In this document: positions 1 through 46,853 of the stretch, piece by piece
Position numbering within the stretch: the stretch's first letter is position 1
Layout of the letters: each line of letters begins with the position of its first letter
IMG/VR virus record: IMGVR_UViG_3300036780_000217
Span: 1-46,853 of that record
Strand: one strand, 5' to 3'
DNA length: 46,853 nucleotides
Origin: a virus
Position numbers and translations under genes: made by a program
Notes under the pieces: generated by a model
Databases searched by the model: none
What the model saw: the letters and a program-made list of their open reading frames with translations, nothing else
Told to the model about the DNA's origin: nothing

Positions 1-92
1 TGCGCGTTGAAAGCGCGGTCATCGCCGAGACCATCGAGCGAGGTGAGCGGAGTCCGCTTCACGGTGCGTCTTTTCGGTGTCTCTTTAGCCAC
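1..92 (-). CDS. hypothetical protein, N-terminal part only (runs off left edge)
   Basis: The minus strand is open from a GTG at 92 to the left edge, giving about 30 residues that start AKETPKRRTVKRT and are very basic at the N-terminus. Only a weak ribosome site is visible and I recognise no family. It could be the beginning of a flanking chromosomal gene. The open length is too short for codon statistics to help, so this is a tentative call. Confidence 0.28.
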   Translation of the reverse strand, partial: MAKETPKRRTVKRTPLTSLDGLGDDRAFNA

Positions 93-345
93 GATAAGCG
101 GCACTTACGCGCGTCCCCGCCAACTCCATTTTCGTCGCGGTAGCAGCAACGGACTAGTCAGTTGGTGATCAACGCGCATTTTGCATTACGCAATAAGGCG
201 GTTTCGCAGTACGTCAATGAGGTCTGCCGGTACTGATTCAGTTTGGATCGGGGGTCCGGCGGCGTTTGGTAAACCTAGCATAACATGCCGAAACTTAACC
301 GCTCCCGATCCGTAACCAGGGTAGGCCAGAAAGGGAGAAGCCTAG

Positions 346-450
346 ATGAGCTTGCCGACCGCCATAGTCGTCGCTACCGCCATAGTCTGCGTCACCGTTC
401 TGCTATGCGTACTCATCGCGATTTTCTGGGAAGCAAGGCACCGTCAGTAG
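346..450 (+). CDS. 34-residue single-pass membrane peptide
   Basis: A short gene starts at an ATG about 7 bases after the purine-rich GGGAGAAG ribosome site near 333-340. Residues 5-28 are almost continuously hydrophobic (Ile, Val, Leu, Ala, Cys), followed by a charged tail ending EARHRQ, as in a one-helix inner-membrane peptide. It ends 6 bases before the next membrane protein, so the two are probably co-transcribed. The function is unknown; it resembles KdpF-type peptides only in size and topology. Confidence 0.42.
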   Translation: MSLPTAIVVATAIVCVTVLLCVLIAIFWEARHRQ

Positions 451-456
451 GTTCTT

Positions 457-852
457 ATGAAGCGGACGAATGTCTTAACCATCGTGTCCCTGCTCTCGAT
501 CATACTCCTCTCATTTCACTTGACGGATGATATCGTCTATGGGACCGATAAGTCCCCGGCGTCAAACGTCGTGGTAATCGCTGTGCTCGTCATCTGGCTA
601 TACGGGACGCTGATGCTCGCCGAGCGGCGGTCAGGGTACGCGATCATACTCCTCGGATCCGTCGCGGGCATGGTAGTTTTCAGCGTCCACGTGAGCAGAG
701 CAGGAGGGCTGTCGGCCGGCATTGTCGCTCAGTCCAGCGGAGCGTTCTTCTTCGTTTGGACTCTGCTCGCGCTCGCCGTGACCTCCGTTTTTTCCGCTAT
801 CCTCTCGGCGCTCGGGTTATGGGATCTGCGACGTTCAAACGGGAACCTCTAA
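457..852 (+). CDS. small multi-pass membrane protein
   Basis: This 131-residue protein has about four hydrophobic segments, at roughly residues 5-22, 38-55, 61-80 and 94-121, with few charges between them, so an inner-membrane location is likely. No catalytic motif or named domain is visible. It lies directly after the 34-residue membrane peptide on the same strand. Its AT content is a little higher than that of the phage genes to the right. It is best treated as a host-side gene of unknown function. Confidence 0.6.
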   Translation: MKRTNVLTIVSLLSIILLSFHLTDDIVYGTDKSPASNVVVIAVLVIWLYGTLMLAERRSGYAIILLGSVAGMVVFSVHVSRAGGLSAGIVAQSSGAFFFVWTLLALAVTSVFSAILSALGLWDLRRSNGNL

Positions 853-1157
853 TTTCTGAGGGTTCAGTCGATCTCTAGCCAGCGATCGCAGCGACGGCGC
901 GCTGTGAGCTCTCGCTCCTGACGCGCCGGCGGTAGCCAAACTTAACAGCCGAATCGAGCCCCTTCAGCGCTTTGCCAAGGTCCAGCGATAGCATTCGCTC
1001 CTCGAGTGCTTTGTACGCCGGACGCAGCGCGTCGTGAGCTCGTCGCCTTGCTCGAACTCGAGGGGACCGCTGAACGGAACGCACACCAGGGCGCGCAGAG
1101 CCTTATTGGGCGCGACGGGAATCGGCCCGCGACCCCGGCATCCGTCTCGCTGAGTTT

Positions 1158-2207
1158 TTGGAACGATGGCTCTCGATGGTCGTCAAGCCGTCGATGCGCA
1201 CCACGACCTACCGCAGTTACAACATCGATTTCGAGAAGCACCTCAAGACGTGCCGGATCGCCAATACGGGCCTGCGCGATATCGACGAGGCGCAGATACA
1301 GCACCTTTTCGTCACCGAGAACAAAGCTGCGACGCGCACGCAGGCGCTAACATTGATCGTCCTGCGCCGCGCGCTCGATCGCGCCGTTCAATGGCAACTT
1401 ATCGATTCCAACCCGGCGAAAGGCGCGGCGATCCCGCGACAAGAGCGGCATCCGCTTTCTCCCGAGGAGGTTCAGCGCTTCCTAACATTCGCAAAGAACG
1501 ATCCGCTTTTTCACGCTTATTTTCTCGCGTTGAATACCGGGATGCGGCAGAGCGAGCTGCTTGCTCTACGCTGGGAAGATATCGTCAACGGTACGATCCG
1601 TGTGAATCGCGCGCTCGATCCGCACACGTTTAAGGCCCCAGAACCTAAAACACGCGCCGGCAAACATGCGATCGTCCTCGACGCCAGAGCGCTAGCCATG
1701 CTCGAGCCCCACAAAGGCGCGGCAAGCTGCGGCCGGCTATACCGGGCCGCTCGTCTTTGTCGATCGATACGGCGGCCACTTGCGGCCGTCGAACTTCAGA
1801 GGCGTAGCTTCAAACCGCTTCTAAAAAAGGCAGGGATTAGCGAGACGATACGCTTCCACGATCATCTCCGGCATACATCCGCAACGCTGATGCTCGCCGC
1901 TGGCGTGAATCTAAAGATCGCAAGCGAACGCCTTGGCCACGCCAACATCGCGATCACCGGCGACTTCTACCAGCGCGTGAGTACGGATATGCAGCGCGAC
2001 GTCGCGCGCAAGATGGGAAAACTCCTCACTTTTGACGACAAAAAAGTAATAAAAGGCGCTCAGGGTGCGCGTAAAAAGGCGTCAAGCGCGCCGATCGAGG
2101 TTTCAATGCGTGAATCAAAAGACAGCACGACCATTGGCTGGTCTTTGTCTTGGCATAGGGCCGCAATGCAAAGGGTCAATCCAGGCTCCTACGAGTTTGA
2201 GGAGTAG
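1158..2207 (+). pseudogene. tyrosine recombinase/integrase, decayed
   Basis: The reading frame carries phage-integrase landmarks: a SAM-like core-binding region (residues about 1-90), the box I arginine in NTGMRQSELLALRW, the HLRHTSATLML segment with the second arginine, LGHANIAIT, and the tyrosine nucleophile in GDFYQRV. Several defects suggest it is dead. The start is only a TTG inside a longer broken frame (GIRLAEFLERW continues upstream). Between about 1709 and 1800 the family-like sequence (TGPLVFVDRYGGHLRPSNF) is in another frame, so two compensating indels are present. An extra histidine codon splits the conserved HDLRH as HDHLRH. It once mediated site-specific integration of a neighbouring element. 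Confidence 0.75.
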
Positions 2208-2706
2208 CGCTCGGCGCAGGAGTCGGCGGATAGTAGAGGCCCGGCGCAACGGGCGCAGTGCGATCGCCGTCTTTCTACACTCGGCCGTCGGCATAGCGGA
2301 CGTATTGAACGCGGCAGATGACGTTGACGGGGCTCGAGGCTGTTATTCTCCTGGCCGACTGCTCCAACCGTGCCAGCGAGGTTCCTACGGGCTAGTATCG
2401 GCACGCCGGGCGCGAAGGTCCCGAGCCAATCAAGGCCCATCGATTGCGTGATCGCGCTGAACGTGTCCTGGACGTCAAAGACGAACCGCACTGCGTTGAC
2501 GGGCTGCGGGCTGATGTTCGTGAAGTCGACCGCGGCGGCGATGTAGAGACGGCTATCGCTAAGCGCAGCGCGGCACGAATCGACCCGAACCGGCGAAGCC
2601 CCCGAGGTCACCACTTCCGTGCGCAGCGTCGTCTCCGCAAGCGATCCGGCCGGCACCATAGCGCCAGCAAAACGATAACCGCGGCGAGGGTAAGCCCGTT
2701 CCGCAT
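2176..2706 (-). pseudogene. secreted protein of unknown function, broken by frameshifts and a stop
   Basis: A good start with ribosome site CCAGGAG begins at 2706 and encodes the signal peptide MRNGLTLAAVIVLLALW. The frame then changes near 2640-2660 to PAGSLAETTLRTEVVTSG and a conserved-looking body (CRAALSDSRLYIAAAVDF, then NAVRFVFDVQDTF). It changes again near 2330-2350 to VICRVQYVRYADGRV, where an in-frame TAG at 2275-2277 replaces an expected Trp. At least three lesions therefore separate what looks like one ancestral gene. I associate the pattern with secreted proteins common in Eremiobacterota-like genomes, from memory only. Confidence 0.6.
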
Positions 2707-2835
2707 CTCCTGGTTCCTTTACCCAGGGGGCAGGCGGCTCCTGGTTTGCCGACGCCCAAATCTCGGGTTGACGCGACAGCCGGGAAACTTGCTTAATTGG
2801 GGCGGTCGCGGCCACACCCCCTAAGCCGTAAGGTG

Positions 2836-3384
2836 CTATTTTAGTACCGTTATTTTAACTTCATTCGATCGCGCAGCTGCTGTGAACTGTGCCGCATTTT
2901 TGCCAAAGGCCCCGATCTCGATGGAGGCAGTGATTCTATAGGTACCGGGCCCAATGTCGTAGTTCCAGTGCTTGATGTCCACCCAATCGCCCGTCGCGCC
3001 ATTGGTTTCTGCATCGCTGTATTCCATAACAAAAGGCTTGCCGGGCTCTAGCTCAGTGGGATCCATAGAACTCTCAAATCCGTACTGCGGGCCGTGAGGC
3101 GCCGTCGTAGGCACAGTATTTCCGGCAGCGTTCACGACCGTGAGCTTACTTACCGCGTAGGGCGGCGGAGCATTTGCATAAATAATCGCTTGAGAGGTTC
3201 GATTGATCAGTATTAGCCTGAGCTCGATCGGCTCTCCCACGCGGTAAACAGGCTTATCCGATTCAAGCCGCACGGCTATTGCATTGGGACGGACGGGAAA
3301 GTTCAATTCCTTGACTTGCGCTGCCGCCGCGACCGGCAGCAACAGCGCGCTGGCTATTAAACTACAAACCAGGCGACGTAACAT
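2836..3384 (-). CDS. secreted protein with Ig-like beta fold
   Basis: This 182-residue protein begins with a clear Sec signal peptide (MLRRLVCSLIASALLLPVAAAA, cleavage after about residue 22) behind ribosome site CTGGAGC. The mature part (residues 34-180) alternates short beta-like stretches, with phrases such as YRVGEPIELRLILINRT and GPGTYRITASIEI. These are typical of BsuPI/Ig-like domains that describe loads on extracytoplasmic proteins. The substrate is unknown. It lies outside the presumed prophage and is probably a chromosomal gene, intact unlike its neighbour at 2176-2706. Confidence 0.6.
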   Translation of the reverse strand: MLRRLVCSLIASALLLPVAAAAQVKELNFPVRPNAIAVRLESDKPVYRVGEPIELRLILINRTSQAIIYANAPPPYAVSKLTVVNAAGNTVPTTAPHGPQYGFESSMDPTELEPGKPFVMEYSDAETNGATGDWVDIKHWNYDIGPGTYRITASIEIGAFGKNAAQFTAAARSNEVKITVLK

Positions 3385-3526
3385 GTCTTTGCTCCAGCTT
3401 CAGGGAGGCTTCACAGATATTTGCTTCGGCAACCTGGGCGGACGTAAGACTCGCCGCTTGCCATGACCATAATGACGCCCATTAGCCTGACTCTGGGATC
3501 AACGCAAACGTTTGAGCCCCCAAAAA

Positions 3527-3799
3527 TCAATACACACCGTGGTAAAACCGATATGAGCCCGGACCCTTCACCTTGAAAGACTCGGCGTTGTAAGTAAGCG
3601 TGACCACGGGATGTTTTTCTGGAAACCATGCGACCCACGTATAGTCATCGGTCCACTTTGCGTTGCCTCCCGCAACGACTTGCTCACTTGAGGGTGCCGC
3701 TGTTGGACGGAGGTATCCGATTGCATGTGGTGGGCAGTATCTGGGATCGAAAGGCTCATGGGTGATTAGCGAACCCACGAATGCCGGTGCGTAGACCAT
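3527..3799 (-). CDS. hypothetical protein
   Basis: This 90-residue frame starts at ATG 3799 behind a weak GGAAGT site. It is rich in aromatic residues and proline (DDYTWVAWF, GPGSYRFYHGVY). No signal peptide, membrane helix or known motif is visible. The gaps on both sides exceed 100 bases, so it is probably transcribed alone. It may be a remnant of a larger gene. Confidence 0.4.
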   Translation of the reverse strand: MVYAPAFVGSLITHEPFDPRYCPPHAIGYLRPTAAPSSEQVVAGGNAKWTDDYTWVAWFPEKHPVVTLTYNAESFKVKGPGSYRFYHGVY

Positions 3800-3842
3800 A
3801 CTTCCATGCTAGCGCTTTGTCCCCAAGCGCTCAACCCTTTAT

Positions 3843-4160
3843 GGTCCCGGCCTTTCGAAGAAGATTGACGCGCCAGTTCGCTTCCACGATCTGCGCCAGC
3901 AAAGCGCTACACTGATGCTCGAAGCCCGGCGTAAACCTCAAGATGGCAGGCGAGCGTCTCAGAACGCCTCGATCGCAATTACCGCCGACACGTATTCACA
4001 CGTCTCGCCGACTATGCAGCGTGATGCGGCTAGCCGCGTTCAAGCCATCCTAGTTCCCAAAGTGAGCCAGACAAAAAGGAGTCCCCCACAAGAAACGCTG
4101 ATTTTGCGGGGGCATTTTGGAGTGGCTCCCGGTGTTGGACTCGAACCAACGACCCGCTGA
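3843..4160 (+). pseudogene. C-terminal remnant of a tyrosine integrase
   Basis: The frame holds the end of an integrase: PVRFHDLRQQSATLMLEA (box II arginine kept, the usual His changed to Gln), then ITADTYSHVSPTMQRDAA with the tyrosine nucleophile. Between them the sequence is frameshifted. The bases after LMLEA read GVNLKMAGERL in a neighbouring frame, so at least two compensating indels occurred. The N-terminal two thirds are missing. The apparent last residues (GVGLEPTTR) are only the antisense of the tRNA fragment. An integrase remnant beside a tRNA 3' end marks an old integration event distinct from the integrase at 1158-2207. Confidence 0.7.
4083..4112 (-). terminator. terminator-like hairpin downstream of the tRNA-Asn 3' end
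   Basis: On the minus strand CCCCC and GGGGG arms, extended by GCAAA/TTGT pairing with one mismatch, are followed within five bases by a run of T (4073-4077). It starts 11 bases past the tRNA CCA end, where a tRNA transcript would be expected to stop. Confidence 0.45.
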
Positions 4161-4167
4161 TTAACAG
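4123..4167 (-). tRNA. 3' half of tRNA-Asn(GTT), probable left attachment site (partial)
   Basis: On the minus strand the piece reads, in order: anticodon loop CTGTTAA (anticodon GTT), 3' anticodon stem TCAGC, variable loop GGGTC, T arm GTTGG-TTCGAGT-CCAAC, acceptor strand ACCGGGA, discriminator G and an encoded CCA. Everything 5' of the anticodon loop is missing. The preceding bases (GGGTT) do not pair with TCAGC, and no TCCCGGT acceptor partner occurs upstream. A break exactly at the anticodon loop is the classic crossover of tyrosine integrases, so this is probably the att core at the left end of the phage region. The complete tRNA should lie at the other junction, outside the window. Confidence 0.8.
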
Positions 4168-4280
4168 AACCCGAAAGCCCCGCACGGCAGGGAAACCCGC
4201 AACAAATCTGCGCCTCTGAGAAGGCATTCCGCTTGCTGCGCAAGCCGTTTGGGCGTCAGCTATGGGCGTCGGCTCGGCGT

Positions 4281-4318
4281 AAAATATAAAAAAAGGGGCC
4301 GGCCCGTAGGCCGACCCC
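4281..4318 (-). terminator. intrinsic terminator, end of the phage transcript
   Basis: The minus-strand hairpin GGGGTCGGCC-TACG-GGCCGGCCCC (ten positions, one mismatch, four-base loop) is followed by TTTTTTTATATTTT. It is the second of two strong terminators and sits directly after the small gene at 4326-4511. Confidence 0.85.
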
Positions 4319-4325
4319 TCCTTCG

Positions 4326-4511
4326 TTATTTTGGAACGACGCCTTTGCGTCCGCGCGTTGGTAAAGGCTTCAGCCGCGTGCGCTCGAGCTGATCGACCGG
4401 CGTTGGGCGCCGAAGGTCGAGCTTCTCTCGTTCTTCGAACGGGCGCGCGAGCGCCTCGGCAATGCGATCGTCTGGATCGTCGTACAACAGCGGACTCCCA
4501 TAGATTGACAC
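4326..4511 (-). CDS. small hypothetical protein between two terminators
   Basis: From a GTG at 4511 the frame encodes 61 polar, arginine-rich residues (DDPDDRIAEALARPFEEREK) with no hydrophobic segment. An upstream GTG at 4547 would add codons lying inside the preceding terminator, so I prefer the internal start. Both flanks are strong minus-strand terminators (4530-4566 and 4281-4318). A 9-bp inverted repeat (4501-4530) covers the start region, so expression would need read-through or its own promoter. This layout resembles a moron. The function is unknown. Confidence 0.45.
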   Translation of the reverse strand: MSIYGSPLLYDDPDDRIAEALARPFEEREKLDLRRPTPVDQLERTRLKPLPTRGRKGVVPK

Positions 4512-4530
4512 GCGTACGGCGGTCAATCTA
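4501..4530. repeat. 9-bp inverted repeat over the start of the small gene
   Basis: TAGATTGAC at 4501-4509 is the exact reverse complement of GTCAATCTA at 4522-4530, with a 12-base spacer. It is AT-rich in a GC-rich setting, lies against the T-run of the terminator at 4530-4566, and includes the GTG start of the 61-residue gene. It could be an operator or an RNA hairpin that hides the start. Confidence 0.6.
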
Positions 4531-4566
4531 AAAAAAAAGGCCCGCACCCCCTGAAGGGTACGGGCC
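4530..4566 (-). terminator. intrinsic terminator after the lysis/tail operon
   Basis: On the minus strand GGCCCG-TACCC-TTCAG-GGGGTG-CGGGCC forms a long GC-rich stem directly followed by nine T (4530-4538). It ends the operon whose last gene stops at 4599. Confidence 0.9.
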
Positions 4567-4598
4567 TACGTTTATCGTCGGACTCCGATCGCGGCCCC

Positions 4599-4898
4599 TT
4601 ACGAGCCGGAGATCTTGCTCGCGATGCTCTTGAGCAATGCGGCGAGCTCGTCGATCCCCTTACCCTCGAGCGTGGGCAGTTCCGGCTCGTACTCGCTGAC
4701 GTATCCCGCCAGCGCGTTGTCGAGCAGACCGCCCAGACCGAAAGGCAGCTTATCGAAGACGCCCTCGGCGATCTTCACGGCGCCGTTGACGACGTTGAGG
4801 ATCACCGGGCCGGTCGCGGCCTCGATCGCGGGTTTGTACTGTTCGAGAAGCGACGCGCCTTCGGTGAGGAGCTCGGCCTCGACTTGTTTGATATTCAC
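4599..4898 (-). CDS. hypothetical phage protein, helical with glycine-rich hydrophobic centre
   Basis: This 99-residue protein starts at GTG 4898 behind GGGAG. Residues 1-40 look like a helix (EAELLTEGASLLEQYKPAIE), residues 45-70 are hydrophobic and glycine-rich (VFDKLPFGLGGLLDNALAGY), and the C-terminus is another helix. No signal peptide is visible. It follows the holin candidate and is the last gene before the terminator, a place often used by lysis-accessory or tail-accessory genes. I do not recognise the family. Confidence 0.6.
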   Translation of the reverse strand: MNIKQVEAELLTEGASLLEQYKPAIEAATGPVILNVVNGAVKIAEGVFDKLPFGLGGLLDNALAGYVSEYEPELPTLEGKGIDELAALLKSIASKISGS

Positions 4899-4961
4899 TT
4901 ACGTCTCCCGGGATTGCGCACGATGCCGGCGCGCGCGGCTTCCGGCCTCTCAGCCGAAACT

Positions 4962-5129
4962 TTATTCAGGGCAGAAGAAACCGCACACGAATACGCAGAT
5001 GGCCGTGAGGGCGAGCTGCACATCGTAGGGCAATGTCACGTGGATGAATGGGTGCAACGCCCAGCGGATCGCGACCGAGATCGCACCGCCGAGTGTCGAC
5101 GCTTTGACCTTGGGGTGGATCCTCAGCAT
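4962..5129 (-). CDS. putative holin, 55 residues
   Basis: The ATG at 5129 lies two bases after the stop of the lipoprotein gene. The peptide has a short basic N-terminus (LRIHPKVKAST), a first hydrophobic segment (GGAISVAIRWALHPF), a polar turn (HVTLPYD) and a second segment (VQLALTAICVFVCGFF) ending CPE. Size, two-helix topology and the V-K-A-S-T-L-G-G opening resemble small class II holins, which make holes in the inner membrane so that endolysin can reach the wall. The amidase at 8759-9286 would be its partner. A non-holin membrane peptide is the main alternative. Confidence 0.6.
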   Translation of the reverse strand: MLRIHPKVKASTLGGAISVAIRWALHPFIHVTLPYDVQLALTAICVFVCGFFCPE

Positions 5130-5131
5130 CG

Positions 5132-5620
5132 CTACGGCGACGGTGACGGCGTGTTGTACATATAGGTGAAGGTCGCCGCATACGGGCCGGTCCGCTGAAG
5201 GCTGCAGGCCGTGCGCGCCCCAGCCCCCGTGGCCATCCCAAACGCGTAGCCCTTTGCCGTATTTATCCGAACCTGCATCTGGCACGAGAACTGCGGATAG
5301 AGCGGCTCATAGATAATCGAGAGCTGATGCCCCGACATCAAGCACGGACGCGGATCGCCACTGATGGTCGTTTGATGCTTCACTGACGCGGCTAGCCCGA
5401 GCTGCGCCACGTACGGCTGCATCGGCGCCGCTTTCCCGGAGCCGCAGCCCGTTTGTACGACGACGTCGACGCCCCGCAGCTTGTAGTTGTCAACGACCGT
5501 AACGACGAGCGGGGTGGGAGCCGAAGTGGGTGCCGGGGTCACCGCGGCGCGCGCCGCGTTCCCTGCGGGCGAGTTGCATGCAACCAACGCGCACAACAAA
5601 AAAAGCGCCAAGTGCTTCAT
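5132..5620 (-). CDS. putative lipoprotein, cysteine-containing beta-rich domain
   Basis: The gene starts at ATG 5620 behind a strong AGGAGG site. The N-terminus MKHLALFLLCALVAC is a lipoprotein signal with lipobox LVAC, followed by a Pro/Thr/Ala linker (VTPAPTSAPTP). The mature domain (about residues 40-155) has four cysteines (at QTGCGSG, RPCLMSG, FSCQMQV and RTACSLQ), which could form two disulfides outside the cytoplasm. No family is recognised. Within a prophage, a lipoprotein expressed by the host could alter the surface (superinfection exclusion or conversion), but this is inference. Confidence 0.6.
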   Translation of the reverse strand: MKHLALFLLCALVACNSPAGNAARAAVTPAPTSAPTPLVVTVVDNYKLRGVDVVVQTGCGSGKAAPMQPYVAQLGLAASVKHQTTISGDPRPCLMSGHQLSIIYEPLYPQFSCQMQVRINTAKGYAFGMATGAGARTACSLQRTGPYAATFTYMYNTPSPSP

Positions 5621-5649
5621 GACGCGAGCCCTCCTAAGGCGGGTGGGGG

Positions 5650-6624
5650 TTACTGCTGGATGCGGACGGTTAGATTGTCGAGCAGCATCTGGACTTCGGT
5701 CATCAGCGAGCCGCCTTCGTTGGCCAGACTCCAGCGCCAGACGTACGGGCCAGCGTTCCAGAACGGCGGACCCTGCGGTGAATCGAAATACGTCGGGCCA
5801 TTGCACGACGCGACGAGCTGGTGATTGCGATATAGGTTGACGAAGCCGTTCGAAGTTTCCGAGACGAGAACTTGGATGTCGAAGTGATCCTTCTCGCCCG
5901 GCGTGTACGGCGCGGTCCAGAACGGATTGCTCAGACTGTGCGACGCGCCGCATCCCGACATCACCCACTCTTGCGGCTGACCGGTGCTGCTATTTGGTGG
6001 CGTGTTGCCGAAGCCGAGCTGCGTGTAGGGCGTGCCGGTTTGGCCGAGCCCGTGAATCTGCCAGAAGATGCGCTGCGCGTCGCCCTTGTCGTCGCCCATG
6101 CCGGGTGGCTGACCTTGCAGGCCGTAGTCTCCGTAGTCAAACGAGAACCAGTAGGTAGCACCGTCAGTTAACGGAAACGTCGAGCCGCCCGGCGTGAGCG
6201 GCAGCATCTGCTGGCGCATGTACGTCTGGCCGTGTTGCTTGAAGTCGAACGAGAACTGTGTGCCGTTTACAATGGGGCAGCACTCCTCACCGTCGGTCGC
6301 ATTCGTCCAGTTGTCGAGTCCCGGCGTTCCGGTTTGCCACACGATCTTGCCCGGCGGCGCAGTCGGTGACGACGTTGGCGATGCAGTCGGGACCGGCGAC
6401 GGTGTTTCAGTCGGCGCGATCGTCGGCGTTGCCGTCGGCAGCGGCGTTGGCGTCGGTGCCGGCGTCGGTGAAGGCGAGGGTGACGGGCACACGTTGATGA
6501 CGTGCTTGTGAATGCACAGCGTCGAGTACCCGGGCACCATCGACGGCAAGGAGCGCCAGCCAGGCCCTGCTGCGAGCAGCGCTACCGCCGCGAAGCTACT
6601 GAGCAGCCGGAATCGAGAAGTCAA
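5650..6624 (-). CDS. secreted polysaccharide lyase/lectin-like protein with Pro-Thr linker
   Basis: The start is a TTG at 6624 behind GCGGGG, overlapping the tailspike gene by 29 bases. The N-terminus is a signal peptide ([19 protein letters not shown]). Residues about 46-92 are a Pro/Ser/Thr repeat linker. The 230-residue C-terminal domain ([60 protein letters not shown]) matches the pattern of concanavalin-A-like jelly rolls, as in heparinase-I-type polysaccharide lyases. It may bind or cut surface polysaccharide, either as a virion depolymerase or as an exported lysogeny product. Enzyme activity is not proven by the motifs seen. Confidence 0.6.
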
Positions 6625-8476
6625 CGGATACCCCGCTTTCGTTGGTGCCCCAGTTCATCTGCGGTGCGTACTTTGCAGCGTACTGCGCGCCGATGGTTTG
6701 AAATAAAAGAGCATTGCCAAGCGCGCCGGTCTGATACGCGGAGTTGTTCCAGCCGATCATCCCCGGCATATCCGGGAGGATCGTCGTCGGCGTCGACGAC
6801 AGCATCGTATAGAGCCCAAAGACGAGGCTGTTGGCCGTTACGCTGATTTGGGTGTTCTGCCAGTTGAGCGTCGCGCTTTGCGTCGTACAGTTGAAGTTCG
6901 TCGGCGTGCCGGCGTTGGCAAGCTCTGACACAAAAAGCGCGTACGCCGTGGCATTGGCCTGCGAAAAGGCGAACTGATCTGACGCGTTGCCGGTCGCCGT
7001 TCGGTAGTAGACCTGGATCTGCCCGAACGACGAGAGGCCGCACGCCGTTCCCAGCAGCGTGTACCCGGTCGGCGTAGTAACAGCCGACGATTGCAAGTCG
7101 GTGACGATCGCCAGGATGAGATTGCCGGCGGTCGCCGAGTTCGGCAGAGAGGCAGTGTGCGACACCGTTGCGCCCTGGAAGGGCTGTGTCTGCAGAACCT
7201 GCGGCGCGCGGATGCCGGTGAGCGAAGCCCCCGAGACGGCGCCGAGGCCAAAGTTGTTATAGCAAACGCACGACGTGGAGTCCAGAGCCGTCGTAACGGG
7301 ATTCAACTGGAAGTTGTTCCCCGCCACCGTCACCTGCGTCAGCCCGCTGCTGACGTTCGCTACCGTCGATGCGACACCCCAGCCCGTTCCGTACTCATAG
7401 CCGCCGGTCAACGAGATCGCGGAGGCGGGGAACGAGGCATTGTCGGTGATCTGAAAACTTTGATTCGAACCCGTGTTGACGTCTTTGAAGATCGGGTTCG
7501 CGATGATCGTGTCGGAGCCGCAGACCTTCAACGCCGTCACCTGGGCGGTCGTGTTCTCCTCGATGATCCACATGTTGTTGATGAACTGCACGTCGGGCTG
7601 CTGGCAGTTCACCGGCGAAGAAATCGTCGAAGCCGTCGACGAACAGCACGCCCACGCCCAGCGCACGTTTAGAAAGCGATCAAGGTTCGCATACGAGTGG
7701 CCCGCATCGGTCGCACCGCCCGGCCCTCCGGCGAGCACGATCGAGATGTTGTTGGCGAACGTCTGCGAGTCGAACTTTAGTATGCCTTTTTGCTGATACT
7801 CGCTATTCCAGCCGATACCGCAGAAACCGACCCCTGCCGGAACTTCTACGTCACCGTTGACGATCGGGTCGACCGCCGCAGAGGGAAAGTCGATGCAGAC
7901 CTTCCCTCCCGTACCTAAAGCCGTGTTGTCCGCCGCGGCGATCGCCGCGTTGAGGGTCGTAAGATTATTCGCTGATGCGCCGGCGACCCACGGCCCGTAC
8001 GCCATCAGCGGTGTATGCGTGTAGGGCGGCGTCGAAAGCAGTGAGTTGATGACGGTGTTTTGCGCAACCTGCGACGAGCATCTGATGTTGGCCGTTGACG
8101 TCTGACTCGCCCACGATGAGTCCGGAGCAATCTCGACATATCCCGTCACTGCCGGAGTGATGATATACGTCTGGTTCGCCGTTGGCGTGAACGGCTGGGC
8201 CTGCGTGACGCCAGCGAGTGTTTGAATCACGAGCGGCGTCGTCATTTGCGACGGATCGTTACCCGCCCACGCATCAACCGGGCCCGGCGTTCCGGTCACG
8301 TAGAATGTCGCCGTCCCTTGCGTGCTCAGATTCGAGCACGCCGCCGGCACGCTGTTCGGCGCCGTAAAGGTTCCGACACCGGTCAGAATCGGGGCGTCGG
8401 CGGAGGCGCGCCCGTTGGCGAGCCCCGCGATCGCAAGCACGGCGAGCAGCGAGCCTCGCCAGGAGAACATTTGCAT
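6596..8476 (-). CDS. tailspike-like protein with beta-helix region and N-terminal signal peptide
   Basis: The start is ATG 8476 after an AGGGGG site. The 626-residue product opens with a signal peptide ([20 protein letters not shown], cut near ASA). Residues about 160-400 show a pectate-lyase-superfamily entry ([19 protein letters not shown], then [12 protein letters not shown]) and repeating short strands, as in right-handed beta-helix tailspikes. Residues about 420-626 form a domain with [17 protein letters not shown], common at the end of secreted or fibre proteins. It sits between lysis genes and the lyase-like gene, so receptor binding or capsule degradation is likely. The signal peptide is unusual for a virion protein. 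Confidence 0.6.
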
Positions 8477-8486
8477 AAAGGGCCCC

Positions 8487-8762
8487 CTATGGAAGCAAGT
8501 AGACCTTGACGGAGATCACGCCAGGCTGCAGCATATGCAGGTCGTCACGCACCAGCGGCGAGACGTCGATCACGCGCCCGGGAACGAAGGGTCCGGTGCC
8601 GATGACACGACAGGTCTGATGCCGTTTCCCGGCGACGACGCGCACACGGCGCCGGATCATCGATCGAGAGGGCATTGCGCAGTAGTAGCCGCCGTCGTAC
8701 ACGCGCTGATAGGGTGTGAACCAGGACGCATAACCGACGGCTACCAGCGCCGCAGCAATCAA
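8487..8762 (-). CDS. RlpA-like double-psi beta-barrel protein
   Basis: The TTG start at 8762 overlaps the amidase stop (TTGA). Residues 1-14 form a short membrane or signal-anchor segment. The rest follows the RlpA barrel pattern: RRVRVVAGKRHQTCRV, GTGPFVPGRVIDVSPLVRDD, and a final GVISVKVYLLP. In active RlpA lytic transglycosylases the motif is DRGPF; here the Asp is replaced (GTGPF), so this copy may bind but not cut denuded glycan strands. The tight coupling to the endolysin places it in the lysis cassette, possibly assisting cell-wall breakdown. Confidence 0.65.
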   Translation of the reverse strand: MIAAALVAVGYASWFTPYQRVYDGGYYCAMPSRSMIRRRVRVVAGKRHQTCRVIGTGPFVPGRVIDVSPLVRDDLHMLQPGVISVKVYLLP

Positions 8763-9286
8763 CGATGCAGCTGCGCCGCGACGTACGCGCGCAACTCGGG
8801 CAAGTGCGATTCGAGCACATTGCCGGGGCACGCCGTACTGTAGTCGCCCGGGTCGCCAGGATAGAACAGGGTCGCGACGTCGCCGTGCCCGATCGTGCGC
8901 TCGATCGTCGGGAACTTCTGATGCAGCAAGAGGGCGAGTTGTTTTAGCGCCGTGAGCTGTGCGTCGGGGACAAGCGACTGCGCACCCGGGGTGCCCGTCT
9001 GGAAATCGCCCAGGAGGCAGACGTTGACGCTCTGCATGTTGCGACCGTAGGCCGCGGACGGCTCGTATTGGTCGGGGCGGCCCTTGTAGATCGTGCCGTT
9101 GCCCGCGATCACGTAGTTGTAGCCGATCATATCCCAGCCCTCGGCCCGATGCTCTTGATCGATATCGAGGGGCGACTGATTGGGCGATCCGTCGCTATGG
9201 TGGATTATAAGGTCCGTGATGTCGGAAAAGGAGCGCGGCGCCATGTCGCCGGCGGGCGCCGGATAGTCGACTGCAACGATTTTCAT
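8759..9286 (-). CDS. N-acetylmuramoyl-L-alanine amidase, endolysin (Amidase_2)
   Basis: This 175-residue protein is close to the usual Amidase_2 length. Visible landmarks are IIHHSDGSP (zinc His about 29), IGYNYVIAGNGTIYKGR (the tyrosine strand), VNVCLLGDF, TIGHGDV (zinc His about 134) and CPG (zinc Cys about 153). It cleaves the bond between MurNAc and the stem peptide in peptidoglycan. No signal peptide is present, so export depends on the holin. The start follows GAGG. It overlaps the RlpA-like gene by four bases and follows the coiled-coil gene by nine. Confidence 0.92.
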   Translation of the reverse strand: MKIVAVDYPAPAGDMAPRSFSDITDLIIHHSDGSPNQSPLDIDQEHRAEGWDMIGYNYVIAGNGTIYKGRPDQYEPSAAYGRNMQSVNVCLLGDFQTGTPGAQSLVPDAQLTALKQLALLLHQKFPTIERTIGHGDVATLFYPGDPGDYSTACPGNVLESHLPELRAYVAAQLHR

Positions 9287-9295
9287 AAAGCCTCG

Positions 9296-9802
9296 TTAGT
9301 TTGCGGGTTGTGGTTTCGGAGGGACCGCACCGTGGAGATCGAGGAGATCCTTGTTTTTAAGGATTGCATCGATCTCAGTGCGCAGCTTTAGCGGCATCTC
9401 GGGCATATTGCCGCCGAGCCGCAAGAACGTGTGGAGGCTGGTGATGTACTGGATGGCCGCCGCGAGCAACTCGCGCGTTCGGCGAAGGTCCTCGCGCGAT
9501 TCGTGAACCTCTTCTCGCGACTCGCGAACTTCGGTCCGCAGCTCGGCGACCTCGTCGCCAATCGCCTCTAGGGCCGTCTTCCAACCCTTAGCAGCGAGTT
9601 CGAATGATTCGGCGGCCTTTGTCGCTCGCTGCTCTAGCGCAATCGCCGCGTCGCGCTCTTCGATCGCCAGATCGCGCTCGCGCATTAAGCGGACTTGCTT
9701 TTTGAGAAAGTTCGCGAGCATCGGAATGCCGCGAACGCTCGCGTAGAACGTTCCCGATCCGCCGATCAGGGCAGCGACGTCCTGAATCGTGACGTGAAAC
9801 AC
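9296..9802 (-). CDS. coiled-coil protein next to the endolysin
   Basis: The GTG start at 9802 gives 168 residues. Residues about 40-115 are a long coiled coil rich in Glu, Arg and Ala (MRERDLAIEERDAAIALEQ, then ELRTEVRESREEVHESRED). The N-terminal 35 residues are moderately hydrophobic and the tail is proline-rich (GAVPPKPQPAN). Its position immediately before the amidase suits an i-spanin-like or holin-accessory role, but a convincing membrane helix is missing. A structural coiled-coil protein remains possible. Confidence 0.55.
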   Translation of the reverse strand: MFHVTIQDVAALIGGSGTFYASVRGIPMLANFLKKQVRLMRERDLAIEERDAAIALEQRATKAAESFELAAKGWKTALEAIGDEVAELRTEVRESREEVHESREDLRRTRELLAAAIQYITSLHTFLRLGGNMPEMPLKLRTEIDAILKNKDLLDLHGAVPPKPQPAN

Positions 9803-9832
9803 GTGCGCGACCCCTTCGAAGGCGTTGGAGGT

Positions 9833-11995
9833 TTAGTTGGGGTTCGGAACGATGTGATAGCTAAAGACGTGGCTTGTTGCCGTGGGAACGCCGCGAAGGA
9901 TGACGCCCCAGGTATCGGAGTTTGAGATCGAGGCCGTCACCGTGATGGTGGTGGCGCTGATCTGACAATTGGAATTAATAGTGGCCGTCGTCGTAGCCTG
10001 GGCCGAAACGCACGTATAGCTCGAACCGAAGGCATACGGCGTCGTGATGGTGCAGGTCGTCGCCGCCGACATCGCGCACGAGCCGTTGAAGTCCGTCGGC
10101 GCCAGGGTGACCGTCACGGTCGTTGAAGCGGCGGTGCACGTCGCGTCGACTTTGTTGGTCGAACTCTGATCGGTTACGAAGCAGAGCGGGGTCGTATAGG
10201 CTGAGACGAGGGTCGCCGTGCAGGTTGTCGAGCTTGAGTTCGTGCAGGTGCCGGCGAAGTCGTTCGTTGCTGTTTGCAACAGCTTCGGTACAGTTAGCGG
10301 ATTCGAGAACCTGAAGACGCCGGCCGTCGCGCAACCGTAGCCCAGAGACCCGCTCGAGGACGATCCGCCCAAGAACAGCTTGCCGCAGGTCGCGCTTTCA
10401 TCTGCCGACAGGTCACCTGAAGCAACGGTCGGCAATGATGCCCCACCCGTTCCATCAGCTTGAAAGTATCCGGAGTTCGTTGTTGGGCAACCAAGATTGA
10501 ATACGCCGGAGAGCATACTGAAGCCGCAAAGGCTCCCGCCGACCACGTTTGAACCGAACTGGATGCTGCCGCTGACGGACGATGTTTCTGTGGCGAACGA
10601 GCCGGAGGGAATGGCCCCGGGGCTGTTATGGTCCGCCATCGCCTCTAAAATGCAGGCGTTGCAGATGATTCCCGGAGAGCTGGCACCCAGCGCCATCCCG
10701 TAAGAGGTTCCGCTCAATATGCCTTGGTTGAACGACCCGTCGCAGCCGATCCAGGATTCCAGCGTCGACACGTTCGCGAACTGCATGACGTCGAGATTCG
10801 TGCCAGAGCACGGCCCCGCGAAATAGTACGCTGAACCGGGGCCGCTCGTCCCGGCGTGCGAGGCAAAGGTGCAATCGTTCGAAGCGTTACCGCAGGCGAA
10901 GCCCGTCGATGGAGCCGACGCACCGTCCACCGCGAGCGACGTTCCGTGCAGCGAACCGGCGACGCCAAGGTCGCCCGATCCATCCGCGCATATCTCACGC
11001 GTGCCGGTATTGCCGATGCTCAGCAGCGAGTTTTGAACGCTCCCGCACGTTCCGTCATTGGCCGCACCCAACGACGTATAGGCGCTGCCGCTGGTCGCAT
11101 TACCGAAGCGCAGCACGGCTGCACTCGCTTGCCCGAGCTGCCCGTTGTTGATCCAGCCGCCGGTGACGTTGGTCCCGACCTGCTTGACGCTCAGAGCGGA
11201 CAGGTTGCCGCCGGCGGCCGTAAAGCCGGTGAACTGCCCGAGATCGGGCGAGATCATCCCCGTGGTGATCGTGCTCGTTCCGAACGGCACGCACACCCAC
11301 GAGACTGCGATCCAGCCGGAGTCAACCGAGGGCTTCGCGGGAAAGACCGAGCTGCAGTTGGCCGTCGACGCCGTGCCTTCTTTGGTCTGGTACGTTGCGA
11401 CGTCGGTTCGGTTGAGGTTGACCGCCATGTTCTGCGGCACGTAGATCGGCGACGGGCCGCCGACGTTGATGACGAACGGCACGGAGCTCGACCCGGTGTC
11501 TTGGCTCGGAACGACTTGCCCTTCAACGAGCCAGTACACGGACTGCCCTGACGATACAGGCGGGCTCAGCGGCCCGAGCTGCGACGACGCGGCGGCCTGA
11601 AAGGCAGCGACGGCGATCAGCGTCGGGTCAGCCGGCAGCTGCGCGCAGTTCGAGATAGAGCCTGGGCACGCGGGCGGCCACGCCGTATCATCTTGCTGCA
11701 CTTGATAGAGCGCGCCGAGCGTCGTTGCAGCCGTCGGCCCCACCGTAACGAGCAGCCCGCTCGATGGCGAGGTCGAGAGATTCGCGAAGACACCATTGCC
11801 GGCGGTCGGCGTAAGATCCAGCGAGTGCAGCAGCCACGTACCGAGTGCGAGGCGATCGTTGCGCTCTTGCTGATTGAGCCCGGTCGCCGTCACGGTTTGC
11901 TGGGTGAACCAGCTTCGGCGATCGGTCGCGCCCGCCGGCGACGCAACGAAAAAGAGCACCGCAATCAGCAGCACCCTCGAGAGGATCGTTCGCAT
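9833..11995 (-). CDS. tail fibre-like protein with signal peptide
   Basis: From ATG 11995 the 720-residue product begins MRTILSRVLLIAVLFFVASP, a Sec signal peptide cut near AGA. A longer upstream frame lacks a better start and overlaps the previous gene. The body is rich in Ser, Thr, Gly and Ala with weak periodicity, and uses fibre-type phrases such as SPIYVPQNMAVNLNRTDVAT and SYGMALGASSPGIICNACI. The C-terminal 150 residues contain many Cys-Thr/Ser pairs. It follows another fibre gene and precedes lysis genes, as expected for a receptor-binding fibre. The export signal and high cysteine content are odd. Confidence 0.6.
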   Translation of the reverse strand: MRTILSRVLLIAVLFFVASPAGATDRRSWFTQQTVTATGLNQQERNDRLALGTWLLHSLDLTPTAGNGVFANLSTSPSSGLLVTVGPTAATTLGALYQVQQDDTAWPPACPGSISNCAQLPADPTLIAVAAFQAAASSQLGPLSPPVSSGQSVYWLVEGQVVPSQDTGSSSVPFVINVGGPSPIYVPQNMAVNLNRTDVATYQTKEGTASTANCSSVFPAKPSVDSGWIAVSWVCVPFGTSTITTGMISPDLGQFTGFTAAGGNLSALSVKQVGTNVTGGWINNGQLGQASAAVLRFGNATSGSAYTSLGAANDGTCGSVQNSLLSIGNTGTREICADGSGDLGVAGSLHGTSLAVDGASAPSTGFACGNASNDCTFASHAGTSGPGSAYYFAGPCSGTNLDVMQFANVSTLESWIGCDGSFNQGILSGTSYGMALGASSPGIICNACILEAMADHNSPGAIPSGSFATETSSVSGSIQFGSNVVGGSLCGFSMLSGVFNLGCPTTNSGYFQADGTGGASLPTVASGDLSADESATCGKLFLGGSSSSGSLGYGCATAGVFRFSNPLTVPKLLQTATNDFAGTCTNSSSTTCTATLVSAYTTPLCFVTDQSSTNKVDATCTAASTTVTVTLAPTDFNGSCAMSAATTCTITTPYAFGSSYTCVSAQATTTATINSNCQISATTITVTASISNSDTWGVILRGVPTATSHVFSYHIVPNPN

Positions 11996-12006
11996 CAAAA
12001 ACTCCG

Positions 12007-13389
12007 TTAGGTTGGAAGCGGACCGGTGACTTCCCAATCAACGCTCCCGGTAGATTGACTGATGCTAATCGTGAAGCCAGTGGCGGTCTTCGTACTCTCC
12101 ACGACCCACGCCGTAAAGTTGCCAAGCTCGCACTTTGAAATGCGGTAGGTGGCATCGGCGTAGGCCACCGGCAACGATACCGCCGCTTGGCCTCCAGTGC
12201 AGTGCGCTTCCCCGCTCTGTTTAAGGACCGGGCCGTTGATCTGGTCGCCGTTTTGATATTCGATCGTGAGCGGCGCAGTCGGAAAGAGAAAGCCTCCGGC
12301 TTTGATCACGCCGCCCGGAGCGCCGAGCAAAACGCCCACGCACGTGACGGCGATCGTGCCGGCACCGAGTCCCGTCACCACGAAGGCAAAGGATTGCGCC
12401 GAGTTGTTGGGGCCGAAGACGACGCCGCACTGCTTGACGTTCCACTCGTCGATCGTGTTGACGGCCAGAGTCGCGGGATCACCGACGTTCGGGATCGACA
12501 CATTGCTCGTGAGGAAGGTGTTGGGCGGGGCCGAGCACGGGATGACGAGACCGCCGTTGGTGAGCGTTCCGTTATTGTTGTAGAAGTCGCTCGCGGACGT
12601 ATTCATTACGGTGAGCACGTCGCCGCTAATGTTGGTCACGACGAAGTACATCGCGTGCGTCTGATTCGCGCCGATGACGATGCCGTTTGCCCCGATCGGG
12701 TAGGCCGTCGGATCGGCGACCGGCATATTGACGGTCTGGCCGATGTTCGGGATGACGACGTCGGAGGTGATCGATGTAATGCCGGCCCCGGCAGGCCCTT
12801 GCGGGCCTTCTGGGCCCGTAGGGTTCATCGTCGGGAACTGCACCGCGATATCACCCGTGGTAATGCCTGACGCGCCGTTAGGCACCGTAATGATGGCGAA
12901 GACTTGATAGCCGGACGGCGGGTTCGGTCCGTCGGGATTCGTGCCGCCTTCGACGTACTCGAACTGCATGCCCGAGATGTCATACGGGACTTGCTGCGTG
13001 CCGCTGCCTTCGACGTTGCGCGGGACGGTCGATACCTGCACCAGCAGCTGCTGCACGCACACGGCGTCGTAGCGCGTATTGCCCGAGCTGTTACCCGGGA
13101 CCGTAAAGGTCGACTTGGCGATCGACGCGGCTAGAATGCCGGCGATCAGCGCCCACTGTGGATTGCCGGAGGTGCCGCCGGCCTTGACCTGCAGCCCGGT
13201 GCCGGGAACGCAGGTCACCGGATTGCACGACGACTGCGGGATCGCGTTGCCGTCGGGGAGTCCCTGGCCCATAGCGATCGCAAAGCCTGCTTGGTCGAGT
13301 AGGAACGTCGCGAGATTATTCCAGTCGTCGTACTGAACGCACACGCCCTGGACGCCCGGCGTAAGAATCGACGGAGGGGTAAACGACAT
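12007..13389 (-). CDS. tail fibre protein with collagen-like segment
   Basis: The 460-residue product starts seven bases after the tail protein I-like gene. The N-terminal part (residues 1-180) is probably the baseplate attachment region. A short Gly-X-Y run, GPEGPQGPAGAG at about residue 195, is a collagen-like linker found in many fibres. Two similar repeats follow (IPNIGQTVNMPVADPTAYPI and IPNVGDPATLAVNTIDEW), then a C-terminal beta domain (SLPVAYADATYRISKCELG) resembling fibre-tip domains. No signal peptide is present, unlike the next gene. It likely mediates host recognition. Confidence 0.75.
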   Translation of the reverse strand: MSFTPPSILTPGVQGVCVQYDDWNNLATFLLDQAGFAIAMGQGLPDGNAIPQSSCNPVTCVPGTGLQVKAGGTSGNPQWALIAGILAASIAKSTFTVPGNSSGNTRYDAVCVQQLLVQVSTVPRNVEGSGTQQVPYDISGMQFEYVEGGTNPDGPNPPSGYQVFAIITVPNGASGITTGDIAVQFPTMNPTGPEGPQGPAGAGITSITSDVVIPNIGQTVNMPVADPTAYPIGANGIVIGANQTHAMYFVVTNISGDVLTVMNTSASDFYNNNGTLTNGGLVIPCSAPPNTFLTSNVSIPNVGDPATLAVNTIDEWNVKQCGVVFGPNNSAQSFAFVVTGLGAGTIAVTCVGVLLGAPGGVIKAGGFLFPTAPLTIEYQNGDQINGPVLKQSGEAHCTGGQAAVSLPVAYADATYRISKCELGNFTAWVVESTKTATGFTISISQSTGSVDWEVTGPLPT

Positions 13390-13395
13390 CCGCGA

Positions 13396-14451
13396 TCAGC
13401 TCCCGGTTAAATCAGCAGAGAGGTAACGCGGCCACGCGCCGCCGGCCTTTTTAAAGTTCACGAGCATCCCGAGCCGCGGATCCGGCGCGGTATCGGAGAG
13501 CGTAAACTCGTTGGGATTGATGAGAAACGTGTTGACGTCGAGGAACGAGTTGTCGAGCTGCCACGCCACCGTATAGGCAAGCCCCACTTGGATCACGACC
13601 GACCCGTCGTTGTTGTTGGGGTTCACGTTGTACTGGTTAGCAAGATCGGGGCGCGTCTGGCGATCCCAGACGTAAACGGTCGGAACGATGCCCTGCGAGG
13701 GCGTGATGCTTGTGATATCGAGACCGCCCTGCACGTCCAGGCCGCCGAGCACGTCGAGTGCCTGGCCGCCGCTCTGACCCAGGCCGAGCTGCGTCGCCAA
13801 CCACGCATAGAACAGTGACGCGATCGCTTGAATCGCTGCGACGGTCGTGTTCGGCTTACTGAGCAGCGCGTAGATCCGAGCCTTATACCAGGGGTCCGTC
13901 TCGGCGAGATATCGTACGCCGACGGGCCCCAGGAAGTCCGCAGCCCACGTATCGACGTCGGAGTCTTGCGACGACTGCAGTCGCGCGGCTTGCAGCTGGT
14001 TTTGCGCGTTGCAGTCGAGCCAGCGCATGACGCTGGCGATACCGTAGGCCGTCGCCCACGCGACGCCACCGCCCGGCTCGCGGTACTGATCGCCCCACCA
14101 AACGGTATTCCCCTTTGGCCATAGCGTTTTGGTCTGCAGCTGCGCCCAGTTCGTCTCGGTCATTGACGGGGAACGGTACTGCATACAGGGGACGATCGTC
14201 GTGCTCGATCCGCCGCCGGCGAAGGGTTGAGCGAAGAGCGGCCCTTGACGACCAAAGAAAAAGGCGACGTACGAGAGGCCCGTCTTGACGTAGAGGTTCG
14301 GGCAGAGGCCGCCGGCTTGCGTCCAATCGGTGCCGATCGGTCCCGAGTTCATACTGAGGTTCGGAAGGTGTGCCGTCGGTGCCGGAAAGACCGTGACTTG
14401 CACGCCGGCTGGCAGTGGGTTTCCGACTTCGTCGTTAAACTGCAGCGGCAT
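13396..14451 (-). CDS. tail protein I-like baseplate protein
   Basis: The gene shares one base with the end of baseplate J, the usual place for P2 gpI-type proteins that join wedge and fibre. The 351-residue product contains DTWAADFLGPVGVRYLAETD and WYKARIYALLSKP, fitting the early helical segment of gpI-like proteins. The C-terminal half carries beta-rich sequence ending AWPRYLSADLTGS. Assignment rests mainly on order (J, I, fibre) plus this segment. Confidence 0.55.
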   Translation of the reverse strand: MPLQFNDEVGNPLPAGVQVTVFPAPTAHLPNLSMNSGPIGTDWTQAGGLCPNLYVKTGLSYVAFFFGRQGPLFAQPFAGGGSSTTIVPCMQYRSPSMTETNWAQLQTKTLWPKGNTVWWGDQYREPGGGVAWATAYGIASVMRWLDCNAQNQLQAARLQSSQDSDVDTWAADFLGPVGVRYLAETDPWYKARIYALLSKPNTTVAAIQAIASLFYAWLATQLGLGQSGGQALDVLGGLDVQGGLDITSITPSQGIVPTVYVWDRQTRPDLANQYNVNPNNNDGSVVIQVGLAYTVAWQLDNSFLDVNTFLINPNEFTLSDTAPDPRLGMLVNFKKAGGAWPRYLSADLTGS

Positions 14452-15650
14452 TAGGTCACCGTGAAGGTCGGCGTGCCGGCGACGAGCTGGTTGGCAAACG
14501 TCGCGGTCACGTCGGCCGCTGCGCTATCGAGCTTCAGCGTGATCACGTCGGCGACGCAGAACGCGCCGTTGATCTGCGTTAGCAGCAGCGCGGCGTAGGT
14601 GCGCGCGAGCGAGATCATCGTCGGAGTCGTATCGGAAGCCAGTCCCGTACCGTTCGCGAACGCTGCCCACTGCGCATTGACCGCGGTGAGCACGTCGGAA
14701 CCGTTGAAGCCAGGCAGCGGGACGATCGTCGCCGATACGGTGACCGGGACGATCGTTGGCGCGATGACCTGGTACGAGACGCCGCCGGAGCGCACTGCCT
14801 CCACGGCGGCCTGCACCGCATCGAGAAAGCCCGACGACGGGGCCGTTCCGGTGTTGGCGAGATTCACGACGAGCGTGAAGTACGAGTTGTGGTTGCTGCC
14901 GTCGGCGTTCACCCGATCGCCGTAGGAGTAGATGACGCCGGTCTGCACATCGAGTGCCGCGCCGATCTCGGCGTTGATCGTTCCGCCGCCGCCGCCGGAC
15001 ACCACGATCGGGAAGCGGTTTTTGAACGACTGATTCGATTCGCTCGCCGCACCGTTGGTGAACGGATCAGCATTGCTGATGGTCGAGATCGACGAAGGGA
15101 CGCCGCTGATGGCCTGCGTGATTGCGCCGGCCGGCACGTTGCCGCTGATGCCCGGGACCAGGGCTTGCACTGTCCCGGTGACGCTGTCATTACCAACGGT
15201 GATCGGGTAGCCGCCGGCGCTAGGGTCGAAGGCGCCGTTGTCGGTGTCGGTGACGACGATGAACTGATCGCCTTGTTCGTCGGCTACGACCGCGCCGATC
15301 GGCACGATCACGGTTTGCGCGACCGGGGACGGCGTCGAGAACGTACAGCCGCCTTGCGCCGCCTCGCCGCCCAGCGGCACGACGTTGAAGGGGGCACCGA
15401 ACGAGATGGCGTCGGGGTTGACGCTGCCGTCGGGGTTTGGGGGGATGGTCTGCAGCCGCAGGATGCTGTTCGTGTAGTCGAGTTCGTTCTGAATGAACGC
15501 GGCGACCAGCGCGAGGGCGTCGTCGAGCGCGCCGGCGGTCGACGCCTCGTCGGTATTAATCGGAATGACGCCGGGCTGGGAGTTGAAGGCCGTCGCGAAG
15601 ATCGCCGCGAGTTGCGCGGGGGTCTTCGGAGCCCAAGTCGATGCCGCCAC
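14451..15650 (-). CDS. baseplate J-like protein
   Basis: The GTG start at 15650 follows a strong GGAGGGGG site. The 399-residue protein shows baseplate J/gp47 features: an N-terminal helix region with NELDYTNSILRLQTIPPNPDG, a central beta domain (VIVPIGAVVADEQGDQFIV, then GISGNVPAGAITQ), the ESNQSFKNRFP segment, and a C-terminal alpha/beta domain (TIVPVTVSATIVPLPGF). It forms the outer wedge of the contractile-tail baseplate. It is separated from the gp25-like gene by an opposite-strand gene. Confidence 0.88.
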   Translation of the reverse strand: MAASTWAPKTPAQLAAIFATAFNSQPGVIPINTDEASTAGALDDALALVAAFIQNELDYTNSILRLQTIPPNPDGSVNPDAISFGAPFNVVPLGGEAAQGGCTFSTPSPVAQTVIVPIGAVVADEQGDQFIVVTDTDNGAFDPSAGGYPITVGNDSVTGTVQALVPGISGNVPAGAITQAISGVPSSISTISNADPFTNGAASESNQSFKNRFPIVVSGGGGGTINAEIGAALDVQTGVIYSYGDRVNADGSNHNSYFTLVVNLANTGTAPSSGFLDAVQAAVEAVRSGGVSYQVIAPTIVPVTVSATIVPLPGFNGSDVLTAVNAQWAAFANGTGLASDTTPTMISLARTYAALLLTQINGAFCVADVITLKLDSAAADVTATFANQLVAGTPTFTVT

Positions 15651-15673
15651 GAACCCCCTCCGCTTGCCTTTTG

Positions 15674-15682
15674 TGCTATGAT
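15674..15682 (+). promoter_or_regulatory. extended -10 promoter candidate for the opposite-strand gene
   Basis: TGCTATGAT matches an extended -10 (TGn followed by TATGAT). It ends six bases before the GTG start at 15689, so transcription would begin almost at the start codon, giving a nearly leaderless message. No -35 match is seen. Confidence 0.35.
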
Positions 15683-15688
15683 GCGACC

Positions 15689-16066
15689 GTGAACCGGTCA
15701 GTGCGGCGCCTGCCGCCCGTCAGCGATTGGGCCAGCCGATTCGTCGAGCCCGAGCCAGACGACGTCACGTACGAAGAGCCAAAGCGCCAGCAGCCTCCGT
15801 CGCGCCCGACGCTCCTAGAGCTCGCGCGCATCGAACAGGGGCGCCATCGCACAAGCGCCGCGGCGCACCGCAGCTCGAGCCGCTGGAACTTCTGGAGCGG
15901 CCTCGGCTGCTTCGCCCTGTGGTGGGTGCCGTATCACATCGGCACCGCGCTCTGGGTGCTCAGCGTAATCTTCTGGGGCCTTGCGTTCGTGCAGTGGATG
16001 GAGTCGTTGATCGACCGCCGCTCCGCGCGCATGTATCCCGATCCCGACGACCTCGCCCGCTTCTAA
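15689..16066 (+). CDS. opposite-strand membrane protein inside the baseplate operon
   Basis: This is the only convincing plus-strand gene within the phage region. From GTG 15689 it encodes 125 residues: a polar, proline-rich N-terminal half (EPEPDDVTYEEPKRQQPPSR), then two adjacent hydrophobic helices (NFWSGLGCFALWWVPYHI and TALWVLSVIFWGLAFVQW), and a short charged tail. Its stop overlaps the stop of the gp25-like gene tail to tail, and its start faces baseplate J. This indicates a separately transcribed cargo gene, for example expressed from the prophage to affect the host membrane or superinfection. No family is recognised. Confidence 0.6.
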   Translation: MNRSVRRLPPVSDWASRFVEPEPDDVTYEEPKRQQPPSRPTLLELARIEQGRHRTSAAAHRSSSRWNFWSGLGCFALWWVPYHIGTALWVLSVIFWGLAFVQWMESLIDRRSARMYPDPDDLARF

Positions 16067-16521
16067 GGCGTCGGAACCCCCGCGGCCGGCGGCGTCGCCG
16101 GCGTCCCCAACGGAAAACTCATCGTCACGGGCTTGCCGTCTTTGGTGAAGCACTTGATGTTGATCTGCACGCTGCCGATGCCGACTTGCTGCACGTCGAT
16201 CGAGGGCGACGGGTCCTGTGCGATCGTCGGATCCACCGAAAGCCAGCGCCGGATGCGCGCTTGGGCCTGATTGACGACGAACCTGATCTCCTGACCGACC
16301 AGCGCCGGCAGACCGGCACCAAAATCAGGGTGGAAGAGATCGTCGGGCGCCGACACGGGGACGCGGTTCGCGGCGATGATCCGCGGGTTGGTCATCAGCG
16401 TGCGATAGAGGCGCTGGCGCGTCGCATCGGTGGATGTCGACGAGTCGACCGCGAGCTTGAGATCCCCATTGGCTTCCTGCACGAAGTCGCCACCGGGTTC
16501 GAGCCAGATCTCTGCGCCCAT
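16063..16521 (-). CDS. gp25/gpW-like baseplate wedge protein
   Basis: From ATG 16521, one base after the spike gene, the product is 152 residues. It opens ADIWLEP-like (GAEIWLEPGGDFVQEANGDL) and continues with SSTSTDATRQRLYRTLMTNP, HPDFGAGLPALVG and RIRRWLSVDPTI, the order and spacing seen in gp25-like (lysozyme-related) wedge proteins. The tail GTPATPPAAGVPTP is proline-rich. Its partners would be baseplate J and the spike. Confidence 0.75.
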   Translation of the reverse strand: MGAEIWLEPGGDFVQEANGDLKLAVDSSTSTDATRQRLYRTLMTNPRIIAANRVPVSAPDDLFHPDFGAGLPALVGQEIRFVVNQAQARIRRWLSVDPTIAQDPSPSIDVQQVGIGSVQINIKCFTKDGKPVTMSFPLGTPATPPAAGVPTP

Positions 16522-16522
16522 T

Positions 16523-17209
16523 TCAGTCCTTTGCCAGCACGGTCGACGAGCCGTCGGGGACGTCGGGGCCATCCCCCGCTGAGCCCGTGCCCGACTGGAA
16601 GTTCGCGTTCGCCCAGTCCTTAATATTGTCGGCGAAATCCGAGAGGTCGGTCTTGCGGATCACCGCCTGATCGTCGCCCATGTTGGCCGGATCGTCACCG
16701 ACTCCGACCAGGCTCGTGTCGTCGCGCGCAACGACCATTAGGCCGCCGGCCGTCGCGATCGAGAGCAGCGCACCGACGAGCAGCGTGAGGCTTCCCTCGT
16801 CGTCGCCGTCGCTAAACGCGTCGTTGGTGAGCTTGATGTACGCGTCGATGTTGCCGTCGGCGTCGTAGTGGACTTGCCACCACTCGCCGGCCTTGGCGGG
16901 GATCGATTGCTGGAAACAGTTGTCGAACCATGCGACCCAGCCGCCTTGCGTTCGACAGAAGCAGACCTGTTCGCCGCCGCGCGGCGGGCCGCACTGGCCG
17001 ACGTCGGGCATCAGCAGGGTCGCCTCGATGGGCGTATATTCCGATCCAGAGTCGGGAAGCTGGGCGTACCCAGCGCCTTCGGTGATCTTGATCGTGCCGT
17101 TCTGCGCGTTCCACGATCCGGTGACAACAATCCCCTCAAGGATATAGGTCGGTTCGCGCTGGCCCTTGGCGAGCGTCGCCTGCGTGCCGAGCATCTTATT
17201 GATGCTCAC
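16523..17209 (-). CDS. baseplate spike / central puncturing protein (gpV-like)
   Basis: The 228-residue product has an N-terminal OB-like region. It includes ILEGIVVTGSWNAQNGTIKI, GPPRGGEQVCFCRTQGGWVA and then AKAGEWWQVHYDADGNIDAY, a pattern typical of phage spike proteins that sit below the hub and pierce the outer membrane. A hydrophobic glycine-rich stretch (LTLLVGALLSIATAGG) and an acidic C-terminus follow. It lies between the hub gene and the gp25-like gene, the standard order. Confidence 0.7.
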   Translation of the reverse strand: MSINKMLGTQATLAKGQREPTYILEGIVVTGSWNAQNGTIKITEGAGYAQLPDSGSEYTPIEATLLMPDVGQCGPPRGGEQVCFCRTQGGWVAWFDNCFQQSIPAKAGEWWQVHYDADGNIDAYIKLTNDAFSDGDDEGSLTLLVGALLSIATAGGLMVVARDDTSLVGVGDDPANMGDDQAVIRKTDLSDFADNIKDWANANFQSGTGSAGDGPDVPDGSSTVLAKD

Positions 17210-18547
17210 CTATACGGCCCCGGCGGCGAGCGAATGATTCACCGCATCGACCTCCCAGATTGCCCCTCGATTGATATCAACGGTCTCGACGATCTCGCGT
17301 GGCCAGTATCCGCCGCCAACTTGGCTATCGGGGACGCCCGCGATCGAGGATTTGCCGGTTGATGGGTTTTGATTGAACGCCGAAAGAGGGAAGCCGTAGA
17401 CTTCAATATCAGCCGTGACGTCCATGACGCCGAGTGCAGATTGCATGATCGGCACGGTTAGCTTTATCGAGTACTCATGCATTGAAATCTGCCGCCAGAT
17501 CCGCTTCGAGATTAGGTCACAGTCCGCCGGCGTCTTATTGGCGACGTAGAAAATGTAGCGCTCGACGCCAGACTCCGTCGCGAACTTCGTCGGGCCCGAA
17601 CTGGCCGAACCGCCACTAAGGCTGCTCTTGGTCGTGGTGACCGTGCCGTCGCTATTATAGGAGGTCGAGACATAGTCGGTTGTGCCAAATATCGGGCTTC
17701 CGATTACTTTACGCGACCAGTTCGTCGTCTGCATGCCGCCGTTAATCAACGACTGCGCGCGAGACCCGGAAGACTGGCGCGTGCGTTTCGTATACGAGTG
17801 TACTTCAACTTGAACGTTGCGCGAGAACTGCGGCGAGTGCGTGCCGACCAAGTCTAAGATATTTTCGCCCCATACGTACTGGAGCGGGTTTCTCGTGATA
17901 AACGATGTCGCTTGGTAGTTGAGCTGTCCTGTGCGATCGACCCAGATATCGACGTCGTCGTACTGCGCGCACTGAAGCATAAGATCCCAGATGTTCCAGT
18001 TGCGCACTCCGGTCACGAACTCAGCGCCGAGAACCTTGATCATCTGTGCGGGCTGCTGACCAGGGGCGAGCACGATGTTGGTCGTGAGGCCGAAGCGCGC
18101 CGCCTGCTGCTGAATGAACGCAACCGTCGTGATTGACGAGCCCGCCGTAAAGGGCGTCGTGATCTTCGTCGACGTGAGGGGCGCAGCCATCGAACGGCAG
18201 GAGAACGTGCAGCCGTCCGCCGCTCCCGCAGCGCTATACTGATCGACAATCCCGACGAAACGGCTCATGAAAATGCCGGTGTTATTAAGGTCGAGGAAAA
18301 TCTCGATTGGGACAGGTTTGTTCGCATTGCCGCCCGAGTCACTGCGCGCGATCTGCTGCGTCCAGTCAGGGTTCGTCGAAATCGGGATCTCGACTGTCGC
18401 GGTATCCGTTGCGCCGTGCGCATTCGTCGTTAATACGTAGCTCTTTGGCAAGTACTGCTTGCCATCAATAGTTGCGCTGATTCGTGGTACCAGCGACTCG
18501 TAGACTGGCTTTTTCTTCAGCGGAACTACAGGAAACTGCGTAGTCAC
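17210..18547 (-). CDS. baseplate hub protein (late control D / gp44-like)
   Basis: This 445-residue protein overlaps the upstream LysM-like gene by four bases. The N-terminal part (PRISATIDGKQYLPKSYVLT, then GATDTATVEIPIS) and the middle segment (DDVDIWVDRTGQLNYQATSF, a hallmark-like strand pair, then SRNVQVEVHSYTKRTRQ) fit hub proteins of the gpD/gp27 type. These form a trimeric ring linking the tail tube to the spike. The spike gene follows directly, supporting this. Confidence 0.78.
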   Translation of the reverse strand: MTTQFPVVPLKKKPVYESLVPRISATIDGKQYLPKSYVLTTNAHGATDTATVEIPISTNPDWTQQIARSDSGGNANKPVPIEIFLDLNNTGIFMSRFVGIVDQYSAAGAADGCTFSCRSMAAPLTSTKITTPFTAGSSITTVAFIQQQAARFGLTTNIVLAPGQQPAQMIKVLGAEFVTGVRNWNIWDLMLQCAQYDDVDIWVDRTGQLNYQATSFITRNPLQYVWGENILDLVGTHSPQFSRNVQVEVHSYTKRTRQSSGSRAQSLINGGMQTTNWSRKVIGSPIFGTTDYVSTSYNSDGTVTTTKSSLSGGSASSGPTKFATESGVERYIFYVANKTPADCDLISKRIWRQISMHEYSIKLTVPIMQSALGVMDVTADIEVYGFPLSAFNQNPSTGKSSIAGVPDSQVGGGYWPREIVETVDINRGAIWEVDAVNHSLAAGAV

Positions 18548-19500
18548 GAGAATGCGACCGGCGGCAGTTCGGGAAGATCGAGCGGCTGCGTAAAGCCCGA
18601 ACCCAGGAGCGGATACACGTAACCGTTAGCCTTCGCGAGGTTGAAGCATTGCGTGACGTCGCCGTACTGCGTGGCCGCGACCGAAAACAGTTCGCCGCCG
18701 AAGGTTGAGACCGATCGCGACGACGTTCCGCCCAGCACGGCATTTGCGATGCCTTGCACGGATCCAATGAGGAGCGAGAGATCGGCGAACTGCGGCGACG
18801 TGGGCGACAACGATCCCGCGTATGCCGTTAGCGCCGTTAAGAGCGAGCCGGCAACCTCGCCGATCGGGCCGAGCCCTTCGAGCAGATTCTGCGCGAGCGG
18901 CGCGTACTGGAGGAGCAGCGACTGCAGCTGCTGCAGGTAGGTTTGATAGGGGACAGAGCCGATCGGATCGACGGCCTGCACGTTTTCGTTCGACGAGATC
19001 GCCTGCGCCATCAACGCGCTAACTTGTGAATCGACCGTCGGCGAGGTCGGAACCGCGAATGCGCCGTTAGCATCACGCGTCACGACGAGTTTGATACGGT
19101 ACTCGTTATAGCCGCCGCGCCAGCCCGGGTCGAACTCTTTGATCTTGACGTGGTATTGCTCGACGCCGCCCATGCCCGAGAGCAGGATCTCTTCGCCGGC
19201 CATTTTGTAGAGGCGCAGCTGCAGCACGCGCGGGATGATGTTCTGGCTGTAGAAGCGTCCAGTCCATTCGATGTCGCTTGGTTTATTGCCGAAGTCGTTC
19301 GTGACAACGCTGCCGCCGGGCATGTTGTGCACGACGATCATCTGGTCGCTCGCGCCGACCGGAAAGATATCGGGGCACTCTTCGCTCGAGAACGTGACGT
19401 CGCCCAGCGTGATCGGGTACTGTCCGGGGGCAACGATCGGCGAGGCTAACGGCGACGCGCCCCCTTGTCCTCCGATTCCGTTGCCGGGACTGTCGTTCAT
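18544..19500 (-). CDS. baseplate/tail protein with C-terminal LysM-like domain
   Basis: The first 140 residues form a beta-rich tail domain (GQYPITLGDVTFSSEECPDI, WTGRFYSQNIIPRVLQLRLY, VEQYHVKIKEFDPGWRGGYN). Residues 160-260 are helical. The last 45 residues resemble a degenerate LysM (GGELFSVAATQYGDVTQCFN, ending PLDLPELPP). In contractile tails, such proteins, encoded between tape measure and hub, connect tube end and hub or contact peptidoglycan. The order tape measure, this gene, hub supports the call. Confidence 0.65.
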   Translation of the reverse strand: MNDSPGNGIGGQGGASPLASPIVAPGQYPITLGDVTFSSEECPDIFPVGASDQMIVVHNMPGGSVVTNDFGNKPSDIEWTGRFYSQNIIPRVLQLRLYKMAGEEILLSGMGGVEQYHVKIKEFDPGWRGGYNEYRIKLVVTRDANGAFAVPTSPTVDSQVSALMAQAISSNENVQAVDPIGSVPYQTYLQQLQSLLLQYAPLAQNLLEGLGPIGEVAGSLLTALTAYAGSLSPTSPQFADLSLLIGSVQGIANAVLGGTSSRSVSTFGGELFSVAATQYGDVTQCFNLAKANGYVYPLLGSGFTQPLDLPELPPVAFS

Positions 19501-19508
19501 TGCCTATC

Positions 19509-21503
19509 CTATGCTGGCGGTACAGAAAGTGCCACTGGGAGATTAGCCGTCGTCCGTGTGTTAAAGGCGCTCGTCCCCATTGCGCTGCGTGGATTGCTAA
19601 AGAGGTCGGTGAGCACGCTCTTGACGACCATGGCGACCTTCGCCGGGTCTGTCGCGTCGTGAATGGTGATCTCGATCTTCGGAACAGTAACGCTCACCGT
19701 CGACGACGACTTGCCGCTGGGGCCGAAGCCCTTCCACGGGTGCCGCTGGTCCCAGAACTGCTGGGGATTCTCGATATGGTGCGCGCCGCTCTGCGACTCG
19801 TAGTACTGCGATGACGTCGTGATGCCGTGCTGCTTGAGGTATTTTGAATAGCCGGACTTCGGGCCGCCGCTCCAGTTGAGGATCTGCGCCCAGCGCTGCT
19901 TCTCGCCAACCGGATCAAAGCTGGTCGTGCCCAGCATCACGCCAGCGGCGCTGATCAGCATGCCCAGCGGTGAGGCCATAAAGGCGGCTCCCGCGCCGGC
20001 CAGTGCACGCAACGCCTGCGCGACGGTGTACGTCTCACCGGCAGCCGACTCGCCGATCTGCAGGGCACTGATCGCGCCAACAAGTGCGCGGATCGGCCCG
20101 ATCGTCAGGAGGAACGCATTGGGGAAGCGCAGCGCTTGCGTAATCCCACCAACGGCCGACACCACACCCAGGAACGTCACGAGCCCGAGCGTGAGGTAGC
20201 CGAGGGTTCCCGCGACGGTCGGGTGGTCGGCGAGCACGCTCACGAGCCAACCCAGTGCGGCACCGAAGGCTCCGATGAAGGACGTGAGACCGGGGAGCAT
20301 CGGGAGCGCGACTACGCGGAACAGGTTTTCGAGGTTGGTCGTAAAGACGTTCCACTGATAGCGGAAGTTGTGCGTGTACTGACCCCACATCTTGTCGACG
20401 CCGCCCATCTTGTTCATCGACTCCCAGTTCTGCTGGGCTTTCTGATAGATGCGCGGGATCAGGATGTCGGACATATACCGGCCGCCCTGCTTTTGGAACG
20501 CGTTGGTCACTTCAGCAAGGAAGGTCGTAGGCGCCGTGTTTTGGCGCACCGCTTCGAGATGGTCGACGACTTTCTGCAGCAGCAGATCGCCTTTGGCGTC
20601 ATGAAAACGCGAGTCGAGCAAACCATTTGGCCCCTCGAGGCCGAGCTGCCCCATGGCCTTACGCTGCGCTTTGCTCAGATGACCGGTGATCGCCGTGGCG
20701 CCGGCGAGCGCCTCGATAATGTTGGCAAGGCCGGAGCCGCCGCGCGATCGCAGGAAGCCCGTCTGGCCCATGGTCATGGCCTGCTTCCAGATGTCTTGTT
20801 CCGAGACGCCGGCCGACATGGCCGAGGGCAGGAAGAGACGCCCTTGCGTGACGAGCTGCTGGATCGCTTCGGGCTGTACGAACTGCATCTCGACCGCGCG
20901 GTCGAGCATGTGCTGCAACGGCGCGCCTTCGTACACACCGAATAAGTGCGCGAGCTGCGACATTATGCGCACCGACTCGATCGGATCGGTATGCTTGGGC
21001 GACATCCACAGCACGTCGGCCGCTTTGGCGATGCGCGGGAAGCCTTCTTTGAGCTTTCTGGGGTCGTTGAGGCCCGACGTCGCAGCCGTCGCGAGCTCCT
21101 GAGCGATCGTAACGGCATCTTGCGCCGTTTGCGAGGAGACCTTGATCGCCAGACGCGCGTAGGCGTCGCCGGCGGCCGGGTTGAGCTGGTTGGTCGCGAT
21201 CTGCACGCCGGTGATCGCGGTCTGCAGATCCGACGCGCCCTTGACGGCGTAGGCCAGGGCCGCACCCAGCACGACGAACGTGCCGAAGGCGGCCGTCGTG
21301 AGCATCGCTTGTTGAGATTCGCGCGCCGCGTCGACTTGCCGCCGATAGCGAAGCCACGCCGCTTCCTGTGACGAGATTTGGCCCGTGAGGCGTGCGAAGC
21401 GGACATCGGCGGCCGAAGCCGCACCCGACATCCGCTCGAGGTTCTGGAGCCCGACGACGTTGATTCGAACGAGGTTCTCGACCATCCACGATCCGAACGG
21501 CAT
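19509..21503 (-). CDS. tail tape measure protein
   Basis: The 664-residue product starts at an ATG sharing one base with the previous stop (TAATG). It has an N-terminal helical region, a phage-tail minor-protein core (DLQTAITGVQIATNQLNPAA, AVTIAQELATAATSGLNDP, GSGLANIIEALAGATAITGH), and several hydrophobic segments near residues 400-530 (LTSFIGAFGAALGWLVSVLA, LGYLTLGLVTFLGVVSAVGG). It lies right after the chaperone and completion genes and is one of the longest tail genes, as expected. By the usual 0.15 nm per residue it would set a tail of roughly 100 nm. Confidence 0.88.
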   Translation of the reverse strand: MPFGSWMVENLVRINVVGLQNLERMSGAASAADVRFARLTGQISSQEAAWLRYRRQVDAARESQQAMLTTAAFGTFVVLGAALAYAVKGASDLQTAITGVQIATNQLNPAAGDAYARLAIKVSSQTAQDAVTIAQELATAATSGLNDPRKLKEGFPRIAKAADVLWMSPKHTDPIESVRIMSQLAHLFGVYEGAPLQHMLDRAVEMQFVQPEAIQQLVTQGRLFLPSAMSAGVSEQDIWKQAMTMGQTGFLRSRGGSGLANIIEALAGATAITGHLSKAQRKAMGQLGLEGPNGLLDSRFHDAKGDLLLQKVVDHLEAVRQNTAPTTFLAEVTNAFQKQGGRYMSDILIPRIYQKAQQNWESMNKMGGVDKMWGQYTHNFRYQWNVFTTNLENLFRVVALPMLPGLTSFIGAFGAALGWLVSVLADHPTVAGTLGYLTLGLVTFLGVVSAVGGITQALRFPNAFLLTIGPIRALVGAISALQIGESAAGETYTVAQALRALAGAGAAFMASPLGMLISAAGVMLGTTSFDPVGEKQRWAQILNWSGGPKSGYSKYLKQHGITTSSQYYESQSGAHHIENPQQFWDQRHPWKGFGPSGKSSSTVSVTVPKIEITIHDATDPAKVAMVVKSVLTDLFSNPRSAMGTSAFNTRTTANLPVALSVPPA

Positions 21504-22030
21504 TACGGAACCTCCGACGCGCTGACTTCATGCGTCGCCGTTCTGGTCGAGATATCGCTAAACGTGGCCATCTCGAAGCCCAGGATGATGCCCGTGAGCC
21601 GCTGCACGATCTCGCGGATCGGCGCGATCGACTCTTCCATCGCAACGCGCCATGCTTGGCGCGGCACGACCATCTGGTTCGCGCGCACGTTGAAGTAGCC
21701 GAACTCGTGATAGAGCGCGATCGGCTCGTCGGTGTGCGCTGAAGCCCAGCCCGGGCCGACCGAGGTCTCTACCGAGTCGCGAAGCAGTGAACCGTCGCGC
21801 AGCAGCGGATCGTTGGCCGTATAGCCGTGGGCGACACGATCGATTTGCGTCGCCTCGGCGAGTTCAGGCAGTACCTGATCGCCATACTCGCGCCGGACGT
21901 TCTTGCCGAGGATATCGGACGTCGCGCCGAGTGCGAGCTGGCCGACCGGGATGGCAACGGCGGCTTGTTTTTCGAGAAAGCGCGCATACTCACGCAATGA
22001 GCGGAAGCGTCGGGTCGTCATTGCGAGCAT
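21503..22030 (-). CDS. virion morphogenesis/tail completion protein
   Basis: I chose ATG 22030 because a strong GAGGAGG site precedes it; a longer frame upstream would overlap the chaperone more deeply. The 175-residue product shows the pattern of phage virion morphogenesis (gpS/HK97 gp10-like) proteins: an N-terminal helix, NDPLLRDGSLLRDSVETSVG, then PIALYHEFGYFNVRANQMVV and a PRQAW segment. Such proteins cap or complete the tail before joining to the head. It lies between tail chaperones and tape measure and overlaps the chaperone gene by 41 bases. Confidence 0.7.
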   Translation of the reverse strand: MLAMTTRRFRSLREYARFLEKQAAVAIPVGQLALGATSDILGKNVRREYGDQVLPELAEATQIDRVAHGYTANDPLLRDGSLLRDSVETSVGPGWASAHTDEPIALYHEFGYFNVRANQMVVPRQAWRVAMEESIAPIREIVQRLTGIILGFEMATFSDISTRTATHEVSASEVP

Positions 22031-22247
22031 AGCGCCTCCTCTTCTGTCGCGGCGAGCGGTCAGGAACGTAGAGTTCCCACCGATCCCAATCCCAATGGGA
22101 GCCTTTGCCACCATGCGCCTCGCTGAGGCTGATATATCGCGCCCAGAGCTCGTCCTCGGTCATCTCGAGGGCCGCTCGGTAATCGATGCCGCCTTTACTG
22201 AGGATCATGATCGCATCGATTAGGCGCGCCAGCGGGCGCTCTAGATG
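21990..22247 (-). CDS. tail assembly chaperone, frameshifted C-terminal part (gpGT-like)
   Basis: This frame has no stop from the slippery site (22247) to 21990. It continues as HLERPLARLIDAIMILSKGG and then ALEMTEDELWARYISLSEA. Made by -1 frameshifting at 22247-22253 it would add 85 residues to the 94 read from the upstream gene, giving a 179-residue fusion. An internal ATG (22208) exists but has no clear ribosome site. The G/GT pair shields the tape measure protein during tail assembly. The arrangement is directly upstream of the tail-completion and tape measure genes, as in lambda. Confidence 0.8.
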   Translation of the reverse strand, partial: HLERPLARLIDAIMILSKGGIDYRAALEMTEDELWARYISLSEAHGGKGSHWDWDRWELYVPDRSPRQKRRRYARNDDPTLPLIA

Positions 22248-22253
22248 TTTTTT
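22226..22253 (-). promoter_or_regulatory. programmed -1 ribosomal frameshift signal
   Basis: In the frame of the upstream chaperone the codons GTA-AAA-AAC-ATC-TAG contain the canonical slippery heptamer A_AAA_AAC at 22247-22253. Seven bases after the heptamer, GCGCC-CGCT-GGCGC forms a five-pair GC hairpin (22226-22239). After a -1 slip the frame stays open into the next gene. Slippery site, spacer and stem-loop all have textbook geometry. Confidence 0.85.
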
Positions 22254-22528
22254 ACCGCGGCTTTCTTCGGCGCGAACACTTCGCTAAAAACGCCGAGCAG
22301 CTGATTGTATTCGGCGGCGTCGAGTAAATCGAGGCGAGCGTCTAGCTCGAGGTCATTGCTCGCAACCGCAAACTCGGTAGCGTCGATCTTTGCAATCGTC
22401 GCCGCGACGCGGAAGTACGGAAGCTGCGAAAAGTCGCCTTTCGCACATTGGTCGGCGTTCATTTGCTGCCGAGCGGTCAGATCTCGAAACGTGACGACCT
22501 TACCGGACGACAGAGTTACTTCTAACAT
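22241..22528 (-). CDS. tail assembly chaperone (gpG-like)
   Basis: The 95-residue protein begins LEVTLSSGKVVTFRDLTARQ, a pattern shared by small phage tail-chaperone proteins, continues with helices (ELDARLDLLDAAEYNQLLGV) and ends KAAVKNI. It follows the tail tube gene by 13 bases and carries a frameshift signal at its last codons, which strongly supports the role. It helps load and protect the tape measure protein and is not expected in the mature virion. Confidence 0.82.
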   Translation of the reverse strand: MLEVTLSSGKVVTFRDLTARQQMNADQCAKGDFSQLPYFRVAATIAKIDATEFAVASNDLELDARLDLLDAAEYNQLLGVFSEVFAPKKAAVKNI

Positions 22529-22541
22529 GGGCTCTCCTTTA

Positions 22542-22994
22542 CTAAAGCTCGATGCGTTCTTGGGCGCCCCACTCCACTTTGGACTTGGTCATATCGTTGG
22601 CGACGTGCGTGCCCGGCTTGTAGCCGTGGAAGACGACGTTGCTCAGCATCCAACGCTCCGTGGGGCCTCCGGGGAGCGGTGAACGCAGGGTGCAGTTGAT
22701 CGTGAAGAACTGTTGCTGACCGCCGGCATAGAAGAGCTGCTCCAAGCTGGAGTAGCGCTGCGCGAACGTCGCGACAGCCTTCTCTGCTTCGATCGAGCCG
22801 CTCCAGCCGCCGGGGATGACGCGCTGCGTAATCTTGCCGCCGCCATCGCCCGGACGGCCTTTCTTGTACTCGTCGTCGGCCTGCTCTTCAAACATATCGC
22901 GCGGGCCGTCCAGTTGAACGACGAGGCCATTTTGATCAGAGATCGTAATCGAAAGGTCGACGCCGACGTTAAAGGTGTTGATGGTTGCAGTCAC
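22542..22994 (-). CDS. major tail tube protein
   Basis: This 150-residue protein lies directly after the sheath gene and before the chaperones, the standard tube position. It has mixed beta content: an N-terminal strand region (FNVGVDLSITISDQNGLVVQ), a loop with GRPGDGGGKITQRVIPGG, and a C-terminal strand pair (WMLSNVVFHGYKPGTHVAND). The size matches tube proteins, which stack as hexameric rings inside the sheath. A hairpin (23025-23052) separates it from the sheath gene, possibly to set expression levels. Confidence 0.78.
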   Translation of the reverse strand: MTATINTFNVGVDLSITISDQNGLVVQLDGPRDMFEEQADDEYKKGRPGDGGGKITQRVIPGGWSGSIEAEKAVATFAQRYSSLEQLFYAGGQQQFFTINCTLRSPLPGGPTERWMLSNVVFHGYKPGTHVANDMTKSKVEWGAQERIEL

Positions 22995-23024
22995 GGTGCG
23001 GTCCCCTATGAAGTGAGCAAAGCA

Positions 23025-23052
23025 AAGCGCCCCACGGTATCGCAGGGCGCTT
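23025..23052 (-). terminator. terminator-like hairpin after the sheath gene
   Basis: AAGCGCCC (minus strand 23052-23045) pairs with GGGCGCTT (23032-23025) around a 12-base loop. No clean T-run follows, so it could be an attenuator or an mRNA-stabilising hairpin. A related hairpin lies upstream of the sheath gene at 25048-25075. Confidence 0.45.
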
Positions 23053-23071
23053 GAACGGTCGACGGGAGGTC

Positions 23072-25027
23072 TTAGCTCGCAGCCGTGACCTGGATTTGAA
23101 CGGCGCGACCGACTTGGACGATGTTGAGGATGTACTGAGCTTCTGAGTTCGTCACGACCGACGTGCGCGGGATCAAGAATCCTTGGACGGCGGTCGTTTG
23201 CGTGTTATCGCTGCCCAGTAAGAACTGCCAGCTAGTGATCTGTTTGCTGGATTTGAGACCGCCTAGATATGCCGTGGCAATATCGAGCGCGTCGCGGCCG
23301 GCCGGGTTCAACCAGTCAGGTGACGTCGGGTCGGTATTCATCGCTTCACCAACGACGACTCCGAGCCGCTGGCTGAGCGTGTCGACGATCAGTTTGAGCA
23401 TGCGTGCGTCATTGATCGGCGTGACGCCGTCGGACATCATGCCGTGCGGCAGGCCCAACGCGGGACCGCGCGGCGAGCGCGGCATGTAGTTGAGATAGAG
23501 CAAGCCGTTCTGCTGGCGCGTATCGGAGTCCGACGAGCTGACGAGGTTGATGCCGCCGACGATTTGATCGGTCGAGTTGACGCCTGCCACGCCGCCGACG
23601 GGCTGGTTTCCGGGGTAGACGTAGGATGGCAGCCCCGAGATGACGCCCGCGAGCTTGTCTTGCGGCGGAACGTAGAACGTGGTCCCCGAGAGATCGTCGA
23701 AGACGCTATCCCAATCCATATCGGTGATCAGCGACGCGCCGGCGATATCGTACTCGCTGCGCATGAGGATCGCTTCGGCGGTCGTCGTGCCTTCGGGGTA
23801 GGACCAGTGGGCAATGGCGTTCTCGACGATCGCGAACGCCTCGAGCGTTTGGGCGACGGTGGGATCGGTGAGTCCGGCGATAGCGAACTGCGCGCCCGAA
23901 ATGAGGCCGCTGAGTGCCTGCATGCCGGTGCGCCCGAAGATTCCCCCGACGCCGATCAGATCGGCCGAGGTGAGCCCTGACGTGCCGTCGGTGCCACCCG
24001 AGGCGCTTGTCGCGCCGACCGTCGGCGGCTGCGTCCCCGAGCCTGCCGAAGCGGTCCAGCGGGACGATCCCGAGACACCGCGCACACTGCCGTTAACCGC
24101 AGCCAACAGACTCGCGTTGAAGGTCGGGGCGTCGAACGCGCCGCCGGCCGTCGCGTAGGCAATGAGGCCGTTCCAGCCTTCGGCCGGCGCATTTGGATAG
24201 TTGATGACGACTGCGATGACGGGAGCAGCGATCCACGTTCCACCCTGCAGGAAGACCTGTACGACGGCGCCGTTGGCGCGCGAGCCAGTCGTCATACGCG
24301 TCAGGATGAACGACGTACCGGAGGGTGCGACCCCGCCGCTCAGGGCGGTCGGGGCCGTTGGCGTGATCGTCGTATGGCTACCGGTTGCGGTTCCGCTGTA
24401 CATAATCGAGTTCTCGCTGGAACCCAGTACGAGTGCCGAGAGCTTGATCGCAGATCCGCTCAGCACCGCCGGAGCCATAAACGGGGGCTTGTTGCCGCCC
24501 GTGGGCGCCTGACCGACGCCAAACGACCGATTGAACAACGCTACGAGCGCTGCGGCGATGGTCGCTGTTGTATCGGTCGACAGCACGGTGTACGGGCCGA
24601 CCACGATGGTCTCACTGCCGGCGGTAAGGGTGATCGAAACGGTGTCGCCGGCCATCGGAGATCCACCGATGGTGAGCGTGCCGGTTGCTGGCAAACCGCC
24701 GCATGGAACCGTGATCGTCGCTGCGACATCGGTGCCGTCGGTGGCACGCACGCCGCCGAAGGCTTGACCTTCGGGCATCGCGCTGAGCGCTGCGCGCACG
24801 AGTGCGTTGTCCGACATCGTATCGGTGCCGAAGATCGCCTGGCAGCTCGCGGAGTCCGAGAAGCGCGTGAAGACGTTGACCGGTCCATCGTTGGCGCCGC
24901 CGACGATCGCATAGAGATCGGTCTGCGGTCCGGTTGCCGGCGCCGGGAGCGCCTGGAGGATGTCGTTATAGACGCCGTCGGACTGGAAGTTGCCCGGGTC
25001 GGTGTTGGTAATGACTCTTGGCGGCAT
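23072..25027 (-). CDS. contractile tail sheath protein
   Basis: The 651-residue product has the sheath pattern: an N-terminal segment (GPQTDLYAIVGGANDGPVNV), variable beta-rich insertions (residues about 110-330) that make it longer than P2-type sheaths, and the conserved C-terminal domain. That domain includes PSYVYPGNQPVGGVAGVNST, NARMLKLIVDTL-like sequence and the final strand VQVGRAVQIQVTAAS. The sheath contracts to drive the tube into the cell, so this gene defines a myovirus-type tail. The start follows GAGGAGC. Confidence 0.88.
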   Translation of the reverse strand: MPPRVITNTDPGNFQSDGVYNDILQALPAPATGPQTDLYAIVGGANDGPVNVFTRFSDSASCQAIFGTDTMSDNALVRAALSAMPEGQAFGGVRATDGTDVAATITVPCGGLPATGTLTIGGSPMAGDTVSITLTAGSETIVVGPYTVLSTDTTATIAAALVALFNRSFGVGQAPTGGNKPPFMAPAVLSGSAIKLSALVLGSSENSIMYSGTATGSHTTITPTAPTALSGGVAPSGTSFILTRMTTGSRANGAVVQVFLQGGTWIAAPVIAVVINYPNAPAEGWNGLIAYATAGGAFDAPTFNASLLAAVNGSVRGVSGSSRWTASAGSGTQPPTVGATSASGGTDGTSGLTSADLIGVGGIFGRTGMQALSGLISGAQFAIAGLTDPTVAQTLEAFAIVENAIAHWSYPEGTTTAEAILMRSEYDIAGASLITDMDWDSVFDDLSGTTFYVPPQDKLAGVISGLPSYVYPGNQPVGGVAGVNSTDQIVGGINLVSSSDSDTRQQNGLLYLNYMPRSPRGPALGLPHGMMSDGVTPINDARMLKLIVDTLSQRLGVVVGEAMNTDPTSPDWLNPAGRDALDIATAYLGGLKSSKQITSWQFLLGSDNTQTTAVQGFLIPRTSVVTNSEAQYILNIVQVGRAVQIQVTAAS

Positions 25028-25047
25028 GATGCTCCTCGAGCAAAGAG

Positions 25048-25075
25048 AAGCGCCCCACGTCTACGCGGAGCGCTT
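25048..25075 (-). repeat. hairpin in the leader of the sheath gene
   Basis: Minus-strand arms AAGCGC and GCGCTT enclose a 16-base loop. The 3' arm continues the same GGGGCGCTT sequence seen in the hairpin after the sheath gene (23025-23052). It lies about 20 bases before the sheath start, so it may tune sheath transcription or message stability. Confidence 0.4.
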
Positions 25076-25099
25076 GCAGCGATTGATGGACGGGCGCGC

Positions 25100-25372
25100 T
25101 TACTGCGCCGCGGGTGATCCCGAACTGGGCAGTGCCGCAACGTCTCGAGAGATCGACGTCATCTTGACCGGCTCGGGGGGCGCCGCGGCTTGCTCCGGTG
25201 CGGACTTGACGCCGCGGAGATGCTCGAAATGTTCGGGGTGACCCGGCGTCGAGACGCGGCGTCGAAAGGTCGGGTTACTGAGCGCCGCTTGCGCATCGCC
25301 ATCGAACAGCACGTCACCGCGTTTGAACTTGCGGCCGTTGATCGTGAGTCTTTCGTGCACCGTGACGGTCAT
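25100..25372 (-). CDS. small head-tail module protein, hypothetical
   Basis: This 90-residue protein starts with a compact beta-like segment (VTVHERLTINGRKFKRGDVL), followed by a proline- and alanine-rich disordered tail. It overlaps the upstream gene by four bases and precedes the sheath gene. Similar small proteins occur at this site in other myovirus operons, but I do not recognise this one. Confidence 0.55.
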   Translation of the reverse strand: MTVTVHERLTINGRKFKRGDVLFDGDAQAALSNPTFRRRVSTPGHPEHFEHLRGVKSAPEQAAAPPEPVKMTSISRDVAALPSSGSPAAQ

Positions 25373-26259
25373 GAGGGGCCTCCAACATAGACGGTTCCCG
25401 AAGTGTCCCTCGGGCCAGAGGTGAGCAGTTTAATGGCGCCCACCGGCGTCGCCGGCGACGTCAACATGATCGTGTAGATCACGGTGTAAACAAGGTGACC
25501 GAGAAAGAGTGAGCCGGCGCTCTGCGAGTCGTCATCCCAACCAACGCCGTCGTTGATGACGCGCAGCGCTGTGCCGTCGGGCAGCAGCAAGAACGTGTTG
25601 AACGACGTCCCGACGTTCTCTTCGATCGCTTCTTCGAGCATCGACCGAGTGTAGGGGTCCGATGCCCAGACCGAGATCTGTACGCCGCGCTGGAAGCGCC
25701 CGACGGGATAGGCGATCGTGCCTGACGCGCCGACATTGCAGAGGAAGCTGACGTTGCTCGTAACGCTGACGACGCCAGCTGCGGCCGTGGCGCTGATACC
25801 ATCGAGGGCGAGCGCGTTGATCGCGGCGGCTACTTTCGCGGCGACCGATGTCGGGGTGTCGCCGACGACGGCCTGCACGTACGCATCGGCGAGATCGCCG
25901 AAGACGGTGTGCACGTTGATCGGCGAGCCGATCGCGCCAGTGAGCGAGAACGTGATGGTCGACGTCGTCACGGCGGCAAGCAGTGGGCTCGTCGGGAGGT
26001 TTGCGACCCAGTTCTCGGTGGGAGGGAGCGGGGAGAAGACTTTTGCCTTGAGCGGCCAGAGCTGAATCTGCCAGTTCCCGTCGCCGGCGGCGAGGATATT
26101 GCCGACTTCGGTGATCAGCGGGTTACCGCGGATAATCTGACCATTTTGGATGGCAACTTCGACGTTCTTCTGGTTGATGAATGTCGCGCCCTCAAGGCCC
26201 GAGATGGCGGCCTTTATACCATTCCCGAGGGTAGTGAGCACGTCATCAAGTCTTGCCAC
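25369..26259 (-). CDS. phage structural protein upstream of the sheath
   Basis: The GTG start at 26259 overlaps the receiver gene by 14 bases. The 296-residue product has a helical start (RLDDVLTTLGNGIKAAISGL), a beta-rich centre with an insertion of Ig-like or repeat type (VFGDLADAYVQAVVGDTPTS), and a conserved-looking end region (ASDPYTRSMLEEAIEENVGT, then HLVYTVIYTIMLTSP). Position between head genes and sheath suits a neck or tail-terminator protein. No firm family assignment. Confidence 0.6.
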   Translation of the reverse strand: MARLDDVLTTLGNGIKAAISGLEGATFINQKNVEVAIQNGQIIRGNPLITEVGNILAAGDGNWQIQLWPLKAKVFSPLPPTENWVANLPTSPLLAAVTTSTITFSLTGAIGSPINVHTVFGDLADAYVQAVVGDTPTSVAAKVAAAINALALDGISATAAAGVVSVTSNVSFLCNVGASGTIAYPVGRFQRGVQISVWASDPYTRSMLEEAIEENVGTSFNTFLLLPDGTALRVINDGVGWDDDSQSAGSLFLGHLVYTVIYTIMLTSPATPVGAIKLLTSGPRDTSGTVYVGGPS

Positions 26260-26611
26260 TGTCGACTACCCTACGGATCTCCTTAGCCAGTGTGGTGCGA
26301 TCGTTAAACGGTTTTGCGACGGTCCCGTACCCGAGCTTTCGGAAACCCGGGATCGCCTGGCGCGCGAGCGTGACCATGATGATCTTGCCTGCAAGCTTTT
26401 CCCTGGCGATGATGGCCGCCGCGTCGGCACCGTTCATCGGAGGCATATTTACGTCGAGAAGTACGACATCGGGGCGAAACTTGCGGCACAGCGTGACGGC
26501 ATAGGCTCCGTTTTCCGCCTCACCTACGACCTCGAATCCACAATCGATGACAACCGCAGCGCGTAGCACATTTCGAGCGTGATAGGAGTCGTCGGCAATG
26601 ACAAACCTCAC
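26246..26611 (-). CDS. stand-alone CheY-like response regulator receiver domain
   Basis: The 121-residue product (GTG 26611, overlapping the upstream gene as GTGA) is a complete receiver: acidic pair in VIADDSYHAR (Asp 7, 8), phosphoacceptor Asp 53 in VVLLDVNMPPMNG, switch Thr 81 in IIMVTLAR, and Lys 100 in VAKPFN. There is no DNA-binding or enzymatic output domain, as in CheY. No histidine kinase is encoded in the window. Such a protein would accept phosphate from a host kinase and could act on chemotaxis, motility or signalling. It is transcribed and translationally coupled within structural genes, which is unusual. Confidence 0.9.
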   Translation of the reverse strand: MRFVIADDSYHARNVLRAAVVIDCGFEVVGEAENGAYAVTLCRKFRPDVVLLDVNMPPMNGADAAAIIAREKLAGKIIMVTLARQAIPGFRKLGYGTVAKPFNDRTTLAKEIRRVVDSGKT

Positions 26612-27390
26612 GACCAAAGCCGATCGGCGATAATGACGTTGCCGTCGAATCCAACCTGGCCGGTGCTGTGCACTTCCATGATCTCGTAGCGGTCGCCGTT
26701 GTTGGCGTTGATGCGATCCTGAACTTCCAGCACGACGCCAGGGAGATTCGGGGCAAAGATTAGGTGATGCGTGCGGTATTGCTTGGTCGGCGAGTTCTTC
26801 GGTAGCTGGCCATCGCGAACGCGATTGAGGGGTTGGATACCGACCGGAACGCTGGCACCCGACGTCGCCTCTTCGCTGAACGAATACATTCCGCTCGTGA
26901 GCACGAGATATTTTTCGATACCAATACGCGTCGCGCCATACCCGGTTTGCACGACGGCGAACTCGTCCTCCGGCTGCTGGCTGACGGCGCCCGCATCGGT
27001 GAAGGGGCGCGTGATGAACGAGAGCGTCTCGGTTCGCACGAACAGCGTCTCAGCCATCGGCCGCATCTGCGCGAGGTAGAAAATGCCGCCGTCGCTCAGA
27101 TAGCCCTGAGTGACGAGGAAGTCTTCTTCCTGCAGCTGCCGGCGGTCGCAGTTCGCGATGAAGACCAGGAGGTCGAAGGTCTGATTCTCGATCGCGACCT
27201 TCGACGACTTGCGAATGTTGGCCGGGAAGTTTGTGAAGAGCGGCGACCCAGAGATGACGCTGCTGTTGGTGCTATTGGTGCGCCGGTAGACGTTGTAGGG
27301 TTGCCCAACGACAGCGCCGACGACGCCGAGGCCGGTATCGATTGCCTGGTCGATTTCCGGCATTACGCCGAGCCAAGGAAGGAAGGTCAT
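26608..27390 (-). CDS. structural protein of the head-tail region, hypothetical
   Basis: The 260-residue product shares one base with the previous stop. It has beta-rich sequence: VVGQPYNVYRRTNSTNSSVI, VAIENQTFDLLVFIANCDRR, then a C-terminal segment APNLPGVVLEVQDRINANNG and GDRYEIMEVHSTG. This resembles head-tail joining or minor capsid proteins that bear a small beta-barrel. The exact role (adaptor or neck) is not determined. Confidence 0.6.
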   Translation of the reverse strand: MTFLPWLGVMPEIDQAIDTGLGVVGAVVGQPYNVYRRTNSTNSSVISGSPLFTNFPANIRKSSKVAIENQTFDLLVFIANCDRRQLQEEDFLVTQGYLSDGGIFYLAQMRPMAETLFVRTETLSFITRPFTDAGAVSQQPEDEFAVVQTGYGATRIGIEKYLVLTSGMYSFSEEATSGASVPVGIQPLNRVRDGQLPKNSPTKQYRTHHLIFAPNLPGVVLEVQDRINANNGDRYEIMEVHSTGQVGFDGNVIIADRLWS

Positions 27391-28226
27391 TACGCAACGC
27401 AGCCCCTTCCGCCGCCACCGCTGAACTTGCGCACGTACGCCTCGCCACCGATCGCTCGCGCGAGCTGAAAGACGAACTCTTTATAGAGACCGCGGCGCGC
27501 ACGCACTTCATCGCCGCGGAACGCGACGCCAGCGCCGCCAGCACCGGTCGCAGACTTGAGCCACAGCGAAAGCCCCGCTTGGGTCATGCTGTTCGCGAGG
27601 TAATCGCAAACCGCGATGAGGCCGTAGAGCGTCGACTGTGCGTAGCTAACCGGATTCGTGAAGGTCGCGATGATTGGGCAGACCGACCCCGGGTTATCGG
27701 TGACGAGGTTGGTCGTGCCGGTGGCGGCCGAAGAGAGCGCGATCGCGCTGGCGCCGGGTCCCGTGATCAGCAGCTCAGCGAAGTACGGCGGCATGTAGGC
27801 CGGAGAGAACTGATCTGCCGGCGGCGCACCGACCGCGGAGTAGCCGGCGGCCGCGAGCGTAGCGTTGGCATTGATAGCGATCGCGGAGTTGAGCGCGATC
27901 GAGTACAGCACCGAAGAATCGCTCGGGTTGATCGGATTCGGCGGAACCTCGAAGTCAGCGCTGCGGACCGCGTAGTCGACCGTGACGGCATCGATCGTGT
28001 ACGCGAGGAGATCGCCGACCGTCGGCCGGCCGCTAAGCTTGAACGAGCCCATGCTGACGCCGGTAAGGAGCTGCTCCTCGTCCGGCTGCATGTTGTTCAT
28101 CCGATATTCGAGATCTTCAACGTGGATCTCGAATCGCCAGCCGAAGAGCCTACCGGCTTGCGCCGTTCCCGCGAAGGGAAGGCCAAGGTGCCGCCGGATG
28201 GCGACCTTTTGTTGCTGAGTGAGCAT
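27390..28226 (-). CDS. structural protein downstream of the capsid gene, hypothetical
   Basis: This 278-residue protein begins with a helix (TQQQKVAIRRHLGLPFAGTA), typical of short head-completion proteins, then YRMNNMQPDEEQLLTGVSMG. The centre is beta-rich and mentions GDLLAYTIDAVTVDYAVRSA. The C-terminus (YKEFVFQLARAIGGEAYVRK) ends in a glycine-rich tail. It lies where connector genes are expected. It may combine the functions of separate small connector proteins, but that is inference. Confidence 0.6.
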   Translation of the reverse strand: MLTQQQKVAIRRHLGLPFAGTAQAGRLFGWRFEIHVEDLEYRMNNMQPDEEQLLTGVSMGSFKLSGRPTVGDLLAYTIDAVTVDYAVRSADFEVPPNPINPSDSSVLYSIALNSAIAINANATLAAAGYSAVGAPPADQFSPAYMPPYFAELLITGPGASAIALSSAATGTTNLVTDNPGSVCPIIATFTNPVSYAQSTLYGLIAVCDYLANSMTQAGLSLWLKSATGAGGAGVAFRGDEVRARRGLYKEFVFQLARAIGGEAYVRKFSGGGGRGCVA

Positions 28227-28468
28227 TAGGCATGCGTATCGGGCGCAGCGTCAACCGGCGCGTCGTCCTCCGGCACTTCTTCGGGAATGACGACGTACTT
28301 AATCTTAAACCTTTTCATGATCCCGATCAGCGCAGGATCGGTGAACGTCTTGCCCTTTTTGAATATAAGGATGCCACTGATCGTCGAAACGCGCGCGTCC
28401 TTGGTCACCATAACCTTTACAGGAGCAGGGGCTTTGGGCGAATCTTCTTTGGTGCGCGGCATAGTCAA
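28226..28468 (-). CDS. small protein after the major capsid gene
   Basis: This 80-residue protein shares one base with the next gene. It has a basic core (VSTISGILIFKKGKTFTDPA, then IMKRFKIKYVVIPEE) and an acidic tail. Compact beta folds of this size after the capsid gene are often decoration or head-assembly factors, but there is no specific motif. Confidence 0.55.
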   Translation of the reverse strand: MTMPRTKEDSPKAPAPVKVMVTKDARVSTISGILIFKKGKTFTDPALIGIMKRFKIKYVVIPEEVPEDDAPVDAAPDTHA

Positions 28469-28494
28469 ACTCCCAGGGCAAGGAAACAGAGTGA

Positions 28495-28524
28495 AGCCGG
28501 GCCAGCCCGCAGGCCAACCCGGCT
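28495..28524 (-). terminator. strong hairpin after the major capsid gene
   Basis: On the minus strand AGCCGGGTTGGCC pairs with GGCTGGCCCGGCT (thirteen positions including G-T pairs) around a four-base loop. No T-run follows, so it may be a partial terminator or a stabiliser lowering expression downstream of the abundant capsid gene. Confidence 0.5.
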
Positions 28525-28531
28525 CGTTAGA

Positions 28532-29965
28532 CTAGATCGCCGACGCGACTTCGATCTCGACAGCGCGCTTGAAGCGGCACCAGTCGGTCGTTCCGAAGAT
28601 CGTCGGGTTGGAACCCTTGTCGGTGCCAGACTCGAAGTCCCCGACCCACTTGTAGGTGGATTTGATGACTTCTTGCATGCGGTCCAGCGGGCTCTGAATG
28701 ATGAACTCGACGCCATCGATCCACTTGATGACTGCGGTTGCGCCGCCTTCCTCCTTCACCCGGTTCACACCGTAGTGCTGACCCTGGAAGTCGTATTCGG
28801 TGAGCGCGTCGCGGCCGTAGACGATCGCGTGACGGATCATGAAGCCGCCGCCCGGCGCGGTGTATGCCGGCGTGGTGTTGGCCTCAACGAACTCGACACC
28901 GAGACCCTTGGCGATCTTACCGTTGGTGAAGACCGGCGAGCGATCCCACTGGCCCATGGTTGCCGTGTTGAAGCGATCGTCGGCGTAGAGCTGCTGTATG
29001 ACGAGCGCGTCGACCGTGCACATGTACAGGCCGTTGCGCAGCGGCGGAATGCCGCGGCTCTTGAGCTTGCCGACTGCCGTCGCCACCATGTCGTAGGTGA
29101 GGGTGTCCGTCTCGGTCAGCTGGTAGCGCGTCTGCTTGGAGTTCGGCCGCAGCACGAACGAGCCATCCATCCCTTGCGGGTTGAAGACCGTGGTGCTCGC
29201 CGAAGGATCCATCGCCACGATGCGGTCGCCGATCGCACACGTGATATTTCCATCGAGACCCAGAACCGCAGAGGCGCCGATCGCGACGCCGGCGGTCTGC
29301 GCGCTCGAGATGTTGACCGTATCCCACACGATGCTGGTGACGTTAGCCGCATACGCTACGGTGCCGGACGACCCGCCCAGGACGAGTATCGGGATTTTGT
29401 TCGTCGGTGAGACTGCGACCGGCAGGCCATACGACGGCGCGAGCGCCGTCAGCAGGTACTGCGTATCGAAGCCGTACCCGTTGTCGACGTGAACGCTATT
29501 GCCTGCCGTGACTGCTCCCAACGCATACGTGTCGCCGGTCTCGTAGGACCGGTGCATCCGCTGCGCGGCGATGTAGTCCATGGTGAGACCGGCGCCGCGG
29601 GCAAGCTCCTCTTCGTTGTTGACGAAGAGGTCGGCGATCAGGGTCGTTTCTTCTTCGATGTTGAGATCGAGGCCATCAGCGTACTTGTTGAGCACGGCGT
29701 TCCACTGCTCGAAGGAGCGCTGCGAAGGGGTGAGGCCGTTATCGAGACCGGCGTTAGCCGCCGGGTTAAGCGGCGAGGTTTTGGCGGTCAGCGCGGCCGG
29801 GCGTGAGAACGTCTTCGTCTCGCCAATACGAGCTTCGAACTTCTCCTTATTTGCCGCGTCGCGATAGCCAAACTGTCCTCGAAGCGCGTCGTGGTAGTAC
29901 TTGTCCAAGTACCCGATCTGCTCGATGACATTGGAAATCGCCGCCGGAAAGTTGTTCAGTGACAT
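28532..29965 (-). CDS. major capsid protein
   Basis: The 477-residue product starts after an AGGAG site. It lies between scaffold and connector-type genes. The N-terminus contains a helical arm (NVIEQIGYLDKYYHDALRGQ), then RDAANKEKFEARIGETKTFS and TPSQRSFEQWNAVLNKYADG. The C-terminal part has strands typical of HK97-fold shells (GLGVEFVEANTTPAYTAPGG and ALTEYDFQGQHYGVNRVKEE). The strong ribosome site, the hairpin after the gene and its position support the capsid role. Similarity is by pattern only. Confidence 0.75.
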   Translation of the reverse strand: MSLNNFPAAISNVIEQIGYLDKYYHDALRGQFGYRDAANKEKFEARIGETKTFSRPAALTAKTSPLNPAANAGLDNGLTPSQRSFEQWNAVLNKYADGLDLNIEEETTLIADLFVNNEEELARGAGLTMDYIAAQRMHRSYETGDTYALGAVTAGNSVHVDNGYGFDTQYLLTALAPSYGLPVAVSPTNKIPILVLGGSSGTVAYAANVTSIVWDTVNISSAQTAGVAIGASAVLGLDGNITCAIGDRIVAMDPSASTTVFNPQGMDGSFVLRPNSKQTRYQLTETDTLTYDMVATAVGKLKSRGIPPLRNGLYMCTVDALVIQQLYADDRFNTATMGQWDRSPVFTNGKIAKGLGVEFVEANTTPAYTAPGGGFMIRHAIVYGRDALTEYDFQGQHYGVNRVKEEGGATAVIKWIDGVEFIIQSPLDRMQEVIKSTYKWVGDFESGTDKGSNPTIFGTTDWCRFKRAVEIEVASAI

Positions 29966-30078
29966 CGGAAAACTCCTAAGGGGGCGAGAGACGAAGCGTT
30001 ATCCCATCCCGCGTCCGCTAGGAGGGCTTGCGAAAACACACGGCATCCGCACGTGCGTTTCGAAATCTTTGTAGTGGC

Positions 30079-30747
30079 CTAGGTCTTGCCGGCCCGGAGG
30101 CGGCGATCGATCTCGGCCTGATCTTCGGGCTTCAGCTTGCGATAGTCGACATCGCCGGCCTTACCGCCCGGGTTCGGGTTGCCCGTGTTGAGGCCGCCGC
30201 GGTTATTTTTTGGATCGACGAACTTGTGCGGCTTGGCCGTTTTGAAGTCTTCGACGACTTTCTCGGCACCGATCACCTTGTCGTTTTCGATTTTCAGTGC
30301 TGCGAGATCGATAAGATCGATGTCGTCGGCATCTAGCAACCCGGCTGCGATCGCAAGCGCTTTTACTTCTGCTCTGATGATCCGGCGCTCGGCGGCCGTG
30401 ATCTTGTCGGCGGCGTCCTTCTCGGTTTTCTCGCGCTTTAGGCGCTCAGACTCAGCGAGCTCTTCGAACTTCTTTTCGTCCTTGAGCTTCTTTTGCCGTT
30501 CGGTCTCATCGGCCTCATCGCGTTCGCGCAGCTTTGTCTCGGCCGCTTCGGCACGTTCGCGACTCTTTTGCGCTTCGCTGCGCAGATCTTTAACGTGCTT
30601 CTCTTTGTAGAGCCGTTCGCCGTTGTGATCGACTGCGTTCGGATCGGGCGGATCCAGCTTAGGATCAGGGTTTTTCGGATCCGGGTTCTTTGGGTCGGTG
30701 GGTGGATCGGCGAAGAGCTGTATGTCGAAAGGAAACGTTGGCTTCAT
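30079..30747 (-). CDS. capsid scaffold protein
   Basis: This 222-residue protein starts MKPTFPFDIQLFADPPTD; the FDIQLFA opening is common in phage scaffold and capsid genes. A Pro/Asp repeat (DPKNPDPKNPDPKLDPPDP) precedes a long, highly charged coiled coil (residues about 50-130). The C-terminus is basic and ends YRKLKPEDQAEIDRRLRAG. This matches minor structural/GP20-type scaffolds that guide shell assembly and then leave. No separate head protease is visible nearby. Confidence 0.78.
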   Translation of the reverse strand: MKPTFPFDIQLFADPPTDPKNPDPKNPDPKLDPPDPNAVDHNGERLYKEKHVKDLRSEAQKSRERAEAAETKLRERDEADETERQKKLKDEKKFEELAESERLKREKTEKDAADKITAAERRIIRAEVKALAIAAGLLDADDIDLIDLAALKIENDKVIGAEKVVEDFKTAKPHKFVDPKNNRGGLNTGNPNPGGKAGDVDYRKLKPEDQAEIDRRLRAGKT

Positions 30748-30826
30748 GGTACTCCTTGGGCGCTGCCATCCGGTCAGCGCGCCGGATTCCGCTGCATCCG
30801 CAAGCGGAGTCAGGGTTCGATTGGGA

Positions 30827-31153
30827 CTAACGGTAGCGATCGGCGAGATCGGGACGACCGTCGCGATCCCAAACGTTTACGCGGCCCGTGAAGGACCGCC
30901 GTACTTTGTAGCGGCTGCGCACAACCGGCGCGTCGTCGGCCGGACCCCCGATCGTGCGGACATCGCCCGCGGAAACCGGTCCGCGCAGTGCCTTTAGGCG
31001 AGCCTGCTCTTGCACCAGCGCGCGGGCCTCGTCGACGAAGGCGACTGAGCCGTCGGGATTACGGTGGATATCGACGCCCTGCATCTGCACGGCGTCATCT
31101 TCGATCGCTGCGCGCGGCGCCGTCGCCGGCGCGAGTTGGTCCGGTTGCTTCAT
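30827..31153 (-). CDS. hypothetical protein between portal and scaffold
   Basis: This 108-residue protein starts behind AAGGAG, three bases after the portal stop. It is polar and mixed (DIHRNPDGSVAFVDEARALV, then SRYKVRRSFTGRVNVWDRDG). No catalytic motif is evident. It could be a head-associated protein; it lacks the serine/histidine signatures expected of a prohead protease. Confidence 0.55.
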   Translation of the reverse strand: MKQPDQLAPATAPRAAIEDDAVQMQGVDIHRNPDGSVAFVDEARALVQEQARLKALRGPVSAGDVRTIGGPADDAPVVRSRYKVRRSFTGRVNVWDRDGRPDLADRYR

Positions 31154-31156
31154 GAA

Positions 31157-32746
31157 CTACTCCTTAGCAGGGCCGCCCGGCGCGGGCGTTGGTTTATTCG
31201 GATCGACCGGAATCGGAAGCGGCTTTGGATCGTCGACGACCTGCGCGGGATCAGTGAGGCCAAGCTCGCCGGCGAGCTTCTTCGCAATCGCGCTGCCGGG
31301 AACGAGCTCAAGGGGAGCCGCGGCCGTGCCACCAGCGGCCATTTGCAGACCCTGGACGGTGTAGAGCAGATCCTGTCCGAGCAGCTGCTCATCGCTGGGC
31401 CAGTCGAGCTTAAAGCGCACCTTCTCGGGCACGGCGGTAATATCGAAGCCCTCGACTTCGCAAATGCCTTTTCGCAGCGCGTCGACGGTGAGCGAGACCA
31501 GCGGCAGCAGGCAGCCTTTGCCGTAGGCTTTGCGCTGGCGCGAGACCAGCAGCATTAGCGGCTTACGCAGCTGCTGCAGCGCCGCGCCCGACTGCGCAGC
31601 CTTCTCGTTGGCCGCATCGGACTTCATGCCACCGACGACTTCGAGGGCCCACTCCCGCAGCTGGCTAACGAACTCGCGAAGCTCGGTCATGCCGCCAGCT
31701 TCCATCTCTACGAGCTTGGCGTCATCACCGCGTAAGACTTGGGTCGGACCGCGGACGATCGCACCGTCGCCGTCGGTCTGCGCCGCGACGGGTTCATCGC
31801 CCGCCGGCTGCATATCGGCCTGATTGAACAGGTCGCCGCTCTTAATAAAGAGCATTGGATCGGCGGCGTACCGCAGCCCGCGATCTTCTTGCGACAGCTC
31901 GTAATCGACGCCAATACAGATATCGACGATCGGCCACCACATCGCCGGCCCGTCGGTATCCTTCTGCTTGCCGATCAGATTCTTGACGAAGACCGCGGGC
32001 ACGCAGCCGTGTTTATGCGGCGCTGAGTCGCGCTCCTGAAACTCGATGATCGTGTCGTCGACGCGCTTTTCGCCGAGACGAGCGAACTCGTCGGCAGGCA
32101 GAACGTGGTAGCGGGTCTCTTTAGCCTGATCGATCGTTAGCCGAAACCAGTAGGTCTGCTCCACGTCGATCTCGCGCTCAGAGATTTGGGCATCGGTGTA
32201 GAGCTCGCGGAGCTGCTCCTTACCAACCGGATACGTAACGTTGAGCGCTGCCATCGTGAGGGGATCGCGCGGAGTGTAGACCGGCTCGCAGAACTTCCCG
32301 GGCTGAATATCGTAGTACGGCGCGCCTTCGGACGTCGTGCGTATGATGACCGCGCACGAGCCAGCCTGACCCTGCTCGAAGATCTGCGGCATCCGAATAT
32401 CGAAGTCGAGCAGATCGAGGAGATCAGCGATCGCCTTTTCTGCGTCGGGATTGCGATCTTTTCCCGTGAAGCACTGCACGAGCGGGAACATCTCGTCCCC
32501 GAACAGTTCACCTTGCGTCTGCGAGAAGAGCAGGTGCGCAAGATTGTACTTTAGGCTCGGCCGGCGCTGGCGCGTCTGAATGTAATTTTTCGATCCATCG
32601 TACTCTTCTTCAAACTTGTGACCGAGGGACTTGACTTTGTCATAGAAGGTGCCGTCGAGCATACTCTCGAGCGCCGTGAGCTGCTTGTAGCGGTCTGAGG
32701 CACCGGGTTCGACTTTGATGTCCTTTACGAGGTCTTGGAACGCCAC
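31157..32746 (-). CDS. portal protein
   Basis: From GTG 32746 the 529-residue product has the portal pattern: an N-terminal region with YIQTRQRRPSLKYNLAHLLF, a central beta domain (VEQTYWFRLTIDQAKETRYH), the segment GPAMWWPIVDICIGVDYELS, and helical VVGGMKSDAANEKAAQSGAA with QLRKPLMLLVSRQRKAYGKG. The C-terminus is proline-rich. Portals form the dodecameric ring at the packaging vertex and bind terminase. The gene follows the terminase large subunit and a 27-residue frame whose stop it overlaps (TAGTG). Confidence 0.85.
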   Translation of the reverse strand: MAFQDLVKDIKVEPGASDRYKQLTALESMLDGTFYDKVKSLGHKFEEEYDGSKNYIQTRQRRPSLKYNLAHLLFSQTQGELFGDEMFPLVQCFTGKDRNPDAEKAIADLLDLLDFDIRMPQIFEQGQAGSCAVIIRTTSEGAPYYDIQPGKFCEPVYTPRDPLTMAALNVTYPVGKEQLRELYTDAQISEREIDVEQTYWFRLTIDQAKETRYHVLPADEFARLGEKRVDDTIIEFQERDSAPHKHGCVPAVFVKNLIGKQKDTDGPAMWWPIVDICIGVDYELSQEDRGLRYAADPMLFIKSGDLFNQADMQPAGDEPVAAQTDGDGAIVRGPTQVLRGDDAKLVEMEAGGMTELREFVSQLREWALEVVGGMKSDAANEKAAQSGAALQQLRKPLMLLVSRQRKAYGKGCLLPLVSLTVDALRKGICEVEGFDITAVPEKVRFKLDWPSDEQLLGQDLLYTVQGLQMAAGGTAAAPLELVPGSAIAKKLAGELGLTDPAQVVDDPKPLPIPVDPNKPTPAPGGPAKE

Positions 32747-32829
32747 TATGCGTCGAACCGACGAGCAACGCCAGCGGAAAAGCGCTCAACGATTGTCGCC
32801 GAGCACTCCTCTAAGCGCCGAACTGCCAT
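32746..32829 (-). CDS. 27-residue mini-protein between terminase and portal
   Basis: From ATG 32829, behind GGGAG, the frame encodes AVRRLEECSATIVERFSAGV and a short basic end. Its TAG overlaps the portal GTG start (TAGTG). The ribosome site and stop-start coupling suggest it is translated, perhaps mainly to couple portal translation. No function is assigned. Confidence 0.35.
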   Translation of the reverse strand: MAVRRLEECSATIVERFSAGVARRFDA

Positions 32830-32839
32830 CTGTCACTCC

Positions 32840-34291
32840 CTAGCGGTCGAACTTGAACTGGATTGAAGTCGGGCTGCGCGCGAGCATCCGTTCAACGTAG
32901 ACTAGGTAGCCGAGCGCGTCCGAGCTGTGCGTGAGGTCCTTGTTAGTGATCTTGTCGATCTCGTTGGTGCCGTCTTTGAAGGTCACCATCCGGAAATCGT
33001 CGAGCAGATCGTGGCACTTCTGGGCGTCGACCAGCATTCCGACACCGTCGCGGTCGGCGAACTGCATGTTCACCATGTTGACGCGATCGCCGGGCGACGG
33101 GCTCCTCTTGTGAACTCGTAGCCGCAGCGGGATGCCGGCGTTGCGGAGGCTCGTGATAATGTCGTCCCAGGCCGTTTTTACCGAGGCGTTGCTATCGATC
33201 GACTGGCCGCGTCCCGCCGATGGATCGCCATAGAGATAGACGCCGTACTTGCGAGCGTGATCGCCGTAGCGCTCGAGGAACGCGTTGACGACGTTGGGCG
33301 TACCTGCATCGCGCAGCACGATCTCGTCGTGGACGTAGAGCACACGCTTCTGGAAGCCCGCTATCGCGTTCTCGAACTTCTCTTTCGGAGGCCCTTGCGG
33401 GCTGGGTTGAAGCCCCAGGCTGACTTGCTTCTGCGTCACCTGCTGGCATACGACCGAGCACATCTTGAAGACGTTGAAGTCGTGCGACCAGAGGATCGGC
33501 GCAGGCCAGAGGTTTCTAGACGGTAGCCCTTGCGGCGGATCGGCGCAGTGAATCTTTGCATCGAACAGGCGGTAGACCATGCCGCCGAAGGTCGACCATT
33601 CGCCGTCGATCTCGACCGGCCACCGGTCGGGCGGATACATGCCCTCGATCTGCCGGATGTACTCTGCGAGCCCGGGCAGCAAGACATTGTCGCGCAGCGA
33701 GAACGTGAAGCACGGCCAACCCTCCGACGGCCACGCCTCTTCAATCAGCTTGTAGAGCCACGTGCCGATCGCCGGCGGGTTGAACGTCATCCGGCCCTGC
33801 AGGCGCATATCGGGATAGGCCGATGAGCTCTTGCGGCTGTGTCGCAGACGACCAGCCACGGCCCGAAACGTGTCGGCACCGTTGCCGTTGTGCCAGGTGG
33901 GGGGCTCTTCGCAGTAGATCGATTGAAACTCGGCTGAACGAACCCGCTGCGCAAGCTCGGCGGACATCGATCGAACCCGCGCGCCGCTGTGCAAGAACCG
34001 AACCATCGGGGTCGGGTTCTCGCGGTAGGTGAAGTCGCGGCCGACTTCCCAACCGAGATCTTCTTCGAGCACGCCGAGCAGCGACGGGAAAAATCCACGA
34101 CGCAGCTGATCGTAGTCGGCGCCGACAACGACGTGGCTCGCCTTGGGATAATCCTCGAGTCGGCGGATTACCCACCAAACCATCGCCATCGTCTTGCCGG
34201 AGCCGACCCCGCCTTTGGCCGCCACCCATTTTGCGGCGGCGCGCAAGAATAGCCCCTGCTTGCGCAGTAGGCGGATCACGAGGGTGATCAC
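32840..34291 (-). CDS. terminase large subunit
   Basis: The 483-residue product has an N-terminal packaging ATPase and a C-terminal nuclease. Walker A is AAKGGVGSGKTMAMVWW (Lys 33). Walker B is EFQSIYCEEPP (Glu about 128-129). A coupling-type segment is GRMTFNPPAIGTWL. RNase-H-like nuclease carboxylates are plausible in ILWSHDFNVF, YLYGDPSAGRGQS and THSSDALGYLVY. It pumps DNA through the portal and cuts concatemers. It overlaps the small subunit gene by four bases. Confidence 0.93.
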   Translation of the reverse strand: MITLVIRLLRKQGLFLRAAAKWVAAKGGVGSGKTMAMVWWVIRRLEDYPKASHVVVGADYDQLRRGFFPSLLGVLEEDLGWEVGRDFTYRENPTPMVRFLHSGARVRSMSAELAQRVRSAEFQSIYCEEPPTWHNGNGADTFRAVAGRLRHSRKSSSAYPDMRLQGRMTFNPPAIGTWLYKLIEEAWPSEGWPCFTFSLRDNVLLPGLAEYIRQIEGMYPPDRWPVEIDGEWSTFGGMVYRLFDAKIHCADPPQGLPSRNLWPAPILWSHDFNVFKMCSVVCQQVTQKQVSLGLQPSPQGPPKEKFENAIAGFQKRVLYVHDEIVLRDAGTPNVVNAFLERYGDHARKYGVYLYGDPSAGRGQSIDSNASVKTAWDDIITSLRNAGIPLRLRVHKRSPSPGDRVNMVNMQFADRDGVGMLVDAQKCHDLLDDFRMVTFKDGTNEIDKITNKDLTHSSDALGYLVYVERMLARSPTSIQFKFDR

Positions 34292-34854
34292 GCCGTTTCA
34301 GCGTCCTGAACATCCTCAAAGACGATGCGGCGCCTGCCATCGTCGTTTCCGTCGCCGGTGCTCGGCATACCCGGGCGCAGCCCGTGAATCTCGCGGCTTT
34401 TCTCGATCGCCATGCAGGCAGCGGTCATCGCGTCTTTGCGTTCGCCGGCCTCGGAGGTGTAGGTTCCCTGCCGCAGGTAGTGCGCGTTACCATTCTTGTG
34501 TTTGCGCCGCCCGAGAGCCGCTTCAATCGTGTCCTTGGCAAAGTCGAGCAGCAGCGTTTCGATCTCGGCATGCCGCAGCAGCCCGTTCGCGACGATCTCT
34601 TCAACCGCGGCGCCGACCTTCTCGACCGCCTGGCGCGTTTTGATACTGATGACATTATTTGCCGCCGTTTTTGCCAGGTCGGCATTTGTTGGCCATTTCT
34701 CGGCATTTCGGCGGTTGCGAATCGCTCTCTCAGAGCACCCGAAGCGCTTCGCTAGAGAGGCGGTCTCGGTATCGCCCACTGCATACGCTTCCCGTATGGC
34801 TTGCCACGGGATGTCGTTGCGGCGGCCGCGTCCGCGCTTGCGGTCATCAGCCAT
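34288..34854 (-). CDS. terminase small subunit
   Basis: The 188-residue product contains an N-terminal helix-turn-helix (PWQAIREAYAVGDTETASLA, then KRFGCSERAIRNRRNAEKWP) of the kind that binds the packaging site. The rest is helical oligomerisation sequence (VEEIVANGLLRHAEIETLLL). Immediate upstream position to the large subunit, with four bases of overlap, fits. It recognises pac or cos DNA and presents it to the large subunit. Confidence 0.8.
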   Translation of the reverse strand: MADDRKRGRGRRNDIPWQAIREAYAVGDTETASLAKRFGCSERAIRNRRNAEKWPTNADLAKTAANNVISIKTRQAVEKVGAAVEEIVANGLLRHAEIETLLLDFAKDTIEAALGRRKHKNGNAHYLRQGTYTSEAGERKDAMTAACMAIEKSREIHGLRPGMPSTGDGNDDGRRRIVFEDVQDAETA

Positions 34855-34875
34855 AGTCTTCCATTCACGTCGCCG

Positions 34876-35148
34876 TCATCCGATCGGCTCGGCAACCTCG
34901 GCATCCGCACGAGGCTTGAGGAACTTTTGCGCGGCGTTTACGACTTTCACCGCCAACACCATCGAGAGCGACTTCCCATCTTTGGCTGCCTCTTCGGCTT
35001 CCTGCTGGGTGATATAGACCCGCTCGCACCTTGATGATCGCCGTTCGGTGCGGCTTGGGGCCACATCTACGACAAACGCCGGGACACCATCCGGAGTCTT
35101 ACCGAGCCGCGGGGGGGATGCGTAGTACGGCAGCTTGGAGAGGCTCAC
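34876..35148 (-). CDS. hypothetical protein, paralogue of the 35748-36065 product
   Basis: The GTG start at 35148 overlaps the previous stop (GTGA), giving 90 residues. It begins VSLSKLPYYASPPRLGKTPD and continues with VVDVAPSRTERRSS and a helical C-terminal half. The same framework (S-K-x-P-aromatic, LGK, acidic-G, V-x-V-A-x-S-R) occurs in the protein at 35748-36065, so the two look like diverged duplicates flanking a secreted protein. Function unknown. Confidence 0.5.
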   Translation of the reverse strand: MSLSKLPYYASPPRLGKTPDGVPAFVVDVAPSRTERRSSRCERVYITQQEAEEAAKDGKSLSMVLAVKVVNAAQKFLKPRADAEVAEPIG

Positions 35149-35267
35149 TGCTTCTGGCGCACCGCGTTGAGCAACGCGCCGACAAGAGCCGCACCGAGCG
35201 CCCAACCGACACCGGCGCAGAACGCCGTGACGCAGACGAGCGCGAGATAGTCGGGAGACCAGCGCAC
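35145..35267 (-). CDS. 40-residue single-pass membrane peptide
   Basis: The GTG at 35267 overlaps the previous stop (TAGTG), and the TGA at 35145-35147 overlaps the next start (GTGA). The product starts RWSPDYLALVCVTAFCAGVG and continues hydrophobic (WALGAALVGALL) to a basic end NAVRQKQ, so it has one or two short membrane segments. The double coupling argues that it is a real gene. Function unknown; a small holin-like or regulatory peptide is possible. Confidence 0.5.
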   Translation of the reverse strand: MRWSPDYLALVCVTAFCAGVGWALGAALVGALLNAVRQKQ

Positions 35268-35722
35268 TAGGGCGTCGCGGCCGGAGTCGGCTCGGCTACG
35301 CCCGCAGCTTCAAGCACGCCGCCGGAGCAATCAACCGATACGTGCGGGTCACCCGAGGTGTAGGCGCGATTCTGAATGCGGATCGCTAAAGGGCCACCTT
35401 GGGCTTTGGGCACGATCGGGATAGTCACCGTGGTCGGCGCCGTGATCTCCGAGCCGTACTTGACGGCATCGCTGAACGTGCCGACGACCGACGTGTAGAT
35501 GTCCAAGCCTGCGACAAACGTGCCGCTGACCGCGATCGCGCACTGGCTTCGCCCTTGGATGCCGTCGACCGAGGCTGCGAGCCCGATAGCGTTCAGATCG
35601 GTGTGAAGCGTGTAAGACTGCGGGTAACCGAACTGCACATCGGCGCGCGCGGGCTTCGAGTGTCCGAAGCCGATGACTGCAGCGCACGCGAGTACGAGCG
35701 CCAGCATTCCGAAGCGTTTCAT
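35267..35722 (-). CDS. secreted protein, small beta domain
   Basis: This 151-residue protein has ribosome site GGAGGA and a signal peptide (FGMLALVLACAAVIGFGHSK, cut near ARA). The mature part is beta-rich (VQFGYPQSYTLHTDLNAIGL, then SQCAIAVSGTFVAGLDIYTS). It has two cysteines likely to bridge, and ends with a Pro/Ala tail (EPTPAATP) like the lipoprotein at 5132-5620. It is coupled to a membrane peptide and flanked by paralogous cytoplasmic proteins. It may be expressed from the prophage to act on the cell envelope. Confidence 0.6.
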   Translation of the reverse strand: MKRFGMLALVLACAAVIGFGHSKPARADVQFGYPQSYTLHTDLNAIGLAASVDGIQGRSQCAIAVSGTFVAGLDIYTSVVGTFSDAVKYGSEITAPTTVTIPIVPKAQGGPLAIRIQNRAYTSGDPHVSVDCSGGVLEAAGVAEPTPAATP

Positions 35723-35747
35723 GGGTCCTCCAGAAAGGGTGAGAGAG

Positions 35748-36065
35748 CTAAACTTTGGCGGGTGCGGACGTCGCGATGCCGAGTTCGATCAGCGCCTTGA
35801 CGACGTAGCTGGAAAGGATCTGGCGCTGTTCGGCGGACGGAATCTTGGCGAGTTCGGCCTGCGGTACGGTGATTAGTACGAACTTCTTTTTGCGAGTCTC
35901 GCGAGAGTGCGCCACCGTCACGTGGTGCACGACGTTGCCCTCGGCGTCTTTACCGAGGCTCCATGACGAGATCCAGAAGGGCGGCTTGCTACGCGAAACG
36001 GACTGCGGCGGCGCGGGCGTGGTCGCTTGGGGGCTCTCGGCGGGGGTGGCCGTAGAATGCGGCAT
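35748..36065 (-). CDS. hypothetical protein, paralogue of the 34876-35148 product
   Basis: From ATG 36065 the product has 105 residues. The N-terminal 22 are Pro/Thr/Ala-rich. The folded part starts VSRSKPPFWISSWSLGKDAE and continues HHVTVAHSRETRKKKFVLIT, then a helical end (EQRQILSSYVVKALIELGIA). It overlaps the upstream gene by 77 bases, which is long for this operon, so the true start could lie further downstream at a rare codon. The similar protein after the secreted-protein gene supports its reality. Confidence 0.5.
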   Translation of the reverse strand: MPHSTATPAESPQATTPAPPQSVSRSKPPFWISSWSLGKDAEGNVVHHVTVAHSRETRKKKFVLITVPQAELAKIPSAEQRQILSSYVVKALIELGIATSAPAKV

Positions 36066-36255
36066 CAAGGCACTCGCTCACGTAGCGCAGGGTCGACTCG
36101 ATCTCCGCAACCGCAGCTCGATAGCGAACCACCTCGTACAGGTGATCGTCGGGCTTCGGGCAGTTCGAGGTCGGCCGCAGCGAGATATTGCTGCGCTCCT
36201 GGTTCGCCCACTTCTCGAGAGCGGCGACTTTGCGTCGGTACTGTCGTATCGTCAC
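35989..36255 (-). CDS. hypothetical helical protein
   Basis: This 88-residue frame starts at ATG 36255, three bases after the zinc-finger gene stop. It is basic at the N-terminus (TIRQYRRKVAALEKWANQER) and contains helical sequence (EVVRYRAAVAEIESTLRYVS). The C-terminal 26 codons overlap the next gene. No motif recognised. Confidence 0.45.
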   Translation of the reverse strand: MTIRQYRRKVAALEKWANQERSNISLRPTSNCPKPDDHLYEVVRYRAAVAEIESTLRYVSECLDAAFYGHPRREPPSDHARAAAVRFA

Positions 36256-36258
36256 GCA

Positions 36259-36921
36259 TCAGGCGACCTGCTTGGCCTTTAGTGCTTGCTTGGGACTGCT
36301 GTGCGCGTGCATCTGCTGCGGGGGCGGGCCTTCCGGTCGTTGGCCGAGGCGCTTCATCAGCGCCGCGACGTAGGCTCGAAGGCTCGACCAGAACGGGAGC
36401 GCCTCGTTGGCGTGCTCCAGCGCTTTGGCGATCTGATTGAGCGCGTCTTCGCATGCGGCTTCAGTTGCCGGCCACGTGATCCAAGGGAGGTCGACGAGCT
36501 TTTCGGCGTTGCCACGATCGTCGCGCGCCGGATAGATGCGATGGAGGCGATGGACGAAGCTGCTGCCGGCCGCCGCAACGCCCGCAGGGACTCCCGGCTC
36601 GTTCCTTCGAGTCTCGGCCTGCGGCAGCGGGTCGTTGAACGTCTTGGGCTGAGGCGGCGGCGTTGGGCCTTGCCAGTCGGCGCGCCGATGGCCCTCCGGC
36701 TTATGCTTTTCGTACCCGTGGTAGTCCAGAGACTTTGCTGACCCGTAGCCGCGGCCGCAGAGCTTGCAGAAGGCCATCCCATCTTTGACGCCCGGCGGGC
36801 GACCGCGGCCAACACCCGAGGCGTCGGCGCCCGGCTTGGCGAGATCCGGATGGTGATAGCGATTATGTTGCGCGCGGCCCTTCAGTCCGTTGACCGGGGC
36901 GCCACAGAGCTCGCAATTCAT
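36259..36921 (-). CDS. protein with two C2H2-like zinc fingers
   Basis: This 220-residue protein begins with two finger-like units: CELCGAPVNGLKGRAQHNRY (continuing HH) and CKLCGRGYGSAKSLDYHGYE (continuing KH). Both have Cys-x2-Cys followed at the right distance by His pairs. A glycine/proline hinge with an AT-hook-like GRGRPPG motif at about 38-44 separates them. The remainder is helical (EDALNQIAKALEHANEALPF) with a Pro/Gln tail. Such a layout suggests nucleic-acid binding, perhaps as a transcriptional regulator of the late region, whose candidate promoter lies just upstream at 37.7 kb. Confidence 0.6.
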   Translation of the reverse strand: MNCELCGAPVNGLKGRAQHNRYHHPDLAKPGADASGVGRGRPPGVKDGMAFCKLCGRGYGSAKSLDYHGYEKHKPEGHRRADWQGPTPPPQPKTFNDPLPQAETRRNEPGVPAGVAAAGSSFVHRLHRIYPARDDRGNAEKLVDLPWITWPATEAACEDALNQIAKALEHANEALPFWSSLRAYVAALMKRLGQRPEGPPPQQMHAHSSPKQALKAKQVA

Positions 36922-36938
36922 GTTCTCGGTAAACGCTC

Positions 36939-37085
36939 CTAGTTGTGGGTGTGAACGAAGGCGTCGGCGGCTGGGACAACTTCGCCGTTAGGGCCGAGCC
37001 GATAGTAGCCGAAGCCGACCGCTACGCAGCACTTGTCGACGTAATAGCGGATCTCGACGGGCGAGACCAGCAGCTTTTGCTTCAT
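36939..37085 (-). CDS. 48-residue hypothetical protein
   Basis: The ATG at 37085 overlaps the preceding stop (ATGA). The product is KQKLLVSPVEIRYYVDKCCV followed by AVGFGYYRLGPNGEVVPAA, a compact beta-like peptide. The coupling to its neighbour supports translation. No family recognised. Confidence 0.45.
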   Translation of the reverse strand: MKQKLLVSPVEIRYYVDKCCVAVGFGYYRLGPNGEVVPAADAFVHTHN

Positions 37086-37219
37086 ACGCGATAGGTCTCG
37101 GACTCGAGCGCAAGGGGACCGGCCGGGGTGATTACCACCCGCATACCCGCCGCCTTTCGCTGGAGCATCTGACGGACTGCTGCACGATGGCAGAGCCACG
37201 AGATTCGGTCGAGATTCAC
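37082..37219 (-). CDS. 45-residue hypothetical protein
   Basis: The GTG at 37219 overlaps the previous stop (GTGA) and its own stop overlaps the next start (ATGA). The product starts NLDRISWLCHRAAVRQMLQR and ends with a beta-like segment (RVVITPAGPLALESETYRV). It is part of a run of coupled mini-genes; function unknown. Confidence 0.45.
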   Translation of the reverse strand: MNLDRISWLCHRAAVRQMLQRKAAGMRVVITPAGPLALESETYRV

Positions 37220-37362
37220 GAAGCCCGGTCCTGGGCGACCTGAATGCAGCCGAAGCAGATCTTGAGGGAGGCTTCGGCCCGCCACACGACGATGCCGCGG
37301 CCGGGATAATCCTGACCGCATATCTCGCACAGCGAGAGCATGGCGCAGTAGTCGATCGTCAC
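37216..37362 (-). CDS. 48-residue zinc-ribbon-like protein
   Basis: The GTG at 37362 overlaps the preceding stop and the TGA overlaps the next start. Two Cys-x2-Cys pairs, CEICGQDYPGRG and CFGCIQVAQD, are separated by about 20 residues, as in a small zinc ribbon or knuckle. It is a likely metal-binding protein with nucleic-acid or protein-binding function. Confidence 0.5.
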   Translation of the reverse strand: MTIDYCAMLSLCEICGQDYPGRGIVVWRAEASLKICFGCIQVAQDRAS

Positions 37363-37568
37363 GCGACTGCCGATCGTAAGGCTTCGTTCGCCGCTCGCGC
37401 GATCTCGGCAGCACTACGCCGGTCGTCGGAGCGAATCTCGACGACGGGCGAGTATACGTCGGTCTTCACGGTGAGCCGGGCATCGATGTTCTCGCGGTCG
37501 ATCTCTGCGTAGATGGCTCGGCGCGCGACGGCTCCCAGACGACGAGAAGGGCGCCGGCCTCGCATCAT
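37359..37568 (-). CDS. small basic protein, first gene after the candidate late promoter
   Basis: The start at 37568 (a second ATG follows directly) lies behind a GGAGGG site immediately after the hairpin at 37589-37619. The 69-residue product is basic at the N-terminus (RGRRPSRRLGAVARRAIYAE) and then alpha/beta (DARLTVKTDVYSPVVEIRSD). As the first gene in the late transcript it could be a regulator, but no domain is recognised. Confidence 0.5.
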   Translation of the reverse strand: MMRGRRPSRRLGAVARRAIYAEIDRENIDARLTVKTDVYSPVVEIRSDDRRSAAEIARAANEALRSAVA

Positions 37569-37588
37569 CTATCCCTCCGCGGCAATTG

Positions 37589-37619
37589 AAAAAGCCGCGC
37601 GAGTGAATCCGCCGCGGCT
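37589..37619 (-). terminator. intrinsic-terminator-like hairpin in the late leader
   Basis: On the minus strand AGCCGCG pairs with CGCGGCT around a 13-base loop, followed directly by TTTTC. It lies about 50 bases downstream of the predicted start of transcription and just before the first gene of the next operon. It may act as an attenuator or antitermination target as well as ending the early transcript. Confidence 0.7.
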
Positions 37620-37633
37620 CCTGGTGCGCTACC

Positions 37634-37654
37634 GTTATTTTGTCTACAAATAAC
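37634..37654. promoter_or_regulatory. AT-rich palindrome, operator candidate
   Basis: GTTATTT-TGTCT-ACAAATAAC is a near-perfect dyad (GTTATTTGT against ACAAATAAC with one extra T). It is distinctly AT-rich in GC-rich DNA and lies between the candidate promoter and the terminator hairpin. It could bind the XRE-type protein encoded at 43288-43605 or another regulator. Confidence 0.5.
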
Positions 37655-37675
37655 AGAGACGCGCGTAACGTCCTC

Positions 37676-37705
37676 AGTATGGCAGAGTCACCACTGCACT
37701 GTCAA
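37676..37705 (-). promoter_or_regulatory. sigma70-type promoter, candidate late promoter
   Basis: On the minus strand a perfect -35 TTGACA (37705-37700), an 18-base spacer and a -10 CATACT (37681-37676) would start transcription near 37669. The -35 overlaps the last codons of the Cys-rich gene. It would drive the genes from 37568 leftwards, through packaging, head and tail. Confidence 0.55.
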
Positions 37706-38206
37706 TATCCCGTGATTCGCACCACCGCACGAGCAGATGCAAACCTGAATCGGATCGTGCTTTGGAGGGCCTGTTGCACCGGGGCGACGCGCGGGCACGC
37801 GCGCGCGAGCGGTCTTGCACGCAGTGTTGCACGTGATGCCCTCGTCGGTCGCGGCAAAGAGCATGCGGCGGGTTTCAAAGTACTTGCCGCACGTCGGGCA
37901 GGTTGGCTGTGCGCAGCCGTGCTCGTTCGAAAAATCTGGAAAGGTCATCCACGCGTGCCCGTCTTCGCACCTCAGAAAGAGCTGCCACGCGAGCGCCGCC
38001 TGCACCCCGCGCTTTTTTATTCCGCGCCTGACGGCCCGCGCGATCAGCTTCGAGCGATCCACCGCGGCTTGGCGCGCCTCAACTCGCCGCTGGCCGGCGG
38101 AGCGCGCGTCCATCAGGGTCGTCTCTTCGGTAGACGAAAGCTTCGGCCACGTGCACTGATCGCAGATCGGTCCGCCGCCCGCGCACGAAGCCCTGGTACA
38201 GCGCAC
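37688..38206 (-). CDS. cysteine-rich zinc-binding protein
   Basis: The GTG at 38206 overlaps the preceding stop (TAGTG). The 172-residue product carries several cysteine clusters: CTRASCAGGGPICDQC, a central CEDGHAW with CAQPTCPTCGKYFETRR, CNTACKTAR, and a final CICSCGG. A basic helical region (KLIARAVRRGIKKRGVQAAL) lies between the first clusters. Multiple zinc sites with a basic helix suggest nucleic-acid binding. It is the last gene before the early terminator, a position where late activators or antiterminators (Q-like) often lie; that role is inference. Confidence 0.55.
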   Translation of the reverse strand: MRCTRASCAGGGPICDQCTWPKLSSTEETTLMDARSAGQRRVEARQAAVDRSKLIARAVRRGIKKRGVQAALAWQLFLRCEDGHAWMTFPDFSNEHGCAQPTCPTCGKYFETRRMLFAATDEGITCNTACKTARARVPARRPGATGPPKHDPIQVCICSCGGANHGILTVQW

Positions 38207-39048
38207 TACGCCGTTTTCGCCATTTCGACGAGTAGCCCATCGAGGCGACCCATGATCTCGTGTCGTTCGGCACCCGTCCTGGCCATCAAAAGCAACGCAT
38301 GGAACTCTTCGAGAAGCTCCGCCGTCCCCTTGCCGGTCCAATCGTTTAGCTCGACGATCGTACTGGGTTCCAGCCGACCCTCGAAGCGGATTCGCCGCTC
38401 TTTGCCCTTCAATGGTCTCCCCACATGTTTGCCCTCGTGTACGAGCCGAGCGTTATTCTGCTCTAAAGCAATGCGCGCGCGCTCAACCTCAGAGCGCCGA
38501 CTTCCAGACGAGACCGCGGTCAGCACTATCCCGGCGCCGCCGGCCTTCTTCCCCCGCTTCATCTTGCCGCCGCTCTTGCTGCCGCCCTTGACCTCGAGCC
38601 CTTCGCGCTGCAGCGTCGCCGGCGTCACCGCATTGCACTTGCCGCACGTGCAGCTCTCGTCACCAGTACACGGCTTTGGACCGGGCTGGTGCCGGCGCTC
38701 CTCGAACTCGGCGCGCGCCTGGGCTGTGGCCTCGAAGTACCGCAGCCCCTCGGCCTGAAGCTCGCGGATGCGCTCCTCGATGTCCTCGTACACCTCAGCG
38801 TTGACCGAGGTCTCTTCCTTGGGCATCGCCCACGGCTCTTCGGGGTGCTCGCGGTTGTGATCGCGGATCTTCCGCTCGAGATCGCGCCGATCGTTGCGCC
38901 GCCGCTTCTCTTCGGCCTCGGTCGCTGCTCGCTGCTCGACGACGTAGCGGTTGATCCCCCCGCCGGCGCCTGACGCGCTATGTCCGAGCGCTAAGGCCCG
39001 GCTACTGTCATCGGTGAACTCTTCGGACCGTACGTCGACGTCGTCCAT
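38206..39048 (-). CDS. coiled-coil protein with Cys cluster, hypothetical
   Basis: The 280-residue product has an N-terminal charged coiled coil (residues about 40-125; EAEEKRRRNDRRDLERKIRD), a central Cys cluster (CTGDESCTCGKC), a Lys/Gly linker (GGSKSGGKMKRGKKAGG) and a helical C-terminal domain (VELNDWTGKGTAELLEEFHA). The start follows a G-rich site. Charged coil plus basic linker suggests a nucleic-acid-associated factor. No family recognised. Confidence 0.55.
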   Translation of the reverse strand: MDDVDVRSEEFTDDSSRALALGHSASGAGGGINRYVVEQRAATEAEEKRRRNDRRDLERKIRDHNREHPEEPWAMPKEETSVNAEVYEDIEERIRELQAEGLRYFEATAQARAEFEERRHQPGPKPCTGDESCTCGKCNAVTPATLQREGLEVKGGSKSGGKMKRGKKAGGAGIVLTAVSSGSRRSEVERARIALEQNNARLVHEGKHVGRPLKGKERRIRFEGRLEPSTIVELNDWTGKGTAELLEEFHALLLMARTGAERHEIMGRLDGLLVEMAKTA

Positions 39049-39130
39049 CCCAACCCCTCGGCTCTCACCCTTTCGGGCGGCACTGCTCGTTGGGTTTACG
39101 TGCTACACAATAGCGCCGGTGAACGCCTCC

Positions 39131-39376
39131 TTAGTGTCCAGGCATTTTATCCTTCAGTCGAACAGCGATTATTTGTTCCACGTAGGCGGCAACCGTGGAG
39201 GTGCCCGACGGCAAAGCCGACTGACGTCCGCCCTCATGAAAAAGTTGCTCTGTACAAGTAAACCATGAGCGTTCGCCTGGATAATCAGGCCGGTGCAGAG
39301 TGAAATCCTTAACAGGAAGCCACACGTTGCCTAAAAGTATTGCGCTGATCTGAGGCGCGAGCTTTTCAAAGTCCAT
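39131..39376 (-). CDS. hypothetical protein
   Basis: This 81-residue product overlaps the upstream gene by 11 bases. It is mixed alpha/beta (LAPQISAILLGNVWLPVKDF, then TLHRPDYPGERSWFTCTEQL) and has no membrane segment. It lies in the early operon among small accessory genes. Function unknown. Confidence 0.5.
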   Translation of the reverse strand: MDFEKLAPQISAILLGNVWLPVKDFTLHRPDYPGERSWFTCTEQLFHEGGRQSALPSGTSTVAAYVEQIIAVRLKDKMPGH

Positions 39377-39695
39377 AGACGCTTGACTTGTCTAGCCCAT
39401 AAGCGTCAACCTGCGAAACGGCCCGAGCGAGCTTTCGCTGCAAATGTCGATCGCGTGCGTAAAACCGCTTGTGCTCCAGATAACACCGCGCGCAGCGCCG
39501 GTTGCCAGGATGGATCGCGACGCGCCCGCAGTCGCCGCACAGCTTCGTCCCGTCGTCCCTCGTCGGTAGTAACCCGCTCGCATCGAGCGTGATCAACGGC
39601 ATCTGAATCGGCTCGGGCTTATCGAGCAGCCCCGATTCTAAGAGTCGCAAGATCCACTCTTCAGCCGGCCACTTCGAAGACGGATAGACGATCAC
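39366..39695 (-). CDS. zinc-finger protein of HNH-like or treble-clef type
   Basis: The GTG at 39695 overlaps the preceding stop (TAGTG). The 109-residue product has CGDCGRVAIHPGNRRCARCY, two Cys-x2-Cys pairs 15 residues apart, followed by a basic helix (LEHKRFYARDRHLQRKLARA). The N-terminal part (YPSSKWPAEEWILRLLESGL) is helical. It is a zinc-ribbon DNA- or RNA-binding candidate. Confidence 0.55.
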   Translation of the reverse strand: MIVYPSSKWPAEEWILRLLESGLLDKPEPIQMPLITLDASGLLPTRDDGTKLCGDCGRVAIHPGNRRCARCYLEHKRFYARDRHLQRKLARAVSQVDAYGLDKSSVYGL

Positions 39696-39862
39696 TAGTC
39701 GGCTCCGATGATATGTTCGACAGGGATCCCGCTAAAGGTGCCCGCCGCGATCTCGTTGAGTCCAGGGTTGATGAAGTACGGGCCCGGCACACCGTTGGCG
39801 CGCAGATACTCGGCCGCCGCTCGGATCAGGGCCTTTTGCCTCTCGTCGAAGTCGTAGATCAC
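39695..39862 (-). CDS. 55-residue hypothetical protein
   Basis: I choose GTG 39862 because it overlaps the preceding stop (GTGA), as throughout this operon; a longer frame would run into the DUF4326 gene. The product reads IYDFDERQKALIRAAAEYLR and NGVPGPYFINPGLNEIAAG, ending EHIIGAD. Compact alpha/beta, no known motif. Confidence 0.45.
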   Translation of the reverse strand: MIYDFDERQKALIRAAAEYLRANGVPGPYFINPGLNEIAAGTFSGIPVEHIIGAD

Positions 39863-40209
39863 ACGAAGTCCTCGTCTCGAAAGACTTCCTCGATCGCACG
39901 CTTGATTACATCCCCATGACATGATCTTGGGCTACAGAAACATCCGAGATTCACGCCGCCCGTCTTCACGACGATCGAAGAGAGGCGCGCGAGCTCGTCG
40001 AGCACATCCCGATTGCCGCTCCATATCTTATCCTTCAACCACTGCTCGTACTTGGCGATCACCTGCGCTCGTGTGCCGTCGCGACCGATATGGAACGGAT
40101 TGGCTAAAGGCGAAGCCTCGCGTTCCGGCCAGCGGTTGCCGGCGTTCCCTCGACCGATGTACTCGTAGCCGTTGATGGACGTCTTGATGTTGACGACGCG
40201 GATGCTCAC
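39859..40209 (-). CDS. DUF4326-like phage protein
   Basis: From GTG 40209 the product is about 116 residues. It shows the order typical of DUF4326: a first strand (SIRVVNIKTS), YIGRGNAGNRW, the signature PLANPFHIGRDGTRAQVIA, a helix (YEQWLKDKI), and the Cys/His end GCFCSPRSCHGDVI. Members are common in phages and plasmids; the biochemical activity is not known to me. A further GTG at 40233 is possible. Confidence 0.75.
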   Translation of the reverse strand: MSIRVVNIKTSINGYEYIGRGNAGNRWPEREASPLANPFHIGRDGTRAQVIAKYEQWLKDKIWSGNRDVLDELARLSSIVVKTGGVNLGCFCSPRSCHGDVIKRAIEEVFRDEDFV

Positions 40210-40214
40210 GGACC

Positions 40215-40346
40215 CTAGCAGCCCTCGCCGCACACGACGTTGACGATCTCTTTGGCTACAGCCTCACACAAGTCATGGTCTGGAAACGCAAAGGTCCTCC
40301 GCTCGATCAGCTCCGTTACTTTCCTAATCTTCTCTTCGTGAGTCAT
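40215..40346 (-). CDS. 43-residue hypothetical protein
   Basis: The ATG at 40346 follows a clear AAGGAGA ribosome site. The frame encodes THEEKIRKVTELIERRTFAF, then DHDLCEAVAKEIVNVVCG and ends EGC. It is helical and looks well coded. It stops five bases before the DUF4326-like start. Function unknown. Confidence 0.45.
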   Translation of the reverse strand: MTHEEKIRKVTELIERRTFAFPDHDLCEAVAKEIVNVVCGEGC

Positions 40347-40382
40347 GCTGTTTGGTCTCCTTCTGCGCCTCTAGGGCGGCGG

Positions 40383-40469
40383 TTATGTTTGCCTCGAAGA
40401 ATCCGAAAGAACCCTTGCACGAGGCCGCTTCAGCAGCGCAGCGTGGTCGATAGCGTTACCGCCGCTCAT
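40383..40469 (-). CDS. 28-residue mini-protein
   Basis: The ATG at 40469 overlaps the stop of the preceding gene (ATGA). The short frame encodes SGGNAIDHAALLKRPRARVL and a polar end. The only support is the stop-start coupling seen at most neighbouring genes. Confidence 0.25.
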   Translation of the reverse strand: MSGGNAIDHAALLKRPRARVLSDSSRQT

Positions 40470-40639
40470 TGGTTTAACTCTGAATGGGACGGCCAGGTGC
40501 TTACAATGCTAATCACTTCGGGCGTATCCTCCCATTTACGAGCGCCGAACAGACGCTCCGCTTCTTCGGGGTTTTCGGCCTCGATGTCAGCGCAGATAGT
40601 GCGTTCCTCTATTCCGTAAACACTATACATCGGACTCAT
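40466..40639 (-). CDS. 57-residue hypothetical protein
   Basis: The ATG at 40639 overlaps the preceding stop (ATGA); an upstream extension would overlap it deeply. The product starts SPMYSVYGIEERTICADIEA and continues ENPEEAERLFGARKWEDTP. It is a small alpha/beta protein resembling phage peptides that begin with a Y-x-V strand followed by an EA-type helix. Function unknown. Confidence 0.5.
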   Translation of the reverse strand: MSPMYSVYGIEERTICADIEAENPEEAERLFGARKWEDTPEVISIVSTWPSHSELNQ

Positions 40640-40800
40640 ATCGTTCCTCCCTTTCCATCGCCGTCGCGCTTGCTGATGGTTACACTTTGCTGGCCGGTAT
40701 AGCGTTGAAAGTCTTTGCATCGGCGGCACTCAACCCAAAAGTAGACGCTATCCGCCCACGCCCAACTGTGTCCGACAAGCCTGCACAGTAATCGCTTCAT
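40636..40800 (-). CDS. DUF1660-like prophage zinc-binding protein
   Basis: The ATG at 40800 overlaps the preceding stop (ATGA). The 54-residue product begins KRLLCRLVGHSWAWADSVYF and contains a CRRC pair. The arrangement of a basic start, CRLxGHxW and a later Cys-x2-Cys is typical of small prophage proteins of the DUF1660 type. Zinc binding is likely; the role is unknown. Confidence 0.55.
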   Translation of the reverse strand: MKRLLCRLVGHSWAWADSVYFWVECRRCKDFQRYTGQQSVTISKRDGDGKGGTI

Positions 40801-41123
40801 GCTCCGTCGCCCTCGCGGAGAAGGGCTGCGCCTGTAAGATGGGTCGCTGCGTGTTCCTCCATAGCTCGCCCGCTCATCGGAATCTTCTCGCTGCAGCGTG
40901 TGCAGACGTAGTGTCCGTGCCGAGCGCAAGCAAGCTCTAGCTCCAACGCTGTAATGCGCTTGCGGTCGGCGTCGAACGCAGCCAGGGCAGCAGACTCTAG
41001 AAGGTCGCGCACAGCGAACCGAAGCATCCCCGGCTGGAAGTTGTACTTCGAGCCGAGCAGAATCTCGTCAGCGATTTCACGCGCCAAATCTAGCGGTGCT
41101 GCCTCCGGCTTGGGGTCACTCAT
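40797..41123 (-). CDS. protein with C-terminal C2H2-like finger
   Basis: The 108-residue product has an N-terminal helical part (LDLAREIADEILLGSKYNFQ, then LRFAVRDLLESAALAAFDAD) and a C-terminal unit CTRCSEKIPMSGRAMEEHAA followed by TH, that is Cys-x2-Cys-x12-His-x3-His. The finger could bind nucleic acid or a partner. Starts and stops overlap neighbours by a few bases. Confidence 0.55.
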   Translation of the reverse strand: MSDPKPEAAPLDLAREIADEILLGSKYNFQPGMLRFAVRDLLESAALAAFDADRKRITALELELACARHGHYVCTRCSEKIPMSGRAMEEHAATHLTGAALLREGDGA

Positions 41124-41319
41124 CCTTCGTAGCCTCCTGTTGCGTTGTGGGCGGACCTTTGATATGACGCTTATGGAAGGCAGCTAACTCTGCTTCGTGC
41201 CGTTCCCGTCCGCATACAACAAGCGTTACGCTGCCCAGTCCCCGGTTACTTTTCCCCATATACAACAACTCGTTACTTTTTCGGCGGCATCCCGTCATCG
41301 CGCACTTTGTATTCTTCAC
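41116..41319 (-). CDS. 67-residue hypothetical protein
   Basis: The start overlaps the preceding stop by four bases. The product begins KNTKCAMTGCRRKSNELLYM and includes GSVTLVVCGRERHEAELAAF and a final HKRHIKGP. Three cysteines and several His suggest a possible metal site. No family recognised. Confidence 0.5.
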   Translation of the reverse strand: MKNTKCAMTGCRRKSNELLYMGKSNRGLGSVTLVVCGRERHEAELAAFHKRHIKGPPTTQQEATKDE

Positions 41320-41768
41320 TGTAGTTTCTCTCCTTGCGCGTTGCGCTGGCTTAGGGTGAAGGCTACGCCTTCTAGCCCGAGTGAACGCAACGCGGCTTTA
41401 GCTTCCACGCCCGTCATTGTTTCGAGTGTAGTCTCAGCGGGCGCAGACTTGCGGTACGCAAGGGTTTCCAGCGCAGCCCGCATATTCGTTTCGGGCGAGT
41501 TCATCTCCGCGCAGTCGTTAAACTCGTCCAGGCAGGCGCGTACATCGTCATCGCTCACCGTTACCGGCTGCTGGAGGGCGCGAATCGTTGCCAGCAATCG
41601 CCTCGCGATGTCGTCCACGATTACGTGAAAGGTGCAATGCTCGCAGTCGGGCTGGTATTCGTAGTCGCCCTCCAGGTGGAATCCCTCCGCATCGGCCTCG
41701 TTATTCGCGTAGTCTCGAAGCGGTTTCAGTATCTCCTGGAGTTCCCGAGCACCTAGTGGCGATTCCAT
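41316..41768 (-). CDS. 150-residue hypothetical protein
   Basis: The ATG at 41768 overlaps the stop of the methyltransferase gene (TAATG), which decides the start against a longer frame. The product is acidic and helical (ELQEILKPLRDYANNEADAE), has an unusual aromatic/Cys/His stretch (YEYQPDCEHCTFHVIVDDIA), and two further helices. The CEHC-H group could bind a metal. Function unknown. Confidence 0.5.
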   Translation of the reverse strand: MESPLGARELQEILKPLRDYANNEADAEGFHLEGDYEYQPDCEHCTFHVIVDDIARRLLATIRALQQPVTVSDDDVRACLDEFNDCAEMNSPETNMRAALETLAYRKSAPAETTLETMTGVEAKAALRSLGLEGVAFTLSQRNAQGEKLQ

Positions 41769-42265
41769 TATGGAGCCTTGCTCCTTATTCCGAGATCTGA
41801 AAACTCGGCAAGTGATGCGTTGTACGCGATCAGCGCACTTGGAAAAGGCGCGTTCCAAATCGCACCTTGGAACTTCAACCGACCGCGAAAGAAGAGGGCA
41901 TCACTCGCAGCATTCCAAGCATCCTGAAACCAGGACGGATCAGTACGAGCGGGGACGAGCAGTAGAACCACATGGCCGTCTTTACCGGCGTCAATGCACT
42001 TGCGGACCCAATGCCTGATTGTTTTTCCGTAAGGCGGATTGCAGTAGATCGGGGACGCATCCCACGCCTGGAGTATCCCGTCATCTGCGGGCGTGTAGAA
42101 GCGTGCGGCCCGCGTCGGATTCTCCGGCGTCGTGCAAGGGTCCAAGCCTATTCCGCCTAGTAGGGCGTGAATACGATCAACGAGCCATTCAGGAGTTTCC
42201 CATGCGTTGTCGGAGTGCTGCTCGTTTGGAGCAAGCATTGACAAGCCGGCGATCCGTGCGCTCAT
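41768..42265 (-). CDS. phage DNA N6-adenine methyltransferase (Dam/PF05869-like)
   Basis: The ATG at 42265 overlaps the previous stop (ATGA), giving 165 residues, close to the family size. It shows SDNAWETPEWLVDRIHALLG, LDPCTTPENPTRAARFYTPA, the catalytic motif CNPPYGKTIRHWV (NPPY at 76-79), and FQGAIWNAPFPSALIAYN. It transfers a methyl group from S-adenosylmethionine to adenine N6. No cognate restriction enzyme is visible, so it probably protects phage DNA from host restriction or affects regulation. Confidence 0.88.
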   Translation of the reverse strand: MSARIAGLSMLAPNEQHSDNAWETPEWLVDRIHALLGGIGLDPCTTPENPTRAARFYTPADDGILQAWDASPIYCNPPYGKTIRHWVRKCIDAGKDGHVVLLLVPARTDPSWFQDAWNAASDALFFRGRLKFQGAIWNAPFPSALIAYNASLAEFSDLGIRSKAP

Positions 42266-42450
42266 CTTTTCTCCAGCAGTAAGGGGGGCTCTACTATGGG
42301 CGGTGGCGATGTATTGCAGCCCGTCATTACCGTCACACACGGCTGCGGAGGCACGAGGCCCAGGTCGCTCGGCGTACAGCCACCCAGAGCTGAGATCAGG
42401 GCACCGATCAGTATGGCGACGACGGTCGCGATGACATCAGAGCGCTTCAC
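42262..42450 (-). CDS. small lipoprotein, proline-rich
   Basis: The 62-residue product starts KRSDVIATVVAILIGALISA and reaches a lipobox-like LGGC at residues 22-25, then a proline-rich tail (PPQPCVTVMTGCNTSPPPIV). Coupled by four-base overlaps to the HNH gene and the methyltransferase gene. Short proline-rich lipoproteins include Rz1-like spanins, but the location far from the lysis genes makes that doubtful; an envelope-acting early protein is equally possible. Confidence 0.5.
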   Translation of the reverse strand: MKRSDVIATVVAILIGALISALGGCTPSDLGLVPPQPCVTVMTGCNTSPPPIVEPPLLLEKR

Positions 42451-42758
42451 GGAAGCTCCATTTTTGTTTTGGCCAGTTTGTTGAAGTGACGGATCGCGTC
42501 TCGTACGATCGCGAGCGGCCAGCGCGTTTCGTTGCGATCAACCGCATCATGGCAGTCGCGATGCGCGGGCCGCGCGAAGTGCTCAGACGCGTAGCGGTGC
42601 GGGCCGAGGTGGGCACGGCCGATCACGTGCGCAGCGTCGGTGGCCGGCGCCTTACGCGTGCAGAGTTTGCAGTTGTTGCCCCACTTGCGGAAGACTCGCC
42701 GGTGGAAGTTGGAAGCATCCGTCTTTCGCTTGGGGTTGGCAACTAGCGGGCGACTCAT
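42447..42758 (-). CDS. HNH-type nuclease
   Basis: The 103-residue product has the Cys/His arrangement of an HNH or related recombination nuclease: CKLCTRKAPATDAAHVIGRA, then RPAHRDCHDAVDRNETRWPL. The His of AAHVIG and the later H-x2-C-H could form the metal site with the CxxC pair. Similar small nucleases in phages process DNA during recombination or packaging. A stand-alone role in the early operon is likely. Confidence 0.65.
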   Translation of the reverse strand: MSRPLVANPKRKTDASNFHRRVFRKWGNNCKLCTRKAPATDAAHVIGRAHLGPHRYASEHFARPAHRDCHDAVDRNETRWPLAIVRDAIRHFNKLAKTKMELP

Positions 42759-43288
42759 TTATCCGCTAATGCTTTCGCGTCGGCATCTAGTGCAACGGCT
42801 GCGGCCCAGACAAACTCCAGCTTCGTTTCCGGAAGGACCTTTTCGTCCCAAATAGATCTCGGGAACGGCGTCCCGTCGCTGGATACCGGGTGTATGCGTA
42901 CGTTCGCGGCATAGATCGCTGCGGCCACCGTCTGGACGCGAGCGAGACCTAGCCGCTCGATGATCTCTTCAGCCTGCTTACCGCGCTCGGTCGCGCGGGG
43001 ATGCTCCGCTTCGTAGTTCTTACGAGCGAGAGATTCAGAATCGAAGTCCTCTTCTTTGGTGAATTCGCCTTTCTCGTATTCCGCAGTCAAAGTCGCCACC
43101 GCGCTTGCGACAATCGATGCGAGACCGAGGCTCTTATTGCACCTGTCAAAGATGAAGTTATACGCATCAATGCTGACCTTGCCGATCAGCTCTTGATTGG
43201 CCATCGCTTCTGGAAGCAGATGCCGCGGAATCGCGAGAGCCGTTGCATAGGTCTCGCCTGGCGCTGGGGGATTCCCGTTTGCTCCCAT
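42755..43288 (-). CDS. hypothetical early protein
   Basis: The ATG shares one base with the stop of the XRE gene. The 177-residue product is helical: LIGKVSIDAYNFIFDRCNKS, LGLASIVASAVATLTAEYEK, then RGKQAEEIIERLGLARVQTV and IRVHP-like end sequence. No catalytic motif or membrane segment is clear. It lies between a repressor-like gene and an HNH nuclease. Confidence 0.5.
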   Translation of the reverse strand: MGANGNPPAPGETYATALAIPRHLLPEAMANQELIGKVSIDAYNFIFDRCNKSLGLASIVASAVATLTAEYEKGEFTKEEDFDSESLARKNYEAEHPRATERGKQAEEIIERLGLARVQTVAAAIYAANVRIHPVSSDGTPFPRSIWDEKVLPETKLEFVWAAAVALDADAKALADK

Positions 43289-43605
43289 CAGTCGGTCAGA
43301 TGCGGCTTGGCTTCGCCATTGCAGGGTGCAAGTTCGCCAACGGAAGCAATCGGTGCAATATAATCGCGCAGATCGAGGTTGCAGAACTGGATGACTTTGC
43401 AGAGCGCATCGAACGCGACGCCTTCCCCCGTAGTTAGGCGGGTGACGACCTCTCGGTGTACGCCGATTGCCTTGGCCAGCTGGTTGCTGTTCTCGAGCCG
43501 ATAGAACTTGCGGATCGCTTCGAGATCGACGCCGAACTTGACGTGATCGAATCGCGAGTTCTCGTAGCGGGACGGCTTTTCGGGGGTCTCGGTATCGGTG
43601 TGCAT
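43288..43605 (-). CDS. XRE-family helix-turn-helix protein, Cro/CI-like
   Basis: The 105-residue product contains an XRE-type DNA-binding domain (residues about 24-85): FGVDLEAIRKFYRLENSNQL, AKAIGVHREVVTRLTTGEG, then ALCKVIQFCNLDLRDYI. The second piece carries the turn and recognition helix. It is a transcription regulator of repressor or Cro type. It sits inside the early operon, so it may act on early transcription or on the palindrome at 37634-37654. There is no peptidase domain, so cleavage-type induction is not expected. Confidence 0.7.
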   Translation of the reverse strand: MHTDTETPEKPSRYENSRFDHVKFGVDLEAIRKFYRLENSNQLAKAIGVHREVVTRLTTGEGVAFDALCKVIQFCNLDLRDYIAPIASVGELAPCNGEAKPHLTD

Positions 43606-43615
43606 AGATCCTTTC

Positions 43616-43828
43616 TCAGACAGCGGTCCACGCCGCTTCGTGAATGGTTTGGCGACAGTTAGAGCAGCGGCGACGGTTTACGAACTCCATGCCCTTCATG
43701 GTCGACGCGGCCTTCGAGTGGTTGTTGCAAAGCGAGGCTCGGCAGCTCGGGCAGCGACGGCGCGCGCCGGTGACTTTCTTGCCGTTGGCGAAGCACGGGT
43801 CGCAGACGACGCTCGCGGTTGCGTTCAC
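43616..43828 (-). CDS. 70-residue double zinc-ribbon-like protein
   Basis: GTG 43828 overlaps the previous stop (GTGA), which decides the start. The product contains CDPCFANGKKVTGARRRCPS followed by CRASLCNNH, and CSNCRQTIHE. Three Cys-x2-Cys pairs make one or two zinc ribbons. A nucleic-acid or protein-binding role is likely. Confidence 0.5.
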   Translation of the reverse strand: MNATASVVCDPCFANGKKVTGARRRCPSCRASLCNNHSKAASTMKGMEFVNRRRCSNCRQTIHEAAWTAV

Positions 43829-44085
43829 GCGGGCTCGTATGTTGCGGCGAAGATGTCCGGCTTGCACGGGTAGAACTCATTCATGACGCCCTTGATGATC
43901 CAGTCGCCAAGCCGCGCCTCCATCTCGCCTTCTAGCGTTTTGATCACGATCGGCGCGCCGTTAGTTGGGAACGTGGCGGCGCCCCGGTTCTCGAGTATCC
44001 ACGTCGCGATGTCAAACGCGTCCGTGCCCTCCAAATAGCACACGGCTTCGATGACGACAGGCTTCTCGCGATACTTACCGATCAT
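43825..44085 (-). CDS. conserved phage protein (Y-R-K-P-V type)
   Basis: The 86-residue product begins IGKYREKPVVIEAVCYLEGT and contains IKTLEGEMEARLGDWIIKGV followed by MNEFYPCKPDIFAATYEPA. This is the familiar small phage protein with a first strand YR-x-KPVVIEA, a GDWI-IKG turn and a YPCKPDIF end, found widely in tailed phages and prophages. Its biochemical role is unknown. Coupled to neighbours on both sides. Confidence 0.72.
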   Translation of the reverse strand: MIGKYREKPVVIEAVCYLEGTDAFDIATWILENRGAATFPTNGAPIVIKTLEGEMEARLGDWIIKGVMNEFYPCKPDIFAATYEPA

Positions 44086-44792
44086 GACGGCTCGATATCC
44101 GTGTCGTCGTCAGCTGGAGATTCGGGCGCCGCGGCGCTGGGACCGACGTTCGCGCCGCCGACAATCGCCATTAACTCACTCGTCGCTGCAAAGGAACGAC
44201 GAACGCGAAACACTTCGGGCGCCGACGCCTCGGGTGTTTCAGATCCCGGCGGCGGCTGATCGAGCAGCGAGGTTTGCTGCCCTCTCGCACTGTCGCGGCG
44301 CAGTCGCCACCGCAGCTGCTGACTGAGCGCGTCGAGCCTCTTGCGCTGCATCGTCGCTTCTTCGCGCGCCTCTTTGGCTTCAGACTCCGCGGCCGCCCAC
44401 CGATCGTACTGATCGACCCAGTCTTGGTTGAGCTCGTCGATCGTCACCTCGATCAGCGGAGGCTTCTTCTGCTCTTCCTCCGCGATCGCGCCGGTCGTTC
44501 CATCGAGTACGATGGCGGCCGGCTGACCATCAACGAGCGCCTCGATCTTCTTCTCGCCTTCGGGTTCTGGCTCGGGCGCCGGCGGTGGTGCGACGGCTTC
44601 AACGAGATCGAGATCCTCGTTCATGCACCAACCGAGACCCTTGACGCGCGACGTACCATCCGCGGACGTCTCGGCGATCTCGCCTTGCTTATCGATCCAG
44701 TTGCCCTTGTTGACTTCAACGAGGTCGCCGATCTCGAACGTCTTCGGCACCTTCGCTTGAGCTTGATCGATCGGCGTGACAGTAGAACTCAT
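44082..44792 (-). CDS. early protein with SH3-like N-terminus and coiled coil
   Basis: The 236-residue product has a beta-rich start (FEIGDLVEVNKGNWIDKQGE, GTSRVKGLGWCMNEDLDLV) like KOW/SH3-type modules, a Pro/Glu linker, a helical middle (DELNQDWVDQYDRWAAAESE) and a coiled coil (AREEATMQRKRLDALSQQLR). The end is disordered. It follows the loader and ribbon genes, so a replication accessory role is plausible but unproven. Confidence 0.55.
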   Translation of the reverse strand: MSSTVTPIDQAQAKVPKTFEIGDLVEVNKGNWIDKQGEIAETSADGTSRVKGLGWCMNEDLDLVEAVAPPPAPEPEPEGEKKIEALVDGQPAAIVLDGTTGAIAEEEQKKPPLIEVTIDELNQDWVDQYDRWAAAESEAKEAREEATMQRKRLDALSQQLRWRLRRDSARGQQTSLLDQPPPGSETPEASAPEVFRVRRSFAATSELMAIVGGANVGPSAAAPESPADDDTDIEPS

Positions 44793-44914
44793 GCAGCCTC
44801 AACTTTCTTGGCAAAGGGTTCAGTGTATCCGCATCTGCTGCAGCGGGAAACAAGAACATCGTAGATCTGCTCAACGATCAGGTAGCCAACGCACGTCGGG
44901 CAGCGCAGCGTCAT
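44789..44914 (-). CDS. 41-residue zinc-ribbon protein
   Basis: The ATG at 44914 overlaps the loader stop (ATGA), which decides the start. The peptide is TLRCPTCVGYLIVEQIYDVL followed by VSRCSRCGYTEPFAKK, a compact zinc ribbon with Cys-x2-Cys pairs about 20 residues apart. Similar ribbons serve in replication and transcription complexes. Confidence 0.55.
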   Translation of the reverse strand: MTLRCPTCVGYLIVEQIYDVLVSRCSRCGYTEPFAKKVEAA

Positions 44915-45675
44915 CGCTGGTTGCCCATCATCAGGCGCTCGCGATACGAGTCGCCCTCCACGCACACGAAGGACTTGCACATCTCAGCAAGCCGATCGAG
45001 AATGGCGCGCCCAATGATCGGATCGAGCCCCTTCTTGGCCCACGCGATACTTAGATCGGCGGGGCCGCGGTTGCTCGTGAGGATCACCGGCTTTTGATTC
45101 AGGCTGCCGCCGTTCTCATAGCGCTGATTGACGAGCGCGCAAAGCCGCTGCGAGACGTACGACGTGAACTCGACCTTGTCGAGATCATCGAGCACAAGTA
45201 CTTCCACGTTGGCGAGCCAACGGATGACGTCGTGCTGATCGGTCTTCACTTTGCCCGAGCGATCGTAGGACGCTTTGAGCGAGTCCATCAGCGCCATCAT
45301 GCTCACGAACGCCGCGGGGACGCCGAGATCGGTGACCGCGTTGACGATGCCCGCCGCGAGGTGCGACTTGCCGTTTCCGGCTTCGCCGTAGTACCACGCG
45401 CCGCGCTCCATCGGCTCTTCGACGATCGCGAAGGCAAGGTCGAGTGCATTGGGATCGCCCGGCGGGCACTGGAACTTGGCGAGTGTGCGCTCCGCGAAAC
45501 GCGGGCCGATCTGCGAGAGCTTCTTCGCCATGCGAATGCGGTGCTGACAGTTCTCGTGCGAGATCGCGTCGAGCAGCTCGTGATCGCGCTCGCGCCGGCG
45601 GCGATCGTACTCTTCGGGCGTCAAGCGACCCCAAGCGAGGAAGTCTTCGAACGTGCGCGGCGCGTTATCCGCCAT
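44911..45675 (-). CDS. DnaC/IstB-like AAA+ helicase loader
   Basis: The 254-residue product has an N-terminal helical part (residues 1-60) and an AAA+ domain. Walker A is YYGEAGNGKSHLAAG (Lys 103). Walker B is EVLVLDDLDKVEF (Asp 163, 164). Sensor I is PVILTSNRGPADLS (Asn 202) and the sensor II-type segment is IIGRAILDRLAEM. It would load the replicative helicase at the phage origin, as lambda P or DnaC does. It overlaps the initiator-like gene by 11 bases, matching the O/P-type replication module. The lack of a transposase next to it argues against IstB. Confidence 0.88.
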   Translation of the reverse strand: MADNAPRTFEDFLAWGRLTPEEYDRRRRERDHELLDAISHENCQHRIRMAKKLSQIGPRFAERTLAKFQCPPGDPNALDLAFAIVEEPMERGAWYYGEAGNGKSHLAAGIVNAVTDLGVPAAFVSMMALMDSLKASYDRSGKVKTDQHDVIRWLANVEVLVLDDLDKVEFTSYVSQRLCALVNQRYENGGSLNQKPVILTSNRGPADLSIAWAKKGLDPIIGRAILDRLAEMCKSFVCVEGDSYRERLMMGNQR

Positions 45676-46459
45676 GGGCCTTCAGCCGATCGAAGAACGA
45701 TTGCGCGGCCGCATCGACTTTCGCGTCGGTCCGTTTGGAGTCGACGGGGACCAGCAGACCGGAGCGACGCTGCTCGATCGCAACGGTGCGCTCCCATATC
45801 CGCAGCAAGAACGGCATCGTGATCTTTGCGTGCTCGAGGTGCCCGAGGTGGACGTCGTCGAGCATCTTGCGCCAGCGCTCCATCACCGCGGCCTCGCCGT
45901 ACTGGCCGATCAGTCGCTCCGCGGCGTTGGCGTTCGCGGCGACGAAGGCCCGGACGTCGATCTCGACAGGGAGCGAGCCGATATTGACGGCGACGTCGGC
46001 GGCCCGGGCACAGAGGAGCTGCGCTCGCGCTGAAAGCGTCAGCTCGTCTTTGCCCTGGCTCTCGTGTGCGCGCGCGTCGTCTTCTTCTTCTCTTACGTCG
46101 ACGATAGAGAGGGGGTGCGGGGGAGAGAAAGGGCCGGACGAGTCCCGGGACTCGGTGCCGGACTCGATTTTGAGGGCCTCGGGACTCGGTCCCGGACTCG
46201 CATCGGGACTCGCGTATATAAAGGAAGACGGACTCGGCTCGGGACTCGGTTCCGGACTCGATGCCGGGACTCGGTCGCAGACGCGTCCAGGGACTCGCAA
46301 GAGGTCAGCGACCGGCTGCAGGACCATCCTGGCCTCCTCGGTCCGGAACCGGTAGCCGAGCGCTCGCGTGGCGATCATCGCACGTGCCATGGACGGCCGT
46401 GAGTCGGCCTCGTGCAGTGCTTTGAAGATCGCGCGCAAGATGGGCTTCCAGTCCGACAA
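45665..46459 (-). CDS. replication initiator-like protein with internal repeat array
   Basis: From TTG 46459 (the first start after an in-frame stop) the product has 264 residues. Residues 1-55 are helical and basic (KPILRAIFKALHEADSRPSM) and could be a winged-helix-type DNA-binding part. Residues about 55-107 are Pro/Ser tetrapeptide repeats (SSPEPSPEPSPSS, ASPDASPGPSPEA), coded by the phased repeats at 46139-46297. The C-terminal domain (ELTLSARAQLLCARAADVAV, then IGQYGEAAVMERWRKMLDDV and KITMPFLLRIWERTVAI) is helical, reminiscent of DnaD/O-type initiators. Position immediately before the helicase loader supports an initiator role. Confidence 0.6.
   Translation of the reverse strand: MSDWKPILRAIFKALHEADSRPSMARAMIATRALGYRFRTEEARMVLQPVADLLRVPGRVCDRVPASSPEPSPEPSPSSFIYASPDASPGPSPEALKIESGTESRDSSGPFSPPHPLSIVDVREEEDDARAHESQGKDELTLSARAQLLCARAADVAVNIGSLPVEIDVRAFVAANANAAERLIGQYGEAAVMERWRKMLDDVHLGHLEHAKITMPFLLRIWERTVAIEQRRSGLLVPVDSKRTDAKVDAAAQSFFDRLKAHGG
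46139..46297. repeat. 12-bp-phased GGACTCG repeats, candidate replication origin
   Basis: Ten direct copies of GGACTCG start at 46148, 46160, 46182, 46194, 46206, 46230, 46242, 46254, 46267 and 46291. Spacings are almost all 12 bases or about twice that. One inverted copy joins the first to give the perfect 16-base palindrome CGAGTCCCGGGACTCG (46139-46154). A short AT-rich gap (CGTATATAAAGG, near 46211-46223) interrupts the array. The layout resembles iterons within lambda O. It can also be read as DNA of the Pro/Ser tetrapeptide linker, so origin function is inferred. Confidence 0.7.
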
Positions 46460-46465
46460 ACTGCG

Positions 46466-46750
46466 TCACTGAACCGCGTGCGGGCCTACGAGGTAGAGGG
46501 CGATCTGCGCGATCAGGTATGCGAACGCGCCGACGCCGGCGAGCGCGCAGAGCATCTCGCCCGCTTTGCCCAGGAAACGCTGCTCTGAGGCCGGGAACAA
46601 GCTCGCCCCATATCTGGGCGCATAAACGCTCCGGAAGCGCTCAGCGGCCTTAAAACGGCGCGCACGGTGCCGGTGGTACGATCGACACGGCGGCTGACAG
46701 TAGCACTCCGTCGCGCGCTGCCCGTCCTGGCTCGTCAAGTAAACGCTCAC
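46466..46750 (-). CDS. small protein with C-terminal membrane helix
   Basis: GTG 46750 overlaps the preceding stop (GTGA), which decides the start against a longer frame. The 94-residue product begins SVYLTSQDGQRATECYCQPP and has a basic, Cys/His-containing middle (CRSYHRHRARRFKAAERF). It ends with one hydrophobic helix (AGEMLCALAGVGAFAYLIAQ and IALYLV), a C-tail-anchor type arrangement. Function unknown. Confidence 0.5.
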   Translation of the reverse strand: MSVYLTSQDGQRATECYCQPPCRSYHRHRARRFKAAERFRSVYAPRYGASLFPASEQRFLGKAGEMLCALAGVGAFAYLIAQIALYLVGPHAVQ

Positions 46751-46853
46751 GCTGCCCGTTTGCCTCCGTTGAGAATGCGCAGGCCGGCCGGGGCTCGGTT
46801 CGCGAGGACTTTGAGCTTCCAGTTCAGCCATTGAAGGACTTTGTTACGCCGCA
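46747..46853 (-). CDS. C-terminal part of an unknown early protein (runs off right edge)
   Basis: The last 34 residues, starting RRNKVLQWLNWKLKVLANRA and ending in a basic tail, are open to the window edge. The stop overlaps the next GTG start, the same coupling as in the rest of the operon, so the early operon clearly continues beyond the window. No family can be assigned from this fragment. Confidence 0.45.
   Translation of the reverse strand, partial: RRNKVLQWLNWKLKVLANRAPAGLRILNGGKRAA

Follow-up and report, generated by a model that had tools for sequence, protein, structure and literature searches.

A gene for a stand-alone receiver domain with an intact active site lies flush between the genes of a candidate head-closure protein and a probable tail terminator in a 46,853-nucleotide virus record (IMG/VR record IMGVR_UViG_3300036780_000217, analysed at its full length and referred to as the window), which by its gene content is a temperate contractile-tailed phage. 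The reading we prefer, and which we hold to be plausible if somewhat short of probable, is that of an acquired accessory receiver, coupled to the late genes, that would act on host signalling late in infection.

Receiver domain and gene boundaries

The receiver frame (26246-26611, minus strand) runs from a GTG start at 26609-26611 to a TGA stop at 26246 and comprises 121 codons (MRFVIADDSYHARNVLRAAVVIDCGFEVVGEAENGAYAVTLCRKFRPDVVLLDVNMPPMNGADAAAIIAREKLAGKIIMVTLARQAIPGFRKLGYGTVAKPFNDRTTLAKEIRRVVDSGKT). In a Pfam profile search, the translation matched PF00072 with 64.4 bits and an E-value of 1.3e-17 (curated cut-off 30.2 bits), and the catalytic set is complete, consisting of the acidic pair D7/D8, the phospho-Asp D53, T81 and K100. 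The 121 residues are accounted for by the receiver alone, with no output domain and specifically no LytTR output domain, so that the original prediction of a complete receiver devoid of an output domain was confirmed on both counts. Judged by the length of the frame, the full active site and the strong Pfam significance, this is not a chance ORF. Helix alpha4 is shortened, with a T81-K100 spacing of 19 residues versus 22 in 47 of 55 receivers; the switch position (T97, K-3) is non-aromatic, whereas CheY-type receivers are aromatic there, and the T+1 residue is Leu, where a small residue is usual. With Leu at T+1 and Thr at the switch, canonical switching might have been lost. No second receiver was found elsewhere in the 46.8-kb record, and a search of the record for the histidine-kinase ATPase domain (HATPase_c) returned no match, so that any phosphodonor of the receiver would be either host-derived or a small molecule.

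The receiver start overlaps the stop codon of the upstream gene as GTGA (4 bases), and its 3' end overlaps the start of the downstream gene by 14 bases. Both overlaps had been described before, and both gene boundaries are backed by homology: the N-terminus of the downstream protein, MARLDDV, aligns with MADLSDV in relatives, and the upstream protein is matched by relatives to near its C-terminus. No Shine-Dalgarno sequence was seen ahead of the receiver start, Shine-Dalgarno-like motifs for the downstream gene sit within the receiver coding sequence, and nothing resembling a promoter or a minus-strand terminator was detected in 25300-28300 with a sigma-70 consensus scan, which is a weak test outside sigma-70 types. 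From this combination we infer, as the simplest reading, that the receiver is translated together with the late structural genes; the arrangement, with overlaps on both sides, implies the joint translation with virion genes that had been claimed.

Structural neighbours and the junction in related loci

The location in the head-tail module was borne out by the surrounding genes, with the major capsid protein, scaffold, portal, terL and terS upstream of the receiver, and sheath, tape measure and baseplate J downstream. The record also encodes an integrase, an amidase endolysin, a DnaC-like loader and a Dam methylase. The major capsid protein (28532-29965, minus strand) was assigned via phrog_1357 (E 4e-18) and 30% identity to the phiKX1 coat protein, the tail sheath protein (23072-25027, minus strand) via phrog_23 (E 6.5e-12) and alignment with the phiKX1 sheath, and a connector-region protein (27390-28226, minus strand) via phmmer matches and its occurrence at the same place in relatives. 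With 651 residues, the sheath is longer than that of phiKX1 (497 residues) and contains additional internal stretches; the connector-region protein, at 278 residues, is about twice as long as homologues of 124-159 residues in several relatives.

AlphaFold models of the two genes flanking the receiver were built on 42-43 sequences and compared with the PDB using Foldseek. The model of the downstream neighbour (25369-26259, minus strand; mean pLDDT 82), which also aligns with relatives, matched phage neck and tail-terminator chains with an E-value of 3e-5; the TM-scores are low because of an extra domain. The model of the upstream neighbour (26608-27390, minus strand; mean pLDDT 78), which is recognised by a profile of relatives with an E-value of 3.4e-18, gave weak matches only (E 0.02-0.04, probability 0.91-0.99), to neck and head-closure proteins such as XkdH and the Pam3 neck. 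In view of the weak fold matches upstream and the better ones downstream, we tentatively name the former a head-closure (neck) protein and regard the latter as a probable tail terminator.

Close kin were sought by comparing single window proteins (receiver, major capsid protein, sheath and terL) with viral_contigs, where none of the four retrieved a close relative, and the two neck genes had no match in named phages. Distant kin were reached via the capsid protein, which led to phiKX1, and then by profile searches. These provided 31 loci by the major capsid protein profile, 80 by the portal profile in GTDB genomes (Acetobacteraceae or one of its genera appears in many of the titles), 80 through the terminator-like gene, and 80 by the portal in IMG/VR. 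The sets overlap, and 266 loci from IMG/VR, GTDB prophages and phiKX1 were examined. None of the 266 contained an intact receiver (phmmer and receiver profile; many of the underlying records are fragments), and no PF00072 match above the cut-off was obtained in 33 and 40 whole records underlying the related loci. The junction was spanned by 205 of the loci, corresponding to 162 distinct junctions once near-identical ones had been collapsed. In 140 of these, the flanking genes abut (at most 60 bases apart), while 11 carry inserts of more than 500 bases. One of the 11, in L262, is doubtful, as the same locus also yields the two genes in abutting form; the remaining ten consist of one conserved ORF of about 315 residues, which is glycosyltransferase-like by eye and had no Pfam match in the two members tested (L138:6884-7831(+), L004, L006, L103, L144, L172, L187, L191, L289 and L310).

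The absence of an intact receiver from the 266 loci, together with the 140 abutting junctions, argues that the receiver gene is an insertion. By this comparison, the head-closure/tail-terminator junction is one that tolerates cargo, with the receiver as a private accessory gene at that place. Of the notion of a receiver embedded in the head-tail module, the position stands, but the gene appears as private cargo at a cargo-tolerant junction and not as a feature of the module; the search of related phages and prophages for receivers at this position, as originally proposed, found no equivalent. Like a moron, the gene is accessory, being absent from relatives and unusual in composition; a promoter and terminator of its own, which a moron would also have, were not seen in 25300-28300 within the limits of the sigma-70 consensus scan.

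Separately, one relative carries a 142-residue ORF (MTVIVWKDGQMAADSLAATEYG...; L017:12788-13216(+)) just upstream of its head-closure-like gene. It is proteasome/Ntn-hydrolase-like by eye and has no Pfam match.

Origin and lineage of the receiver

Compared with 163 windows from the other genes of the record, the receiver gene falls at the 1.2 percentile for codon fit and the 0.6 percentile for GC3. Two or three further short genes of the record are equally unusual. Such an atypical composition is as expected for a later arrival of the receiver gene. Searches of phages, plasmids, IMG/VR and 40 genomes with related prophages yielded no near-identical receiver. The best full-length identities are 37-41%, the closest receiver reaches about 42% over 102 residues, and short partial matches go up to 48%. 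The phage receiver scores 64 bits against PF00072, versus 84-116 for many host receivers. A receiver alignment scan of viral_contigs returned three response-regulator places; as far as these were inspected, none lies in a structural junction like the present one. The original prediction had named two observations that would speak against it. For the first, absence from relatives combined with a near-identical host gene as the mark of a recent chance insertion, the absence was seen, but near identity was not, the best match in the sets searched reaching only about 38-42% identity. For the second, loss of the Asp or Lys residues in relatives, no orthologue was found at all. The prediction was overturned on neither ground.

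In a tree of 56 receivers, the phage receiver pairs with one LytTR-like receiver (96/83), which is also short in alpha4. A LytTR-type ancestry is only suggested by this pairing, because the branch is long. The best PDB match, 6wsh, which we take to be an EutV-type ANTAR regulator, suggested an ANTAR/EutV ancestry, whereas the tree pairs the receiver with the LytTR-like one, so that either ancestry is at most tentative. Of the LytTR-type regulators compared (the L193 receiver and the BtsR and LytR models), one supplies this tree neighbour with its short alpha4, and the full-length BtsR model is matched with 53.6 bits; they differ in possessing a LytTR output domain, and identity is about 38%. 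Chemotaxis CheY resembles the phage receiver in being stand-alone and in its identical catalytic residues, but it has an aromatic switch residue in place of Thr and an alpha4 that is three residues longer, and no chemotaxis gene context surrounds the receiver here.

Proposed action, precedents and alternatives

In favour of the preferred reading of an accessory receiver acting on host signalling, we count the complete active site without an output domain, the insertion deduced from the relatives, the non-structural-looking cargo at the same junction in ten distinct relatives, the atypical composition, the overlaps on both sides, the lack of a kinase in the record and the precedents given below; the unusual T+1 and switch residues count against it. 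A stand-alone receiver gene with an intact active site would have been inserted flush between the head-closure-like and tail-terminator-like genes. We infer that its product would appear late, through translational coupling to the structural genes, and would take phosphoryl groups from, or dock on, host histidine kinases or phosphotransfer proteins. It could be a sink for phosphate or a decoy, or it could act on a single host partner through the modified face of alpha4; host output would be altered during particle assembly. The proposal that the phage taps host chemotaxis gained no specific support: with Thr at the switch, Leu at T+1, a short alpha4 and a LytTR-like nearest neighbour, nothing points to an effect on the flagellar motor of the kind exerted by CheY.

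According to the original prediction, a receiver at this position is not known from any standard phage structural operon. A caveat is needed: Alteromonas phages V22 (ORF30; MN877442 25749-26198) and A5 (gp11; OP481051) possess stand-alone CheY-like receivers, not at the neck but in the tail-fibre module, which their authors propose to be a class II auxiliary gene (PMC7289586, PMC10579305). As in the window, these receivers lie within the structural cluster of a tailed phage and overlap the downstream gene. They differ in belonging to the tail-fibre/host-recognition module and not to the neck, in the normal length of alpha4 and in being common to Alteromonas phages, whereas the receiver described here is private; V22 ORF30 matches it with only 24.6 bits, across 32 residues. 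In Pseudomonas phage LSL4, the protein PIT4 is described as the product of an early gene and as binding histidine-kinase domains (PMC10714779). By description only, it is akin to the proposal made here in being a phage protein that acts on host two-component systems, although the receiver is proposed to act late. Phage structural modules with a stand-alone receiver have been published before, and what is new, with respect to the open-access literature, is the neck position, the phage group and the receiver lineage; further precedent beyond V22 and A5 is possible outside that literature. The receiver constitutes a second, apparently independent case of such a gene within a structural operon, from phages far removed from those of Alteromonas, and locates a cargo-tolerant junction between head closure and tail terminator in phages that are common as Acetobacteraceae prophages.

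An adoption of the receiver fold as a neck component, assembly chaperone or packaged cargo would be in keeping with a gene placed between, and translationally coupled to, those of the head-closure-like and tail-terminator-like proteins, and with the altered alpha4 face and switch position. We nevertheless consider it unlikely: all 162 distinct junctions in relatives are without the receiver, which is therefore not needed for building the neck, the active site is intact, though a purely structural role would not require one, and the other cargo at the junction is not structural-looking. Distinctly unlikely is an action chiefly in the lysogen, by which the receiver would change host two-component output. 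The integrase and the accessory nature and atypical composition of the gene would fit such a lysogenic conversion, but the gene is buried in a late operon with overlapping neighbours and, as far as the sigma-70 scan can tell, lacks its own promoter-like and terminator-like sites. Less probable again is a functionless passenger, recently inserted at a permissive junction; the gene is private to this record and the receiver diverged in its PF00072 score, but the frame is open, all catalytic residues are retained, and translation of the downstream gene is preserved by the tidy coupling at either end. We give very little credence to the further idea that host two-component signalling serves the phage to time or adjust its late events, either with phosphorylation of a receiver made alongside the neck proteins controlling head-tail joining, or with the receiver packaged in the neck as a kinase decoy and delivered ready-made into the next host. 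An assembly artefact that fused host DNA to the phage contig is scarcely credible, even though the sequence is one metagenomic contig for which the collections searched gave no close relative, since the flanking genes are complete and homologous to relatives at the junction, and overlaps of 4 and 14 bases with the receiver are not expected from a random join.

A different receiver-like protein of about 160 residues is conserved in 19 of the 266 related loci, near the terminase and encoded on the other strand from the structural genes (L123:2401-2880(-), L115:825-1379(-), L119:2829-3293(-), L062:7350-7901(-), L099:557-1027(-) and 14 more). These pseudo-receivers were rejected as orthologues of the neck receiver, given a score of 1.5 bits, the other strand and the other place. 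Taken together, the neck receiver and the pseudo-receivers suggest repeated recruitment of receiver folds in this phage group, and phage interference with host two-component signalling would thereby become testable. The pseudo-receivers score 17-32 bits against PF00072, and their phospho-Asp is replaced (by E, A, H, C or another residue) in all aligned members. The acidic pair is kept in most members, and the motifs QDGCHVM and LVDFLFRAGRKG are conserved.
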